A stretch of 53,070 nt of DNA from Persephonella sp. (GTDB lineage: Bacteria; Aquificota; Aquificia; Aquificales; Hydrogenothermaceae): the NCBI GenBank assembly GCA_027030485.1, contig JALVEY010000173.1, positions 1-53,070 on the forward strand. Direction: 5' to 3'. Below, piece by piece: positions 1 to 53,070 of the stretch (positions are counted from its first letter, which is position 1; every line of letters begins with the position of its first letter). The notes below the pieces were generated by a model. It ran no database searches. It had not been told where the DNA came from and saw only the letters and a program-made list of their open reading frames with translations. A program made the translations under genes and the position numbers.

Positions 1-1158
1 TATCTTACCTTTTCTTCCTATTGATAATAGTCTGAGTTTACTTTCTTCACCAACTGCTACAACCGTTTCCTCTTTTAAATTTCCTGATACCGCCGCATAC
101 ATATTGTTTACTCCCTTAACGATCACAGGTATTTTTTTAAATCTTCCATCTGAAACAGTAAGAACATAACTCCCAGAGGAAGTATTTAAAACCGCCTTTT
201 TTGGAACTACAAACCCTTCAATTTCTTTAACGAAAGAAACATTTATGAGACTGTTTGAAATTACTCCTTCAGGCTTTTCTGTAAGTCTGATCTTTACAAC
301 TTTTAGATAATCAGATGATGATGGGTATACAATAGAAACTTTGTAATCTTTAACATTACCATTAAATCTTATCCTAACTGGATCTCCCTCTTTTACAGGG
401 TAATCTGACGGAACTTTAACAACAATTTCGTATCTTTTAGATTCTTCTATCCTCATGATAGGTTTTCCCGGTAAAACAAGATTTCCTTCTCTGAGAAATA
501 TGTTCTGAACGATGCCGTTAACGGGAGATTTAATTCTCAAATATAAAAGGCTGTTTTTTAGAGTACTTATTTCGTTACTTAGCTGTTTTATTCTGTTTTT
601 GGCAGACTGTATCTCAGTCTGAATATCTTCAAGCTGGGATTTTGCAGTGAGATAAGATGAATAGCTTTTTTCAACCTTTTCCTTTGATACAGCCTTTTTT
701 TCAAATAATCTTTTGTCTCTTTCGTAAGTGTTCTTTTTAGTAATAAGCAGAACCTTTGCTGCCTGTTCTCTGGTTTTTAGGGATTTTAACCTTAGTTCAA
801 GGTTTTTTAGATCTATCTGGAGATTTTTTATCTGATTTTTTATCTGGGTGTCATCAATCACGGACAAAATCTGTCCTTTTTTTACTTTCTGTCCGATTTT
901 GACGTAAAGTTTTTTTATGTAGCCTGATTTGTTTGAAGATACAAACACAACATTTTCAGGTCTAAATTCCCCTACAAAATCCCTCGTTAATAAGATAGTT
1001 CCTTTCTGTACACGACTCCCTTTGACTGTGTAGTATGGTTTTTCAGCTGTTGGGATCTTTGATATCTCTTCTTTCTTTTTTTGTATAAGTAAAACACCTG
1101 TAACAACCAGAACAGCAACAACCACCACAAAAACAAAAATTTTAATTATTTTGCCCAT
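1..1158 (-). CDS. RND/HlyD-type efflux membrane-fusion (periplasmic adaptor) protein, C-terminus cut by window edge
   Basis: This is an open frame from ATG at 1158 to the window edge, 386 codons with no stop, so the C-terminus is missing; it is absent from the ORF track. The N-terminus has one membrane anchor (about residues 6-25), followed by a lipoyl-like half motif (SGYIKKLYVKIGQKVKKGQ), a long coiled-coil hairpin (about 105-195), and the returning half (LRIKSPVNGIV) leading into beta-barrel regions. That order is typical of adaptors joining an inner-membrane pump to a TolC channel. An AGAGGAG ribosome site precedes the ATG. The start overlaps the end of the TolC-like gene by 17 nt, so the two are one operon. 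The matching pump gene is probably beyond the left edge (inference). Confidence 0.9.
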   Translation of the reverse strand, partial: MGKIIKIFVFVVVVAVLVVTGVLLIQKKKEEISKIPTAEKPYYTVKGSRVQKGTILLTRDFVGEFRPENVVFVSSNKSGYIKKLYVKIGQKVKKGQILSVIDDTQIKNQIKNLQIDLKNLELRLKSLKTREQAAKVLLITKKNTYERDKRLFEKKAVSKEKVEKSYSSYLTAKSQLEDIQTEIQSAKNRIKQLSNEISTLKNSLLYLRIKSPVNGIVQNIFLREGNLVLPGKPIMRIEESKRYEIVVKVPSDYPVKEGDPVRIRFNGNVKDYKVSIVYPSSSDYLKVVKIRLTEKPEGVISNSLINVSFVKEIEGFVVPKKAVLNTSSGSYVLTVSDGRFKKIPVIVKGVNNMYAAVSGNLKEETVVAVGEESKLRLLSIGRKGKI

Positions 1159-2422
1159 ATCTTTGCTCCTCTAATAAATACTTCAGGTAAAAAATGGCTA
1201 TCTCCCTGTTGTAAACAGAATCGTAGTATTCTGCCAGTGCAGAAAACCTCTCTGCTTTTGCATATAGATAGTTATACAGATCAGAAACCCCTTCTTCATA
1301 CTTTGCCTTCTCTGCCTCCTCAACAGATCGGGCATACTTGAGCTTTTTTTCAGAAGCTTTTATTTTTGCCTGATATGTTCTGATACGGTTTATAGCCTCA
1401 TCAATCTCTTTGATAAGCTCTAATTCTGCTTTTTCTTTCAGGATACTTTTCTTTCTTAGATCAAGTTTAGACTGTATGTACCTGTTTTTCCTAACACCAA
1501 AATCAAAAAGCCTGTAGTTTATAAGTATACCTATCTGCCAAAGATCTTTGTACTGACTGTTTCCCATATTCCTCTGGGCAGAAGCTTTAAAGTAAATTTC
1601 CGGCAGATACTCCCCTTTGACTGTAAGCATTTTTTGACGGGATATCTCTTTTGTTAGATCAATCTTTTTAATTCTCTTAAGTGTTTTTATCTTTTTAACA
1701 TAAAAATCCCTGTCCAGAATAATTTCTTTTGTAGGTTTGATATCTTCAAGGTTTGAAAGGTCTATGCCCTGATCTCCTACTAACGTTTTAACTGCAGATT
1801 TCAAGGTTTTTATACTGTTTTGTATCTTTTTTATTTTGTAGTTAATATCCTCAATTCTGTATTGAACCTTAAACAGATCCATTTCAGGCTTTCTTCCTAA
1901 ATTAACAGCTTCCTGAATGTCATTTTTTAGTTTTTCAAGGGAGGTTCTGTATGCCTTTGCTGAAATAAGCTGTTTTTCAAGGGAGAGGATTTTCAAATAT
2001 ACAGACCTTATGTTAAAAACAACCATCTGCTCAGTCAGTGAAAGATCAATCTCTTTTATCTTTTTTGATATCTTTGAGATCTGAACACTTCTTTTTATCT
2101 TAAAGCCTGTAAAAATTGGAACTGTGTATGATATACCTGCGATAATCTGATTTTCGGCTCCTGTCAAATTGTGTATATTAACAGGTGTTGAGATAGGATA
2201 CAGTATACGGGGATCCTCATACCTGTTAAACGAACCGAATAGATCAATCTGTCCGAATTTCTTCTTTTTTGATTTTTCTACTGTAACTTTTCCTATTTTG
2301 AGATCTATTCTTTTTTCTGTAATGTAAGGGCTGTTTTTCAAAGCTTGATTTATCAATGTATCTAAATCCATAGAAAAAGCAGTTTCCATAAATATAAGAA
2401 AAAATAAAAGTATCTTTCTCAT
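1142..2422 (-). CDS. TolC family outer-membrane efflux protein
   Basis: The product is 426 aa. It starts with a signal peptide (MRKILLFFLIFMETAFS) and continues as a long, mostly alpha-helical protein with two similar halves, as in TolC-type trimeric channels that carry exported substrates across the outer membrane. The NSPYITEKRIDLKIGK segment near the N-terminus and the C-terminal helices with EEAEKAKYEEGVSDLYNYL are typical of the OEP domain; the gap SDLYN matches the common position of the second helical turn. It is the first gene of the efflux operon and is divergent from a TetR regulator that probably controls it. Substrate cannot be told from sequence. Confidence 0.9.
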   Translation of the reverse strand: MRKILLFFLIFMETAFSMDLDTLINQALKNSPYITEKRIDLKIGKVTVEKSKKKKFGQIDLFGSFNRYEDPRILYPISTPVNIHNLTGAENQIIAGISYTVPIFTGFKIKRSVQISKISKKIKEIDLSLTEQMVVFNIRSVYLKILSLEKQLISAKAYRTSLEKLKNDIQEAVNLGRKPEMDLFKVQYRIEDINYKIKKIQNSIKTLKSAVKTLVGDQGIDLSNLEDIKPTKEIILDRDFYVKKIKTLKRIKKIDLTKEISRQKMLTVKGEYLPEIYFKASAQRNMGNSQYKDLWQIGILINYRLFDFGVRKNRYIQSKLDLRKKSILKEKAELELIKEIDEAINRIRTYQAKIKASEKKLKYARSVEEAEKAKYEEGVSDLYNYLYAKAERFSALAEYYDSVYNREIAIFYLKYLLEEQRYGQNN

Positions 2423-2431
2423 GATCCACCT

Positions 2432-2460
2432 TTGTTATACTATTATAACTTTATTATAAT
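2432..2460 (+). promoter_or_regulatory. Sigma70-like promoter for the TetR gene, overlapping a palindrome
   Basis: TTGTTA (2432-2437) and TATAAT (2455-2460) are separated by 17 nt, upstream of the TetR gene on the plus strand. The perfect inverted repeat ATTATAA-cttta-TTATAAT (2442-2460) covers the spacer and the -10 box. A TetR dimer bound there would block its own promoter and possibly the divergent TolC operon. The AT-only arms make chance occurrence fairly likely. Confidence 0.5.
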
Positions 2461-2526
2461 AACGATGTTAGCAAAAGGCAAGATTTTCTATTAAATTAAT
2501 TAAAAAAAGTGTTTGGGAGAACTGCC

Positions 2527-3114
2527 GTGAAAAAAAGAAAAAGTGTTGAAGAGAGGAAGGAAGAGGTTTTTTACGTAATATCACAGATAATAGCAGAAAA
2601 AGGTCTTTCGGAGGTTTCAACCGTTGAGGTTGCCAGAAGACTGGGTGTTTCCCAGCCAGCTATTTACAAATATTTTAAAAACAAAGATGATATGATTGTT
2701 TATTATATTCAGCATCTAAAAGACAGCCTGAATGAAATAATAAAAAAAGCAGAAAAAGGCAAAACGGCAGAAGAAAAACTCAGGATAATTCTCTCAGAAC
2801 ATTTCAGGCTTCTTGAGAGAACCAAAATACTACCAAGGGTTGTATTTTCTGACATTATTTATGTGGGAAATCCTGAAAAAAAATCTAAACTAAAAGAAGC
2901 TGTTTTCCTTTACAGAAACGGTATAAAAAACATAATATCCGAAGGGATAAAAAATGGTGAGATAAAGGATATAGATCCTGAGTTTGGCGTCAGAGTTGTT
3001 ATAGGAGGTATCCTTTCCTCTACCCTTTTCTGGATGCTTGATGATATGAAATTCAGAATAATAGAGGAAGTGGACTTTCTTATGGAAAATATTAAGAGAA
3101 CTTTATTTAATTAA
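2527..3114 (+). CDS. TetR/AcrR family transcriptional regulator
   Basis: The protein is 195 aa from GTG 2527. I prefer this start to GTG 2509 because GGGAGA lies 7 nt upstream of 2527 while only A-rich sequence precedes 2509. The N-terminal TetR helix-turn-helix is clear (VSTVEVARRLGVSQPAIYKY then FKNKDDM, about residues 30-57). The rest is a helical ligand-binding domain with little family-wide conservation. TetR proteins repress neighbouring efflux genes until a ligand binds. The divergent position next to a TolC/adaptor operon fits that role here, though the ligand is unknown. A strong terminator follows the stop at once. Confidence 0.9.
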   Translation: MKKRKSVEERKEEVFYVISQIIAEKGLSEVSTVEVARRLGVSQPAIYKYFKNKDDMIVYYIQHLKDSLNEIIKKAEKGKTAEEKLRIILSEHFRLLERTKILPRVVFSDIIYVGNPEKKSKLKEAVFLYRNGIKNIISEGIKNGEIKDIDPEFGVRVVIGGILSSTLFWMLDDMKFRIIEEVDFLMENIKRTLFN

Positions 3115-3136
3115 GCCCCCGAAGGGGCTTTTTTTT
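3113..3136 (+). terminator. Rho-independent terminator after the TetR gene
   Basis: AAGCCCC-CGAA-GGGGCTT forms a 7-bp stem with a 4-nt loop, followed by a T run reaching the sucD stop. It begins inside the TetR stop codon. Read on the minus strand the same stem carries a C(UUCG)G tetraloop but no T tract follows, so it may only slow transcription from the sucD side. Confidence 0.9.
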
Positions 3137-4010
3137 ATTTTAAAACTTCTGCCACAGCTTCGCCTATAAAGGATATATTCTTTACAGTGGTCGCTCCTGC
3201 CGATTCAAGGGCTTTGTATTTTTCCTCTGCTGTTCCTTTTCCGCCTGCGATTATAGCTCCTGCATGACCCATTCTTTTTCCTGGAGGTGCCGTAACTCCT
3301 GCTATATATGCAACTACCGGCTTGGTAACATACTCTTTTATGAACTCAGCAGCCTCTTCTTCTGCTGTCCCTCCGATCTCACCTATCATAACGATCGCTT
3401 CCGTTTCTGGATCGTCCTGAAACCACCTGAGAACATCTGAGAAAACTGTTCCAGGAACAGGATCACCTCCAATTCCTATGACTGTAGACTGTCCTATATC
3501 CCTGTTTGAAAGCTGGAACGCCGCTTCATATGTTAGTGTTCCTGATCTTGAGACAATTCCCACTTTTCCTCTTTTGAATATGTGTCCCGGCATTATACCT
3601 ATCTTTGCCTCGTCTGGTGTAATAACCCCGGGACAGTTTGGACCTATCAAAACAGTGTCAGGGTAATAGGTTTTTATGTAATTTTTTACAGGTATCATGT
3701 CATTAACAGGAATTCCTTCTGTTATACAGATAACAGTTTTTATACCGGCATCAACCGCCTCTAACACCGCATCAGCTGCAAACGGAGGTGGAACAAATAT
3801 AAGAGAGCAGTCTGCTCCTGTTTTTTCAACAGCCTCTTCAACAGAATCAAAAACAGGCATACCTTCAACTTCCTGTCCACCTTTTCCTGGCGTTACTCCG
3901 CCAACAACCTGAGTTCCGTATGCCTTACACTGGGTAGCATGGAAGGATCCTTCTCTCCCTGTTATTCCTTGAACAATAACTTTTGTATCTTTATTTACTA
4001 ATACGCTCAT
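3135..4010 (-). CDS. sucD: Succinate-CoA ligase (ADP-forming), alpha subunit
   Basis: The protein is 291 aa, the usual length. It has the N-terminal CoA-binding Rossmann domain ([11 protein letters not shown]) and the ligase domain with the phosphohistidine segment [18 protein letters not shown] (His249). With SucC it interconverts succinate and succinyl-CoA in the cytoplasm, coupled to ATP; in a reductive TCA cycle the flow is towards succinyl-CoA (inferred from the likely lineage). It is the last gene of the mdh-fum-suc operon and is separated from sucC by a Uma2-like gene, which is unusual because sucC and sucD are normally adjacent. An AAGGAGGAAAAGG-type ribosome site precedes the start. 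Confidence 0.96.
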
Positions 4011-4034
4011 TTTCCTTTTCCTCCTTATTGTTAT

Positions 4035-4574
4035 TTACAGTACTCTTGAAAAATTAACTGTAAGCTTACAGTCGTTTACAGTAAATTCAAAGATTTCATT
4101 AACAGTTCCAAAAACTTTTTTATATCTGCCATTTTCAAGTTGGAAAATTTTTACATGTTTTCTATCTTCTGTCGGGTAAACTAAGCAGTAATACTCTACT
4201 CCTTCCCTTTCATAAAGTTCGTATTTAAGATGCTCATCCATTTTCACCGATGATGGAGATACCACTTCAAATATGATTTTGGGTGTTGTGGTAACTTTTT
4301 CTCCCGGATTTCCACAGATTACTACTACATCAGGTCTAACTACCGTATCTTCTGATACGTAGTAATCAATATCTGGAATAACTTCACAATTTTGAGTTTC
4401 GCAGTTTTTTATTCCTTTATCTAATTCAACTATTAAGTTCTTTATTACCCTTTGATGCTCAACAGAAGAAGACGCCAGAGCATAGGGAACTCCTTCAATC
4501 AGTTCCCAATCTCCTTGCCATTTATTTCTTTCCTCAACAGTATAATAAGGTAAATATCTATCTGCTAATCCCAT
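4035..4574 (-). CDS. Uma2 family (DUF820) PD-(D/E)XK nuclease-like protein
   Basis: The protein is 179 aa from ATG 4574, which has GGAAGG 5-6 nt upstream; the longer ORF (start 4607) would overlap sucC by 20 nt. The Uma2 pattern is present: an N-terminal WELIEGVPYALA segment, RPDVVVI with Asp82, IFEVVSPSS with Glu103, then a Lys117 helix (HLKYELYEREGVEYYCLV). This matches the restriction-endonuclease-like fold of the family. Biological substrates of Uma2 proteins are poorly known; they are abundant in cyanobacteria and other bacteria, often as stand-alone genes. Its placement between sucC and sucD in the same orientation means it is probably co-transcribed with them. No link to succinyl-CoA chemistry is implied by its fold. 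Confidence 0.88.
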   Translation of the reverse strand: MGLADRYLPYYTVEERNKWQGDWELIEGVPYALASSSVEHQRVIKNLIVELDKGIKNCETQNCEVIPDIDYYVSEDTVVRPDVVVICGNPGEKVTTTPKIIFEVVSPSSVKMDEHLKYELYEREGVEYYCLVYPTEDRKHVKIFQLENGRYKKVFGTVNEIFEFTVNDCKLTVNFSRVL

Positions 4575-4587
4575 ATAACCTTCCAGT

Positions 4588-5757
4588 CTATCCTGTTTGT
4601 TTTGCAAGTTCTACAGCTTTTTGGGCTCCTTCCCACATGGTATCAGCAGGAATAAGATCAAGCCCAGATTCTGCAAGCATCTTCTTACCAAGCTCCACAT
4701 TTGTTCCTTCCATTCTCACAACTATTGGAACATGGGGATTTACCTCTTTTGATGCCTGAATGATACCCTCAGCAAGTCTATCACACCTTAAGATACCGCC
4801 GAATATATTGATAAAAATAGCTTTAACGTTAGGATCAGAAAGTATAATCTTGAATGCATTTGCTATCTGCTCAGCATTTGCAGAACCTCCAACGTCAAGG
4901 AAGTTCGCAGGTTCTCCTCCGGCAAGTTTTATTGTGTCCATTGTTGCCATTGCAAGACCTGCACCGTTTACCATGCAGGCTATATTTCCATCAAGTTTTA
5001 TGTAGTTCAGGTTGTACTGTTTGGCTTTTACTTCAAGCTCAGATTCCTGTGTTGGATCTTCCATCTCCATTATGTCAGGATGTCTGAAAAGGGCGTTATC
5101 GTCAAAATCAACCTTTGCATCAAGAACAACAATATTTCCTTCTTTCGTCAGAACAAGAGGGTTGATCTCAACCATAGAGGCATCTTCTTTCATATAAACA
5201 TTGTAAAGCTTCAGGAAGACCCCTGCCACTTTGTTTATCAGGTTTTTTGGAAAGCCAAGCTTAAGGGCTATATTTCTTGCCTGGAAGGCTCGAAGTCCTA
5301 TAAATGGATCTATTTCTTCTGTTATAATAGCCTCTGGATTTGTGGCGGCAACCTCTTCAATCTCCATTCCACCTTCTGAAGATGCCATAATGATCAGTTT
5401 TGACTTACTTCTGTCTAATGTGATAGCAACATAGTACTCCTTGTCTATGTTTGTCCCTTCCTCTATGTATATCCTGCTGACCGGCAGACCTTCAGGACCT
5501 GTCTGAAATGTTATAAGAGTTTTCCCAAGTAGTTCAGCAGCATACTTCTGAACCTCATCAAGGTTGTTTGCAAGTTTTACACCTCCTGCTTTTCCCCTAC
5601 CTCCTGCATGGATCTGTGCCTTAACCACAACAGGAAATTTGCCAAGCTGCTGGGCAGCCTCAACCGCCTCCTCAACTGTAAATGCAGGATAACCTTTTGG
5701 TACAGGAAGTCCATATTTTGCGAATATTTCCTTTGCCTGATGCTCATGTACTTTCAT
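4588..5757 (-). CDS. sucC: Succinate-CoA ligase (ADP-forming), beta subunit
   Basis: The protein is 389 aa, close to the family norm. The N-terminus is an ATP-grasp domain ([35 protein letters not shown]), with EINPLVLT for metal/nucleotide binding and a C-terminal ligase domain with [12 protein letters not shown]. It supplies nucleotide and succinate binding and pairs with SucD. It starts 10 nt after fumB, so it is translated from the same message. The next gene downstream is the Uma2-like insertion rather than sucD. Confidence 0.96.
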
Positions 5758-5767
5758 CCTGTCCTCC

Positions 5768-6337
5768 TTATGGATCTATTTCAATTTTTCTGTAAATTTT
5801 TTGCCCTTCCTCAAAAACATCACCACCATACATGTCGTTAGCAACAATAACAGGAAAATCCTCAAAATAAAGTTTCCTGATAGCTTCTGGTCCTAAATCT
5901 TCGTAAGCTATAATCTCTGATGATTTAATATGTTTTGACAAAAGTGCCGCCGTCCCTCCAAAGGCGGCAAAATAAACAGCTTTGTATTTTTTTAGTGCTT
6001 CCTTAACCTCATGCCCTCTCCATCCTTTCCCTATAGTTCCTTTCAAACCAAGCTCAAGAAGCTTGGGAGTGTATTTATCCATCCTGTAAGCTGTTGTTGG
6101 TCCTGCCGAGCCTATAACCTGCCCCGGCTTTGGAGGGGTTGGACCAACATAATAAATAACCTGTCCTTTTATATCAAAAGGTAATTTTCCTGTTTTTTCA
6201 TATTCTTCAAGCATTCTTTTGTGGGCTGCATCCCTTGCTGTGTATACATAGCCATTTAACAGAACCCTGTCTCCTGCTTTAAGATCTTTTATCACCTCAT
6301 CAGTTAAAGGTGTTGCTATTTTTTTTATTTCAGACAT
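5768..6337 (-). CDS. fumB: Fumarate hydratase class I, beta (C-terminal) subunit
   Basis: The protein is 189 aa and corresponds to the C-terminal domain of class I Fe-S fumarases and L(+)-tartrate dehydratase beta subunits. Recognisable segments are [20 protein letters not shown] at the start, [13 protein letters not shown] in the middle and GKGWRGHEV. It should associate with the alpha subunit to hydrate fumarate or dehydrate malate. The position between malate dehydrogenase and succinyl-CoA synthetase argues for fumarase rather than tartrate dehydratase. The ribosome site GAGGAAGAA lies in a short upstream reading frame (6330-6416) whose stop overlaps this ATG. Confidence 0.92.
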
Positions 6338-6416
6338 TCTGTTCTTCCTCTTGTATTAATTTTTCCAGGTTAAACATTACATTATCCATTTTCAAGCCCT
6401 TTTTATTATTGCTCAT
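6330..6416 (-). CDS. Possible 28-aa small ORF between the fumarase subunit genes
   Basis: After the fumA stop a frame opens with ATG at 6416 and reads 28 residues (begins MSNNKKGLKMDNVMFNLEKL) to a TGA that overlaps the fumB start (AATGTCTGA). It is charged and helix-prone at its C-terminus. There is no good ribosome site in front of it, though translation could be coupled to fumA, whose stop lies 4 nt away. It may simply be a leader that keeps ribosomes moving through the 83-nt gap. I do not recognise it, and its coding status is uncertain. Confidence 0.3.
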   Translation of the reverse strand: MSNNKKGLKMDNVMFNLEKLIQEEEQNV

Positions 6417-6420
6417 ATTT

Positions 6421-7266
6421 TCATATCTCAATCTCGTTATGTCTGTTTGCATGGCACTGGATATTTACCGCAACAGGAAGAGAGGCTATATGAACAGGTG
6501 CAACCTCTATTTTTAGATCAATAGCTGTTACAGTCCCGCCAAATCCGAGAGGACCAACCCCAAGTTGATTTGCAAGGCTCAAAAGTTCCTCTTCAAGCAT
6601 TGCTATCCTTGGGTCTGAATGTCTCTCTCCTATCGGTCTGAATAAGGCTTTTTTTGCGAGAACAGCTGAATAATCAAACGTACCGCCTATTCCAACACCG
6701 ACAGTAAATGGGGGACATGCGTTTGGCCCTGCATTAGCTATAGTCTTCAGAACAAACTTTTTAACCCCTTCAAGCCCATCTGCAGGTTTTAGCATGATCT
6801 GTTTACTCTGATTTTCAGAACCTCCACCTTTTGCGGCAAACTTTATTTTTATCTTGTCTCCAGGAACAATATCAAAGTATATAAGTGCAGGGGTGTTATC
6901 TCCTGTATTTTTCCTCTCAAAAACAGGATCAAAAGCAAGTGAAGCTCTAAGGTATCCTTCCTTCGTTGCCTGTCTGACACCTTCGTTTATAGCATCCTTT
7001 ATATTTCCACCTGTGATGTGAACATCCTGACCTACCTCAATAAAAAAAACAGGGTATCCTGTGTCCTGACAGTAAGCCACCTGTTCTTTTGAAGATACCT
7101 GTGCATTCTGAAGAATAGTTTCTAATATCTCCTTTCCAGTTGGGGATTCTTCAAAGGCTTTTGCTGTGTCAACAGCTTTCACAAAATCATCTGGCAGATT
7201 GTATTCTGCGTCCATTACCATACTTTTGACTCTCTGAATTATAAGATCTACATGTATTTCTCTCAT
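6421..7266 (-). CDS. fumA: Fumarate hydratase class I, alpha (N-terminal) subunit
   Basis: The protein is 281 aa and matches the N-terminal Fe-S domain of class I fumarases. Three cysteines suited to bind the [4Fe-4S] cluster are visible: Cys66 in AYCQDTGYPVFF, Cys184 in GPNACPPFTVGVGIGG and Cys271 in NIQCHANRH. The oxygen-labile cluster is the Lewis acid for reversible malate/fumarate interconversion. The gene follows mdh with only one base between stop and start, and fumB lies downstream. Splitting the enzyme into two genes is common in thermophiles and archaea. Confidence 0.94.
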   Translation of the reverse strand: MREIHVDLIIQRVKSMVMDAEYNLPDDFVKAVDTAKAFEESPTGKEILETILQNAQVSSKEQVAYCQDTGYPVFFIEVGQDVHITGGNIKDAINEGVRQATKEGYLRASLAFDPVFERKNTGDNTPALIYFDIVPGDKIKIKFAAKGGGSENQSKQIMLKPADGLEGVKKFVLKTIANAGPNACPPFTVGVGIGGTFDYSAVLAKKALFRPIGERHSDPRIAMLEEELLSLANQLGVGPLGFGGTVTAIDLKIEVAPVHIASLPVAVNIQCHANRHNEIEI

Positions 7267-7267
7267 T

Positions 7268-8266
7268 CTATATAAGCCCCAGCTCTTTAATTCTTTCTAT
7301 TCCAGATTTTACAGATTTAACAGAAGATTCCCATAATTTTTTTTCTTCTTCTGTAAAATCAAGCTTTATAACATCCTCAACCCCATGAGCACCAAGTTTA
7401 ACAGGAACACCTATACATATATCGTAAGCTTTGTAATGATTGGCATCTTCACCATCAAGGTATACTGAACATGGAAGTATCTCTTTTTTGTCGCTCAGTA
7501 TAGCGTCCACCATTTCAACCACAGATGCTCCGGGAGCATGGTATGCTGAAGTACCCATAAGGGAAACTATCTCTCCTCCGCCAAACTTTGTTCTTTCAAC
7601 TATCTCTTTTAATCTATTTTCAGGAATAAGTTTGGTTAATGGCTCTCCACCTACATTGGAAACAGAAAGAAGAGGAACCATATCATCACCATGACTTCCT
7701 AAAACATAAGCATTTATATTTTTAACAGAAACCTTAAGCTCCATAGATAGAAACGCTTTAAATCTTGCAGTATCAAGAACACCTGCCATTCCCATAACCT
7801 TTTCTTTTGGGAAACCTGTTAGCTTAAAGGCTGCATATGTAAGAACATCTACAGGATTTGAAACTACGATAACAACCGCATCAGGTGCAAATTGTGCAAT
7901 TCTTTCTGAAACGGTTCTTATTATTCCAACATTCTTTGAAAGAAGGTCATCCCTGCTCATCCCAGGTCTTCTGGGAAAACCTGCAGTAACAACTACTATA
8001 TCTGAACCTTCAAGAGGCTCATATCCTTCACCATCAGGAGATACTGTAAAACCTTCAACCTCAACATCACAATCAATAGCAGCAGCCATCTGTTTTATAT
8101 CAAGGGCTTTTCCTTTTACTATCTCATATATTTTATCTCCCTCTTTTCTTGAAAGATCAAACATCCTGACATTTGCTATCTCTTTTATCGCTATAAGATT
8201 GGCAACATGCTCTCCAACATTGCCGGCTCCAACTACTGACACAACTGGTCTTTTGTACTCTCCCAT
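7268..8266 (-). CDS. mdh: Malate dehydrogenase (LDH/MDH superfamily)
   Basis: The protein is 332 aa. The Rossmann motif VVGAGNVGEHVA sits at 11-22, and Asp37 (RMFDLS) at the end of the second strand favours NAD over NADP. The substrate-binding arginines lie in GFPRRPGMSRDDL (Arg100 and Arg105), and the catalytic His192 lies in GSHGDDMVPL, with partner Asp165 in LDTAR. Arg at position 100 points to oxaloacetate/malate rather than lactate. It is the first gene of the mdh-fum-suc operon, with a GGAGG ribosome site. An internal insert (FTVSPDGEGYEPLEG) slightly lengthens the protein compared with about 310 aa homologues. Confidence 0.94.
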   Translation of the reverse strand: MGEYKRPVVSVVGAGNVGEHVANLIAIKEIANVRMFDLSRKEGDKIYEIVKGKALDIKQMAAAIDCDVEVEGFTVSPDGEGYEPLEGSDIVVVTAGFPRRPGMSRDDLLSKNVGIIRTVSERIAQFAPDAVVIVVSNPVDVLTYAAFKLTGFPKEKVMGMAGVLDTARFKAFLSMELKVSVKNINAYVLGSHGDDMVPLLSVSNVGGEPLTKLIPENRLKEIVERTKFGGGEIVSLMGTSAYHAPGASVVEMVDAILSDKKEILPCSVYLDGEDANHYKAYDICIGVPVKLGAHGVEDVIKLDFTEEEKKLWESSVKSVKSGIERIKELGLI

Positions 8267-8279
8267 AGCTGCCTCCGGT

Positions 8280-8307
8280 TGTTTATTGACTAAATTAGTC
8301 TATAATT
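8280..8307 (+). promoter_or_regulatory. Promoter candidate for the fliJ-motE-AhpD run, with a 13-bp palindrome in its spacer
   Basis: TTGTTT (8280-8285) and TATAAT (8302-8307) are 16 nt apart, upstream of the plus-strand genes. The palindrome GACTAA-a-TTAGTC (8289-8301) fills most of the spacer, where a bound regulator would interfere with RNA polymerase on both strands. Confidence 0.45.
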
Positions 8308-8337
8308 TATGTAAAACTTTGTCAAACAGTGTTTGAT
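8300..8337 (-). promoter_or_regulatory. Promoter/operator candidate for the mdh-fum-suc operon
   Basis: On the minus strand a consensus TTGACA (8326-8321) is followed by TATAGA (8305-8300) after a short 15-nt spacer, or TAGACT after 17. A perfect 15-bp palindrome, TCAAACA-g-TGTTTGA (8323-8337), overlaps the -35 box. This suggests control by a dimeric DNA-binding protein; which one cannot be told from the site alone. Confidence 0.45.
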
Positions 8338-8357
8338 TTTTTATTATTAATTATATT

Positions 8358-8759
8358 ATGGATATTCTTGAAGGTTTTATAAAAAAGCTTGAGCATGAGA
8401 TAAGCAAGGAAAGAAAAGAGCTATCTTTTATTGAGCAGGAAATTGCCAGTCTGAGAGCAAAACAGAATTTATTATCACAAAGATACACTGAACTTGAAAA
8501 TTCAGATTACTCAGATCTTTTATCTCTTTCTTTAAAAAACAGCAGTATGCTGAGCATACTAAATCAGATAAAAGGTATAGAAAAAAAAGTGCTAAAATTA
8601 GAAGAAAAAGCAGAAAAGCTCCGCTTAAAAATAAAACAAAAAAATGCCGAAAAAAAAGCAATAAAAAACTACCAAAAAAAGATCAAAAAAGAGAAAGAGA
8701 TTGAGGACATTAAGAAAGAGACACAGCTTATTGATGAAATTTTTAATAGGAACAATTAG
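8358..8759 (+). CDS. FliJ-like coiled-coil protein (flagellar export stalk candidate)
   Basis: The protein is 133 aa, almost entirely charged alpha-helix with no signal peptide, about the size and character of FliJ, the central stalk of the FliI ATPase ring. The sequence itself is too degenerate to be decisive. The call rests on length, the coiled-coil pattern and the following gene, which looks like MotE; fliJ-motE pairs are common. No other fliJ candidate follows fliI in the main flagellar run, which adds weight. The downstream gene starts 26 nt before this one ends, implying translational coupling. An unrelated coiled-coil protein remains possible. Confidence 0.6.
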   Translation: MDILEGFIKKLEHEISKERKELSFIEQEIASLRAKQNLLSQRYTELENSDYSDLLSLSLKNSSMLSILNQIKGIEKKVLKLEEKAEKLRLKIKQKNAEKKAIKNYQKKIKKEKEIEDIKKETQLIDEIFNRNN

Positions 8760-9204
8760 CCTTTTTTTTCTTGTTTCAACATCAAAGGGAGAACCAGAAA
8801 CTAAATCTCCATCAAAATTAGAGTTAGAGAGAGAAATACGAAGACTTGAAAAACTTAGGGAAGAAATAAAGTCTCTGATCTCAAAAAATCAGGAAATACT
8901 GAAAAAAATTGAGCAGGAAAAGAAAGAAGTAGCCGAAGAAAGAAAAAAGCTTATAGAAGAAACAAAAAAAATACAAAAAGAAAGATATAAAAAACTTGCA
9001 AAAGTTTTTGAAAAAGCGGTAGATGAAGATCCTGAACTTGCGGCAGAAAGAATATCCAAGATAAAAGACCCTGTTAAAGCGGCTTACATTATTTATAACA
9101 TGAAAGAAACTAAAGCAGGAATATTAATGGATTATATAGACCCAAAAATGGCAGACAAGATAGTAAAGATCATATCCCAGATAAAAAATCAGGAGAAAAA
9201 ATAA
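8734..9204 (+). CDS. MotE-like periplasmic protein (MgtE N-terminal-like domain)
   Basis: The protein is 156 aa from ATG 8734; the ORF-track start at 8701 is a TTG that would put 11 residues ahead of an obvious signal peptide (MKFLIGTISLFFLVSTSKG). A coiled coil follows (about 25-90), then a compact helical domain with AAERISKIKDPVKAAYIIY and YIDPKMADKIVKII, the MgtE_N/FliG-like fold found in MotE. MotE is known in alphaproteobacteria as a periplasmic chaperone for the motility protein MotC. Here it is probably a flagellar motor accessory protein, with its precise partner unknown. Confidence 0.65.
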   Translation: MKFLIGTISLFFLVSTSKGEPETKSPSKLELEREIRRLEKLREEIKSLISKNQEILKKIEQEKKEVAEERKKLIEETKKIQKERYKKLAKVFEKAVDEDPELAAERISKIKDPVKAAYIIYNMKETKAGILMDYIDPKMADKIVKIISQIKNQEKK

Positions 9205-9245
9205 TAATTTTCTGCTAAAATTAATAAAAAATATGGAGGCTTATT

Positions 9246-9776
9246 ATGGCTTATATAAAGCTGCCTGAACTTGAGGATATGGATCCTGAAATACAAAAAC
9301 TTGCCAGAGAGATTCTTGAGAAAACAGGAAAGTTAGGGGAAATTTTTAAACTGCTTGCAATAAGAAAGGATATTTACTTTATGACAGACAACTGTGTTAA
9401 AACACTCCTCCTAAACGAAACAGAGCTTCCTTACTCAACAAAAGAAAGAATAGCTTTGCTAATATCAAAGGAAAATAACTGTCCTATGTGTGTTGATGTT
9501 CACAAGAACATTGCAAAAATGCTGGGAATGTCTCAGGAACAGATAGAGGAAACCCTTAAAGGTGTAGATCAGATAAATACATCTGAAGAAGAAAAAGAAC
9601 TTTTAAGGTTCTGTATCAGAGCATCAAGGAAAGACAACTATAAGATAACAAAAGAAGAACTTGATAGGATACTAAACTTAGGATACACAATAAGCCAAGT
9701 TTTTGAGGCTATTACGATAACCGCTTACTTTAATTATATAAACACCTTATCAAATGTTTTTGGTTTAGGAAAGTGA
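9246..9776 (+). CDS. Carboxymuconolactone decarboxylase / AhpD-like protein
   Basis: The protein is 176 aa, all-helical, with the AhpD-type redox motif Cys79-Pro-Met-Cys82 and His86 (NNCPMCVDVHKN). In AhpD this Cys pair and His carry out thiol-disulfide or peroxidase chemistry; in other family members it supports decarboxylation. The CXXC and His point to a redox role such as peroxide defence, but the substrate is unknown. A GGAGG site precedes ATG 9246. The last 12 nt overlap the end of flhB on the opposite strand, leaving no room for a terminator between them. Confidence 0.85.
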   Translation: MAYIKLPELEDMDPEIQKLAREILEKTGKLGEIFKLLAIRKDIYFMTDNCVKTLLLNETELPYSTKERIALLISKENNCPMCVDVHKNIAKMLGMSQEQIEETLKGVDQINTSEEEKELLRFCIRASRKDNYKITKEELDRILNLGYTISQVFEAITITAYFNYINTLSNVFGLGK

Positions 9777-10820
9777 GCCTTTTTTCCTGTAAATTTTTGC
9801 AAGGATTTTTGCTATGGCAACATAGAACTTTTCCGGTATAAACTCCCCTACCTCTACACTTGAATATAAAGCTCTTGCCAGGGGTGGATCCTCAACTACA
9901 GGTACATCATTTTTTTTAGCTATATCTTTTATCTTTTGGGCAAGTAGATTTTTCCCTTTTGCAATAACCTTAGGTGCATTCATCTTTCCTTTTTCATAAA
10001 GAAGTGCAATGGCATAATGATCAGGGTTTGTGATAACAACATCAGCCTTAGGAACTTCTGCCATCATTCTCATCATGGCAAGTTCTCTTTGTTTTTTCTT
10101 AATTGCTGCTCTTATCTGAGGATTTCCCTCATACATCTTTCTTTCTTCTTTTATTTCATGTTTGGACATCTTCAGATTTTCTTCATACTCCCATTTTCTA
10201 TAAATAAAATCTATAACCGCTATTGGAATAGATATAAGAGCAAAGGCAAGAACCAGCATTATAGTATATTTGAGCAAAAAGTATATCTCATGATTTATAG
10301 GTATAAAGGACATATTAAAAGACTCATTTATGATTTTCATAACGAGAAAATATCCGACAGCAGATGCAAAAATAAGTTTTAATAGATTTCTTACAAGCTC
10401 AAAAAATGTTTTCAATGAAACAAGTCTTCCAAAACCTTTAACAATATCAAGCCTTTCTATTTTTGGTGTTATTGCTTTTCCAGAAATTAAAAACCCAAAC
10501 TGTGCAACATTTGATATAATCCCTGTCAAAAGAAGAACCCCAAAGACCGGAAAAACTAAAAAACTAATAACCTTAATCGTATACATAACAAAGCTTCCGT
10601 TGTCTTCAGGAAGAAGATATAAAGGATCAGAAAAAGTATATCTGAAATATTCAGAAAGTATATTATAGGAGTATGGTATATATGCTATCAAAACAAGAAA
10701 TGTAATAAACAGGGTTGCGGCTATAGGAATATCCTGACTTCTTGCTACCTGTCCTTCTTCCCTTGCTTTTTGTCGCCGCCGTGGGGTGGCTTTTTCCGTT
10801 TTGCTTGGATCTTTTGCCAT
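9765..10820 (-). CDS. flhB: Flagellar export switch protein FlhB
   Basis: The protein is 351 aa. The N-terminal tail (SKTEKATPRRRQKAREEGQV) and four membrane segments precede a cytoplasmic domain that in the family cleaves itself between Asn and Pro to switch export from hook to filament substrates. The cleavage site here reads ITNPDHYAIAL (Asn265-Pro266-Asp267-His268) instead of the usual NPTH. The Asn-Pro pair and His are kept, so self-cleavage is still likely. It is the last gene of the fliK-to-flhB run and starts directly at the fliR end. Confidence 0.96.
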   Translation of the reverse strand: MAKDPSKTEKATPRRRQKAREEGQVARSQDIPIAATLFITFLVLIAYIPYSYNILSEYFRYTFSDPLYLLPEDNGSFVMYTIKVISFLVFPVFGVLLLTGIISNVAQFGFLISGKAITPKIERLDIVKGFGRLVSLKTFFELVRNLLKLIFASAVGYFLVMKIINESFNMSFIPINHEIYFLLKYTIMLVLAFALISIPIAVIDFIYRKWEYEENLKMSKHEIKEERKMYEGNPQIRAAIKKKQRELAMMRMMAEVPKADVVITNPDHYAIALLYEKGKMNAPKVIAKGKNLLAQKIKDIAKKNDVPVVEDPPLARALYSSVEVGEFIPEKFYVAIAKILAKIYRKKGSLS

Positions 10821-11597
10821 TTATTTTCCCATTATGCCGATAGCTTTTAAATAACTTTCGGCAAAATGGTTTATAACTGAAACAGAGAAATACAGTATAA
10901 ATGACGCTCCTATTGCAAGTGCTGCAAGTCCCACAAAAATCTGAAGTGGAAGCCCCACAATAAAGACATTTATCTGGGGAATTAATCTATTGATAAGGGC
11001 TAAAGCAACATTTATCATAAAAAGGATAAGTACAAAAGGGAAAGCTATCTTAAAGGCAAAGTAGAATATATACGGGGATTCTTTTAATACATAAAAAAGG
11101 GTATCAAAGTTAAAGCTAAGTGTTCCAACAGGAAGAATTTTGAAACTCATAATGATCCCACCTAAAACCATCTGATACGCACCTGTGATAAAAAAAAGCA
11201 AATAAAAAAGGAGTATAAAAAATCTGTCAAGTACAGATATTTGCCCAAATGTTGGATCAAAAACATTTGCTATTGTGAAACCCATAAAATAACTTATCAG
11301 CTCAGCAGCATAGGAAAAAGCAGATATAAAAATGTTTACAATAAGACCAAGCAAAAAACCTATAAGAAGTTCTCTCAGAATAAGCATCGTATAACTAATT
11401 ACAGAAAAATTTTCTGTTGAAACGGTAATATCCTGCATAGAAATGAAGAAAAATGAGAAAGCAACAACAAGCATCACCCTTACGTTTAAAGGAATTAGGG
11501 CTGTGTTCAATACAGGAAATCCTAAAAACATTCCTACCATTCTTGACATAACGAGTCCAAAAGCTACAGCCATTTCTGGTGTTATTAATGGTTTCAT
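10821..11597 (-). CDS. fliR: Flagellar export gate protein FliR
   Basis: The protein is 258 aa, with about six hydrophobic segments and the family pattern MSRMVGMFLGFPVLNTALIP near the N-terminus and INRLIPQINVFIVGLPLQI in the second half. FliR joins FliP and FliQ to build the export gate inside the MS ring. Its stop abuts flhB, and fliQ ends one base upstream of its start, matching the conserved fliPQR-flhB order. Confidence 0.96.
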   Translation of the reverse strand: MKPLITPEMAVAFGLVMSRMVGMFLGFPVLNTALIPLNVRVMLVVAFSFFFISMQDITVSTENFSVISYTMLILRELLIGFLLGLIVNIFISAFSYAAELISYFMGFTIANVFDPTFGQISVLDRFFILLFYLLFFITGAYQMVLGGIIMSFKILPVGTLSFNFDTLFYVLKESPYIFYFAFKIAFPFVLILFMINVALALINRLIPQINVFIVGLPLQIFVGLAALAIGASFILYFSVSVINHFAESYLKAIGIMGK

Positions 11598-11598
11598 A

Positions 11599-11868
11599 TC
11601 AGGATATATAAACTATCAAGTTTTTGAGTAATTCCTGAGTAAAATCAATAAGTTTTCTGAATATCCATGATCCAAATATTATAAGAGCAATTATAGTCGC
11701 AACGATTTTAGGTATAAAAGTAAGGGTCATCTCATGTATCTGTGTGGCAGCCTGAAATATACTGATCATAAGACCAACTATAAAGGCTATAAGAATGACA
11801 GGAGCTCCAACTATCAGAGCTGTATAAAGCATATTCTGTACAAGTGTGATAGCCTGATCTATACTCAT
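11599..11868 (-). CDS. fliQ: Flagellar export gate protein FliQ
   Basis: The protein is 89 aa from ATG 11868, the normal FliQ length. The ORF-track start at 11931 would overlap fliP by 62 nt; AGGTGG 5 nt before 11868 supports the shorter form. Two membrane helices are visible, with MSIDQAITLVQNMLYTALIV at the start and QIHEMTLTFIPKI between the helices, as in FliQ/SctS. Four FliQ copies pack around the FliP5-FliR1 gate in characterised systems. Confidence 0.95.
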   Translation of the reverse strand: MSIDQAITLVQNMLYTALIVGAPVILIAFIVGLMISIFQAATQIHEMTLTFIPKIVATIIALIIFGSWIFRKLIDFTQELLKNLIVYIS

Positions 11869-11869
11869 T

Positions 11870-12586
11870 TTACCACCTATATCCCTGAATAAGTGCTTTT
11901 GTAAGAAGTTCAAAACCATCAGCAAGAACAAACAAAATAAGTTTAAAAGGCAGCGATATGAGCATAGGAGGTATCATCATCATTCCCATAGACATCAAGA
12001 TACTTGCAACAAGCAGATCTATTATCAAAAAGGGAAGAAAAATTATAAAAACTATTTCAAAAGCTGTTTTTATCTCACTTATCATAAATGCTGGAATTAA
12101 GGTGATCATGCTAAGATCTTCAGGTTTTTCAGGTTTTTCACCTGATATATCTAAAAATAGCTTTAGATCCTCTTTTCTTGTATTGTTAAGCATAAACTTT
12201 TTGACTGGCTCTTTAGCTTTTTCAAGAGCTTCCATATCACCTATCTCTTTTTTCAGGTAAGGCTGAAGGGCATTGTTATTTATGTCATCAAACACAGGCT
12301 TCATAACAAAGAAGGTTAGAAAAAGGGATAAGGCAATAATTACCTGATTTGGAGGGGACTGGGGAATGCCCAGGGCGTGTCTCAGCAGAGAAAGAACTAT
12401 AACTATTCTTACAAAAGAGGTTAATGCTATTAGTATTGATGGTGCAAGACTGAGTATAGTAATTAAAAATAAGATCTTTAATGTTATATCAAGGTTGTTA
12501 AGCTGTGAAAGTGTATCTGTTAAAGCATCTCCATATGAAATGTCTGTTATTATAAAAAGATTAATTATTATCAGGATTTTTTTCAT
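11870..12586 (-). CDS. fliP: Flagellar export gate protein FliP
   Basis: The protein is 238 aa from ATG 12586, chosen because it puts a signal peptide (MKKILIIINLFIITDISYG) at the N-terminus, as is known for FliP; ATG 12616 is also open. Diagnostic segments are SFVRIVIVLSLLRHALGIPQ, SPPNQVIIALSLFLTFFVM and, near the C-terminus, SMGMMMIPPMLISLPFKLIL. FliP forms the core of the export gate. The start overlaps the fliO end by 26 nt. Confidence 0.95.
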   Translation of the reverse strand: MKKILIIINLFIITDISYGDALTDTLSQLNNLDITLKILFLITILSLAPSILIALTSFVRIVIVLSLLRHALGIPQSPPNQVIIALSLFLTFFVMKPVFDDINNNALQPYLKKEIGDMEALEKAKEPVKKFMLNNTRKEDLKLFLDISGEKPEKPEDLSMITLIPAFMISEIKTAFEIVFIIFLPFLIIDLLVASILMSMGMMMIPPMLISLPFKLILFVLADGFELLTKALIQGYRW

Positions 12587-12875
12587 CTTTTTGGGGCTTC
12601 TCTCCCTTTTCATCAAGACTATCCCACTTTTCTATTATACTTACATTTTTCTCGTCAAATGAGAGAAAGTAGTATTTATTATTGGCTTTTACCACTGTAA
12701 GACCTTTATTTTTACCCAGATATTTAATATCTACTATCTGTATTACCCCTTTTTGTCCCGGCAGGATACCTTTTCCGTATCTGTTGATCAGGTAGTATAT
12801 TGAATATATCAAAACCACAACAATAACAAATGATGAGAAAACCCTCAAAAGATCTGAATAATCAAGCAAGATCAA
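12561..12875 (-). CDS. fliO: Flagellar biosynthetic protein FliO
   Basis: The protein is 104 aa with a single N-terminal membrane segment (LRVFSSFVIVVVLIYSIYYL) and a small cytoplasmic domain (VDIKYLGKNKGLTVVKANNK then YYFLSF), the FliO pattern. FliO helps assemble the FliP ring and is not in the mature gate. It sits between fliN and fliP, the usual place, and overlaps both. The C-terminal tail is very charged (KGEKPQKDEKNPDNN). Confidence 0.88.
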   Translation of the reverse strand: MILLDYSDLLRVFSSFVIVVVLIYSIYYLINRYGKGILPGQKGVIQIVDIKYLGKNKGLTVVKANNKYYFLSFDEKNVSIIEKWDSLDEKGEKPQKDEKNPDNN

Positions 12876-13137
12876 CTACCCTGACAGCGTATTTTTCGTT
12901 AACTACTACAAGTTCTCCAATTGCAAAAAGCTGTCCTCTTAGATAGATCTCTATATAATCTTCAAGATTTTTATCTAACTTTATTATATCCCCTTCTTTC
13001 AGTCTCAAAATATCTATAAAATTTTTCTTTGTTCGCCCAACCTCACCGGTTAGTTTAAGATTTATATCATGGAGAAACTGGAGATCAAGCTCTTCTTGTA
13101 TCGTACCATTAAGCTGTTCTTCTTTTTTTTCATCCAT
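12862..13137 (-). CDS. fliN: Flagellar motor switch protein FliN, short form (SpoA domain)
   Basis: The protein is 91 aa, consisting of a short acidic leader and one SpoA domain with LQFLHDINLKLTGEVGRTKK, LKEGDIIKLDKNLEDYIEIY and ELVVVNEKYAVRVVDL. FliN packs with FliM at the base of the C ring and receives FliH. A second, longer FliN lies next to fliM (33968-34522), so the organism has two. This copy lacks the W-containing N-terminal motif seen in the long form. It sits between fliL and fliO, where a fliN is often found. Confidence 0.9.
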   Translation of the reverse strand: MDEKKEEQLNGTIQEELDLQFLHDINLKLTGEVGRTKKNFIDILRLKEGDIIKLDKNLEDYIEIYLRGQLFAIGELVVVNEKYAVRVVDLA

Positions 13138-13138
13138 A

Positions 13139-13648
13139 TCATGCAGTCTGTATTACGAAATCTGTAAAATACACATTTTTTACTCCACCTAATGGGAGGA
13201 TCGCATTAACTCTTCTAAGTATCTCCTCTTTTAGTTTTTCAACACCTTCTGCTGTTTTTAGTTCCCTTGATGTTTTCGTAAATAAAAGGGTTGTTATGCT
13301 ATCTTTTATTTGGGGAAGTCTCTTTTCTACCTCCTGTTTTACCTGTTCATTTTCTATCTCAAGGATAACAGTTACTTTCAGGTATCTGTCAGCATCTTTG
13401 TCGGCAAGATTAACAACAAAAGTACCTACCTCAAACATTATTCCTATATTCTCAACATTCCTTATCTCTTCCTGTATCTTCTCAGCTTTATTTTCCTGTT
13501 TATCACTCTGTTTATCAAGTACGAGAAATTTATAAGCAGCTCCACCTCCACCACCCAGAAGCAATAAAAGAACAGCAAGGAGGATTATTAGCTTTTTTTT
13601 CCCTCCTCCCTGCTGCTGTTCTTCTTGCTCTTTATTCTCCTCTGCCAT
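13139..13648 (-). CDS. fliL: Flagellar basal-body protein FliL
   Basis: The protein is 169 aa, with a short acidic cytoplasmic start, one membrane helix (KKLIILLAVLLLLLGGGGGA), and a periplasmic domain with FVVNLADKDADRYLKVTVIL and IKDSITTLLFTKTSRELKTA, which are FliL signatures. FliL rings surround the stators and help torque generation. It follows flgE (35-nt gap) and precedes fliN by one base. A terminal FTDFVIQ motif is also typical. Confidence 0.94.
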   Translation of the reverse strand: MAEENKEQEEQQQGGGKKKLIILLAVLLLLLGGGGGAAYKFLVLDKQSDKQENKAEKIQEEIRNVENIGIMFEVGTFVVNLADKDADRYLKVTVILEIENEQVKQEVEKRLPQIKDSITTLLFTKTSRELKTAEGVEKLKEEILRRVNAILPLGGVKNVYFTDFVIQTA

Positions 13649-13683
13649 TTATATCTCCATAGGGACTTTTTTTACATTATAAC

Positions 13684-15267
13684 TTATCTCTTAATGTTCA
13701 TCGTTTCTTGAAGAACCTGATCAGAGGTTGTTATCGTCCTTGCATTTGCCTGATATGCTCTTTGGGCTGTGATCAGGTTTATAAACTCCCTTGAGATATC
13801 TACATTAGAAAGCTCAAGAAATCCACTTCTTATTTTTGATATTACACCTCCAGGAACAATTATAGGGGTGTAAGTCTGACTGTTTGGCAGATAAAGGTTA
13901 TTTCCTTTTCTTACAAGTATCTCTTTATCTTTAAATGTGGCTATCGCTATTCTTGCAATATCTTTGACCTGTCCATTAGAATAAACCCCTTTAACTACAC
14001 CATCCTCACTAACAGCAACAGACAGAAGGTCTCCTTTAGCATATCCGTCCTGCTGTGCATAAAAAATGAAATCTGAGGCAACCTGTCTTATCTCTTTGAA
14101 GTTTTCTGTTGTTGTTAGAGGAACTGCAGCACCGTTATTTGGATCGTACCCTGAAAATTTTACCTGCGTAGGATTTACAGGTGTAGAACCTGCTGTCTCA
14201 TTGTAGAGGTAATCAACGGTTATCTGATCCCCGCCTGCTGAGTTTTCAAGGAGGGGAATTCTAATCTCTCCTGTTGTGTAGTCAATCACTGTTCCAACAA
14301 TATTCCCATTTTCATCAAGTATGTTTCCAGCACCGTCATCATGCCAGTTAACAATATATGTATCACCCCCTGTTGTGTAAGACTTTATATGTATGCTACC
14401 TCTTGTTGGAGGATTGGCAAGGGTAAAACGACCGTCAGTTGCCAGTGTGTCTGTTTGTGTTTCATCAGATGCAAGAGTAACTTGTATATCCGCTGTGATA
14501 TTATTAACATCCAGTGTTCCGTCAGGGTGAAACTGGAGTTTTACAGATTTGTACAATGTTCCACCTACATCAACAGGGGATATAGTTCCGTCTATCAGTT
14601 TATAAACATTCCATGTGTTTGTTCCTGTTCTCTGGAAATAATAGGAAGTTATGTGGGGGTTTCCAAGTGAGTCATAGGTTGTGAAAGAATTTACATAACT
14701 GAATGTTGTTGAGTCTCCAGGGTTAAAAGCTGCTGTTATCACATTAACCCTTGAGTCAAGGTTCGTTGGTTCTTTGAATGTTATCTGTGTCGTCTGTGAA
14801 GGATCCATTGAGTTAGGAATGTTTATTCCCTGAATAGCTCCTGATATATTTCCGTTTCTATCTAGTGCCCAACCGAGAAGTTTCTGTCCGTTAAGATTGA
14901 TTAGATCCCCTTCTGCGTTGGTTCTGAACTGCCCAGCTCTGGTATAGTAGGTAAGTCCCTGATTATCCTGCACCATAAAAAAGCCTTCTCCATCAAGGGC
15001 AAGATCTGTTGGAGTGTTGGTGTTCATTAAAGAACCCTGAGAAAAATCCTTTGTTGTTGAACCAACATAACTTCCACCGCCAACTTCGTAATTCTTCGGT
15101 GATCCATTTGCATAAGTTGTAAGACTTTTTGATATCAGATCTTCAAAGTTTGCTCTTTCTGCCTTGAAACCGACTGTGTTGACGTTGGCAATATTGTCTG
15201 AAATGATTGAAAGCCACTCTCTATTCGCACCTAATCCGGCGTTTCCTGTGTAAAATGATTGAATCAT
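13684..15267 (-). CDS. flgE: Flagellar hook protein FlgE
   Basis: The protein is 527 aa. The N-terminal rod/hook signature is present (GLGANREWLSIISDNIANVN then TVGFKAERANFEDL), as is the C-terminal helix pair (LSNVDISREFINLITAQRAY). The central part is an expanded hook domain, making it longer than the about 400 aa enterobacterial FlgE. It is exported and polymerises into the hook under FlgD. It lies directly downstream of flgD (4-nt gap), the standard pair. Confidence 0.95.
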   Translation of the reverse strand: MIQSFYTGNAGLGANREWLSIISDNIANVNTVGFKAERANFEDLISKSLTTYANGSPKNYEVGGGSYVGSTTKDFSQGSLMNTNTPTDLALDGEGFFMVQDNQGLTYYTRAGQFRTNAEGDLINLNGQKLLGWALDRNGNISGAIQGINIPNSMDPSQTTQITFKEPTNLDSRVNVITAAFNPGDSTTFSYVNSFTTYDSLGNPHITSYYFQRTGTNTWNVYKLIDGTISPVDVGGTLYKSVKLQFHPDGTLDVNNITADIQVTLASDETQTDTLATDGRFTLANPPTRGSIHIKSYTTGGDTYIVNWHDDGAGNILDENGNIVGTVIDYTTGEIRIPLLENSAGGDQITVDYLYNETAGSTPVNPTQVKFSGYDPNNGAAVPLTTTENFKEIRQVASDFIFYAQQDGYAKGDLLSVAVSEDGVVKGVYSNGQVKDIARIAIATFKDKEILVRKGNNLYLPNSQTYTPIIVPGGVISKIRSGFLELSNVDISREFINLITAQRAYQANARTITTSDQVLQETMNIKR

Positions 15268-15271
15268 GGCT

Positions 15272-15916
15272 TTAACCTCCTATTTGAACAATTGAATTTA
15301 AATCTATCTCATTGTTATGAATTACAACCTTAATACCTTCTGTGGTTCTCATTACGCTTTCGGCTATACCTTCAGATATTAAAGTTGCTTTTACAGTTTT
15401 GTTATCCTTTTTTGCCTCCACATAAACAGTGTAATACCCATCTGATAATGAAGGGTTATCTATTTCAAAGGGGTACTCCTTATTTCCTTCGAGGTTTGAG
15501 AAGTTCTCTTCTTCTACCACATTCCCGCTTTGATCCAGAACGGTAATTTTAACAATATCGGCATTATCCTCTAATTTAAACTTAACCTTTGATTTTCCAT
15601 TTTCAATATATGTATAGATACCTTCATAGAAAACTTTTTTCCCAATCAGATTAGATGCGTAAAGTAGTGAGTTTACTTCGCTCGCCTCCTCTAACATTTT
15701 GACTGTCTGTTGGAAATCATTAAGTACTTCCATCTGCCTTAATTTTACAGTGTTGTTTATAAAGTCAGATATATCTTTAGCATCAAGCGGGTCCTGCCAT
15801 GCCAAATCTGCAAGAAGAACTTTTAAAAAGTCTTCATTTTCCATCTTTGAATTATCATAACCTGCCTGAACTATCTGAGGTTTTTTTAGGTATTCACTGA
15901 TCCCAGTTAATTCCAT
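15272..15916 (-). CDS. flgD: Flagellar hook cap (scaffolding) protein FlgD
   Basis: The protein is 214 aa. The FlgD N-terminal signature is visible: NEDFLKVLLADLAWQDPLDA, followed by ISDFINNTVKLRQMEVLNDF. A FlgD Ig-like/Tudor region follows with ENFSNLEGNKEYPFEIDN and LSDGYYTVYVEAKK. FlgD caps the growing hook and is later discarded. The start overlaps the end of fliI by 23 nt, so translation is probably coupled. Confidence 0.93.
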   Translation of the reverse strand: MELTGISEYLKKPQIVQAGYDNSKMENEDFLKVLLADLAWQDPLDAKDISDFINNTVKLRQMEVLNDFQQTVKMLEEASEVNSLLYASNLIGKKVFYEGIYTYIENGKSKVKFKLEDNADIVKITVLDQSGNVVEEENFSNLEGNKEYPFEIDNPSLSDGYYTVYVEAKKDNKTVKATLISEGIAESVMRTTEGIKVVIHNNEIDLNSIVQIGG

Positions 15917-17222
15917 AGCTTAATCCCTCTTTTCTTATTTTTTCTATAAGATTTTCAAGCTGTTCAACACTTTCTTTAAAGTTTACTTTTAGATTCATGT
16001 CTTGCTTTATAAACTCCTCCATATCTCTGTGCATTTTTATAGCAAGGTCTATCTTTGGCGTTGTTCCTTTTTTATACAACCCTAAGTTAATCATGTCTTC
16101 AGACTCTCTGTAGGTTGTTTCCAGATCCATAAATATCGCCTGATATTTTAATATATCGTCATCAACAAGCTGTGGCATTAATCTGCTAACACTTTTTAAA
16201 ACATCTATAGCAGGAAATATTCTCTTATTTGCCAGTTCTCTTGACAGAACTATATGACCGTCGAGAAATCCCATAGCTGCATCTGCTACAGGATCCATAC
16301 TTATATCATCTCCCTCAACAAGAACAGTATATATCCCTGTGATGCTGCCTCTGTTAATAAAGTTTCCTGCTTGTTCTATAAACTTAGGAAGAAGAGCAAA
16401 TACAGATGGTGTATAACCTTTTGTTGTTGGAGGTTCTCCTACAGCAAGTCCTATCTCCCTCTGTGCCATAGCAAGCCTTGTAAGGGAGTCAACTAAAAAC
16501 AGGACATCTTTACCCATATTTGAGAAGTAGTTTGCTATAGCTACCGCTGTATAAACGGCTCTTATCTTCGCAAGGGGAGGTTGATCTGATGTGGCAACCA
16601 CGACTACAGATTTTCTCAAACCTTCATCACCAAGATTATCCTCAATAAATTCTCTTACCTCTCTTCCTCTTTCTCCAACAAGCACAATAACATTAACGTC
16701 TGCTTCTGTATATCTTGAAATCATACCAAGCAGTGTACTTTTCCCAACTCCTGCCCCTGCGAAGATTCCTATTCTCTGTCCTTTTCCTATTGTTAAAAGG
16801 GCGTTTATTGATCTTATTCCTACATCAAGAGGTTGTGTTATTCTTGCCCTTTTTAATGGGTTTACTATCTCATTTTTCAGGTAGTACTGGTAAGAGGCAA
16901 CAAAATCATCCCTATTTAAAGGTTTTCCAAATGGATCGACAACACAACCTAAAAGGTCTTCTCCTACTCCTATACTGACAGGTTCTTGGCTCGACTCTAT
17001 CCAGCTTCCAACAGAGATCCCTTTTGTGTCGTCATAAGCCATAAGCAAGGTTTTTCCCTCTTTAAATCCCACTACTTCAGCCTCAATCTTATTTTCCAAA
17101 ATACATGAATCACCGATAGATACCTTTGGAAGATATGCTTCAATGATGGGTCCTGTTACTCCTGTTATCTTTCCTTTTATCTTATAACGGGGAATTCTTT
17201 TTAATCTCTCTTTTAATTTCAT
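15894..17222 (-). CDS. fliI: Flagellum-specific ATPase FliI
   Basis: The protein is 442 aa. Walker A is at about 155-163 (AGAGVGKST), followed by VIVLVGERGREVREFIEDNL and the Walker B strand DVLFLVDSLTRLAMAQREI, then GEPPTTKGYTPSVFALLPK. All are typical of type III/F1-beta-like export ATPases. FliI hexamers at the gate unfold and deliver substrates with FliH and FliJ. The start overlaps fliH by 41 nt. A fliJ gene does not follow it; the best candidate is at 8358. Confidence 0.96.
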   Translation of the reverse strand: MKLKERLKRIPRYKIKGKITGVTGPIIEAYLPKVSIGDSCILENKIEAEVVGFKEGKTLLMAYDDTKGISVGSWIESSQEPVSIGVGEDLLGCVVDPFGKPLNRDDFVASYQYYLKNEIVNPLKRARITQPLDVGIRSINALLTIGKGQRIGIFAGAGVGKSTLLGMISRYTEADVNVIVLVGERGREVREFIEDNLGDEGLRKSVVVVATSDQPPLAKIRAVYTAVAIANYFSNMGKDVLFLVDSLTRLAMAQREIGLAVGEPPTTKGYTPSVFALLPKFIEQAGNFINRGSITGIYTVLVEGDDISMDPVADAAMGFLDGHIVLSRELANKRIFPAIDVLKSVSRLMPQLVDDDILKYQAIFMDLETTYRESEDMINLGLYKKGTTPKIDLAIKMHRDMEEFIKQDMNLKVNFKESVEQLENLIEKIRKEGLSYGINWDQ

Positions 17223-17856
17223 CTTTCAAAATATTCACTTTTTCTTTAAATCTACTCTCAAACTGGACATTTTCAATCTTTACTGTGAAATCCCCCCCTT
17301 CAAAATCCTTTCTTTCTACTATTTTTATATTTTCAACCTGAAAATCTATGAAGGATTTTAATTGCGGCGAAACCTCAACTGTTATTTCAGGTGCTATTTT
17401 TAGATCTTCTATGATTTTTTTTATTTCTTCTGATACATATTCAGCATTTTCAGGATTTATATAAAGATATTCCATTATTTCTTCTAAAACTGAGAGTATA
17501 AGTTCATCAATAAACTCTATATGTTTCTTATATCTGTCTTTTACTTCTTTTAAGAATGTTAACACCTGTTTTTTTACTTTTTCCTGTTCTATTCCATATT
17601 CCCTCTCTTTTTCTTCTAATGCTTTCTTTAACCTATCCTCAAACTCTGCTGTAAGGGTTTTTTCTACCTCTTCACTTGCTTTTTTATAACCTTCCTCAAA
17701 ACCTTTTTCGTATGATTGTTGTATCTTTCTTTCAAAATCTTTTTCTAATTTTTTTATCTGATCCTGGTAAAATTTTTCCAATTCCTCTTTTGAAAGTTCT
17801 TTTGAGTTAGGTTTGTTTAAAGATCTTCCAAAATCTTCAAGATCAAGGGATGGCAT
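17182..17856 (-). CDS. fliH: Flagellar assembly protein FliH
   Basis: The protein is 224 aa: a long charged coiled coil (about 20-110) with glycine-spaced turns (YEKGFEEGYKKASEEVEKTL) and a C-terminal FliH/HrpE domain ending in KIENVQFESRF. FliH binds FliI as a dimer and docks it to FliN in the C ring. It lies between fliF and fliI as expected. Sequence identity in this family is low, so the call uses pattern plus position. Confidence 0.88.
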   Translation of the reverse strand: MPSLDLEDFGRSLNKPNSKELSKEELEKFYQDQIKKLEKDFERKIQQSYEKGFEEGYKKASEEVEKTLTAEFEDRLKKALEEKEREYGIEQEKVKKQVLTFLKEVKDRYKKHIEFIDELILSVLEEIMEYLYINPENAEYVSEEIKKIIEDLKIAPEITVEVSPQLKSFIDFQVENIKIVERKDFEGGDFTVKIENVQFESRFKEKVNILKDEIKREIKKNSPL

Positions 17857-17857
17857 A

Positions 17858-19441
17858 TCATCTACCTTCTTCTTTTAGCCATTTACTAACGAGATCGGCT
17901 ATAAGTTCTGGTGATTCTTCTGCAATTTCAATAAGTTTCTGAAATGCCGGTTCCTTTTCAAGTCTGTACTCTTCCCCCTTCTCATGCATCGCATAAACAC
18001 CTGCTGCCATCTCTGGAGTAACCCCTGGTGGTAAAACCATTTCCTCTTTTTTCTTTTTCTTTAATGTTTTCAATACCATAAAAACTGCAACTATTAGTAT
18101 AAGCAGAACAAGAACAGCTATTCCACCGATTATTATATAATTCTGAATTGGTGGTTTTTCTTCTTTTTTCTCGGATTTTACCTCAAAAGGAACACTTACC
18201 ACTGTGATCTGATCTCCTCTTTTAGGATCATAGCCTATGGCACTTTTTATTAAAGTTTCGTATGTTTTTATCTCTTCTGGAGAGCGGGGGATAAACTTGT
18301 ATGATGTGTTTCCTTCTTTATCTATCTGTTTTTCATACTTTCCGTCTATAAGAACGCCTACGCTCAGCCTTTTTATTTTAAACACATTTTTGTCAGTGCT
18401 TATGTAGCTTTTCGTTATTTCATAATTTTTTGTCTGATCTTTTTTGGAATTATTTCTCGTAAGAACGGTCTGGCTTCCCTGCATTACGGGAGGAACATTT
18501 GTTGGTGTTCCCGGTGGTGTTACAGCAGGGGTTTCTGTTTCCTGTATCTTTTCCTGAATTTTTCTTTCACTTACAACAGCAACTTTATCAGGATCAACTA
18601 TCTCATCTTTTTGCTGAACCTTTCCTATCTCAAGCTCTACAGATGCTCTTACAACAACTTTGTCTGATCCGAGAGCTTTTGCAAGCATTGACTGGACATT
18701 TCTTTCTATCTGTTTTTCCAGTCTTTTCTTTAGCTGAACAGTTTTGTCTGTGGCAGCAAGCTGTGATTCCTCATCAAGCAGATCAGAAAGTACTCTTCCC
18801 CTATTATCAACTACTGTAACATTTTCTTTTTTTAATCTGGGGACGGCGTGGGAAACGAGAAAAACGACAGCTTTCACCTGCTCTTTTGTAAGGTCTTTTC
18901 CAGGCCAGAGTTTAAGAACGACTGATGCTTTTGGTTCTTCTTCTTCCCTAACAAATATAGATTCTTTCGGAAGGGCTATGTTAACTCTGACATCCTGAAC
19001 AGGATCAAGTTGTCTTATGGTTCTTGCGAGCTCTCCTTCTAATGCCCGTAGATAATTGACATTCTCCTGAAACTGGGTTATCCCCATCTTTGGTTCTTCG
19101 AATATCTCGAAACCGACTGTCTGACTTGATGGCAAACCTTTGGCTGCGAGTTTTAATCTAATTTCATGGACTTTGTCTTTTGGAACCATTATGATGCTTC
19201 CGTTTCCTTCTACCTTGTAAGGAATGTTTTCTTCCTGAAGAACGGTAAGTATCCTGCCTGCATCATCTGGAGATAGGTTGGTGTACAAAACTCCGTAGTT
19301 TATTGATGTTGTTGTCCTGTATGCCACATAACCAAGTATAGAGATAAGTAAAAGGCCAGCGGTTATCAGAGCTATATTTTTTGGTGTTGCGTACTTTTTT
19401 CCTAAGTTTAAAGCCTTTTCTTTAATACTGTTTATGTCCAA
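17858..19441 (-). CDS. fliF: Flagellar MS-ring protein FliF
   Basis: The protein is 527 aa. Two membrane helices frame a large periplasmic part: about 19-41 (NIALITAGLLLISILGYVAY) and about 440-463 (IIIGGIAVLVLLILIVAVFM). Between them lies the YscJ/FliF domain (YGVLYTNLSPDDAGRILTVL, and LEGELARTIRQLDPVQDVRV). The C-terminal cytoplasmic tail (FQKLIEIAEESPELIADLVS then KWLKEE) is the part that binds FliG. FliF forms the base on which the rest assembles. Confidence 0.96.
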   Translation of the reverse strand: MDINSIKEKALNLGKKYATPKNIALITAGLLLISILGYVAYRTTTSINYGVLYTNLSPDDAGRILTVLQEENIPYKVEGNGSIIMVPKDKVHEIRLKLAAKGLPSSQTVGFEIFEEPKMGITQFQENVNYLRALEGELARTIRQLDPVQDVRVNIALPKESIFVREEEEPKASVVLKLWPGKDLTKEQVKAVVFLVSHAVPRLKKENVTVVDNRGRVLSDLLDEESQLAATDKTVQLKKRLEKQIERNVQSMLAKALGSDKVVVRASVELEIGKVQQKDEIVDPDKVAVVSERKIQEKIQETETPAVTPPGTPTNVPPVMQGSQTVLTRNNSKKDQTKNYEITKSYISTDKNVFKIKRLSVGVLIDGKYEKQIDKEGNTSYKFIPRSPEEIKTYETLIKSAIGYDPKRGDQITVVSVPFEVKSEKKEEKPPIQNYIIIGGIAVLVLLILIVAVFMVLKTLKKKKKEEMVLPPGVTPEMAAGVYAMHEKGEEYRLEKEPAFQKLIEIAEESPELIADLVSKWLKEEGR

Positions 19442-19444
19442 ATT

Positions 19445-19729
19445 TTATACCTGCATTCTCATTATTTCTTGATAGCTTTCAAGTGCTTTATTTCTTATCT
19501 CTGTAATAAGTCTTAATGATATATCAGATTTGGCAATCTGGTACATAAGATTTTCAAGATTTTCAACTTTCCCTTCTGCTATCAGTTTTTCTGCCTGCTT
19601 GGCATTCTTCAGATCTGTGTTAACATCTGCAATAAATTCCTGAAGAAGTTCACCAAATGATCCAGATTCTTTGTGTTCTTTCTTCTGGGTGGTAAGCTGC
19701 CCAAAATCCTGAAGTCCTTCTATTCTCAT
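19445..19729 (-). CDS. fliE: Flagellar hook-basal body junction protein FliE
   Basis: The protein is 94 aa. The FliE C-terminal helix pair is clear: FGELLQEFIADVNTDLKNAK, VENLENLMYQIAKSDISLRL and IRNKALESYQEIMRMQV. FliE links the MS ring/export gate to the proximal rod. The flgB-flgC-fliE-fliF order is the standard one. Confidence 0.95.
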   Translation of the reverse strand: MRIEGLQDFGQLTTQKKEHKESGSFGELLQEFIADVNTDLKNAKQAEKLIAEGKVENLENLMYQIAKSDISLRLITEIRNKALESYQEIMRMQV

Positions 19730-19745
19730 GATTTCACCACCTTAT

Positions 19746-20150
19746 TTAAACTTTAATTAACTCAAGGCTTTTAATTAACATATCTTTGTGGGTATTAAAT
19801 GCTGTCAGATTTGCCTCGTATGTTCTGATTGCAGACATCATATCAACCATTTCTCTCAGAGGATCAACATTTGGAAGTCTGACATAACCATCTGCTCCAG
19901 CATCTGGATGTTTTGGATCATATCTCATTTTATAAGGGGAAGGATCTGGTATAACTTTCGCAACCCTAACCTGATAAACACCAGATTCTTTGTCTAAAAT
20001 GGCTTGAAAAACTGGCACTTTTCTTCTATACGGCTGTCCGTTTTCAGCTCTTGTTGAGTTAACATTGGCAAGATTTGAAGATGATATATCTATTCTTATT
20101 CTCTGGGCTGCCATACCTGTTATGGCTGTTTCAAGACCTTTGAATATCAT
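19746..20150 (-). CDS. flgC: Flagellar proximal rod protein FlgC
   Basis: The protein is 134 aa from ATG 20150, which has GGGAGG 7 nt upstream; the ORF-track start at 20165 adds five residues and overlaps flgB. The N-terminal rod signature (GMAAQRIRIDISSSNLANVN) and C-terminal rod helix (MVDMMSAIRTYEANLTAFNT) are both present, with a short loop between them. The product is exported and forms part of the proximal rod. Confidence 0.95.
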   Translation of the reverse strand: MIFKGLETAITGMAAQRIRIDISSSNLANVNSTRAENGQPYRRKVPVFQAILDKESGVYQVRVAKVIPDPSPYKMRYDPKHPDAGADGYVRLPNVDPLREMVDMMSAIRTYEANLTAFNTHKDMLIKSLELIKV

Positions 20151-20161
20151 AGCAACCTCCC

Positions 20162-20539
20162 TCATCTACCAGAGATGGCATATTTAAGCTTTGCCATCTC
20201 TTTCTTCATTGATTCAAGAAGGGTTTTGTACATTATTGAGCTTTCTGCAAGTTTGGCTAACTCCTCCTCAACATTAACCCTATTCTGATCGTATCCTGCA
20301 AAATTTTTCGTGTAAAATTTTTCAATTTTGACCTTTTTTTCAGGAAAAGGATCTAAATGTTTAGGGTGTGTTGTTTTTAGCTTTACCTGCCCTGTCAGGA
20401 TTTTTTCAAACTTCAGATCAACCGGTTTATAAAACGGGGTGTCTGCATTTGCTATGTTACCCTGTATCACTTTGGTTCTTTCAAGAAAATAGGAAGCTTT
20501 TTCTTCAAGAATATTTATATGTGAAAAAAGCTCACTCAT
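20162..20539 (-). CDS. flgB: Flagellar proximal rod protein FlgB
   Basis: The protein is 125 aa. It shows the rod family N-terminus (ILEEKASYFLERTKVIQGNI, ANADTPFYKPVDL) and the C-terminal helix (NVNVEEELAKLAESSIMYKT-like, here NRVNVEEELAKLAESSIMYK). FlgB is the most proximal rod protein above FliE. The start overlaps the end of the TPR-protein gene by 8 nt. Confidence 0.93.
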   Translation of the reverse strand: MSELFSHINILEEKASYFLERTKVIQGNIANADTPFYKPVDLKFEKILTGQVKLKTTHPKHLDPFPEKKVKIEKFYTKNFAGYDQNRVNVEEELAKLAESSIMYKTLLESMKKEMAKLKYAISGR

Positions 20540-22502
20540 TTTCTTTACCTCTTGTTATTTTATAACTTTCAAAGATATTGGTCGCAACTATACTCCATTC
20601 TGTATTACACTTATTTATTTTTTCTGTAATCCTTTCTGCTAATTTATAATTACCTGTTCTTACAGCAGCTATTACTATCCAACTGTTTATATCACAATCT
20701 TTTTTAAGTTTTTCGGATAAAGGGATTAATATCTTTAAAGCTTCACTATACATTCTTTTTTCAAAAAGAATGTAAATAAATTTTCTAAGGAAGATTTTGC
20801 CTAATACTGTTTTTATGTAATAATCTGGAAAGTTTTCTTTTATCTGTTCAACAGTAGTAAAAGCTTTTTCAACCTCTCCTGTTTCTGCATAAACAAAAGC
20901 TTTAAGGAGATTTTTTTCTACAGTTTTTTCTTTACAATAAGTATCTAAGTCTATGGCCAGTTTTTTCTGAATTTTTTTTAAAAAAATAAGGTCTTTTGTA
21001 AGGATTATGTAATACTCACAGTTCCTGTTTTTTATTTTGTTCAGTACTTCAATAGATTGACTGTAATCTTCAAGATTATAATATGCGTCTGCAAGGATCA
21101 GGTATGATCTGTTATCTTTCCATTTTTTTGTAATAAACTTTGCTATTTTAAGGGCGATGTGGTATTTACCACATCTTTTTAATCCGCTATAAAAGTATTC
21201 TATAGTGTCCCGATCAAAAACATCAAAGAAAAACTTCTCATTCGATACAAAAAGTTTACATAGTTTTACACCATTGAGTTTTTTTATTTCAGGTTTCCAT
21301 AACTGGATTAAAAGCTCTTTATGCTCATACTTTAATCTGCTAACATTTACCAAAGAAAGCTCCCATGTTAGTTTTTCAAAAAGTTTTTCAGATTTTGTAT
21401 CTAAAACCAGAAATCCAAAATCTGCAAGGGCGAAAAAACCAACATAATTGTTCCTATTTGATACGAGAGTTCTCAGTACAAAAGGAAGGGGATCTTTGAA
21501 ATCTTTATCCTTCGAAACAAGTAATCTTGCCTGTATCTCTCTATCTTTTTTACCTAAAGCTATCAGTTTTAGTTTTGCTACTATTGATTCTTTAGATTTA
21601 GGGTATTTTTTTAAAAGCTGGTAATAGTAGTTAAAGGCAAGAATTCTGTCCCCTTTTTTCAAGGCTATATCACCTAATCTTAAAAGGGATCTTCTTATTA
21701 CCGATTCGTCTTTAACTATACTTATTATTCTTCTGAAAATCTGTTTTGCAAAATCATATTTTCCAAGTCTATATGCATTTTCTCCAACAATCAGGTAATA
21801 TTCAGGGTTTTGTATAAGATACTCTTCATAACTTTTATAAACAGGAATTAGATATTTTATAGCCTCTTTATAATTTCCTTTCCTGAACTCAACAAGACCT
21901 TTAACAAACTCAAACTCTTTTTTTTCTTTTTCTGAAAGCTGTTCAAGATTAACAAGTACTATATATCTTGTAACTATATCCATATTTTTTAGCCATGCTG
22001 CGGTTCTTAAAATTGCCACTACCGTTTTAAACTGTTTTTTTGGATCGTCAGCTTTGGAGAATGCCATTTTGTAAGATGCCATAGCCATTTCGTACATAAA
22101 CAGATTTTCGTATATATTTCCTTTTGTATAATAAAACTCCCAGTTATATGGATCTTCCACAGTGTACGAATATGTGTTCAGGTAGTACATAGCCTTTTGA
22201 AGAAACTCTTTTAAACCTGTTTTAACTCCAAGATGAAGGTATATTTTCGCTGTAATAAAAAGAGCTTTACCATAAAATGGATTATTCCGATCAGAAAGGA
22301 TGTTTGAAAGTATGTTAAGTGCCGAATAATAAGAACCTCTTCTATACATCTGGACAGCCAGATTGTATCTTTCCTTTAAGATTTCTATCTCTTTTTTTGT
22401 GTATATCTTTCTGTTTTTATATTCCTCTAATTTTTTTTCTTCTGAAAATGAAAAAATTGAAATTAAAACAAGCGAAAGAATAACAATACTAAGCCTTAAC
22501 AT
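20532..22502 (-). CDS. Periplasmic TPR-repeat protein of unknown function within the flagellar operon
   Basis: The protein is 656 aa with a signal peptide (MLRLSIVILSLVLISIFSFS) and no other membrane segment, so it is probably periplasmic. Helical repeats of TPR type recur along its length, for example AKIYLHLG near 90, EMAMASYKMAF near 160, GENAYRLGKYDFAKQIFRRI near 250, GDIALKKGDRILAFNYYYQL near 280, and ADAYYNLEDYSQSIEVLNKI near 475. It overlaps fliK upstream and flgB downstream, so it is co-expressed with the rod and export genes. Periplasmic TPR proteins such as PflA in Campylobacter and FlcA in spirochaetes build scaffolds around the motor; a similar role here is an inference from location and architecture. 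No standard flagellar gene name fits. Confidence 0.85.
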   Translation of the reverse strand: MLRLSIVILSLVLISIFSFSEEKKLEEYKNRKIYTKKEIEILKERYNLAVQMYRRGSYYSALNILSNILSDRNNPFYGKALFITAKIYLHLGVKTGLKEFLQKAMYYLNTYSYTVEDPYNWEFYYTKGNIYENLFMYEMAMASYKMAFSKADDPKKQFKTVVAILRTAAWLKNMDIVTRYIVLVNLEQLSEKEKKEFEFVKGLVEFRKGNYKEAIKYLIPVYKSYEEYLIQNPEYYLIVGENAYRLGKYDFAKQIFRRIISIVKDESVIRRSLLRLGDIALKKGDRILAFNYYYQLLKKYPKSKESIVAKLKLIALGKKDREIQARLLVSKDKDFKDPLPFVLRTLVSNRNNYVGFFALADFGFLVLDTKSEKLFEKLTWELSLVNVSRLKYEHKELLIQLWKPEIKKLNGVKLCKLFVSNEKFFFDVFDRDTIEYFYSGLKRCGKYHIALKIAKFITKKWKDNRSYLILADAYYNLEDYSQSIEVLNKIKNRNCEYYIILTKDLIFLKKIQKKLAIDLDTYCKEKTVEKNLLKAFVYAETGEVEKAFTTVEQIKENFPDYYIKTVLGKIFLRKFIYILFEKRMYSEALKILIPLSEKLKKDCDINSWIVIAAVRTGNYKLAERITEKINKCNTEWSIVATNIFESYKITRGKENE

Positions 22503-24276
22503 TTATTTCTCTATATGATCCTGTAATTTTTTTATCTATTTTTTTTGAATCCGACGAGTAATTTATCTCCCGTTCTTTATTTTTTATTCTAAGGAAGTAG
22601 TTCTCAATACCGCTGTCCTGAATTATGTGGGAGATCTCATCTCTCATACTATAGAGGGACTGGTTTGTCAGATTATGCATCATTAAGACAATATTCATCT
22701 TACTACCTGAATACCTTGCAGACAGGCTAATATCTCCAAACTTAAGGTTAAAAGTTAGCGTCCTGTTAAAACTGTTGTTCTGGTTTATATCTGTATTTTC
22801 CCTGTTTTGTTCAGAGGGTGTGTGCTGGTCAGATTTTTCTGAAAATTCTGAGGCTGCATCTGGGAACTTGTTGATTACAGTGTTTTGAATAGAATTATTC
22901 TGATTTTGTTTAAACTGTTTTTCAATTTTTTGATCTTGTAAATCTAATAGGCTCTGAGAGAGACTGCTTTTACCTGAATTATCTGGATTTTTAGCTAAAT
23001 TTTCTAAAGTATTGCTTTCTTTTACCTGATTGCTGAAACTTGGCTGAAAATAGGGCTTTTTTTCCTTTTTAGATATACCAAAATGATCTATCCTCTCTGG
23101 ATCTTTCCTGATCCTATCTGTACCTTTTTGAGTATGTGGATTTTCTGATATAAAACTTTTTTCTGTAGGCCTTGTATCTCTAAATTCTGATGGAAAACCG
23201 TTTCTTTCTGAGTGTTCTTTAGGAAGGTTATTTTTTTTCTTATCTGTCAACACATTTTTTGATATGTTATTTTCTTTATTGTTCTGTACAAATATCTGGG
23301 GTGAAATGGTAATAGATTTTCTGACTTTATTACTTTCTTCGATTTTAGTTAATAAAACATCAAAAGATTGTGTAGGTTCTTCAGATTTTTGTCTTTCTTT
23401 TTGAACATGGTTTATATCATTAAATAGGATAGGGATAATTTTTTCCTGTCTATTTGTTGGGATGGTTTTTCCAAAAATTAAGCTTTGTACAATCGGTCTA
23501 TCTTTTTTATTTTGGTTAACTGAAAATTCTATGATTATAGTTTTTTCTTCTATATGATTTTCTTGATTTTTTTCAACAGGGTTTTTTAAAAAATCAGATT
23601 CTTTCTTTTGATTTTGCTTTTCAACCGTTGATCTCTTAAGATTATTTTTTATTTCACCTTCAGAGTAAATTAATAGATTATCTTCTCTTTTCTCTAATTT
23701 GTAATGACCTGTTTTCTTAAGATCTATTTTTCTTCCGGATAAGTTCTCCATAGAAAAAGGAATGGATTTTGATCTGTTAATTAATATATTAAAAGTGATT
23801 TTTTCTTTCCTGTGATCGGTAGTTTTAAAAAAGTTATAATCTGTATGGTATGTAAAAAGCTTTTCTGGCTGGAATAAAACTGATTTTCTAATATTTTTGT
23901 TGTAAGTAGGTTTTGGATTTTCTGAAATCTTTATTATGTCTCTTACAGTGTTTGTATCAATAGGAGAGTTTTTTTGATTTGATCTTTTCAAACTATTCAG
24001 ATTATTTTCATCTTCCTTTACTAACTCTAAAGGATTTTCATAATTTGGTTTGTAGGTAGCTTTCGTTATTATGTTTTCCTTCAATGGGTAATAAAAAAAA
24101 GGTGATATTTTCCCAAATGTGGTTTTTTCATTTTTTATTTTTTCAGATGGTTTATTTTTTTGGTATGTGTGTTCTTTCATAGACTCAAATATAGAAGCAA
24201 AAATATCACTTCCTTTTCCAGATTTTTTTACTTTCTTATGGTGAAGCCATTTACCATAAATCTTTGCTATCTGCAT
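22489..24276 (-). CDS. fliK: Flagellar hook-length control protein FliK
   Basis: The protein is 595 aa. About 500 residues are low-complexity, Asn/Lys/Ser/Glu-rich and probably unfolded, which fits a molecular ruler. The last about 90 residues form the FliK C-terminal (Flg_hook) domain: LTFNLKFGDISLSARYSGSK, MNIVLMMHNLTNQSLYSMRD and an IIQDSGIENYFLRI segment. The domain normally contacts FlhB to trigger the export switch. The gene opens the fliK-to-flhB run and overlaps the TPR-protein gene by 14 nt. The N-terminal part is too variable to identify by motif, so the call rests on the C-terminal domain and the operon. Confidence 0.82.
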   Translation of the reverse strand: MQIAKIYGKWLHHKKVKKSGKGSDIFASIFESMKEHTYQKNKPSEKIKNEKTTFGKISPFFYYPLKENIITKATYKPNYENPLELVKEDENNLNSLKRSNQKNSPIDTNTVRDIIKISENPKPTYNKNIRKSVLFQPEKLFTYHTDYNFFKTTDHRKEKITFNILINRSKSIPFSMENLSGRKIDLKKTGHYKLEKREDNLLIYSEGEIKNNLKRSTVEKQNQKKESDFLKNPVEKNQENHIEEKTIIIEFSVNQNKKDRPIVQSLIFGKTIPTNRQEKIIPILFNDINHVQKERQKSEEPTQSFDVLLTKIEESNKVRKSITISPQIFVQNNKENNISKNVLTDKKKNNLPKEHSERNGFPSEFRDTRPTEKSFISENPHTQKGTDRIRKDPERIDHFGISKKEKKPYFQPSFSNQVKESNTLENLAKNPDNSGKSSLSQSLLDLQDQKIEKQFKQNQNNSIQNTVINKFPDAASEFSEKSDQHTPSEQNRENTDINQNNSFNRTLTFNLKFGDISLSARYSGSKMNIVLMMHNLTNQSLYSMRDEISHIIQDSGIENYFLRIKNKEREINYSSDSKKIDKKITGSYREINVKA

Positions 24277-24293
24277 AATATTTCTTTAGATTA

Positions 24294-24321
24294 AATTTAA
24301 TAATGTTTCGTCTATTTGCAA
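24294..24321 (-). promoter_or_regulatory. Weak sigma70-like promoter candidate ahead of fliK
   Basis: On the minus strand TTGCAA (24321-24316) and TAAATT (24299-24294) are 16 nt apart, 18 nt before the fliK start. The ribosome site before fliK is also weak (AAAGAA). I saw no sigma54 -24/-12 pair here. Confidence 0.3.
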
Positions 24322-24336
24322 AACTTAATTAATGTT

Positions 24337-24361
24337 GAAAGTTTAAGGATACTGCAGATAT
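24337..24361 (+). promoter_or_regulatory. Sigma28-like promoter candidate for the YYK repeat gene
   Basis: GAAAGTTT (24337-24344) and GCAGATAT (24354-24361) resemble the FliA boxes TAAAGTTT and GCCGATAA, but the 9-nt spacer is 2 nt shorter than usual. It lies 21 nt upstream of the start at 24383. FliA is encoded next door, so the assignment is plausible but weak. Confidence 0.3.
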
Positions 24362-24382
24362 TTATGAAAGAAGGGTGAGAAT

Positions 24383-24691
24383 ATGAACAGAATTATGATG
24401 TTATCTATACTTGCTGTTATCTTTTTTAGTATTGGAGGTCTATCTTATTATCTGTATGAAAGTCTTTACAAAAAACAATACAAGTATTATAAAGGGGAAA
24501 TAAGGAAAACGCCGAAATACTATAAAGCAAAACCTGAAAAAGCTCCTAATTACTACAAGGGTTCATTAAAAAAAGTTCCTAATTATTACAAAAAGGATAT
24601 AAGGGATCTTCCTAACTACTATAGACCTGAAGGTTCTGTAAAAAAATCAGACAGAGCTTCAAAATTGAAAAGCCTTAAAGAGAACTGGTAA
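24383..24691 (+). CDS. Small membrane-anchored YYK-repeat protein of unknown function
   Basis: The protein is 102 aa, with an AAGGGTGAG ribosome site before ATG 24383. Residues 4-25 form one hydrophobic helix. Residues 34-77 are four back-to-back 11-residue repeats with the pattern [KN]YYK-x3-[REK][KD]-x-P: KYYKGEIRKTP, KYYKAKPEKAP, NYYKGSLKKVP, NYYKKDIRDLP, then a fifth start NYYRPEG. The repeat part is strongly basic and Tyr-rich. The gene is the only plus-strand one inside the flagellar island, wedged between fliK (divergent) and fliA (convergent, 3-nt gap). I do not recognise the family. A cell-envelope or appendage-associated role is conceivable from the anchor and position only. Confidence 0.8.
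   Translation: MNRIMMLSILAVIFFSIGGLSYYLYESLYKKQYKYYKGEIRKTPKYYKAKPEKAPNYYKGSLKKVPNYYKKDIRDLPNYYRPEGSVKKSDRASKLKSLKENW
24482..24613 (+). repeat. Four tandem 33-nt coding repeats in the YYK protein gene
   Basis: These encode the four 11-residue YYK repeats. At the DNA level the copies are diverged (for example TACTATAAA, TACTACAAG, TATTACAAA for the YYK core), so the repeat is kept at the protein level and is not a recent slippage product. Confidence 0.85.
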
Positions 24692-24694
24692 TTT

Positions 24695-25318
24695 TTAATA
24701 AACAAAAAGGGATTTAAGTTTTTTTATAGCCTCTGCCTTTATCTGTGAAACTCTTGAAACAGATACATTTATCTCACTGGCAACAGATTTAAGATCTCTT
24801 TCTTCAAAATAAAGCATCTGAAGTACTTTTTTTTCTTTTTCTGAAAGGAGATTTACCGCCTGCAAAAGTTTTTCTTTTTGATCTTCCCTGATAACTTCTT
24901 CTTCAGGTGTTTCCTTTTCTGAAACGAGAGTATCAACGATTTTCAGGCTATCATCTGATGAAAGGGCTTTTTCTATACTTACCATAACGGCTGTGTTTGA
25001 TAGGGGAACTGTTTTTCCTTCCTCTAATGGGGTCTCTTTTTTTATCTTATCCCTAACGGTTCTTGGGACTATATCAAGGCTTCTCAAATAATCAAGTATT
25101 TCTCCTCTTATTTTGATGTAAGCATAAGTTGAAAATTTGGCTTTGTCCTTGTCGTACTTTTGTATAGCTTTCATAAGACCTATGACTCCAACATTCACAA
25201 GATCATCAAACTCTATATCCCCCTTTGGCAATCTGTAGTATATTTTGCTTGCAACCTTTTTCACAAGAGAGATATTGTCAAGGATAAGTTTTTCTCTTTC
25301 TTTTTTTTCCATTTTCAT
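24695..25318 (-). CDS. fliA: RNA polymerase sigma factor for flagellar genes, FliA (sigma28)
   Basis: The protein is 207 aa from ATG 25318, whose ATGA overlaps the flhG stop; the ORF-track start at 25351 adds 11 residues inside flhG. Region 2 is clear (LPKGDIEFDDLVNVGVIGLM, AIQKYDKDKAKFSTYAYIKI, LRSLDIVPRTVRDKIKK). Region 4 has the helix-turn-helix LKSVASEINVSVSRVSQIKA. FliA normally directs late flagellar and chemotaxis genes and is held by FlgM, which is not in the window. It closes the cheZ-to-fliA run, and the flhF-flhG-fliA order is widespread. Confidence 0.93.
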   Translation of the reverse strand: MKMEKKEREKLILDNISLVKKVASKIYYRLPKGDIEFDDLVNVGVIGLMKAIQKYDKDKAKFSTYAYIKIRGEILDYLRSLDIVPRTVRDKIKKETPLEEGKTVPLSNTAVMVSIEKALSSDDSLKIVDTLVSEKETPEEEVIREDQKEKLLQAVNLLSEKEKKVLQMLYFEERDLKSVASEINVSVSRVSQIKAEAIKKLKSLFVY

Positions 25319-26166
25319 TCTTTTTTCAAAAAGTTTACCACTTTTTCCCAAAAGCTTTCTTTTACAGGGGGAGGTGGTTCCCCTAATTCCTCTGAAGCTA
25401 TTTTTTTTAGCTGTAAAACAAACTTATCTGAAGGATAAACTTCAGATATTATCTGTTTTTTCTTGACAGTTTTTTGTATATTCTTTGTATGACCTAAAAC
25501 GCCTCCTAACTGGAGATTTATACCCAGAAACTTGTCTACTGAGGATTTTAGTCTGTTAAAGGTTTCAAGACCCTCTTCTTCACTTTTTACCATATTTACA
25601 ACTACCTTAAAATCAGAATAATCATAAAGCTTTTTCATAGATTTTATTAGAGCATACGCGTCCATAATTGCTGTAGGTTCAGGTGTTGTAATAACATAAG
25701 TTTTAGAGGATGCTCTTATAAAGGATATTACCTTGTTATCAATTCCTGCTGCGGTATCAATAATGATATAATCGTATTTTTCTGAAACATCATTCAGATT
25801 TTGAACAAATCTGAAAACGGCAGTATCGTCAACCTCATTTATCGCATCAATACCAGAAAATCCAGGAAGAATATCGATCCCTCTGGTTGAGAAAATGATG
25901 TCTTCAATCTTTTCACCGCTGAGTATATTTTTTAGCGTTTTCTTTGTGTTGACATTTACCAGTATATGGACATTCGCCATCCCTATATCAGCATCTATTA
26001 AAAGGACTTTTTTTCCAAAATCATTAGCCATCAAGTAAGAAAAATTAACGGCAAAATTTGTTTTCCCTACTCCTCCTTTACCGCTTGCAACTGCAAGGAA
26101 TTTTGTGTTTCTGTCTATCTTTTTTTCATTGATAAGTTTTAGAAGTCCTTTTGCCTGCTCCTCCAT
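25315..26166 (-). CDS. flhG: MinD-like ATPase FlhG (flagellar number control)
   Basis: The protein is 283 aa. The deviant Walker A ASGKGGVGKTNFAVN (about 28-42) and the DADIGMANVHIL switch segment identify the MinD/ParA family, and the short N-terminal helix with QAKGLLKLI is the FlhG activator region that stimulates FlhF GTPase. A C-terminal amphipathic stretch (FWEKVVNFLKK) could serve as a membrane anchor. FlhG limits flagellar number by acting on FlhF, its upstream neighbour (11-nt gap). Confidence 0.93.
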   Translation of the reverse strand: MEEQAKGLLKLINEKKIDRNTKFLAVASGKGGVGKTNFAVNFSYLMANDFGKKVLLIDADIGMANVHILVNVNTKKTLKNILSGEKIEDIIFSTRGIDILPGFSGIDAINEVDDTAVFRFVQNLNDVSEKYDYIIIDTAAGIDNKVISFIRASSKTYVITTPEPTAIMDAYALIKSMKKLYDYSDFKVVVNMVKSEEEGLETFNRLKSSVDKFLGINLQLGGVLGHTKNIQKTVKKKQIISEVYPSDKFVLQLKKIASEELGEPPPPVKESFWEKVVNFLKKE

Positions 26167-26177
26167 AACAACCTCCG

Positions 26178-27320
26178 TTAAGAACTGATTAAATAAGAGG
26201 CAACAGTTTCCGGATTAAGAATTTTCAGGTCTTCAGGAACTCTTTGCCCTGTGCTCAAATAAGAAACAGGCAGTTTAGTCTCTACAGGAAGATTAACAAG
26301 AAGCCCCGGCTTTAATGTTTCATCTATTTTTGTAAAAAATAAAGAATGTATCGGGAAAAATGTTTGGTACTTATAGATAACCTCCATCGCATCATCATTT
26401 TTAAAATTGCAACTGATAGTAAGAACATGTTTTATCTCTTCTTCCAGACTGCTTAGGATCTCTTTTATTTCTCCTAATCTCCAATAATCATAATGGCTTC
26501 TTCCCACAGTATCTATCAAAATAAAATCAAACTCTCTGAGCTGTTCAACAGTGTTCTTTAGTTTTTTTGATTCTGATATTGAATAAAATGGTATATTCAG
26601 AATGTTTGCATAGGTTCTTGCCTGATGGGATGCTCCAACTTTAAATGTGTCCGTGCTTATAACAGCCACCTTTTTCTTTTTATCTATTACAAGCTGTGAT
26701 GCTATTTTAAAAAGATTTGTGGTTTTCCCAACACCGGTTGGACCAATAAAAGCGATTATCTGAAGACCTTCTCTATCATTCTCAAAACTACCTGTAAATT
26801 TCATATACCTTTTTATCCCCTTAATAACAGCATCTTTTGTAGTAATTGTGTTTAGATCCCATTTGTTTGTGTCTATATCAAGCCCACATCCTTCAGTAAC
26901 AATTTTTTTTGCAACATCAGGAAGAACATCTTTTTCAAGCAACTGTTCTACAAGATGAAGTGCATCTCCGGTAAATTCATTAAGGATGTTTGATCCTTTT
27001 GAACCGATTTGAACATGCGGGGGGAGGTTTTCTGGATTTGCCAGTCCCTGTGCGTATTTTGGCAAAGAATTTCTTATTTTTTTGTCTATAAGATCCTCCA
27101 CTTTTTCAAGGAGTTCTTCAAATTTCAGAACAGGTTCTGAAAGCTCCTGATCATCAACAGGTTCAACAAAAAGTCTGTACTTTTTTTTGCCTTTGAAAAA
27201 CAAAAATTTCTTTTCCTCAATAGTTTCATAATGGAGAATCTTTATGTCTTCTCCAAGTTCGTCTTTTGCCTTATCAATAAGCTGCTCAAGATCATAACCT
27301 TCGTATATTTTAATCTCCAT
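26178..27320 (-). CDS. flhF: SRP-type GTPase FlhF (flagellar placement)
   Basis: The protein is 380 aa. A basic N-terminal domain (about 1-90) precedes the NG domain: P-loop GPTGVGKTT at 193-201, TDTFKVGASHQARTYANILN, DTVGRSHYDYWRL and TKIDETLKPGLLVNL. FlhF dimers recruit the first basal-body parts to the pole. The gene overlaps the flhA end by 11 nt and precedes flhG, the conserved order. Confidence 0.94.
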   Translation of the reverse strand: MEIKIYEGYDLEQLIDKAKDELGEDIKILHYETIEEKKFLFFKGKKKYRLFVEPVDDQELSEPVLKFEELLEKVEDLIDKKIRNSLPKYAQGLANPENLPPHVQIGSKGSNILNEFTGDALHLVEQLLEKDVLPDVAKKIVTEGCGLDIDTNKWDLNTITTKDAVIKGIKRYMKFTGSFENDREGLQIIAFIGPTGVGKTTNLFKIASQLVIDKKKKVAVISTDTFKVGASHQARTYANILNIPFYSISESKKLKNTVEQLREFDFILIDTVGRSHYDYWRLGEIKEILSSLEEEIKHVLTISCNFKNDDAMEVIYKYQTFFPIHSLFFTKIDETLKPGLLVNLPVETKLPVSYLSTGQRVPEDLKILNPETVASYLISS

Positions 27321-29397
27321 GAGGATCTACAACTCCAAGAACATTTACTTTAACTTTCGGATCTATCTCAGCATAAGATAATACAACATAATCAGGAAGG
27401 TAAGGTTCTATTATTTTCTTTACAAATCTTCTTGTTGCAGGTGAAGTAAGAAGAACAGGTGTTGCCTGATGGAGAACAAACTGCTGTGCTTTTTCTGTTA
27501 GCTGGTGAACTAACTTCTGAACGAATGTTGGTTCAAAAGGAGGAAGTGTTCCGCCATTCTCTTGAACTTTTTCCATAATGTAATTTTCTGTCTTGGGTCC
27601 CAAAGTTAAGGCAAAAAGGGTGTTATTTTTCTGGTAAATAGAGGTTATCATTCTGTTTAATGCCTGTCTTACAAACTCTGTTAAAATTTCTGGATCATTT
27701 GTTTTCGTTATGTTATCTGAAAGGGTTTCTATAATTGTTAAAAGATCTTTAACGGGTATCCCTTCTTTAAGCAAGTTCTGAAGAACTCTATGAACGATAT
27801 TCAATGGAACCTGTTCGGGAACAATCTCTTTTACAACTGGATATTTTGCTGAAAGTGAATCCACAAGCTCTTTTGTTTCGCTTCTACCAAGAACCTCATC
27901 AGCATGTTTTTTTATTATCTCAGACAGATGGGTGATAACAACTGTTGGTATATCAACAACGGTGTATCCAAGCATCTTTGCCTTATCTTTGAGTGATTCA
28001 TCTATCCAGTACGCATCAAGACTGAATGCAGGCTCTTTTGTTTTTATTCCTTCTATTTTTCCTTTTGTTGTTCCTGTGTCTATAGCAAGAAGTTTATCAG
28101 GGTGTATCTCACCTCTTCCAACCTCTATGTCTCTTATTAATATCCTGTATTCTCCAGGTTTAAGCTCAAGGTTGTCTTTGATATGAACAAGAGGAATTAT
28201 AATACCAAGATCTTTTGATAACTGTTTTCTTAGGGATCTTATCCTTTTAACTATTTCACCGTTCTGTGATTCGTCAACATAAGGTATAAGAGCGTATCCT
28301 ATCTCAAATGTTATTAGCTCGGGCTGGGGAATGATTTCTTCAGGTTTTTCTTCTTCTTCAGTTGTTTTCAAGAGCTCCCTCGCTTTTTCTTCTGCCACCT
28401 CAACCTCTCTTTTCTTAAGCAGCTGGTTCATCATAAATGCTGTTATTCCAATGAGAGCTGACAAAAGCATAAAAGGAATAAAAGGCATTCCCGGAACTAT
28501 GCCCATTGCAAAGATTGAAAAAGAAGCCATATACAGTGCCTTTGGAAAGCTTGTAAGTTGTTGAAAAACTTCTTTTCCTAAATTCTCCTCAGAAACAGCT
28601 CTCGTTACCATTAAGCCGGCAGCGGTTGACGTTATCAATGAGGGTATCTGGGAAACAAGCCCATCACCGACAGTAAGAAGGGTGAAGTTCTGGAGTGCTG
28701 ATTGTACATCCATGTTATGTTGCAGAATACCTATCGCTAATCCACCGATTATGTTTACTATCGCTATAATTATTCCTGCAACAGCATCCCCTCTTATGAA
28801 CTTTGATGCACCGTCCATAGCTCCATAAAAATCAGATTCCTTCTGTATCTGCATTCTTCTTCGCTGGGCCTCTTTTTCATCAATTATTCCGGCATTCAGG
28901 TCAGCGTCTATTGCCATTTGTTTTCCCGGCAGAGCATCCAGTGTAAACCTTGCAGCAACCTCTGATATTCTTTCTGTACCTTTTGTTATCACTATGTAGT
29001 TGATGGTTACAAGTATGACAAAAACTATAGCTCCTACAATATAACTCCCCCCAACTACAAATTCTCCAAAAGCCTGTATAACATGCCCTGCCGCATCTGA
29101 CCCTTCATGTCCATGAAGTAATATTCTTCTCGTTGTGGCAACATTAAGAGATAGCCTGAAAAGGGTGGCTATCAATAGTAGTGATGGAAATGAGGATAAC
29201 TGGAGTGGATTTTGGACATACAGGGTTGTCATTAGTATAACGATAGAAAATGTGATACTTGCCGTAAGAAGAATGTCAAGTAAAAAAGGGGGGACAGGAA
29301 GAACCATAGCCCCTATAATCGTTATTATCAGGACTACTACAATGGCATCAGAATACTGGTTTAATCTGTTAAAGATTGAGTTTAGGGTTTCTCCCAT
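27310..29397 (-). CDS. flhA: Flagellar export gate protein FlhA
   Basis: The protein is 695 aa. It has eight or so membrane segments in the first about 330 residues, with the FHIPEP-family region ISEVAARFTLDALPGKQMAI and DADLNAGIIDEKEAQRRRMQ, then a large cytoplasmic domain that receives chaperone-substrate complexes. FlhA uses proton-motive force to drive export. It starts directly at the flgJ-like gene end and is followed by flhF. Confidence 0.97.
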   Translation of the reverse strand: MGETLNSIFNRLNQYSDAIVVVLIITIIGAMVLPVPPFLLDILLTASITFSIVILMTTLYVQNPLQLSSFPSLLLIATLFRLSLNVATTRRILLHGHEGSDAAGHVIQAFGEFVVGGSYIVGAIVFVILVTINYIVITKGTERISEVAARFTLDALPGKQMAIDADLNAGIIDEKEAQRRRMQIQKESDFYGAMDGASKFIRGDAVAGIIIAIVNIIGGLAIGILQHNMDVQSALQNFTLLTVGDGLVSQIPSLITSTAAGLMVTRAVSEENLGKEVFQQLTSFPKALYMASFSIFAMGIVPGMPFIPFMLLSALIGITAFMMNQLLKKREVEVAEEKARELLKTTEEEEKPEEIIPQPELITFEIGYALIPYVDESQNGEIVKRIRSLRKQLSKDLGIIIPLVHIKDNLELKPGEYRILIRDIEVGRGEIHPDKLLAIDTGTTKGKIEGIKTKEPAFSLDAYWIDESLKDKAKMLGYTVVDIPTVVITHLSEIIKKHADEVLGRSETKELVDSLSAKYPVVKEIVPEQVPLNIVHRVLQNLLKEGIPVKDLLTIIETLSDNITKTNDPEILTEFVRQALNRMITSIYQKNNTLFALTLGPKTENYIMEKVQENGGTLPPFEPTFVQKLVHQLTEKAQQFVLHQATPVLLTSPATRRFVKKIIEPYLPDYVVLSYAEIDPKVKVNVLGVVDPHGD

Positions 29398-29694
29398 TTA
29401 TTCTCCAGCGGAGTATTTTTCATAAGTTTTAATCGCATCAAGTATGTACTGTTTTAAACCTAACTTATCTGATGAAGCGATCGCCTCTGCAATCTGCATA
29501 TCAAACATATCCATATACATTTTATATGAAAAAGAACTTGAGAATATACCTCCATCAAGAGTTTTTCTGAACTCTTTCATTAAAATTCTAACAAACATCG
29601 TTTCAAATTCTCTTGCAACCTCTTCAGGTTCCTTTATCTGTGAAAGGTCTTTAATCTCCCAGTAAGGTTTTATCTTCACGTCGGGGTTAAACAT
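29398..29694 (-). CDS. flgJ: Rod-binding protein FlgJ, N-terminal domain only
   Basis: The protein is 98 aa. EPEEVAREFETMFVRILMKE, then FSYKMYMDMFDMQIAEAIAS and KLGLKQYILDAI match the rod-binding (rod cap) half of FlgJ. The peptidoglycan hydrolase half of enterobacterial FlgJ is absent, so another enzyme must open the wall for the rod. Single-domain FlgJ is common outside the gammaproteobacteria. It lies between flgI and flhA, as expected. Confidence 0.9.
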   Translation of the reverse strand: MFNPDVKIKPYWEIKDLSQIKEPEEVAREFETMFVRILMKEFRKTLDGGIFSSSFSYKMYMDMFDMQIAEAIASSDKLGLKQYILDAIKTYEKYSAGE

Positions 29695-29708
29695 AATTTA
29701 TACCTTTT

Positions 29709-30800
29709 TTACATTATTACTATCTTTGCATGGAGCTTTCCTGTGTTTTTTATTGCTTGAATTATCGCTATTAAATCCCTTGGAGATACCCCAATATCGT
29801 TGAGAGCCTCAACGAGGTCTTTAAGTCTGGGCGATTGTATTGCAAATATTCTACCTTTCTCTTCTACTACGGTTGTTCTTACTTCTTCTGTTTGAACTGT
29901 TTCACCTCCAGAAAGTGGAGGAGGTTGCGATATTACAGGCTTTTTCTCAACAGAAACATATATATTCCCGTGGGAAACATATATAGGAGCATCTATCTTT
30001 ATATCCCCGCTCATTATAACCGTCCCTGTTCTTTCGTATATAACAACTGTAGGTTCTGAATCTGTTTTTATATCAAGGCTGAGTATCTCTCCGGCAGTTT
30101 TCACCTTATCTTTCCCTTGAGGAAAAGATACCTTTACAGTTGTTGCATCCACGGCCTTTGCTATTTTTTTGCCAAAATGGTTGTTTATCACATCCTGTAT
30201 CTGGATTGCCTTCGAAAAATCAGGTCTTTTTAATGTTAAAATCAGATGTTTCATTTTTGAAAAATCAAAGGGGAGATCCTTCTCAACAATCCCACCATCA
30301 ATGATTACTCCTGTTGTAGGGAAGTTTTTAACTACTTTTCCTCCTTTGTTAGATTCAGAAAAACCTCCTCCAGTGGAAACAGATCCCTGTGCAAACCCAT
30401 AAACCTTTCCATCAGGTCCAAAAAGAGGAGTTCTGATCAAAACACCATTTCCTATGTCCTTTGCATCACCCATAGATGCAACTGTAACATCAAATCTCAT
30501 CCCTGTTTTCGCAAAAGGAGGTAGTTTCGCCGTTACCATAACTGCAGCAGAATTTTTGGTCTTTACCTGTGCAGGGTCTATATATATACCCATTTTCTTC
30601 AGCATATTAGCTATACTTATTAGTGTGTATCTTGTTGTTGTACCATCTCCCGTTCCTTTCAGACCTACAACAATTCCATAACCTATGAGATAGTTTGTTC
30701 TTAAACCAACAACGTCAACTTCATCTCTGATCTTTACAACATTACCGGCAAATGAATAACCAAAAATAAATAAACTTAGAAGGATCGCTCTCAAAATCAT
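29709..30800 (-). CDS. flgI: Flagellar P-ring protein FlgI
   Basis: The protein is 363 aa with a signal peptide (MILRAILLSLFIFGYSFAGN). FlgI signatures are YLIGYGIVVGLKGTGDGTTT, AAVMVTAKLPPFAKTGMRFD, and the C-terminal RLKDLVEALNDIGVSPRDLI. The product forms the ring around the rod in the peptidoglycan layer. It lies between flgH and flgJ. Confidence 0.96.
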   Translation of the reverse strand: MILRAILLSLFIFGYSFAGNVVKIRDEVDVVGLRTNYLIGYGIVVGLKGTGDGTTTRYTLISIANMLKKMGIYIDPAQVKTKNSAAVMVTAKLPPFAKTGMRFDVTVASMGDAKDIGNGVLIRTPLFGPDGKVYGFAQGSVSTGGGFSESNKGGKVVKNFPTTGVIIDGGIVEKDLPFDFSKMKHLILTLKRPDFSKAIQIQDVINNHFGKKIAKAVDATTVKVSFPQGKDKVKTAGEILSLDIKTDSEPTVVIYERTGTVIMSGDIKIDAPIYVSHGNIYVSVEKKPVISQPPPLSGGETVQTEEVRTTVVEEKGRIFAIQSPRLKDLVEALNDIGVSPRDLIAIIQAIKNTGKLHAKIVIM

Positions 30801-30809
30801 CCTTTCCTC

Positions 30810-31508
30810 CTAAAAAGGCCAGATTTTTGCAAGGAATTGTGCGAGCCATCCCGGGCGCTGATTATCTGCGATAAATCCTTCACCATTGTATTCTATATAC
30901 ATGTCTGATATTTTAGAGGATAATATAGAATTATCCTGGTCTATGTATGTAGGCTCAACTATACCAGAAATTCTTAGTATCTGCTCGTCCTCATTAATTT
31001 TTATGATTTTTTTACCAACTATAAATAGGTTTCCATTGGGATAAACCTTGACAACTCTTGCTGATATTGTTGCTATAAGTCTTGCTTTTCTATCAGTTTT
31101 CCCCGTTCCTTTAAAGTTATTTTTTGAACCTGCTTTCATCCCGGCTATCGGAGATTTGTTAATAAGTGGTTTTCCCATAAGTGTTGGTGAAGGAAAATCA
31201 AGATCTACTGATGTATCCCTTGAAGACTGACTGTTCGCACTTCCTGAGCCTGATATGTTCTCTATAACTTTAACAGTGATTACATCTCCTACCTGATAGG
31301 CTTTATCGTCTGAAAAAAGGTTTGTTGTGGTGGTTTCTGTATATAAAGATCCGGGAGGTGAAACAGGTCTTTCAGCTACTATCTCAGGTGGTTTCGGATC
31401 AAATGGTTTTAAGGTCTGTTTTTTTTCGGCACATGAGAAGAGAAGAAAAAAAGGTAGTATTAGAGCCCACCTACATATAAAACTGTATCTTTTCCTATTA
31501 CTTTGCAT
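30810..31508 (-). CDS. flgH: Flagellar L-ring lipoprotein FlgH
   Basis: The protein is 232 aa. A lipoprotein signal ends at LLFSC with Cys26 as the predicted lipidated residue. The FlgH core is present: LFSDDKAYQVGDVITVKVIE, ARLIATISARVVKVYPNGNL, VGKKIIKINEDEQILRISGI and a C-terminal aromatic end. It forms the outer-membrane ring. The start codon lies 49 nt inside flgA, with GGGAAG upstream. An L ring implies a diderm cell envelope. Confidence 0.95.
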   Translation of the reverse strand: MQSNRKRYSFICRWALILPFFLLFSCAEKKQTLKPFDPKPPEIVAERPVSPPGSLYTETTTTNLFSDDKAYQVGDVITVKVIENISGSGSANSQSSRDTSVDLDFPSPTLMGKPLINKSPIAGMKAGSKNNFKGTGKTDRKARLIATISARVVKVYPNGNLFIVGKKIIKINEDEQILRISGIVEPTYIDQDNSILSSKISDMYIEYNGEGFIADNQRPGWLAQFLAKIWPF

Positions 31509-32407
31509 GGCAGTATCTTCCCTGTTGATTGGTTTTTTACCTTTATTATCTGCCCTGTAATTCCATTTTCAAGGGCTATTCCTGTGATCTCTATCTTTAT
31601 TCCATTTCGGTCGTAAATTACTTTTACATAACTTCTTCTTTTCACAGGATAATCTGGTATTATCATACTTGGTTTCACAGGCTTTCCTTTTTTTAAAGTT
31701 GTTCTAACCACAGCACCTAACAGAACCTCTTTGTTTGTAATTACCCCCCTCTGTGCAGGTACTTTTTTTATCTCAATATCCTCCTCTTTTATTATCTGTC
31801 CTCTTAAAAGATCTTTTTTGGGAACAGGAGCATTTACCATCTGTCTGTATTTTACTGAGATGTTTATTTTTTTCTGCTTGTCTTTCCAGATTATAAAAGC
31901 TGTCAGGTATAAACGGGAAGATGTTTTAGACCTTTCTTTTATCTTTATTGTATATTCTGAGCTTGATTTAAAAGGTTTAAGGTTAAGATCTATGCTTTGA
32001 ATATGGATGTTTTTGTATTTTTTATTCAGGTATTCTTTCACTTTTTCTTCTAAGGTCTGTCTTGATATTATTACTTCTTTTCTTTTTAGTGTTATTCTGT
32101 CTCCGATAATTTTTACAGAGTTTGGATCAACATAGTTTTTTTTGAGAATATTTTTAATATCCTCTTTTGTTAAAGTAATTTTTTTACCTGGTTTTAAATT
32201 TTTTACTACATTTATGCCTGATAAAAACTCTAAAAATCGTTTATTCTCTGTTTTTATATCTGCTATCTGGGAAAGATTAAGGTCGGATTTTTCTGTTTCA
32301 ATATATCTTTTTAGCTTAATAACCGTTTCACCATAACTGAAAGAAAACAGCAAAAAGAATAGAAACAGGTTAAGTCTTAAGTGATCCAACAGTTCTGAGC
32401 ATCTCAT
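31460..32407 (-). CDS. flgA: P-ring assembly chaperone FlgA
   Basis: The protein is 315 aa. A signal peptide begins after a short leader (LRLNLFLFFLLFSFSYG), then comes a SAF-domain half typical of FlgA: VPKKDLLRGQIIKEEDIEIK, VLLGAVVRTTLKKGKPVKPS and GITGQIIKVKNQSTGKILPC. FlgA is a periplasmic chaperone for FlgI. The ATG at 32407 overlaps flgG by 38 nt; TTG 32389 would give a more ordinary signal peptide and is an alternative. Confidence 0.93.
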   Translation of the reverse strand: MRCSELLDHLRLNLFLFFLLFSFSYGETVIKLKRYIETEKSDLNLSQIADIKTENKRFLEFLSGINVVKNLKPGKKITLTKEDIKNILKKNYVDPNSVKIIGDRITLKRKEVIISRQTLEEKVKEYLNKKYKNIHIQSIDLNLKPFKSSSEYTIKIKERSKTSSRLYLTAFIIWKDKQKKINISVKYRQMVNAPVPKKDLLRGQIIKEEDIEIKKVPAQRGVITNKEVLLGAVVRTTLKKGKPVKPSMIIPDYPVKRRSYVKVIYDRNGIKIEITGIALENGITGQIIKVKNQSTGKILPCKVIGKDTVLYVGGL

Positions 32408-33170
32408 CTGCCGTTATAATACCTTTTGAGTTTATCTCATATGCTCTCTGGGCAACGATTAGATTAACCATCTCCTCAACTATGTTAACATTTGATGCTT
32501 CTAAAAATCCCTGTGCCAGTTTTCCAAAACCATCGGTGTTGGGATCTCCTTCAACAGGATCACCTGATGCTTCTGTCTGTACAAAAAGGTTCTCTCCTAT
32601 GGCTTTTAATCCTGCAGGATTTATGAATTTGTACAGTTTTATATCTGTTAGTTCCTCGACGGTTTGTTGTCCACCCTCATTCCTAACAAGATACACTTTT
32701 CCATTGGGACTTATATTAATACTTATAAGGGTTTCTGGAGAAGAAATCTGTATGTTTGGGGATAATTTATACCCGTTTGGTGTAACAACATACCCTTCAT
32801 TATCAACTTGGAAATTTCCAGCTCTGGTATAAGCTTCTCCTCCTCCAGGAAGTTCTATTTTGAAAAAACCTTCTCCTTGAATTGCAATATCAAGGGGTTT
32901 ATCTGTTTTCATAAGACTTCCCTGTGTAAATATCTTGGAAACATCAGACAGTTTCACACCCAAGCCTATCTGTATTCCTGAGGGAACTCTTGTTTCATTT
33001 GAGCTCATAACTCCCGGATCTTTCAGATCCTGATAGATCAGATCCTCAAAGTTTGCTCTACTTCTTTTAAATCCCACTGTATTTACATTGGCTATATTGT
33101 GGGATATAACATCAAGATTTGTTTGCTGTGCTTGCATTCCTGAAGCTGAAGTCCATAAAGCTCTAATCAT
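32370..33170 (-). CDS. flgG: Flagellar distal rod protein FlgG
   Basis: The protein is 266 aa, near the 260 aa norm. It has the highly conserved N-terminus (MIRALWTSASGMQAQQTNLD), an ANVNTVGFKRSRANFEDLIY segment, and C-terminal EASNVNIVEEMVNLIVAQRA. It forms the distal rod through the P and L rings. It follows flgF, and flgA comes next. Confidence 0.97.
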   Translation of the reverse strand: MIRALWTSASGMQAQQTNLDVISHNIANVNTVGFKRSRANFEDLIYQDLKDPGVMSSNETRVPSGIQIGLGVKLSDVSKIFTQGSLMKTDKPLDIAIQGEGFFKIELPGGGEAYTRAGNFQVDNEGYVVTPNGYKLSPNIQISSPETLISINISPNGKVYLVRNEGGQQTVEELTDIKLYKFINPAGLKAIGENLFVQTEASGDPVEGDPNTDGFGKLAQGFLEASNVNIVEEMVNLIVAQRAYEINSKGIITADEMLRTVGSLKT

Positions 33171-33185
33171 TTTATCTCACCTCTT

Positions 33186-33917
33186 TTAAGCTCTTCCTAT
33201 CTCATTGCTTTTTTGTTCCATCTGATCAAGGCTTCTCATAAGGTTTCCATATATCTCAAACCTTCTCTGGGCATTTATAAGTTCTATCATAGCCTGTATT
33301 CCATTAACATTTGACTGTTCTAAATATCCCTGTTTTATTGAAAATTTGGGGGGGATTTCCTGTGCATTTTTTTGTTGATCCGGTACGTAGTAGCTCTCTG
33401 AATCAGGCTTTACAGCTGTAAAGTTTTTTATCATGAGCTTTCCTACTGGCTGGTTGCCTACATATATACTACCGTCCTCAAGGATTACAACCTTTGATTT
33501 TATGTCTGTTATCTGTATTCTTCTACCCTGATCATTAAGGAGATAATTACCGTTTGAGTCTACGAGGAAACCTTTTCCATCCCTTAAGAAATGTCCGTTT
33601 CTGGTGTATTTAATCCCGTTAGGTGTCTGAACACCAAAAAATCCATCACCAAAAATAGCAAGATCAAAGGGAGCATCTGTCCTTATGAGGTTTCCTTGTG
33701 TTGTTATCACAGGGGTATCATTAAACCTTGGAAAAACAAAAAGGTGGGATGTATCCCCTTTGTTCTCAGGAATATACTGACTCATCTCTCTGAGAAGCAG
33801 TTTTTTAAATCCAGGGGTGTTTACATTCGCAAGGTTGTTTGTAGCCACATTAAGCTTTTCAAGAGCTCTCTCTCCGCCTGATGCCAGAACGTATATTGGC
33901 TGAAAATTGAGAGCCAT
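33186..33917 (-). CDS. flgF: Flagellar rod protein FlgF
   Basis: The protein is 243 aa. The rod signature NVATNNLANVNTPGFKKLLL is near the N-terminus, the central FlgE/F/G domain has FDLAIFGDGFFGVQTPNGIK and YTRNGHFLRDGKGFLVDSNG, and the end has YLEQSNVNGIQAMIELINAQ. The flgF-flgG order supports FlgF over a second FlgG. The product is exported and incorporated into the rod. Confidence 0.92.
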   Translation of the reverse strand: MALNFQPIYVLASGGERALEKLNVATNNLANVNTPGFKKLLLREMSQYIPENKGDTSHLFVFPRFNDTPVITTQGNLIRTDAPFDLAIFGDGFFGVQTPNGIKYTRNGHFLRDGKGFLVDSNGNYLLNDQGRRIQITDIKSKVVILEDGSIYVGNQPVGKLMIKNFTAVKPDSESYYVPDQQKNAQEIPPKFSIKQGYLEQSNVNGIQAMIELINAQRRFEIYGNLMRSLDQMEQKSNEIGRA

Positions 33918-33967
33918 TTTAGTACCTCTGTTGTTTTATTTATTTTTCGGATCGTTTGAAAAAATCT

Positions 33968-34522
33968 TTATGATTCTTCTGCAGTTAGCAGTTTCATCCT
34001 TTCCTGAACAGTGATAATACTTGTTATTTTAATACCAAAGTGATTCTCAACAGTATACAGTTCTCCTTTAGCTATAAGCTTTCCATTTACCTTTATATCA
34101 ACAGGTTGATTTATGTATCTGTCCAGTTCAACAATACTGTTAGGGTTAAGTTTGAGAACTTCTTCAAGTGGCATTGTTGTGCTACCTATTTCTACAGATA
34201 TTTCAAGGGGGATGTCCATTAGGAGATCAAGTTTTTCCTTCTCTATCAGATCTGTGGGAGGGTGTTCTATAACCTGTTGAGGTTCTTCTTTTTTTTCTTC
34301 CTGTGCCATCTGAGCCCATTCTTCAGCAAGTTTTTCCTGATCTATTTCATCACTTTCTTCTTCTTGTTGAGTTTCCTGTGCCATTTTTTCCCATTCTTCA
34401 GCTAATTTCTCCTGATCTACTTCTTCAGACTGTTCCTCTGCCATTTTTGCCCATTCTTCTGCAAGCTTTTCCTGATCAACCTCTTCGCCTGTTTGCTCTT
34501 CTTTTTTTTCCTCTTCTGACAT
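33968..34522 (-). CDS. fliN: Flagellar motor switch protein FliN, long form with triplicated N-terminal motif
   Basis: The protein is 184 aa from the second ATG (34522); ATG 34525 overlaps the fliM stop. The C-terminal about 85 residues are a SpoA domain (LLMDIPLEISVEIGSTTMPL, ELYTVENHFGIKITSIITVQ, then ERMKLL). The N-terminal 78 residues contain three near-identical units built on VDQEKLAEEWAKMAEE. A single W-containing motif of this kind (LWAEALSEQ) stands near the start of E. coli FliN, so this looks like that motif in three copies. The gene lies with fliM and fliG, so this is probably the principal C-ring FliN, while the short copy sits near fliP. Confidence 0.92.
   Translation of the reverse strand: MSEEEKKEEQTGEEVDQEKLAEEWAKMAEEQSEEVDQEKLAEEWEKMAQETQQEEESDEIDQEKLAEEWAQMAQEEKKEEPQQVIEHPPTDLIEKEKLDLLMDIPLEISVEIGSTTMPLEEVLKLNPNSIVELDRYINQPVDIKVNGKLIAKGELYTVENHFGIKITSIITVQERMKLLTAEES
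34292..34486 (-). repeat. Three coding repeats in the long fliN
   Basis: Residues 14-33, 34-53 and 59-78 of the ORF share [VI]DQEKLAEEW followed by [AE][KQ]MA[EQ]. The encoded core DQEKLAEEW is invariant, but its codons differ between copies (CTT GCA, TTA GCT, CTT GCT for LA), so selection has kept the peptide while the DNA drifted. Confidence 0.88.
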
Positions 34523-34524
34523 CA

Positions 34525-35481
34525 TTACTCCTCTTCAAAAACCGGTTTTGTTATCATTGCTGCATATTTCTCATTTATTTTTCCAAGTTTTGCAAAAAAT
34601 TTGTGTTTATCTTCAACAAATAGCCTGAACTCCTGATCAGGTGAAACAAAAAGATTGATCTGTGTTCCTTCTTCCCAGGAAAGTATATCTTTGATTTTCA
34701 TTTTCACTTTTGTAAGTTCAAATTCTATCTTGACATTGATCTTTTTCACTTTTTCCTCAATGTTTTTCTTCCATACAGGATCTTCAGCGAAAGCAACCTG
34801 GGAGTAAACTATATCCTTTATAGGAAAAAACATACTTTGGGGAAAACAGAAAAAGAATGGAGCCTCATAACCTTCTATATCTATCTTACACTCTACTATG
34901 ATAACTTTTTCGTTTGGAGAAACTATTCTTGCAAGACTTGGATTTAATTCTATAGATCTTACTTCAACCATAACTGGATAAAAGGCATCCCAAACCTGCT
35001 CAAACGTTTTCAAAGCAGAGTTAATAAAATCATCTATAACTTTCATCTCAAGCTTGGTGAATTCTCTTCCTTCTACTTTAAAAGGTTTTGCAGGACCTCC
35101 AAAAAGAACGCTTATAACTGTAAAAACAAGTCTTGAGTCAACAACCAAGAGGGCATTTTCCTTTAAAGGTCTCATCGAAAAGATAGTATAGCTTGATGGA
35201 AGGGGGATTTTGAATATAAAGTTTTGAAATCTTGATATGTAAATATTTTCTTTTGTTACCATGTTTATCTGAGGAAGAATTTTCCTTGATTCGTCCCGGA
35301 AAACCTTTATCCATCTTTCAAATATTAGTTCAAAACCGGGAAGTCCTCCCTTCTTTATGTGTTCAACTTCAGAAAAATCAAAAGGTGTAATATCAGATTT
35401 TTTTTCTTCCTCTTTTTCTTCTTCTTTTCCACTTCCTAACAAAGCGTCTATTTCTTCTTGGGAAAGAAATTCCTCTGACAT
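34525..35481 (-). CDS. fliM: Flagellar motor switch protein FliM
   Basis: The protein is 318 aa. The N-terminal CheY-P binding motif is present (LSQEEIDALLGSG, residues 7-18), a CheC-like middle domain includes LVFTVISVLFGGPAKPF, and a C-terminal SpoA domain ends near FAKLGKINEKYAAMITKPV. FliM couples CheY-P to switching of rotation. A very acidic KEEEKEEEKK linker joins the first two parts. It overlaps fliN and follows fliG. Confidence 0.96.
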   Translation of the reverse strand: MSEEFLSQEEIDALLGSGKEEEKEEEKKSDITPFDFSEVEHIKKGGLPGFELIFERWIKVFRDESRKILPQINMVTKENIYISRFQNFIFKIPLPSSYTIFSMRPLKENALLVVDSRLVFTVISVLFGGPAKPFKVEGREFTKLEMKVIDDFINSALKTFEQVWDAFYPVMVEVRSIELNPSLARIVSPNEKVIIVECKIDIEGYEAPFFFCFPQSMFFPIKDIVYSQVAFAEDPVWKKNIEEKVKKINVKIEFELTKVKMKIKDILSWEEGTQINLFVSPDQEFRLFVEDKHKFFAKLGKINEKYAAMITKPVFEEE

Positions 35482-35491
35482 AACAAAACCT

Positions 35492-36517
35492 CTAAATCAT
35501 TTCTTCTCCAGCACCATACTCAATAACACCTTTTTCTATAAGACCTTTAATTGTAGCGATGATCTTTTTTCTTGCATTTTCAACATCGGACTTTTTAACA
35601 GGTCCGAGAATTTCCATATCCTCAAGGAACATCTGTGCAGCTCTTTTTGACATGTTAGACAGGAACTTATCCATAATCTCTGGAGGAGCTCCTTTAAGGG
35701 CGATAAGTAGATCATTCTTATCAACGACTTTAAGTATCTCAATAATAGCCCTGTTGTCCAGCTTGACAATATCTTCAAATTTGAACATTTTTTCTTCAAT
35801 CGTATCAGCAAGGGATGGGTTTTCTTTTCTGATCTCTTCAAGGATCTCCTGCCCTAATTCTTTTGGTAATACATTAACAATTTCGGCTGCAATGTCAACT
35901 CCGCTTAATGTTTCTTCTTTCCCTGCTCCTATGGTAAGGAGTTCTTCTTCAAGGGTGTTGGCAACCATTTTCAGCATATCGCTTGATATCTTCTCTATGG
36001 AGGCTATTCTTTTTATTACTTCTTCCTGAACGTTTGTTACACCAAGCCTTTTTGGGAGAAACTGTATTATTTCTGCTGCCTTTACAGGTTTTAATTGGGA
36101 AAGTATTAGGGCGATAACCTGCGGATGTTCATTCTGGATAATATTTGCAACAAATTTTGGATCCATCTTTTCAAGCTCTCTGAATATAGCTTTCCCTTCC
36201 TCAACAGTCAACGTATCTGCAAGAAGTTTTTCTAACTTATCAGGGGGAAGTGCTTGCTCTAATATTTTTTTTAGATTTTCAGGGGCAATTTTAATAGGTG
36301 CTATTTCCTTTAAAGCTTCAAAGGCTTCCTCAAGTATCTGCTTTGCAGTTTCTTTTGATGGAGGCTCTACAGCAAGAATTTGTTTTATAAGTCTTTCTAT
36401 TTCATGTTCTTTTAAGTGTTTGAATATTGTAACTGTTGCTTCTTCAGGGAGAAGCGAAAGGAGTATAGCTGCTTTTTCAGGACCTTTAAGACTTTTTTCT
36501 TTTTTTTCTTCTGGCAC
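35492..36517 (-). CDS. fliG: Flagellar motor switch protein FliG
   Basis: The protein is 341 aa. The middle domain EHPQ motif (NIIQNEHPQVIALILSQLKP) and the C-terminal torque domain with MFKFEDIVKLDNRAIIEILK and LSNMSKRAAQMFLEDMEILG are present. FliG transmits stator force to the MS ring. The gene is preceded by a PilZ protein gene (3-nt gap) and followed by fliM. Confidence 0.97.
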   Translation of the reverse strand: MPEEKKEKSLKGPEKAAILLSLLPEEATVTIFKHLKEHEIERLIKQILAVEPPSKETAKQILEEAFEALKEIAPIKIAPENLKKILEQALPPDKLEKLLADTLTVEEGKAIFRELEKMDPKFVANIIQNEHPQVIALILSQLKPVKAAEIIQFLPKRLGVTNVQEEVIKRIASIEKISSDMLKMVANTLEEELLTIGAGKEETLSGVDIAAEIVNVLPKELGQEILEEIRKENPSLADTIEEKMFKFEDIVKLDNRAIIEILKVVDKNDLLIALKGAPPEIMDKFLSNMSKRAAQMFLEDMEILGPVKKSDVENARKKIIATIKGLIEKGVIEYGAGEEMI

Positions 36518-36520
36518 GAT

Positions 36521-37174
36521 TTATCCTGCTTCATTAATTATTTTTTCAGATACTTTAATATATTTCCTTATGATATAATTTATCAAGTTTAAATTTGTTT
36601 TTGTAATTTTTCCTCCTAAAAACTCGTATCCTTCCCTTTTACCAAGATGTAGTATCTCTATCTCTACTTTAAAGTCTTCATCTGTATTTTTTACAGTTAT
36701 TCTGTCTCCTACCTTCAAAGAACCTATACAGGAATTTATTACACCAAGCCCTGATCTGCTGAGTTCAAAAACACAGGCACCTTCACACATAATCTTGTCA
36801 TCCTTTTCTATAATAAAACTTCCTAAATCTTTGCAACAAAAATAAAATCTGTGAAATCTTCTTTTTTCTTCTATTGGGGTTGGTTCTTCAGCCTGGAAGA
36901 TTAGTTTTCTTTCTGAAATGTCTTTTACAAGGGCTTTAAGATTATAGGCTGTGGTATCACTGTTTAAAAAAAGTGTAAATCTATTTTCTTTTTTAAAAAA
37001 CTTTAAGATAGGAGATGGATTTATTGAATGAAGAATGAAGACATTTTCGTCAGATATATTCACAATTCCACTAAATACAAGGCTAAAATCCATGTCAATA
37101 CCGTATTTTTCACAGAACCTTTTAATCTTTATTTCTCCAGAATATCTTTTGCCGTCGCTTAAAGGAAGATTCAT
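36521..37174 (-). CDS. PilZ-domain protein (putative c-di-GMP effector) upstream of fliG
   Basis: The protein is 217 aa. A C-terminal PilZ domain begins near 100, with the RxxxR element at Arg105-Arg109 (RRFHR) and the second motif ELSRSGLGV at 137-145; the usual Asp/Asn before xSxxG is Glu here. The N-terminal about 95 residues form a beta-rich YcgR-N-like part (weak). PilZ proteins such as YcgR act on FliG and FliM as brakes when c-di-GMP is high. Its place immediately before fliG in the same operon supports that role, but binding ability with the Glu substitution is uncertain. Confidence 0.78.
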   Translation of the reverse strand: MNLPLSDGKRYSGEIKIKRFCEKYGIDMDFSLVFSGIVNISDENVFILHSINPSPILKFFKKENRFTLFLNSDTTAYNLKALVKDISERKLIFQAEEPTPIEEKRRFHRFYFCCKDLGSFIIEKDDKIMCEGACVFELSRSGLGVINSCIGSLKVGDRITVKNTDEDFKVEIEILHLGKREGYEFLGGKITKTNLNLINYIIRKYIKVSEKIINEAG

Positions 37175-37178
37175 TGTT

Positions 37179-38915
37179 TTAACCTCTACTTATGCTGTCT
37201 AAAGTATTAAGAATATATAAGATCTCATCTTTAAGCTTTTTTAATACTTTTTCCTTTTTATTCTCAGAAGATACAGAATTTATCTCTCTGTCTATCTGGT
37301 GTATATACTTCAAAATATCCTGGTATGTATCTTCTGATATTTTTCCATACCTTTTGAGATCATTTTTTAACCATTTGTAAAGTTCTGTATCTTCAAGGGG
37401 AAATGGATCGTTTTTTGTTATACGGGATAATACCCAATGTGTAAAAAGGATTTTTCCTTTTTGTATAATATCATTTTCCATATAAATCTTATCTGTTAAA
37501 GCCATTACACTTTTTTTAATTTCTTCAGAACTGTTTTCAACATGCTTAAACTTTAATCTATACATCTCAACATTTCGGTTTAGATCTATTATCTCTTCTT
37601 TAATTATATTGAGGGATTCTTCCTGTTCTTCAACCAGCAGTACAATTTCTTCAGCTATATCTGTTATCATTTTTATGTTGTTTTTTACCACTTTTGTTGT
37701 ATATCCTGAAAACTCCATCAGTTTCTGTACTTCTGCGGCTTTTTCAGATTTCTTCTGCAATTGCTTTGCAAAATTTTTCATAGAGTTTGAGATAGAATTA
37801 ACCGTATCTTCTATTTCTTCTGTTGCCCTTTTTGTTTTATTGGCAAGAACCCTAACTTCATCAGCAACAACACCAAAGCCTTTACCGTATTCACCTGCCC
37901 TTGCAGCTTCTATCGCAGCGTTTAAAGCAAGAAGATTTGTCTGTTCTGCTATAGATTTTATAGTATTTACAATATCTTTTATCTTTTCAGACTGCTCTGT
38001 TAGGATATTTACATTATCCTTTAGAGAAACCACTTCACCTGTAAGCTTTTTTACTTCGTCTATAGAGGAGACTATAGTTTGTGATCCTTCTACAGCCTTT
38101 TTTTCAACGTTTTTCATATCTGAATAGACATTTTTTACATATCTGTTCAGGTTATCTATGGATATTGAAAAAATCTCAGAAGACATTGCAAGATCTAAAA
38201 CTTGTGTTTGAACAGCTTTATTCCTGTTTTTTGAATCCAAAAGATTGATTAGAAGAGAGATCATTTCTCTGTTTAGCTCATCAAAACTCTTTACTAATTC
38301 TGCTGTGTATTCTTCTGTTCTTTCAAGATATTTATCTAATTCTTTTTCAATATGTTCTATCTTATAGCTATCGTTGGATGAAAATTTGAGATCTTTTTTA
38401 ATTAGTATTCTTATTCTTTTTATAATCTCTTTAAAAATTGAAATGAAAGATCTGTAAACTGTAATTTTTCCAAACAGACTTACCAAAAAACCAAAAATAG
38501 GGATAAGGATCAGGATAGCCAGTGCTTTTTGCAAAACCTGATTAGCATCCCTGTTAATCTTTATCAATAAATCTTTGAGCTCTTTTTTGGCAATTAATAA
38601 ATTTTCTTTGTTTTGAGTTGATAGACCATGATTAATTAATACTGTTATTTCATTCAGTTTTTTTGTGTGTTTTTTTTGGGGAAGATTTTTTAACAGATTT
38701 TCATACTGTTTTGTTAGTGATCCTTTATTTATCTCTTTCCTGTTTTCAATTAGTGCTGAAGCGGTTTGAACAGAGTAATACAGTTTTCTTCCAATCTCCT
38801 CAAGGATAGATATCTCTCTATATTCTTTTATCATTAGATAAACATACTGGGAAAGTAAAAAAAGAACAGATACTTCCACTATAAGTGCTACGATAAGTTT
38901 TGCCTTTATTCCCAA
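37179..38915 (-). CDS. Transmembrane methyl-accepting chemotaxis protein with degenerate C-terminal CZB-like domain
   Basis: The protein is 578 aa. Two membrane segments (about 7-28 and 137-157) enclose a roughly 105-residue helical periplasmic domain. The conserved signalling tip is [20 protein letters not shown] with [20 protein letters not shown], which contacts CheA and CheW. No clear HAMP domain was seen. After the MA domain, [25 protein letters not shown] and YIHQIDREI resemble a CZB zinc-binding domain that has lost its Cys (CxLGKWL is ELYKWL here). Its ligand is unknown. It is the second of two adjacent MCP genes. Confidence 0.9.
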
Positions 38916-38926
38916 AATTATTCCTT

Positions 38927-40756
38927 TTAACTTATAAATACCTGGTAAAGTTTTACCAGAATATCTGCGATACTTCTCGAAAGTTCAACCAGCTTATCAA
39001 CCTTATCCTGTGCCTCCTGATATTTTCCTTCCCTGTAAAGCTTTACAGCTTCTGAACCGGTCTGGTGGAACTCTAAATGTATACTCTCGAGATCTTTTAT
39101 TAACTGGGTTGCTTCTGTTCCATACTTTTGGGCTTTCTGTAATCCTTCTGAATAAAGCCATTTTCCAAGATTACAGCGGGAGTGATCTGTAGGCTCAAAA
39201 CTGATTTTTCCCTCCATAGCCCTTATGATGTTTTCCACGTATTCGGCATGCTCTATTATTCTTGTAAGAAGGCTGAATGAATCATCTTTTTTAATCTCAG
39301 TGAACAGCCTCCACACATCCTCACCGTTCTTAAATGTTGAACTTGCTATCTGATCAAGATCAATAGCTATATCCAACAGATCCTCAATGCTACTGATCAG
39401 TGTGTTGGCATTTTCTGAGACAGATTTTATCATCTTAGACTGTTCTTCTGTTGACGCGGTCTGTTGCATAATCATATCTGTAATTTTTCTGCTCGCTTCC
39501 TGTATCCTATCAAATATCTCATCTATCTCTTCTGAGTATTCCGCACCCTCATTTATAATGTCTCTAACATTGCTTACTTCTGCTTCTGTTTTTTCCATTT
39601 CTTCCATTATTGATGTAACAACATCCCTTATTTCATTTGCACTTTTTGATGTTTTTTCGGCAAGTTTCCTTACCTCATCTGCAACAACAGCAAATCCCCT
39701 TCCTACTTCTCCTGCCCTTGCAGCCTCAATAGCCGCATTTAATGCAAGGAGGTTCGTCTGCTCTGTTATCTCAAGTATAACATCAAGTATGTGTTCTATA
39801 CCTGATATTCTTTTCCTCAGTTCTGCTGTAGAGTCTGTAAGTCTTGTTATAACATTAACAGACTGCTTTATGTTTGATACGGATTTTTCTATAGATCTTG
39901 CACCTTTCATTACCAGTTCATTAATGTTTTCCTGGGCTGATTGAACGTCTGATATGGAGGATGCTAATTGTGATATAGCTGAGCTTATCTGGTTGACAGA
40001 GCTTACAATATCTTCAAGATTATCTTTGAATAACCTCATTTCTTCTCTTATTTTATAGGCGCTTGCACCTATAAGAGATGTTTCGTAAATCGTCAGAGAC
40101 AATTCTGGTGAAGCCTCTTTCATAATTCTATCAATATTCCTCTCTGCTGTTACATCCTTCCATGTTGATGCATACCCTATTATATTTCCGCTTGAATCTG
40201 CAATGGCGAATCTGTAAGACTGGATAATATGATTTCCTACTACTATATCAGCATTTTTTTTCAGTTCACCAGGTTTTAAGGACTTTAAAAGTTCCTTAAC
40301 CTTCTCAGGATCTTTATGAAATTTATGGATAGAGATTCCTATTGGATTTTCCCAATTAATGGTAAAACCGTAAACTCTGTTTATATCCTCTCCTAATTCT
40401 TTAAGAATTTGCTTTCCTCTTTTATTTACATAAATCAGCTCGTTTCCTTCATTTCCAGGTTTAAAATCTGGTGAAACGATAAATACTCCTTCTTCCTGAA
40501 GATAATCCAAAATGCTCCAACCTTCTTCAGCTTTACTCTTTAGATCGTTAACTTGAGATTGTATCTCTGAGAGTTCTTTACTAAATTGGGAAATCTGGGA
40601 ATCTTTTTTCTGCACTTCTTCTTCCAATTTATGTATTTGTGTATCCTTCTCTTTAACAATAGTTCTCAATTCCTTAATCAGTCTATCTTTGTTTTCAAGT
40701 TCTTCTTTGAGTTTCTCCACAGCCTTATAAACATCTTTGCAACCAAACAGTCCCAT
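38927..40756 (-). CDS. Cytoplasmic MCP with coiled coil, PAS and CZB zinc-sensing domain
   Basis: The protein is 609 aa with no membrane segment. The order is a coiled coil (about 8-78), a PAS-like domain (about 85-205, ending [20 protein letters not shown]), the MA signalling domain with [20 protein letters not shown], and a C-terminal CZB domain ([38 protein letters not shown]) that keeps His, Cys, His and His ligands. CZB domains bind zinc and can sense hypochlorous acid or zinc itself. PAS suggests a redox or small-ligand input such as energy taxis (inference). It lies between cheY and the second MCP. Confidence 0.92.
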
Positions 40757-40775
40757 TTTTTAACCTCCTGTAATC

Positions 40776-41171
40776 CTATTTTTTCATTGCAGAAAAAATC
40801 TTCTCAATTTTCTCTTTCAAAACTTCCGCTGTGAATGGTTTTACTATGTAATTGTTCACTCCTGCTTTTATAGCAAGAAGTACATTTTCTTTTTTAGCTT
40901 CTGCCGTAACCATAAGGACAGGTAGATGCTTTAAATCAGGGTCTTTTCTTATTTCCTGAACGAGTTCAAGACCTGTCATGTTAGGCATATTCCAGTCTGT
41001 TATCACAAAGTCATAATTACTTGACTTTAATTTTTGAAGGGCTACTTTTCCATCTTCAGCCTCATCTATATTTTTGAAACCAAGCTGTTCAAGAAGACCT
41101 TTAATAATTCTTCTCATTGTAGCCATATCATCTACTACAAGTATTTTTATTTCTCTATCAGGGAGAGCCAT
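40776..41171 (-). CDS. cheY: Chemotaxis response regulator CheY
   Basis: The protein is 131 aa, a single receiver domain. Acidic pocket residues Asp14/Asp15 ([10 protein letters not shown]), phosphoacceptor Asp59 ([11 protein letters not shown]), Thr in VTAEAKKE and Lys in YIVKPF are all present, and the segment around Asp59 is very close to enterobacterial CheY. CheY-P binds FliM to change rotation. It is preceded by cheV and followed by the two MCP genes. Confidence 0.96.
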
Positions 41172-41172
41172 C

Positions 41173-42141
41173 TCATTCCTCCTTTTTCTTTATTGCATAT
41201 TTATGTACAAGCTTAAGTAGATCAGGCGCATCAAATTTTACGAGATGGGCGTCTGCATTAACGAATTTTGCTTTATCAACAGTTGCTTTATCACTCAAAG
41301 ATGTGTTTATAATCACAGGTATTTTACTAAATTCAGGATGTTCTTTTATTTTTCTGGTGAATGTCAGCCCATCCATTCCGGGCATTTCTATGTCTGAGAC
41401 AATAAGTTGTACATAATCTGTGATGTCTTTACCTTCTGATGCTGCTTTCTGAAGAAAGTTGTTAAGTATATCCAAGCCTTCAAGACCGCTTGAAGCTTCA
41501 ATAACGGTATGACCGTCTTTTTCAAGGATACCTTTGATAATCTTCCTTGCAACAGGAGAATCATCAAGAATAAGTATTGAAAAATGCCCTTTTCTATCTA
41601 TCTCTTCAGGCAGTTCCTCTTCAACTCCAAATATCTTAATCATACCCAGCTCATCGAGAATTCCTTCAAAGTCAAGAAGGAGAAGTAAATTTCCATCCTC
41701 TATTTCTATTACCCCTACAATCTTTCCTCCCAATCTTTCCTCTATACTGGGTGGTGGTTTTTTAATATCAGCCCATTTAATTCGTCTAATTCTTTTTGCT
41801 TCATGAACTATAACACCTACTATTTCTCTGAGAAATTCCATAACGATAACATACTTTCCTGCTCCTTCAGGTTCTTTTATTTTCATCCATTTAGCAAGGT
41901 TAACTATGGGAACAATCTCTCCTCTAATTTTGGCTATTCCTTCTACTTCAGGTGGAGAACCTGGAGACTTTACTATATTCTCTGGTCTTCTTGTGACTTC
42001 TCTAACCTTTGCAACATTAACTCCCAAAATCCATTCGTATATTTCATTATTTTGAAGTACTTCATACATTCTGAAATCTATAATCTCAAGTTCATTTGCT
42101 CCCGTCTCAAGTATCTTCGGAAGATAGTCCTTTTTAGCCAT
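41173..42141 (-). CDS. cheV: Chemotaxis coupling protein CheV (CheW-receiver fusion)
   Basis: The protein is 322 aa. An N-terminal CheW domain (about 15-165; [40 protein letters not shown]) is joined to a receiver domain (about 185-315) with [20 protein letters not shown], phosphoacceptor Asp in [16 protein letters not shown] and Lys in AHLVKFDAP. CheV couples receptors to CheA and can act as a phosphate sink or an adaptation device. It stands between cheW and cheY. Confidence 0.95.
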
Positions 42142-42154
42142 CTAATTCCTCCGT

Positions 42155-42649
42155 TTATAAGTTCTCGGTTCTGAATATTTTCTTTATGTTTAGCAAAGTT
42201 AATAGCTCCTTTTTTCCAGAGCCGTTTTCTATCATTATCACACCATCTATGAAATCAGGATCAATCCCTATAGAGTTCATTGGGGGTGGCTGTATCTCTT
42301 CAGGGTTTATGTTTATTGCTCCCTCAACTTTATCAACAGTTATTCCTATATGTCCTAAATCTGTTTCAACAACAACGATCATTGGATGTTCAAGATTATC
42401 TTCCCCATTAAGGTTAAACTTTTTCTTAAGGCTTACGACCGGAATTATGTTTCCTCTAAGGTTCATTACACCTAAGATATAATCTTTTGTTTTAGGAACA
42501 GGTGTAATATCCATATCCTTCGTTATTTTGATCACATCTTTTATATTCACACCTATAAGTTCATCATTAAGGTAAAATGTTATTAGCCTTTCTTCTGTTG
42601 ATACCTCTTTTTTTATTTCCCTAAGTCCTAAGACCTCTATTTCTGACAT
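42155..42649 (-). CDS. cheW: Chemotaxis coupling protein CheW
   Basis: The protein is 164 aa, a single CheW domain with EERLITFYLNDELIGVNIKD, VMNLRGNIIPVVSLKKKFNL and IGITVDKVEGAININPEEIQ. It bridges MCPs and CheA at the array. Its start overlaps the last base of cheA. The organism therefore has two CheW-type adaptors, this one and CheV. Confidence 0.96.
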   Translation of the reverse strand: MSEIEVLGLREIKKEVSTEERLITFYLNDELIGVNIKDVIKITKDMDITPVPKTKDYILGVMNLRGNIIPVVSLKKKFNLNGEDNLEHPMIVVVETDLGHIGITVDKVEGAININPEEIQPPPMNSIGIDPDFIDGVIMIENGSGKKELLTLLNIKKIFRTENL

Positions 42650-44616
42650 TACAGCACCCCTACAAGTTGTGATTTTTTGTCATTTATTAATGAATTTGTA
42701 TCAACAATTAGAACAACTCTTCCGTCTCCTGTTATTGTTGCTCCCGCAATTCCCTGAACATTTTCAAGAAGCTTTCCAAGTGGTTTAATAACAATTTCCT
42801 CTTCTCCAAAAAGTTCCTCAACACTGATTGCGATATTTTTTTCACCTACTCTCACTATCACGATAAACTGTTTTTCATTCTGATCTGGCATATCAAAAAG
42901 TTCATTCAGACTGAACATAAGATAAACTTCTTCCCTGAGCATAAAGGACTTAAACTGACCGATATTTTTTACTTTGTCAGGTTCATATCTGACTATTTCC
43001 ACGACAGAGTATAGGGGGATGGCAAAAATTCTGTTGTTAGCTCCAACCATTAATGTTCTTATGATTGCAACTGTCAGAGGGAGTTTCATAATGAATTTTG
43101 TACCTTCTCCAAGTTCGCTCTCAACTTCTATTGTTCCCCTTAAGGAGTGTATTGTTGATGCAACCACATCCATACCAACTCCCCTTCCGGACACATCACT
43201 TACCTGCTCTGCTGTTGAAAATCCCGGCATAAATAAAAGCTCAAATGCCTCTTTATCACTGATATTTTCTGCCTGCTCCGGCGTTATTAGACCTTTTTCA
43301 ATAGCCTTTTTCTTTACCTTTTCAACATCTATCCCTTTTCCATCATCTTCTATAGCTATGATTATTCTGTCTCCTTCTTGATATGCAGAAAGTTTTACTG
43401 TACCAATTTCTGGTTTCCCAGACTTAACTCTTTCTTCAGGTGGTTCTATCCCATGATCGATAGCATTTCTTACAAGATGAATTAGAGGATCTTCAAGTTT
43501 GTCAAGTATTGATCTGTCTATTTCTGTATCTTCTCCCTCAAGCACAAGATTTACTTTTTTGTTCAATTTTTTGGCAAGATCCCTTACTATGCGGGGAAAT
43601 TTGCTGAAAACTTTTTTAACAGGTTGCATCCTCAATTTCATAACTGCATCTTGAAGATCGCTGACCGTTCTGCTCATCCCTGTTATTGAGTCTAAAAGTT
43701 CTTCTATAGTTTCTGTACTATTGCAGGATGTTTCAAGTCCAGAGGCAAGCTTTACAATTCTGTTCCTGTCTAAAACAAGTTCACCAACAAGATTCATTAA
43801 TACCTCAACCCTTTCAACATCAACCCTTATAACCTCTTCTTTTTTCTCCGTTTTTTTCTTTTTTGTGATCTCACTCTTTTCAGCTGTTTTGGGTCTCTCT
43901 TCTTTTTGCACAGGTTTGCTTTCTTCTATTTCAGGTTTGGATTTCTGTTCTTCCCCTTTCTGTTTTATTAGATCTTTAACATCTTTTCCTTCAGATATGA
44001 TTTTTTCCAATTTTTCTATAACTTCTATAGATGGTCTCTCATCCGGAGGAAGAAGAATAAGTTCCTCAAGAATTTCTCCGAGATCCTTTCCAGGATACTG
44101 CAAAATAAGATTTTTTATATCCTCATCTACACTTTCTACAAACTGTATGTCCGTACCTATTTCGCCTTGAGATTCATGGTTATTGTTAACTATCTCTGCT
44201 TCCAGAACCTCACCACCTGAAAGGACAGACTCAAGTTTTATCAATAGATCTTTTATATCCTCTTCATCAGGAATTTCCTCGCTTTCTTTTATCATTTCAA
44301 TGGATTCTTTTAGTTTATCAACACCTTCAAAAATAATATCCATCATTTCTGAAGTAAGTTTTAATTCATCATTCCTGAGTTTATTGAAAATATCCTCTAT
44401 CTTATGGGCAATCTCAACAACAGATGTAAGTCCTAAAAAACCTGCTCCCCCTTTTAGGGTATGCATACCCCTAAATATTTTGTTAAGAAGTTCTTTATCA
44501 TCAGGATTTTCCTCAAGTTCTATTAGATCCTGATCAAGACCTGATAGTATTTCATCAGCCTCAATCAAAAATTCTTCAAGTATTTCTTTCATATCCTCTG
44601 GAAAATCTAACTTCAT
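42649..44616 (-). CDS. cheA: Chemotaxis histidine kinase CheA
   Basis: The protein is 655 aa from ATG 44616, preceded by GGGGTGG; the ORF-track start at 44640 adds eight residues. Domains in order: HPt with His52 (MHTLKGGAGFLG), a linker region where a P2 domain is not obvious, the dimerisation helices (VERVEVLMNLVGELVLDRNR), the HATPase core (LVRNAIDHGIEPPEERVKSG, DDGKGID, GFSTAEQVSDVSGRGVGMDV) and a C-terminal CheW-like P5. It phosphorylates CheY in response to MCP state. It follows cheZ. Confidence 0.96.
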   Translation of the reverse strand: MKLDFPEDMKEILEEFLIEADEILSGLDQDLIELEENPDDKELLNKIFRGMHTLKGGAGFLGLTSVVEIAHKIEDIFNKLRNDELKLTSEMMDIIFEGVDKLKESIEMIKESEEIPDEEDIKDLLIKLESVLSGGEVLEAEIVNNNHESQGEIGTDIQFVESVDEDIKNLILQYPGKDLGEILEELILLPPDERPSIEVIEKLEKIISEGKDVKDLIKQKGEEQKSKPEIEESKPVQKEERPKTAEKSEITKKKKTEKKEEVIRVDVERVEVLMNLVGELVLDRNRIVKLASGLETSCNSTETIEELLDSITGMSRTVSDLQDAVMKLRMQPVKKVFSKFPRIVRDLAKKLNKKVNLVLEGEDTEIDRSILDKLEDPLIHLVRNAIDHGIEPPEERVKSGKPEIGTVKLSAYQEGDRIIIAIEDDGKGIDVEKVKKKAIEKGLITPEQAENISDKEAFELLFMPGFSTAEQVSDVSGRGVGMDVVASTIHSLRGTIEVESELGEGTKFIMKLPLTVAIIRTLMVGANNRIFAIPLYSVVEIVRYEPDKVKNIGQFKSFMLREEVYLMFSLNELFDMPDQNEKQFIVIVRVGEKNIAISVEELFGEEEIVIKPLGKLLENVQGIAGATITGDGRVVLIVDTNSLINDKKSQLVGVL

Positions 44617-44629
44617 TTCATCCACCCCT

Positions 44630-45142
44630 TTACATTCCAAACTGTTTTAATATGTCATCAACATCTTTTTGGGATACTTCCTTTTTCCACTCAAGCTCTT
44701 CCAATTTTTCTTTTAATTCTTCTCTTTTTTCATCTGATTTTTCTTCACTGATCCCAAATAAAAGAAGAATTTTAAGTATTTCTTTTTCAAGATCGGTTAT
44801 AAACCCTGAAATTTTTAGAAGCCTCTGGGACAAAATATCCTGAAATTCAAGAAGGGTTAGAGATTCTGTAAGCAATCTCATTATTTTCTCAAGATCATCT
44901 TTAAATTTTCTTTGATCATCTTGAGTAAGCTGTTCAAGGACTCTTTTTAATATTTTCGTCGTTTCCATTATGTTATCGATAAGCTTTTTTGTAGCTTCCT
45001 CGCTCTCTTTTATGGCAAGCTCAATATGCTGATTTACACTTTTTAAACCTTCCCTTTTAGTTCCTAAAGTTTCCACGTCCTTTTTGTACTCTTCAATAAT
45101 TCCAAGAAGCTTTTTAACTTCCTGAAGTAAACCCTCTGTCAT
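44630..45142 (-). CDS. cheZ: CheZ-like CheY-P phosphatase
   Basis: The protein is 170 aa, all helical. The catalytic CheZ pattern is present in a long helix as LLEFQDILSQRLLKI (Asp102 and Gln106, matching the D-x3-Q of E. coli CheZ FQDLTGQ). The C-terminus SQKDVDDILKQFGM resembles the CheY-binding tail helix of CheZ (DALLSSLGF). It is shorter than enterobacterial CheZ (214 aa) and otherwise divergent. It is the first gene of the chemotaxis run, with a strong GGAGG site, directly before cheA. CheZ removes phosphate from CheY. Confidence 0.8.
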   Translation of the reverse strand: MTEGLLQEVKKLLGIIEEYKKDVETLGTKREGLKSVNQHIELAIKESEEATKKLIDNIMETTKILKRVLEQLTQDDQRKFKDDLEKIMRLLTESLTLLEFQDILSQRLLKISGFITDLEKEILKILLLFGISEEKSDEKREELKEKLEELEWKKEVSQKDVDDILKQFGM

Positions 45143-45477
45143 TCTTGCCTCCTAAAATACTAATGATTTTAATAATTAATTTCGTAAAAAATTTTTTTGG
45201 CTTGAAAAAAAGATATAAAAAACATTGTCAATAATAATTCTTCAGAAAAAAATCTCATCCTTGTTTGTCTCCAAAAAAATAAATAGATATTAATATAATA
45301 ACATTCATATTAAAAAATATCTCAACTTAATAATACAATCTAATTTATAAAAAACAATAAGAAAAATCTGGAAAGTTTATGAAAGATACTACTGATTTTA
45401 AATTTTTAATGTGGAAGAATTTTTATGATTGTATTAATATTATAATTAGTAAATTATTTTAAGGATTAAAAATTGCA
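45143..45477. other. 335-nt AT-rich intergenic region between divergent cheZ and flgN
   Basis: This is the longest gene-free stretch. It must hold the promoters of the chemotaxis/flagellar operon (minus) and flgN (plus). TATAAT at 45441-45446 is a possible -10 for flgN without a convincing -35. TTGACA occurs on the minus strand at 45231-45226 without a spaced -10. I saw no sigma54 pair, no good sigma28 site, no tRNA and no strong hairpin. A 29-codon frame on the minus strand is listed separately. Confidence 0.6.
45169..45258 (-). CDS. Possible 29-aa hydrophobic small ORF upstream of cheZ
   Basis: ATG 45258 opens a frame of 29 residues (starts MRFFSEELLLTMFFISFFQA) ending 26 nt before cheZ. 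GGAG lies 10 nt upstream of the ATG. The middle is hydrophobic enough for one short membrane helix. In DNA this AT-rich such a frame can arise by chance, so coding is uncertain. Confidence 0.25.
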   Translation of the reverse strand: MRFFSEELLLTMFFISFFQAKKIFYEINY

Positions 45478-45480
45478 GTG

Positions 45481-45837
45481 ATGAACAAAAGAATAAATAG
45501 GCTACTTGACGAACTTATCAAAAAACTTGAAGAAGAAAAGGAGCTTATTATCACTACTATTAAAGACACTGAACAGGTGGAGAGGCTAAATAGTGTAATT
45601 GAAGATAAAAGAAAAATATTATCTGAGCTTGCTAAATACAATGTAGAAGATTTTAAAGGTTTTGAAGAGCAGTTAAACCAGATTAAAAGCCTTAGTCAGA
45701 TAAACTTAACATTAGCAGTAGGAAATGCCCAATTTATAGAGGATATTTTTTCTTCTATTTTTGATGAGCCTCAGAAATATGATCAAAAGGGGACTGTAAA
45801 GCAGTCCCAGAAAGGATTTTTTAACAAAAAAATCTAA
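45481..45837 (+). CDS. FlgN-like flagellar export chaperone
   Basis: The protein is 118 aa from ATG 45481; a GTG lies just before it. It is a helical protein with the FlgN layout: RLLDELIKKLEEEKELIITT, a short EDKRKILSELAKYN stretch, then INLTLAVGNAQFIEDIFSSI and a final YDQKG near the C-terminus. FlgN escorts the hook-filament junction proteins FlgK and FlgL, whose genes are not in the window. It is divergent from cheZ and its end overlaps the convergent permease gene by 4 nt. The call rests on pattern and neighbourhood, since FlgN sequences are weakly conserved. Confidence 0.6.
   Translation: MNKRINRLLDELIKKLEEEKELIITTIKDTEQVERLNSVIEDKRKILSELAKYNVEDFKGFEEQLNQIKSLSQINLTLAVGNAQFIEDIFSSIFDEPQKYDQKGTVKQSQKGFFNKKI
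45790..45808 (-). terminator. Possible terminator of the permease operon inside the flgN 3' end
   Basis: GGGACTG-CTTTA-CAGTCCC forms a 7-bp stem on the minus strand just after the permease stop, followed by CTTTT. It lies within flgN codons, so the same bases serve as coding sequence and probable terminator. The T tract is short, so termination may be partial. Confidence 0.4.
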
Positions 45838-47168
45838 ATACCAAAGATAGCATATTTGAGCCACAGCAATCCCAAGGCAACAATTACCGTAACTACTGTT
45901 ACGGGTGTTCCCTGTTTTACAAAATCAAAAAACTTTATTGGATATCCCTCCCTTTCAGAAAGCCCAGCTGCAACAACGTTTGCAGATGCACCTATTATTG
46001 TAAGGTTTCCACCAAGACATGCACCAAGGGCAAGGGCCCACCAGAGAGGTTCCACATCAAATGCTGCTGTTTTTGCAAGATCAATAAGAACATAAGACAT
46101 AGCCATTGTAAAAGGAATGTTGTCAACTATCCCTGAGATAAAAGCTGAAAGTCCTCCAAGAATAAGTATTCCTGACATGGGATCTGTAATAACTCCTGCA
46201 ACAAGATGGGCTGCGTCCTCAAACACACCTGAATGTTCAAGGCCACCTATTACAACAAATAGACCTAAGAAAAACATAAGGGTTGTCCATTCAACCCTTT
46301 CAAAAATCTTTTCCGGACTTTCTTTAGCCCATATCATCAAGACAGATGCCATGAACAGTGCTATTGTTCCAGCTTCAAGATGCAAAATATGGTGAAGGAA
46401 AAATAGGATAACCGTTATTCCAAACACAATTAAACCTTTTCTCATCAGGATAACATCATACTCTACTTTTTGTTCTTCAATTATCCTTTTCAACTCCTTT
46501 TCATCGGTCAGCTTAACTTCCAGATGTCCCTGGTACTTCATCATACCTATAAAAATGATTGTACCTATAATGTGGGTAACAACAACTATGGGAGCAAGAT
46601 TAACTATAAAATCCATAAATGTAAAACCGCCCAGAGAACCGATAATAATGTTAGGAGGATCTCCGATAAGTGTAGCTGTTCCTCCAATATTCGAAGCAAG
46701 AACCGTGGCTATTACATAAGGAACCGGTTTAAGCTTTAATTTAGATGTTATTGATATTAAGATTGGTACCATAAATAATACTGTGGTAACGTTGTCAAGA
46801 AATGCAGATAATACAGCGGTAAGCAGAGTAAAAGTTAAAACTATCTTAAAGGGATCTCCTTTAGTGATCCTGAGTGCCATAGATGAAAGTATCGAGAAAA
46901 ATCCGCTTTCAATAAGCACGGAAACAATAATCATCATACCTATAAGGAGAAACATCGTATTGTGGTCAATCGCTTCCCATGCTCCTTCAGGTGTTACCAC
47001 CCCAAGAAAGATAGCAAATGTTCCTCCTAATAGTGCAGCCGGAACCCGATGGAAAAATTTTTCCAGTATTATCATTGCGTAAGTTCCGGCAAATAAAAGA
47101 ATGGAAATCCAGTAAAGATTTTCTTTTGACCCTAATCCGATCATACTTAAAATTGTTTGATGTTCCAC
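45834..47168 (-). CDS. ArsB/NhaD-type (IT superfamily) ion permease, probably a Na+/H+ antiporter
   Basis: The protein is 444 aa with about 12 membrane segments. Two paired signatures of the ArsB/NhaD/P-protein group are visible: LSAFLDNVTTVLFMVPILIS with NIGGTATLIGDPPNIIIGSL, and ISGIVDNIPFTMAMSYVLID with GACLGGNLTIIGASANVVAA. These are the discontinuous-helix hairpins of the transport site. Proton-coupled sodium export is the most likely role for a marine thermophile, though arsenite or an organic anion cannot be excluded. It lies 2 nt downstream of a Usp-like gene, so the two are co-expressed. Confidence 0.85.
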   Translation of the reverse strand: MEHQTILSMIGLGSKENLYWISILLFAGTYAMIILEKFFHRVPAALLGGTFAIFLGVVTPEGAWEAIDHNTMFLLIGMMIIVSVLIESGFFSILSSMALRITKGDPFKIVLTFTLLTAVLSAFLDNVTTVLFMVPILISITSKLKLKPVPYVIATVLASNIGGTATLIGDPPNIIIGSLGGFTFMDFIVNLAPIVVVTHIIGTIIFIGMMKYQGHLEVKLTDEKELKRIIEEQKVEYDVILMRKGLIVFGITVILFFLHHILHLEAGTIALFMASVLMIWAKESPEKIFERVEWTTLMFFLGLFVVIGGLEHSGVFEDAAHLVAGVITDPMSGILILGGLSAFISGIVDNIPFTMAMSYVLIDLAKTAAFDVEPLWWALALGACLGGNLTIIGASANVVAAGLSEREGYPIKFFDFVKQGTPVTVVTVIVALGLLWLKYAIFGI

Positions 47169-47170
47169 CT

Positions 47171-47953
47171 TTACGCCCCTTCTTCGTCTTTAAATATTCC
47201 TACTGACATTTCTGAATTTTCTATGTAAGAATCCTTATCATTAATATCTTCATTTATAATGAGGAGATCATATTGGTGTTTTCTTGCGTAATATGGGATT
47301 TCTTTCTTTGGATCTCCTTTTGCAACTATCAGTTCTACCTCTTCCCCTTCAAGTGATCTTGCTATTTTTTCTTTGACAGCATCAAGATGCTCCTTAAATA
47401 GTTCTGCCACAAGTTGTTTTGCCTCTTCATCTGGATGAGTTTTTCTTAATCTGTTTTCATAAAACACCTCGTAAAAAGATGTTATCATTTTGAAGTCAAC
47501 ACCCAGTTTTTTTGCAAAAGTATAGGCTGACTTTATGTAATAAAGGGTTGCTGTTTCTTTATCTACATTAATGAGAATCTTTTCTATTTTGTTGCAGTCC
47601 TCTTGAAGAAGCAAAATATCAATATACTCAAATCCTTTAATAAATCTTTCTGATGATGTGATTTTAAAAATATGTTCAAAAGGTGATATTTTTTCTCTGG
47701 TTATTATAAAAAGATCTGGTTTTTCTGCCTTTATTTCTTCTTTAGCCTCTCCATACTCAATCTGATTTCTAATTTCAAAATCTATGTTCAACGAAAAAAG
47801 TTGATCTTTAACTTTCTCTTTTTGATTTTCTGGAACTTCAATCAAAAAAAGAACAAGTTTTTTTTGTAATTTTTGTGATATGAATGATGCCACTTTAAGA
47901 TTATTAAAATTTACATTCCCTTTTTGTAAAAATACGATCTTATTTACAGGCAT
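47171..47953 (-). CDS. Universal stress protein-like (tandem Usp-type) protein
   Basis: The protein is 260 aa, soluble. The C-terminal half looks like a UspA fold: KILINVDKETATLYYIKSAY, FAKKLGVDFKMITSF, then EVELIVAKGDPKKEIPYYAR and KHQYDLLIINED. The N-terminal half has a similar but weaker pattern (KPDLFIITR). The ATP-binding GxxGx9GS loop of active Usp proteins is not evident. Usp domains are often fused to or paired with antiporters. Pairing with the permease downstream suggests it regulates that transporter. Its ribosome site GGGGA is buried in a long hairpin. Confidence 0.7.
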   Translation of the reverse strand: MPVNKIVFLQKGNVNFNNLKVASFISQKLQKKLVLFLIEVPENQKEKVKDQLFSLNIDFEIRNQIEYGEAKEEIKAEKPDLFIITREKISPFEHIFKITSSERFIKGFEYIDILLLQEDCNKIEKILINVDKETATLYYIKSAYTFAKKLGVDFKMITSFYEVFYENRLRKTHPDEEAKQLVAELFKEHLDAVKEKIARSLEGEEVELIVAKGDPKKEIPYYARKHQYDLLIINEDINDKDSYIENSEMSVGIFKDEEGA

Positions 47954-47959
47954 ATTAAA

Positions 47960-48006
47960 ATCCCCTTCACTTCCATTTTTAATAATTTATCGGAAGCAAA
48001 GGGGAT
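47960..48006 (-). promoter_or_regulatory. 15-bp hairpin that encloses the ribosome binding site of the Usp-like gene
   Basis: In the RNA, ATCCCCTTTGCTTCC pairs with GGAAGTGAAGGGGAT over 15 positions, all Watson-Crick except two G-U wobbles, around a 17-nt AT-rich loop. The 3' arm contains the only good Shine-Dalgarno (AAGGGGA), 7 nt before ATG 47953. It can act as an RNA thermometer or attenuator for the Usp-permease pair, or as a weak terminator after htpX (only TTTT follows). Confidence 0.65.
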
Positions 48007-48018
48007 AAGTTTATATCT

Positions 48019-48885
48019 TTATGCCTGCCCGTATTTTTTTGCAAGCTCGTAAAGTCTTCTGATTCTTTCTTGAGTTGGAGGGTGGGTTGAGAAAAGTGAG
48101 GCTATAGCAGAACCTCTGAGGGGATTTACTATCATCATATGTGCTGTTCCTGGATTTACCTCTCTTTCAGCCACAGGAGCAAGCTGATTAGCTGCCATTT
48201 CTAATTTTTCAAGGGCTTTAGCAAGGGAGAGGGGACATCTGCATATTTCTGCTCCTGTAGCATCAGCAGCGTATTCCCTCGATCTTGATATAGCCATTTG
48301 AACAAGCATTGCTGCTATAGGCGCAAGTATAAATAAAAGAAGTGAACCTATAATACCCCCAATAGGATTATCTTCATCATCTCTGCCAAATAGACTTGAC
48401 CAGAATGCCATTTCTGCCAGCATTGAAATCGCTCCACCAATTGTAGCAGCTATAGATGAGATCAGAATATCTCTGTTCTTTATATGAGCTATCTCGTGGG
48501 CAAGAACTCCTCTAAGTTCTTCAGGGGAAAGTATATTAAGTATCCCGGATGTCACTGCAACAACAGCATTTTTAGGGTTTCTCCCTGTAGCAAACGCATT
48601 CGGAATGTCAATCGGTGCAAGATATACTCTGGGCTTGGGTATGCCTGCATTTCTTGCAAGCTGCTCTACCATATCGTGAAGCCATGGGGCTTCTTCATAC
48701 GAAATCTCCTTAGCACCGTACATTTTTAACGCTAATTTGTCTGAGAACCAGTAGGCAAAGAAGTTCATTGCCATCGCAAATACAAAAGCGATTACCATAC
48801 CTGTCTGTCCACCTAATATCTTACCTACCACAAGAAACAGTCCTGTTAATATTCCAAGCAACAGAACTGTTTTAATAGTATGCAT
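48019..48885 (-). CDS. htpX: Membrane zinc metalloprotease HtpX (M48 family)
   Basis: The protein is 288 aa. Two N-terminal membrane helices (about 6-22 and 28-46), the zinc motif HEIAH (His130, Glu131, His134 in [14 protein letters not shown]), two more helices, and the third-ligand segment [18 protein letters not shown] are present. HtpX degrades misfolded membrane proteins with FtsH. It lies downstream of dnaK in the same direction, after a dnaK terminator, and has a GGGAGG site. The dnaK-htpX-Usp grouping suggests a stress-response neighbourhood. Confidence 0.95.
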
Positions 48886-48961
48886 GCCGCTAACTACCTC
48901 CCTATATTTTTAGGAATGATATATTAAGTGTATATTGTGAAAAATCAGTGAAGAAGATCAT

Positions 48962-48985
48962 AAAAAAGCCCCTTAAAGGGGCTTT
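48962..48985 (-). terminator. Rho-independent terminator after dnaK
   Basis: AAAGCCCC-ttta-AGGGGCTTTTTTA on the minus strand forms a G/C-rich stem with a T run, four bases after the dnaK stop. It separates dnaK from htpX, so htpX probably has its own promoter in the 48886-48961 stretch. Confidence 0.88.
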
Positions 48986-48989
48986 GATC

Positions 48990-50858
48990 TTAATTGACTT
49001 CGGGTTCTATTACATCTTCATCAGGACCTTTTTTTCCACCGGCAGATCCTTCTGACTGGTATAACTTTTGAGCAATTTTATTAGCAACGGTGGTAACTTT
49101 ATCTATAGCAGATTGTATTTTTTCCCTTTCATTTGAGGCAAGTGCTTCTTTTCCTTCTTTTATAGCCTCTTCTGCTTCTTTTTTCTCTTCTTCTGACAGT
49201 TTTCCTTCATTTTCTTTAACTGTTTTTTCCAGACTGTAAACTATTGCATCAAGCTGGTTTCTCAACTCAACAGTTTCCTGAAACTTCCTGTCTTCATCTT
49301 CATGCTTTTTAGCTTCTTCAATAATCTTGTTGATCTCTTCCTCTGTAAGGCCTGAAGACTGCTGTACAGTTATAGACTGGGATTTTCCTGTAGCTTTATC
49401 AGTTGCTGTAACATGGAGTATTCCGTCGGCATCTATATCAAAACAAACCTCTATCTGTGGAACTCCTCTTGGGGCAGGTGGGATGTCTGTCAGGAAAAAT
49501 CTGCCGAGAGATTTATTTTCTTTTGCCATTTTTCTTTCACCCTGAAGAACGTGTATCTCAACCTGTGTCTGGTTATCAGCTGCTGTTGTGAATATCTCAC
49601 ATTTTTTAGTTGGTATCGGGGTATTTCTTGGTATAAGGGTTGTCATAACACCGCCTAATGTTTCAATTCCAAGGGATAGTGGTGTCACATCAATAAGGAG
49701 AACATCTTTAACCTCACCGGCAAGAACTCCTCCCTGAATTGCAGCCCCAACAGCAACAACCTCATCTGGATTAACCCCTTTGTGAGGCTCTTTTCCAAAA
49801 AATTCTTTTATCTTTTGCTGAACGAGAGGAATTCTTGTAGATCCTCCTACAAGAACAACATCATCTATATCATTAGGTGTTAGTTTTGCTTCTTCAAGAG
49901 CTCTTTTTACTATATCCATAGTTCTATCAACAAGATCTTTTATCATTTCCTCAAGTCTGGCCCTTGTCAGCTTTTTCTCAAGATGCAGTGGTTGGTTTGT
50001 GTTCGGATCTATTGTGATAAATGGAAGATTTATCTCTGTCTCCATCTTGAATGAAAGCTCTTTCTTTGCCTGTTCTGCAGCCTCTTTTAATCTCTGGAAT
50101 GCTGTTTTATCATTTCTCAGATCAATTCCATGCTCTTTTTTGAATTCCTCCACAAGCCAGTCTATAATTCTCGCATCAATATCAGAACCACCAAGATGTG
50201 TATCTCCGTCAGAAACTTTAACCTCTATTACCCCTTCTCCTCCTTCAAGAATGGAAACATCAAATGTTCCTCCACCAAAGTCATAAACCAGTATCCTTAC
50301 ATCAGACTTTTTATCAAGACCGTAAGCAAGTGCTGCAGCTGTAGGCTCGTTTATTATTCTTTTAACTTCAAGTCCTGCGATCTTTCCTGCATCTTTAGTT
50401 GCCTGTCTCTGTCTTTCGTTGAAATAAGCAGGTACTGTTATTACAGCTTCCGTTATTTTTTCACCCAGATAAGATTCTGCAGCCTCTTTTAATTTTTTTA
50501 AGATCTGTGCTCCCACCTCTTCAGGTCTGACAATTTTTCCTGCGTTAGGAACATCAAAGGCAGCATCACCTTTTTCATCTGCAACAACTTTATATGGAAC
50601 ATGTTTTACCTCTTCTTTAACCTCTTCATACTTTCTTCCGATAAATCTTTTTGATTCGTATATTGTGTTTTCAGGATCAAGGACAGCCCTTCTTTTTGCA
50701 GGATCGCCAACAAGTATTTCTCCTTCTTTTGTCCATGAAACAACTGATGGTGTAGTTCTAAACCCTTCCTGATTGGCTATGACAATAGGTTCTCCTCCTG
50801 ACATCACAGAAACAACCGAGTTAGTTGTCCCAAGGTCTATTCCTATAACTTTTCCCAT
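48990..50858 (-). CDS. dnaK: Molecular chaperone DnaK (Hsp70)
   Basis: The protein is 622 aa. The ATPase signatures [26 protein letters not shown]-type (here [18 protein letters not shown]) and [20 protein letters not shown] are all present, followed by the linker [19 protein letters not shown], the substrate-binding domain and a lid ending in a short acidic tail ([10 protein letters not shown]). It folds proteins with DnaJ and GrpE, neither of which is in the window. A GGAGG site precedes the start. No CIRCE element was seen upstream. Confidence 0.98.
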
Positions 50859-50890
50859 TTCTCTACCTCCATCTCAAATCTTTTTATTAA

Positions 50891-50919
50891 AATATAATAT
50901 TTTAGTTTACTATTGTCAA
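50891..50919 (-). promoter_or_regulatory. Sigma70-type promoter for dnaK
   Basis: On the minus strand a consensus TTGACA (50919-50914) and TATATT (50896-50891) are exactly 17 nt apart, 33 nt before the dnaK ATG. This is the cleanest promoter in the window. No inverted repeat of CIRCE type (TTAGCACTC-N9-GAGTGCTAA) is present, so heat control, if any, uses another mechanism. Confidence 0.75.
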
Positions 50920-51009
50920 TATTTTTGATAAAGGTAAATATAAATTTATAGTTAAATCATTTTCCCTTTTTTCCGAAAAGATCTCAAAATACTACCCCAG
51001 GAGAAAATC

Positions 51010-51549
51010 ATGAAGATAGCGTATATAAATTTTTACTCTATTTCTAACAGGTATAGGGCTGGAGCACTTATAACAGACAGTAGTACAAGACCTGTTGAGT
51101 TCAGAATCACATCTGATCTGAATATTGACAAACTTCAGGAAATTTTATATGGTGAAGCTCTTCAGGAGGTTCTTTATAAGGAAAAGTTCACCGTTCAACT
51201 TCTAAAATCGATGCAGGAAGATTACGACATTGTCCTTATAAAAGAGAAAAATCTTATGTCTATTAGACAGGAAATAAACAAACCTGTGGTTCATATTCAA
51301 AAGTTTGATCAGTTTATGCCTTTAAATAGACTGAGCCACAAGATAATAAACATTCACGACAGATATGAACCTTTGTATATTACTGTAAACAAAGAGGATG
51401 AAAAGAGGCTTATTAGCATCTCACACTTTCTTCAGGAGATGTACAGGAACTTTAACATAATGGAACCATTCAAAAGAATAGAAAACGCAATAAAATACAT
51501 AATGGAGAACAGCCTTGAGACTGAAAGAGCAGATATATGTATCAGATAA
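51010..51549 (+). CDS. Conserved-looking protein of unknown function preceding a SNF2 helicase
   Basis: The protein is 179 aa, with an AGGAG site 7 nt before ATG 51010. It is soluble and mixed alpha/beta, starting MKIAYINFYSISNRYRAGAL. The stretch RPVEFRITSDLNIDKLQEIL followed by YGEALQEVLYKEKF looks like a structured core: a strand, a helix and an ILYG turn. The C-terminal part is helical. No catalytic motif is evident and I cannot name the family with confidence. Its last 35 nt overlap the SNF2 gene, so the two are translationally linked and may act together. Confidence 0.8.
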   Translation: MKIAYINFYSISNRYRAGALITDSSTRPVEFRITSDLNIDKLQEILYGEALQEVLYKEKFTVQLLKSMQEDYDIVLIKEKNLMSIRQEINKPVVHIQKFDQFMPLNRLSHKIINIHDRYEPLYITVNKEDEKRLISISHFLQEMYRNFNIMEPFKRIENAIKYIMENSLETERADICIR

Positions 51550-53070
51550 TCTAATTAATCCTCTGAAGATAAACACACAGCTACTTTTTATCGATGAGTC
51601 CTTTTGCTTTGTTTCGAATAATCTCTTAAAAGAAATACCAACAGTTTCAAACTCTGGAAAACTTTTTATAAAAAAGGTTGACATAAATAAAGTTTTACGG
51701 GAAGAAACAAAAAGGAAAGAAGAAAAAAAACAGCCAAAAAATTACAGCATATTTGACCTTCTTAAACCGATACTTATGCCCTCAATAGATTTTGAACTGC
51801 CAAAAAGTATACATTTTCCCCATAAACTGTTTAATTATCAGGTGGAAGGTATAAAATTCCTGATCTCAAAAGAGTTTGCACTCCTTGCAGACCAGATGGG
51901 AACAGGTAAGACAGTAATGTCTATAACAGCGATGAGAATACTTTTTTTAAAGGGAAAAATAAAAAAAGCTGTGGTGGTTGTTCCCTCAAACCTTATCTCT
52001 GTCTGGGAAGATCACCTCCTTAAATGGTCTCCTGAACTTGTCTTTTTAACTCTTAATGAAAATAAAATAAGTAGAAAACAGCTTTACACAAAAGATGCCC
52101 ATATATACCTTATAAGCTACGACACACTAAAAAATGATTACAAGTTTTCAAAAGACATTTTAAAAAATTTCTCAAAAGATTTAGATCTGATTATCCTTGA
52201 TGAAGCACACAACATTAAGAACCCGGATGCCTTAAAAACAAGAGCCGTAAAATTTGTATCAAAAAACTCCAAAATAAGATGGGCGCTAAGCGGAACACCA
52301 CTTCAAAATAATTTGAAGGAACTTTTATCCCTTTATGAGTTTTTAAATCCTCAGTTTAAAATAGAAAAAAAACTAACTGAAGAAGAGGCTAAAGAACTGA
52401 TAAAACCTGTGATGCTTAGAAGATTGAAAAAAGATGTTCTGAAAGATCTTCCTGAAAAACTGCCCCCTGAGATTGAAAGGTTTGATCTATCACCTCTACA
52501 ACAGGCAGAGTACGATTATGTTTTAGGAAAAGAAACTGAAAGACTTCAGGAGATTTACGACAGATTCAGGGGGGATAAAAACTTCAGATTTATCATGAAG
52601 CAAAACCTTATCCAGTCAATCCAGAAACTGAGGCAGATATGCAATTTCCCAACAAAAGGAATAGACAGCCCAAAGATGGAAAGGTTAAGGGAGATGGTTG
52701 TTGAGCTAATAAAAGACGGAGAAAAGATTGTTGTTTTTACAAACTTTGTCAAAGCAGGTGTTGAGAAAATAGTAAAGAACCTATCCTTTTATATAAATCC
52801 AGATTACATAGTCACATACCACGGGAGTATGAAACCTGAAGAAAAAAAAGAGGCTGTTAATCAGTTTAGGAACAATAATAAAAAATATGTGTTTATAGGA
52901 ACATTGGGATCGGCAGGTGAAGGGCTGACCCTTGTTGAATCAAGTTACGCCGTATTTTTTGATCTACACTGGAATCCTGCAAAAATCTGGCAGGCTGAAG
53001 ATAGGGTTCACAGAATAGGTCAAAAAAATAAAGTTAATATATACAGTTTTGTTATGAAAAACACCGTTGA
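51515..53070 (+). CDS. SNF2-family DNA helicase/ATPase, C-terminus cut by window edge
   Basis: This frame is missing from the ORF track because it lacks an ATG start and runs off the window. It opens after a TAA near 51502; TTG 51515 has GGAGA 7 nt upstream and is the best start, giving 518 residues so far. Helicase motifs in order: Q-like FNYQVEGIKFL, Walker A MGTGKT (128-133), DEAH box (229-232), SGTPLQNN, VVFTNFVKAG, YHGSMKPEEK, GTLGSAGEGLTL and RVHRIGQ. This is the Swi2/Snf2 RapA-like group of double-stranded DNA translocases. The first about 100 residues, before the helicase core, match no domain I know. It overlaps the upstream unknown gene by 35 nt. Confidence 0.9.
   Translation, partial: MRLKEQIYVSDNLINPLKINTQLLFIDESFCFVSNNLLKEIPTVSNSGKLFIKKVDINKVLREETKRKEEKKQPKNYSIFDLLKPILMPSIDFELPKSIHFPHKLFNYQVEGIKFLISKEFALLADQMGTGKTVMSITAMRILFLKGKIKKAVVVVPSNLISVWEDHLLKWSPELVFLTLNENKISRKQLYTKDAHIYLISYDTLKNDYKFSKDILKNFSKDLDLIILDEAHNIKNPDALKTRAVKFVSKNSKIRWALSGTPLQNNLKELLSLYEFLNPQFKIEKKLTEEEAKELIKPVMLRRLKKDVLKDLPEKLPPEIERFDLSPLQQAEYDYVLGKETERLQEIYDRFRGDKNFRFIMKQNLIQSIQKLRQICNFPTKGIDSPKMERLREMVVELIKDGEKIVVFTNFVKAGVEKIVKNLSFYINPDYIVTYHGSMKPEEKKEAVNQFRNNNKKYVFIGTLGSAGEGLTLVESSYAVFFDLHWNPAKIWQAEDRVHRIGQKNKVNIYSFVMKNTV

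Follow-up and report, generated by a model that had tools for sequence, protein, structure and literature searches.

In the C rings known so far, the C-terminal SpoA domain of FliM pairs with FliN. CheY binding has been demonstrated for the N-terminal peptide of FliM (EIDAL motif), a short helix at the terminus of a C-ring protein, carried on a flexible arm; CheY-P is also bound by a second known class of peptide, the amphipathic helix at the C-terminus of CheZ. Earlier work noted sporadic EIDAL-like motifs, "full or degenerate", in FliN and FliY (PMC6946799). The FliN of E. coli and Salmonella carries a tail (PF16973) ahead of its SpoA domain with one copy of a W-x-E-A-L-x-E-Q motif. The tail is disordered in Salmonella, where neither export nor FliH binding requires it but full motility does; its removal leaves flagellation intact and reduces motility, and FliN_C alone binds FliH-FliI and supports export (review PMC11673145). 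Salmonella FliH docks on the SpoA "thumb" of FliN through a clamp of two Trp of its own (PMC4443714). CheY is reported to bind FliN in E. coli (Sarkar 2010, as cited in PMC7355467), and the residues that impair CheY binding when substituted have been mapped on the structure of the FliN SpoA homodimer (PMC7355467). A search of the open-access literature found no description of Trp arrays in FliN and no partner for the FliN tail.

The window, i.e., the whole stretch of 53,070 nucleotides analysed here, encodes a long FliN in which the SpoA domain is preceded by three copies of a Trp-containing unit (Table 1). A preliminary description of the sequence had proposed this threefold arrangement and had likened the unit to the N-terminal Trp motif of E. 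coli FliN. Both readings hold: the open reading frame, the unit positions, and the profile scores agree on three copies ahead of SpoA, and E. coli FliN (GAMDDLWAEALSEQ) has a single DDLWAEALSEQ near its N-terminus. The E. coli and Salmonella tails differ from that of the window in having one copy and no SQEE cap.

Table 1. Positions in the window of the FliN units and of flagellar and chemotaxis features discussed in the text.
Feature	Position	Strand	Remarks
Short second FliN	12862..13137	minus	91 aa, SpoA only, no Trp unit; between fliL and fliO
fliH	17182-17856	minus	
flhG	25315-26166		
flhF	26178-27320		
Long fliN	33968..34525	minus	185 aa ORF; PF01052 6e-25, TIGR02480 over cut-off
SpoA (FliMN_C) domain of long FliN	34013..34225	minus	Residues 101-171; profile match
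Unit 3, IDQEKLAEEWAQMAQEE	34295..34345	minus	Trp residue 70; modelled helix 63-75
Unit 2, VDQEKLAEEWEKMAQET	34370..34420	minus	Trp residue 45; modelled helix 38-54
Unit 1, VDQEKLAEEWAKMAEEQ	34430..34480	minus	Trp residue 25; modelled helix 19-32
fliM	34525..35481	minus	TIGR01397 fliM over cut-off
FliM N-terminal CheY-binding motif LSQEEIDALL	35437..35466	minus	Profile comparison with FliN unit
fliG	35492-36517		Upstream of fliM
cheA	42649..44640	minus	PF02895 dimerisation domain at 43633-43836
CheZ-like protein	44630-45142	minus	PF04344 CheZ 6e-7, 29.9 bits, just below cut-off 30.7
C-terminal peptide SQKDVDDILKQFGM of CheZ-like protein	44633..44674	minus	Resembles CheY-binding tail of CheZ

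The identity of the long protein as FliN is supported by the scores of its SpoA domain (PF01052, 87.4 bits against a cut-off of 23.8; TIGR02480, 93.2 bits against 84.05) and by its position next to fliM in the flagellar cluster, where the two genes overlap by one base. It is not a FliY (CheC-FliN fusion): NF005995 aligns over its last ~150 positions only, with 109.5 bits against a cut-off of 218, and the region ahead of SpoA comprises 100 aa of helices and linkers with no CheC-like phosphatase domain in an AlphaFold2 model. The tail profile PF16973, which scores 74.6 bits with E. coli FliN, gave no match to the long FliN (E<=1) or to three other Aquificota FliN (E<=0.5).

The unit is a short amphipathic Trp helix with the consensus [SDN]-Q-E-x-[LIV]-A-x-x-W-x-x-[AM]-[LA]. 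The exact 17-mer of unit 1 occurs once, and units 2 and 3 share its DQEKLAEEW stretch and deviate from it at 3-4 other positions. Tandem Repeats Finder reports a 60-bp array across units 1 and 2 (score 163). With a profile built without the genus of the window, all three units score above threshold (best 22.9 bits); none of the tail's stretches without Trp scores positive. When the genus is included, the units reach 36.8-39.6 bits versus 8.9 for the next best non-FliN stretch in the 56 proteins of the window (16,510 positions), among which FliN is the sole carrier. AlphaFold2, run with 37 family members, places one helix on each unit with low-confidence linkers between them (mean pLDDT 75).

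The preliminary description had taken codon divergence around a constant peptide core as a sign of selection, and this is borne out by silent changes that greatly outnumber replacement changes between copies. Unit pairs in the FliN of the window have pS of 0.50-0.73 and pN of 0.09-0.16, based on just 17 codons per pair. Over all within-gene unit pairs in multi-copy Aquificota fliN, pN/pS is ~0.26, with pS ~0.8 (near saturation) and pN ~0.2. The presence of Trp in 165 of 165 units follows by construction, as units were gathered on Trp; a search with the Trp column ignored found no Trp-less copies in the tails of chemotactic Aquificota, where Trp-less stretches scored at most 3.6 bits versus roughly 15-35 bits for most real units. 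The copies are thus kept by purifying selection, and that the array is real and selected is almost beyond doubt.

Among 136 Aquificota genomes, 113 encode SpoA proteins, and FliN tails were scored from 99 loci. Copy number is not fixed at three. Within the genus of the window it is two (G081), three, or four, each copy with its Trp, so that the variation with loss of Trp in close relatives that would have spoken against the array is not seen. The remainder of the family has two or three units per FliN; two or three are also usual in family f5, and one, rarely two, in family f2. Families f1, f2, and f5 are taken as Hydrogenothermaceae, Aquificaceae, and Desulfurobacteriaceae. Beyond close relatives, Aquificota FliN has 0-4 units overall.

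Arrays are also found outside the phylum. A degenerate pattern of two adjacent units matched 16 stretches in 84,980 species genomes, a lower bound because the two-unit pattern is strict. Ten are from Aquificota and four are FliN from elsewhere, namely two Desulfomicrobiaceae MAGs (three units), a Desulfovibrionales MAG (five), and a Bacterioplanes MAG (two); the remaining two (L097, L106) were rejected as FliN, being long unrelated proteins that resemble FimV. In a sample of 101 genomes around the five-unit Desulfovibrionales MAG, all 30 of the 30 best-scoring FliN loci have two units, and other loci have three (G142), four (G233, G237), one (G191), or none. Desulfovibrionales thus usually have two units, with a range of 0-5 (five in L107). 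Their FliN carries an array of a nearly identical unit (IDQEKLAEEWAKALEEEG), differing from the FliN of the window in the usual copy number of two rather than three. In a Pseudomonadota sample, 12 of 29 FliN have 1-3 units and 17 have none. An innovation confined to Aquificota is rejected by the pattern scan and these two samples. The array is a widespread and variable elaboration of the known FliN tail, and what is new is its variation in copy number across phyla and its decay together with chemotaxis. As a side observation, several FliN of gammaproteobacterial type (L111, L211, L213, L214, L238) have two or three units of the form DDWAAAMSEQ / EEDPWAEALAEQ; these arrays fall in easily cultured groups, convenient for experiments.

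The relation to chemotaxis was assessed using the CheA dimerisation domain (PF02895), sought in all 136 Aquificota, with units scored by a profile built without the genus under test. The unit is intact in nearly all Aquificota with CheA and weak or gone in most flagellated genomes without it: the median of the best unit is 33.4 bits with CheA (n=78) versus -2.9 without (n=21; Mann-Whitney p 5e-11, uncorrected for kinship). Permutation of labels within the five genera that hold both CheA states gave a mean difference of 10.7 bits (p = 0.025); all five differ in the same direction, and g30, g16, and g18 contribute most of the effect. Flagellin is present in 23 of 23 genomes checked, and MCPs are missing in most CheA-less genomes. 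The clearest case at the residue level is G135 (99% complete), which encodes flagellin and has neither CheA nor MCP. Its FliN has lost unit 1, and in unit 2 the W is replaced by R (TGG to CGG) and the EAL core is deleted; the FliM motif of this genome (LSQEEIDALLGGG) is intact. The sister genomes G132-G134 have CheA and two units each. Similarly, the Aquifex-type genomes of g11 encode flagellin and lack CheA, MCP, and unit. One of these unit-less genomes, G001, has a FliG 100% identical to PDB 3HJL (A. aeolicus FliG) and is almost certainly Aquifex aeolicus itself. At 85 C this organism swims mostly straight, with a speed of 93 um/s, and homologues of che receptors are reportedly missing (PMC4525482). 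Assembly, export, and rotation are therefore compatible with a unit-less FliN.

The association has exceptions. The unit is kept without CheA in G030, G046, G047, G052, G058, and G101, and in weaker form in G040, G041, G043, G053, G054, and G057; the CheA-less genomes that keep it, sometimes weakened, belong to g14, g16, g18, g19, and g9. Gaps in MAGs may hide some cheA genes. In g11 and f3, FliM is strongly diverged too, and relaxed constraint on the whole switch could therefore explain unit loss there. Outside the phylum, a CheA-domain match is present in 13 of 13 unit-less Pseudomonadota checked, so that chemotaxis does not generally require the unit; of the Desulfovibrionales, G152, G172, and G182 have neither CheA nor units, and G136, G137, and G191 have units and only weak CheA-like matches. 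Rather than being a universal component of chemotaxis, the unit is employed by certain lineages, in which it tends to disappear together with chemotaxis. As it is intact with CheA and decays in many flagellated genomes without it, chemotactic switching, and not the assembly, export, or rotation of flagella, appears to account for most of the selection on it, and the unit is probably chemotaxis-linked. A role in steering, and not in flagellar construction, is suggested. The preliminary description was correct about the motif and placed its function on the less likely side.

The explanation proposed here is that the FliN N-terminus forms a flexible tail with an array of short amphipathic Trp helices, each a switch-side docking site for a switching regulator, most likely CheY-P, which FliM and CheZ capture by means of short helices of a similar kind. 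With several copies, CheY-P would be locally concentrated at the base of the C ring, and copy number would tune the sensitivity of the switch. Taken as a whole, with selection largely tied to chemotaxis, this explanation has in our view a little under an even chance of being right. CheY-P is considered the likeliest partner because the unit resembles the N-terminal CheY-binding peptide of FliM; both have an S-Q-E-E-[IL] cap followed, four positions further along, by a large hydrophobic residue. Binding, demonstrated for FliM, is inferred for the FliN unit. The FliM peptide differs in being single-copy, in having LL in place of the x-W of FliN, and in lacking the A-L-x-Q-Q extension. With the N-terminal half of the unit profile only, LSQEEIDALL ranks 6 among the 16,510 positions of the window, in register with the W, and the C-terminal peptide of the CheZ-like protein ranks 24. 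When the full profile is applied to the same positions, neither peptide stands out in register. The CheZ peptide differs from the unit in its weak match to the profile, its C-terminal location, and its single copy. The location of the E. coli CheY-binding residues on the SpoA homodimer counts against docking of CheY-P on tail units. On these sequence comparisons, CheY-P can be named as partner tentatively, at somewhat less than even chance. It is conceivable, though more doubtful, that the tail offers CheY-P, or another chemotaxis regulator, a multivalent and evolvable docking array, whose valency (from 0 to 5 copies in each FliN and up to 15 in a FliM-FliN3 protomer) serves as a lineage-specific gain control of the switch that is lost with chemotaxis. 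These features give the FliN tail a candidate function in switching that can be tested: its motif has multiplied repeatedly in unrelated lineages, retains the Trp in all copies, and tends to decay in flagellated relatives that lack chemotaxis. Should the amount of CheY-P captured by the ring depend on copy number, evolution would have a simple means of adjusting the gain of a highly cooperative molecular switch.

In the main rival explanation, the units would dock in grooves or clefts on adjacent FliM/FliN SpoA dimers and determine how stiff or cooperative switching is; units would then be lost without chemotaxis because cooperative switching is no longer needed. This accommodates the CheA-linked decay as well as retention in some CheA-less genomes. 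Structural precedents exist: FliM_N occupies the FliN2-FliN3 groove of the Salmonella C ring, where FliN alpha1 is swapped between protomers (PMC11528121), FliM residues 34-45 and the swapped alpha1 helices offering an analogy for such docking, and one FliN has its N-terminus wrapped around a FliM helix (PMC11302681). However, the matched C-ring FliN chains have 79-100 modelled residues of 137, with the Trp segment near residue 19 apparently outside the model. In addition, the Trp-to-Trp spacing in multi-copy Aquificota tails ranges from 19 to 46 residues, which is unusual for parts with fixed seats, and the AlphaFold2 model (pTM 0.44) has no confident packing of units on SpoA. We regard this explanation as unlikely.

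Similarly improbable is docking of another flagellar regulator, such as a CheZ-like phosphatase, FlhG/FlhF (polar placement and number), or a c-di-GMP effector. FlhG, FlhF, and a CheZ-like protein are all encoded in the window, interactions of FlhG with the C ring are known in other bacteria, and unit retention without CheA would be explained; decay with CheA loss is, however, not predicted by this proposal itself, CheZ excepted.

The preliminary description had suggested that a threefold tail could increase avidity for FliH or another export or switch partner. The switch partner agrees best with the present data, and the FliH part is not supported. FliH docks to the C ring through FliN, and no Trp was found in FliH at 25 loci of the window's family (L262-L286), such that a move of Trp to FliN is imaginable. 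Against increased avidity for the export proteins FliH/FliI stand the docking of Salmonella FliH on SpoA by its own Trp and the sufficiency of FliN_C for export, as well as the flagellin still encoded in unit-less genomes and the swimming of A. aeolicus, very likely G001. With a dispensable tail, own-Trp docking, and a Trp-free FliH, avidity for FliH is therefore the weaker reading, and we consider it very unlikely. Neutral growth and shrinkage by slippage of a Glu/Gln-rich low-complexity array with functionless extra copies would agree with two to four copies within a genus and with acidic, low-complexity linkers, but is scarcely credible given the silent divergence of copies with conserved peptide, the lack of Trp-less copies in chemotactic genomes, and the arrays in Desulfovibrionales and Gammaproteobacteria.

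Several further observations concern the neighbouring components. FliH of the window's family is without the Salmonella two-Trp clamp and has an L-[NE]-[IL]-x-D-F-like motif near its N-terminus instead; judged from its sequence, it may dock on FliN differently. An exchange of Trp between FliH and FliN was considered and rejected, as E. coli has Trp in both. The short FliN is in the classical fliL-fliN-fliO position, and the long FliN is elsewhere in a cluster with fliM and fliG; a similar short FliN is encoded by loci of families f1 and f5. Dosage compensation, with three units on one FliN equivalent to one on each of three, was rejected as an explanation of the array because G136 and G137 have three units and no second FliN, and because genus g20 has an extra short SpoA protein yet a single unit on FliN. 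Most genomes of the window's genus have four SpoA matches. The fourth SpoA ORF of the genome to which the window belongs (L004; G000:C111:1917-2117) encodes 197 aa with an unrelated N-terminal part and a weak score of 29.8 bits. In L073, residues 26-46 of the FliN tail give a near-threshold DUF802 match (21.4 versus 22.6 bits, E 3.5e-4) that may reflect chance or a related helical repeat.

A. aeolicus has been stated to have no fliM homologue (PMC4525482). In g11, proteins of 308-309 aa (L132-L135, L172) match FliM over cut-off with low scores and a degenerate N-terminus (LSKEEINFLMETL), and FliM thus looks diverged rather than absent; PF02154 gave no match in G001. Elsewhere in the window, a 102-aa ORF (24383-24691, plus strand) has an internal P-[NK]-Y-Y-K repeat (PKYYKAKPEKAPNYYKGSLKKVPNYYK) after one predicted membrane-like segment, and an ORF for a Uma2/DUF820-type nuclease-like protein (4035-4607, minus strand) overlaps the end of a sucC-like gene, separating it from a sucD-like gene.
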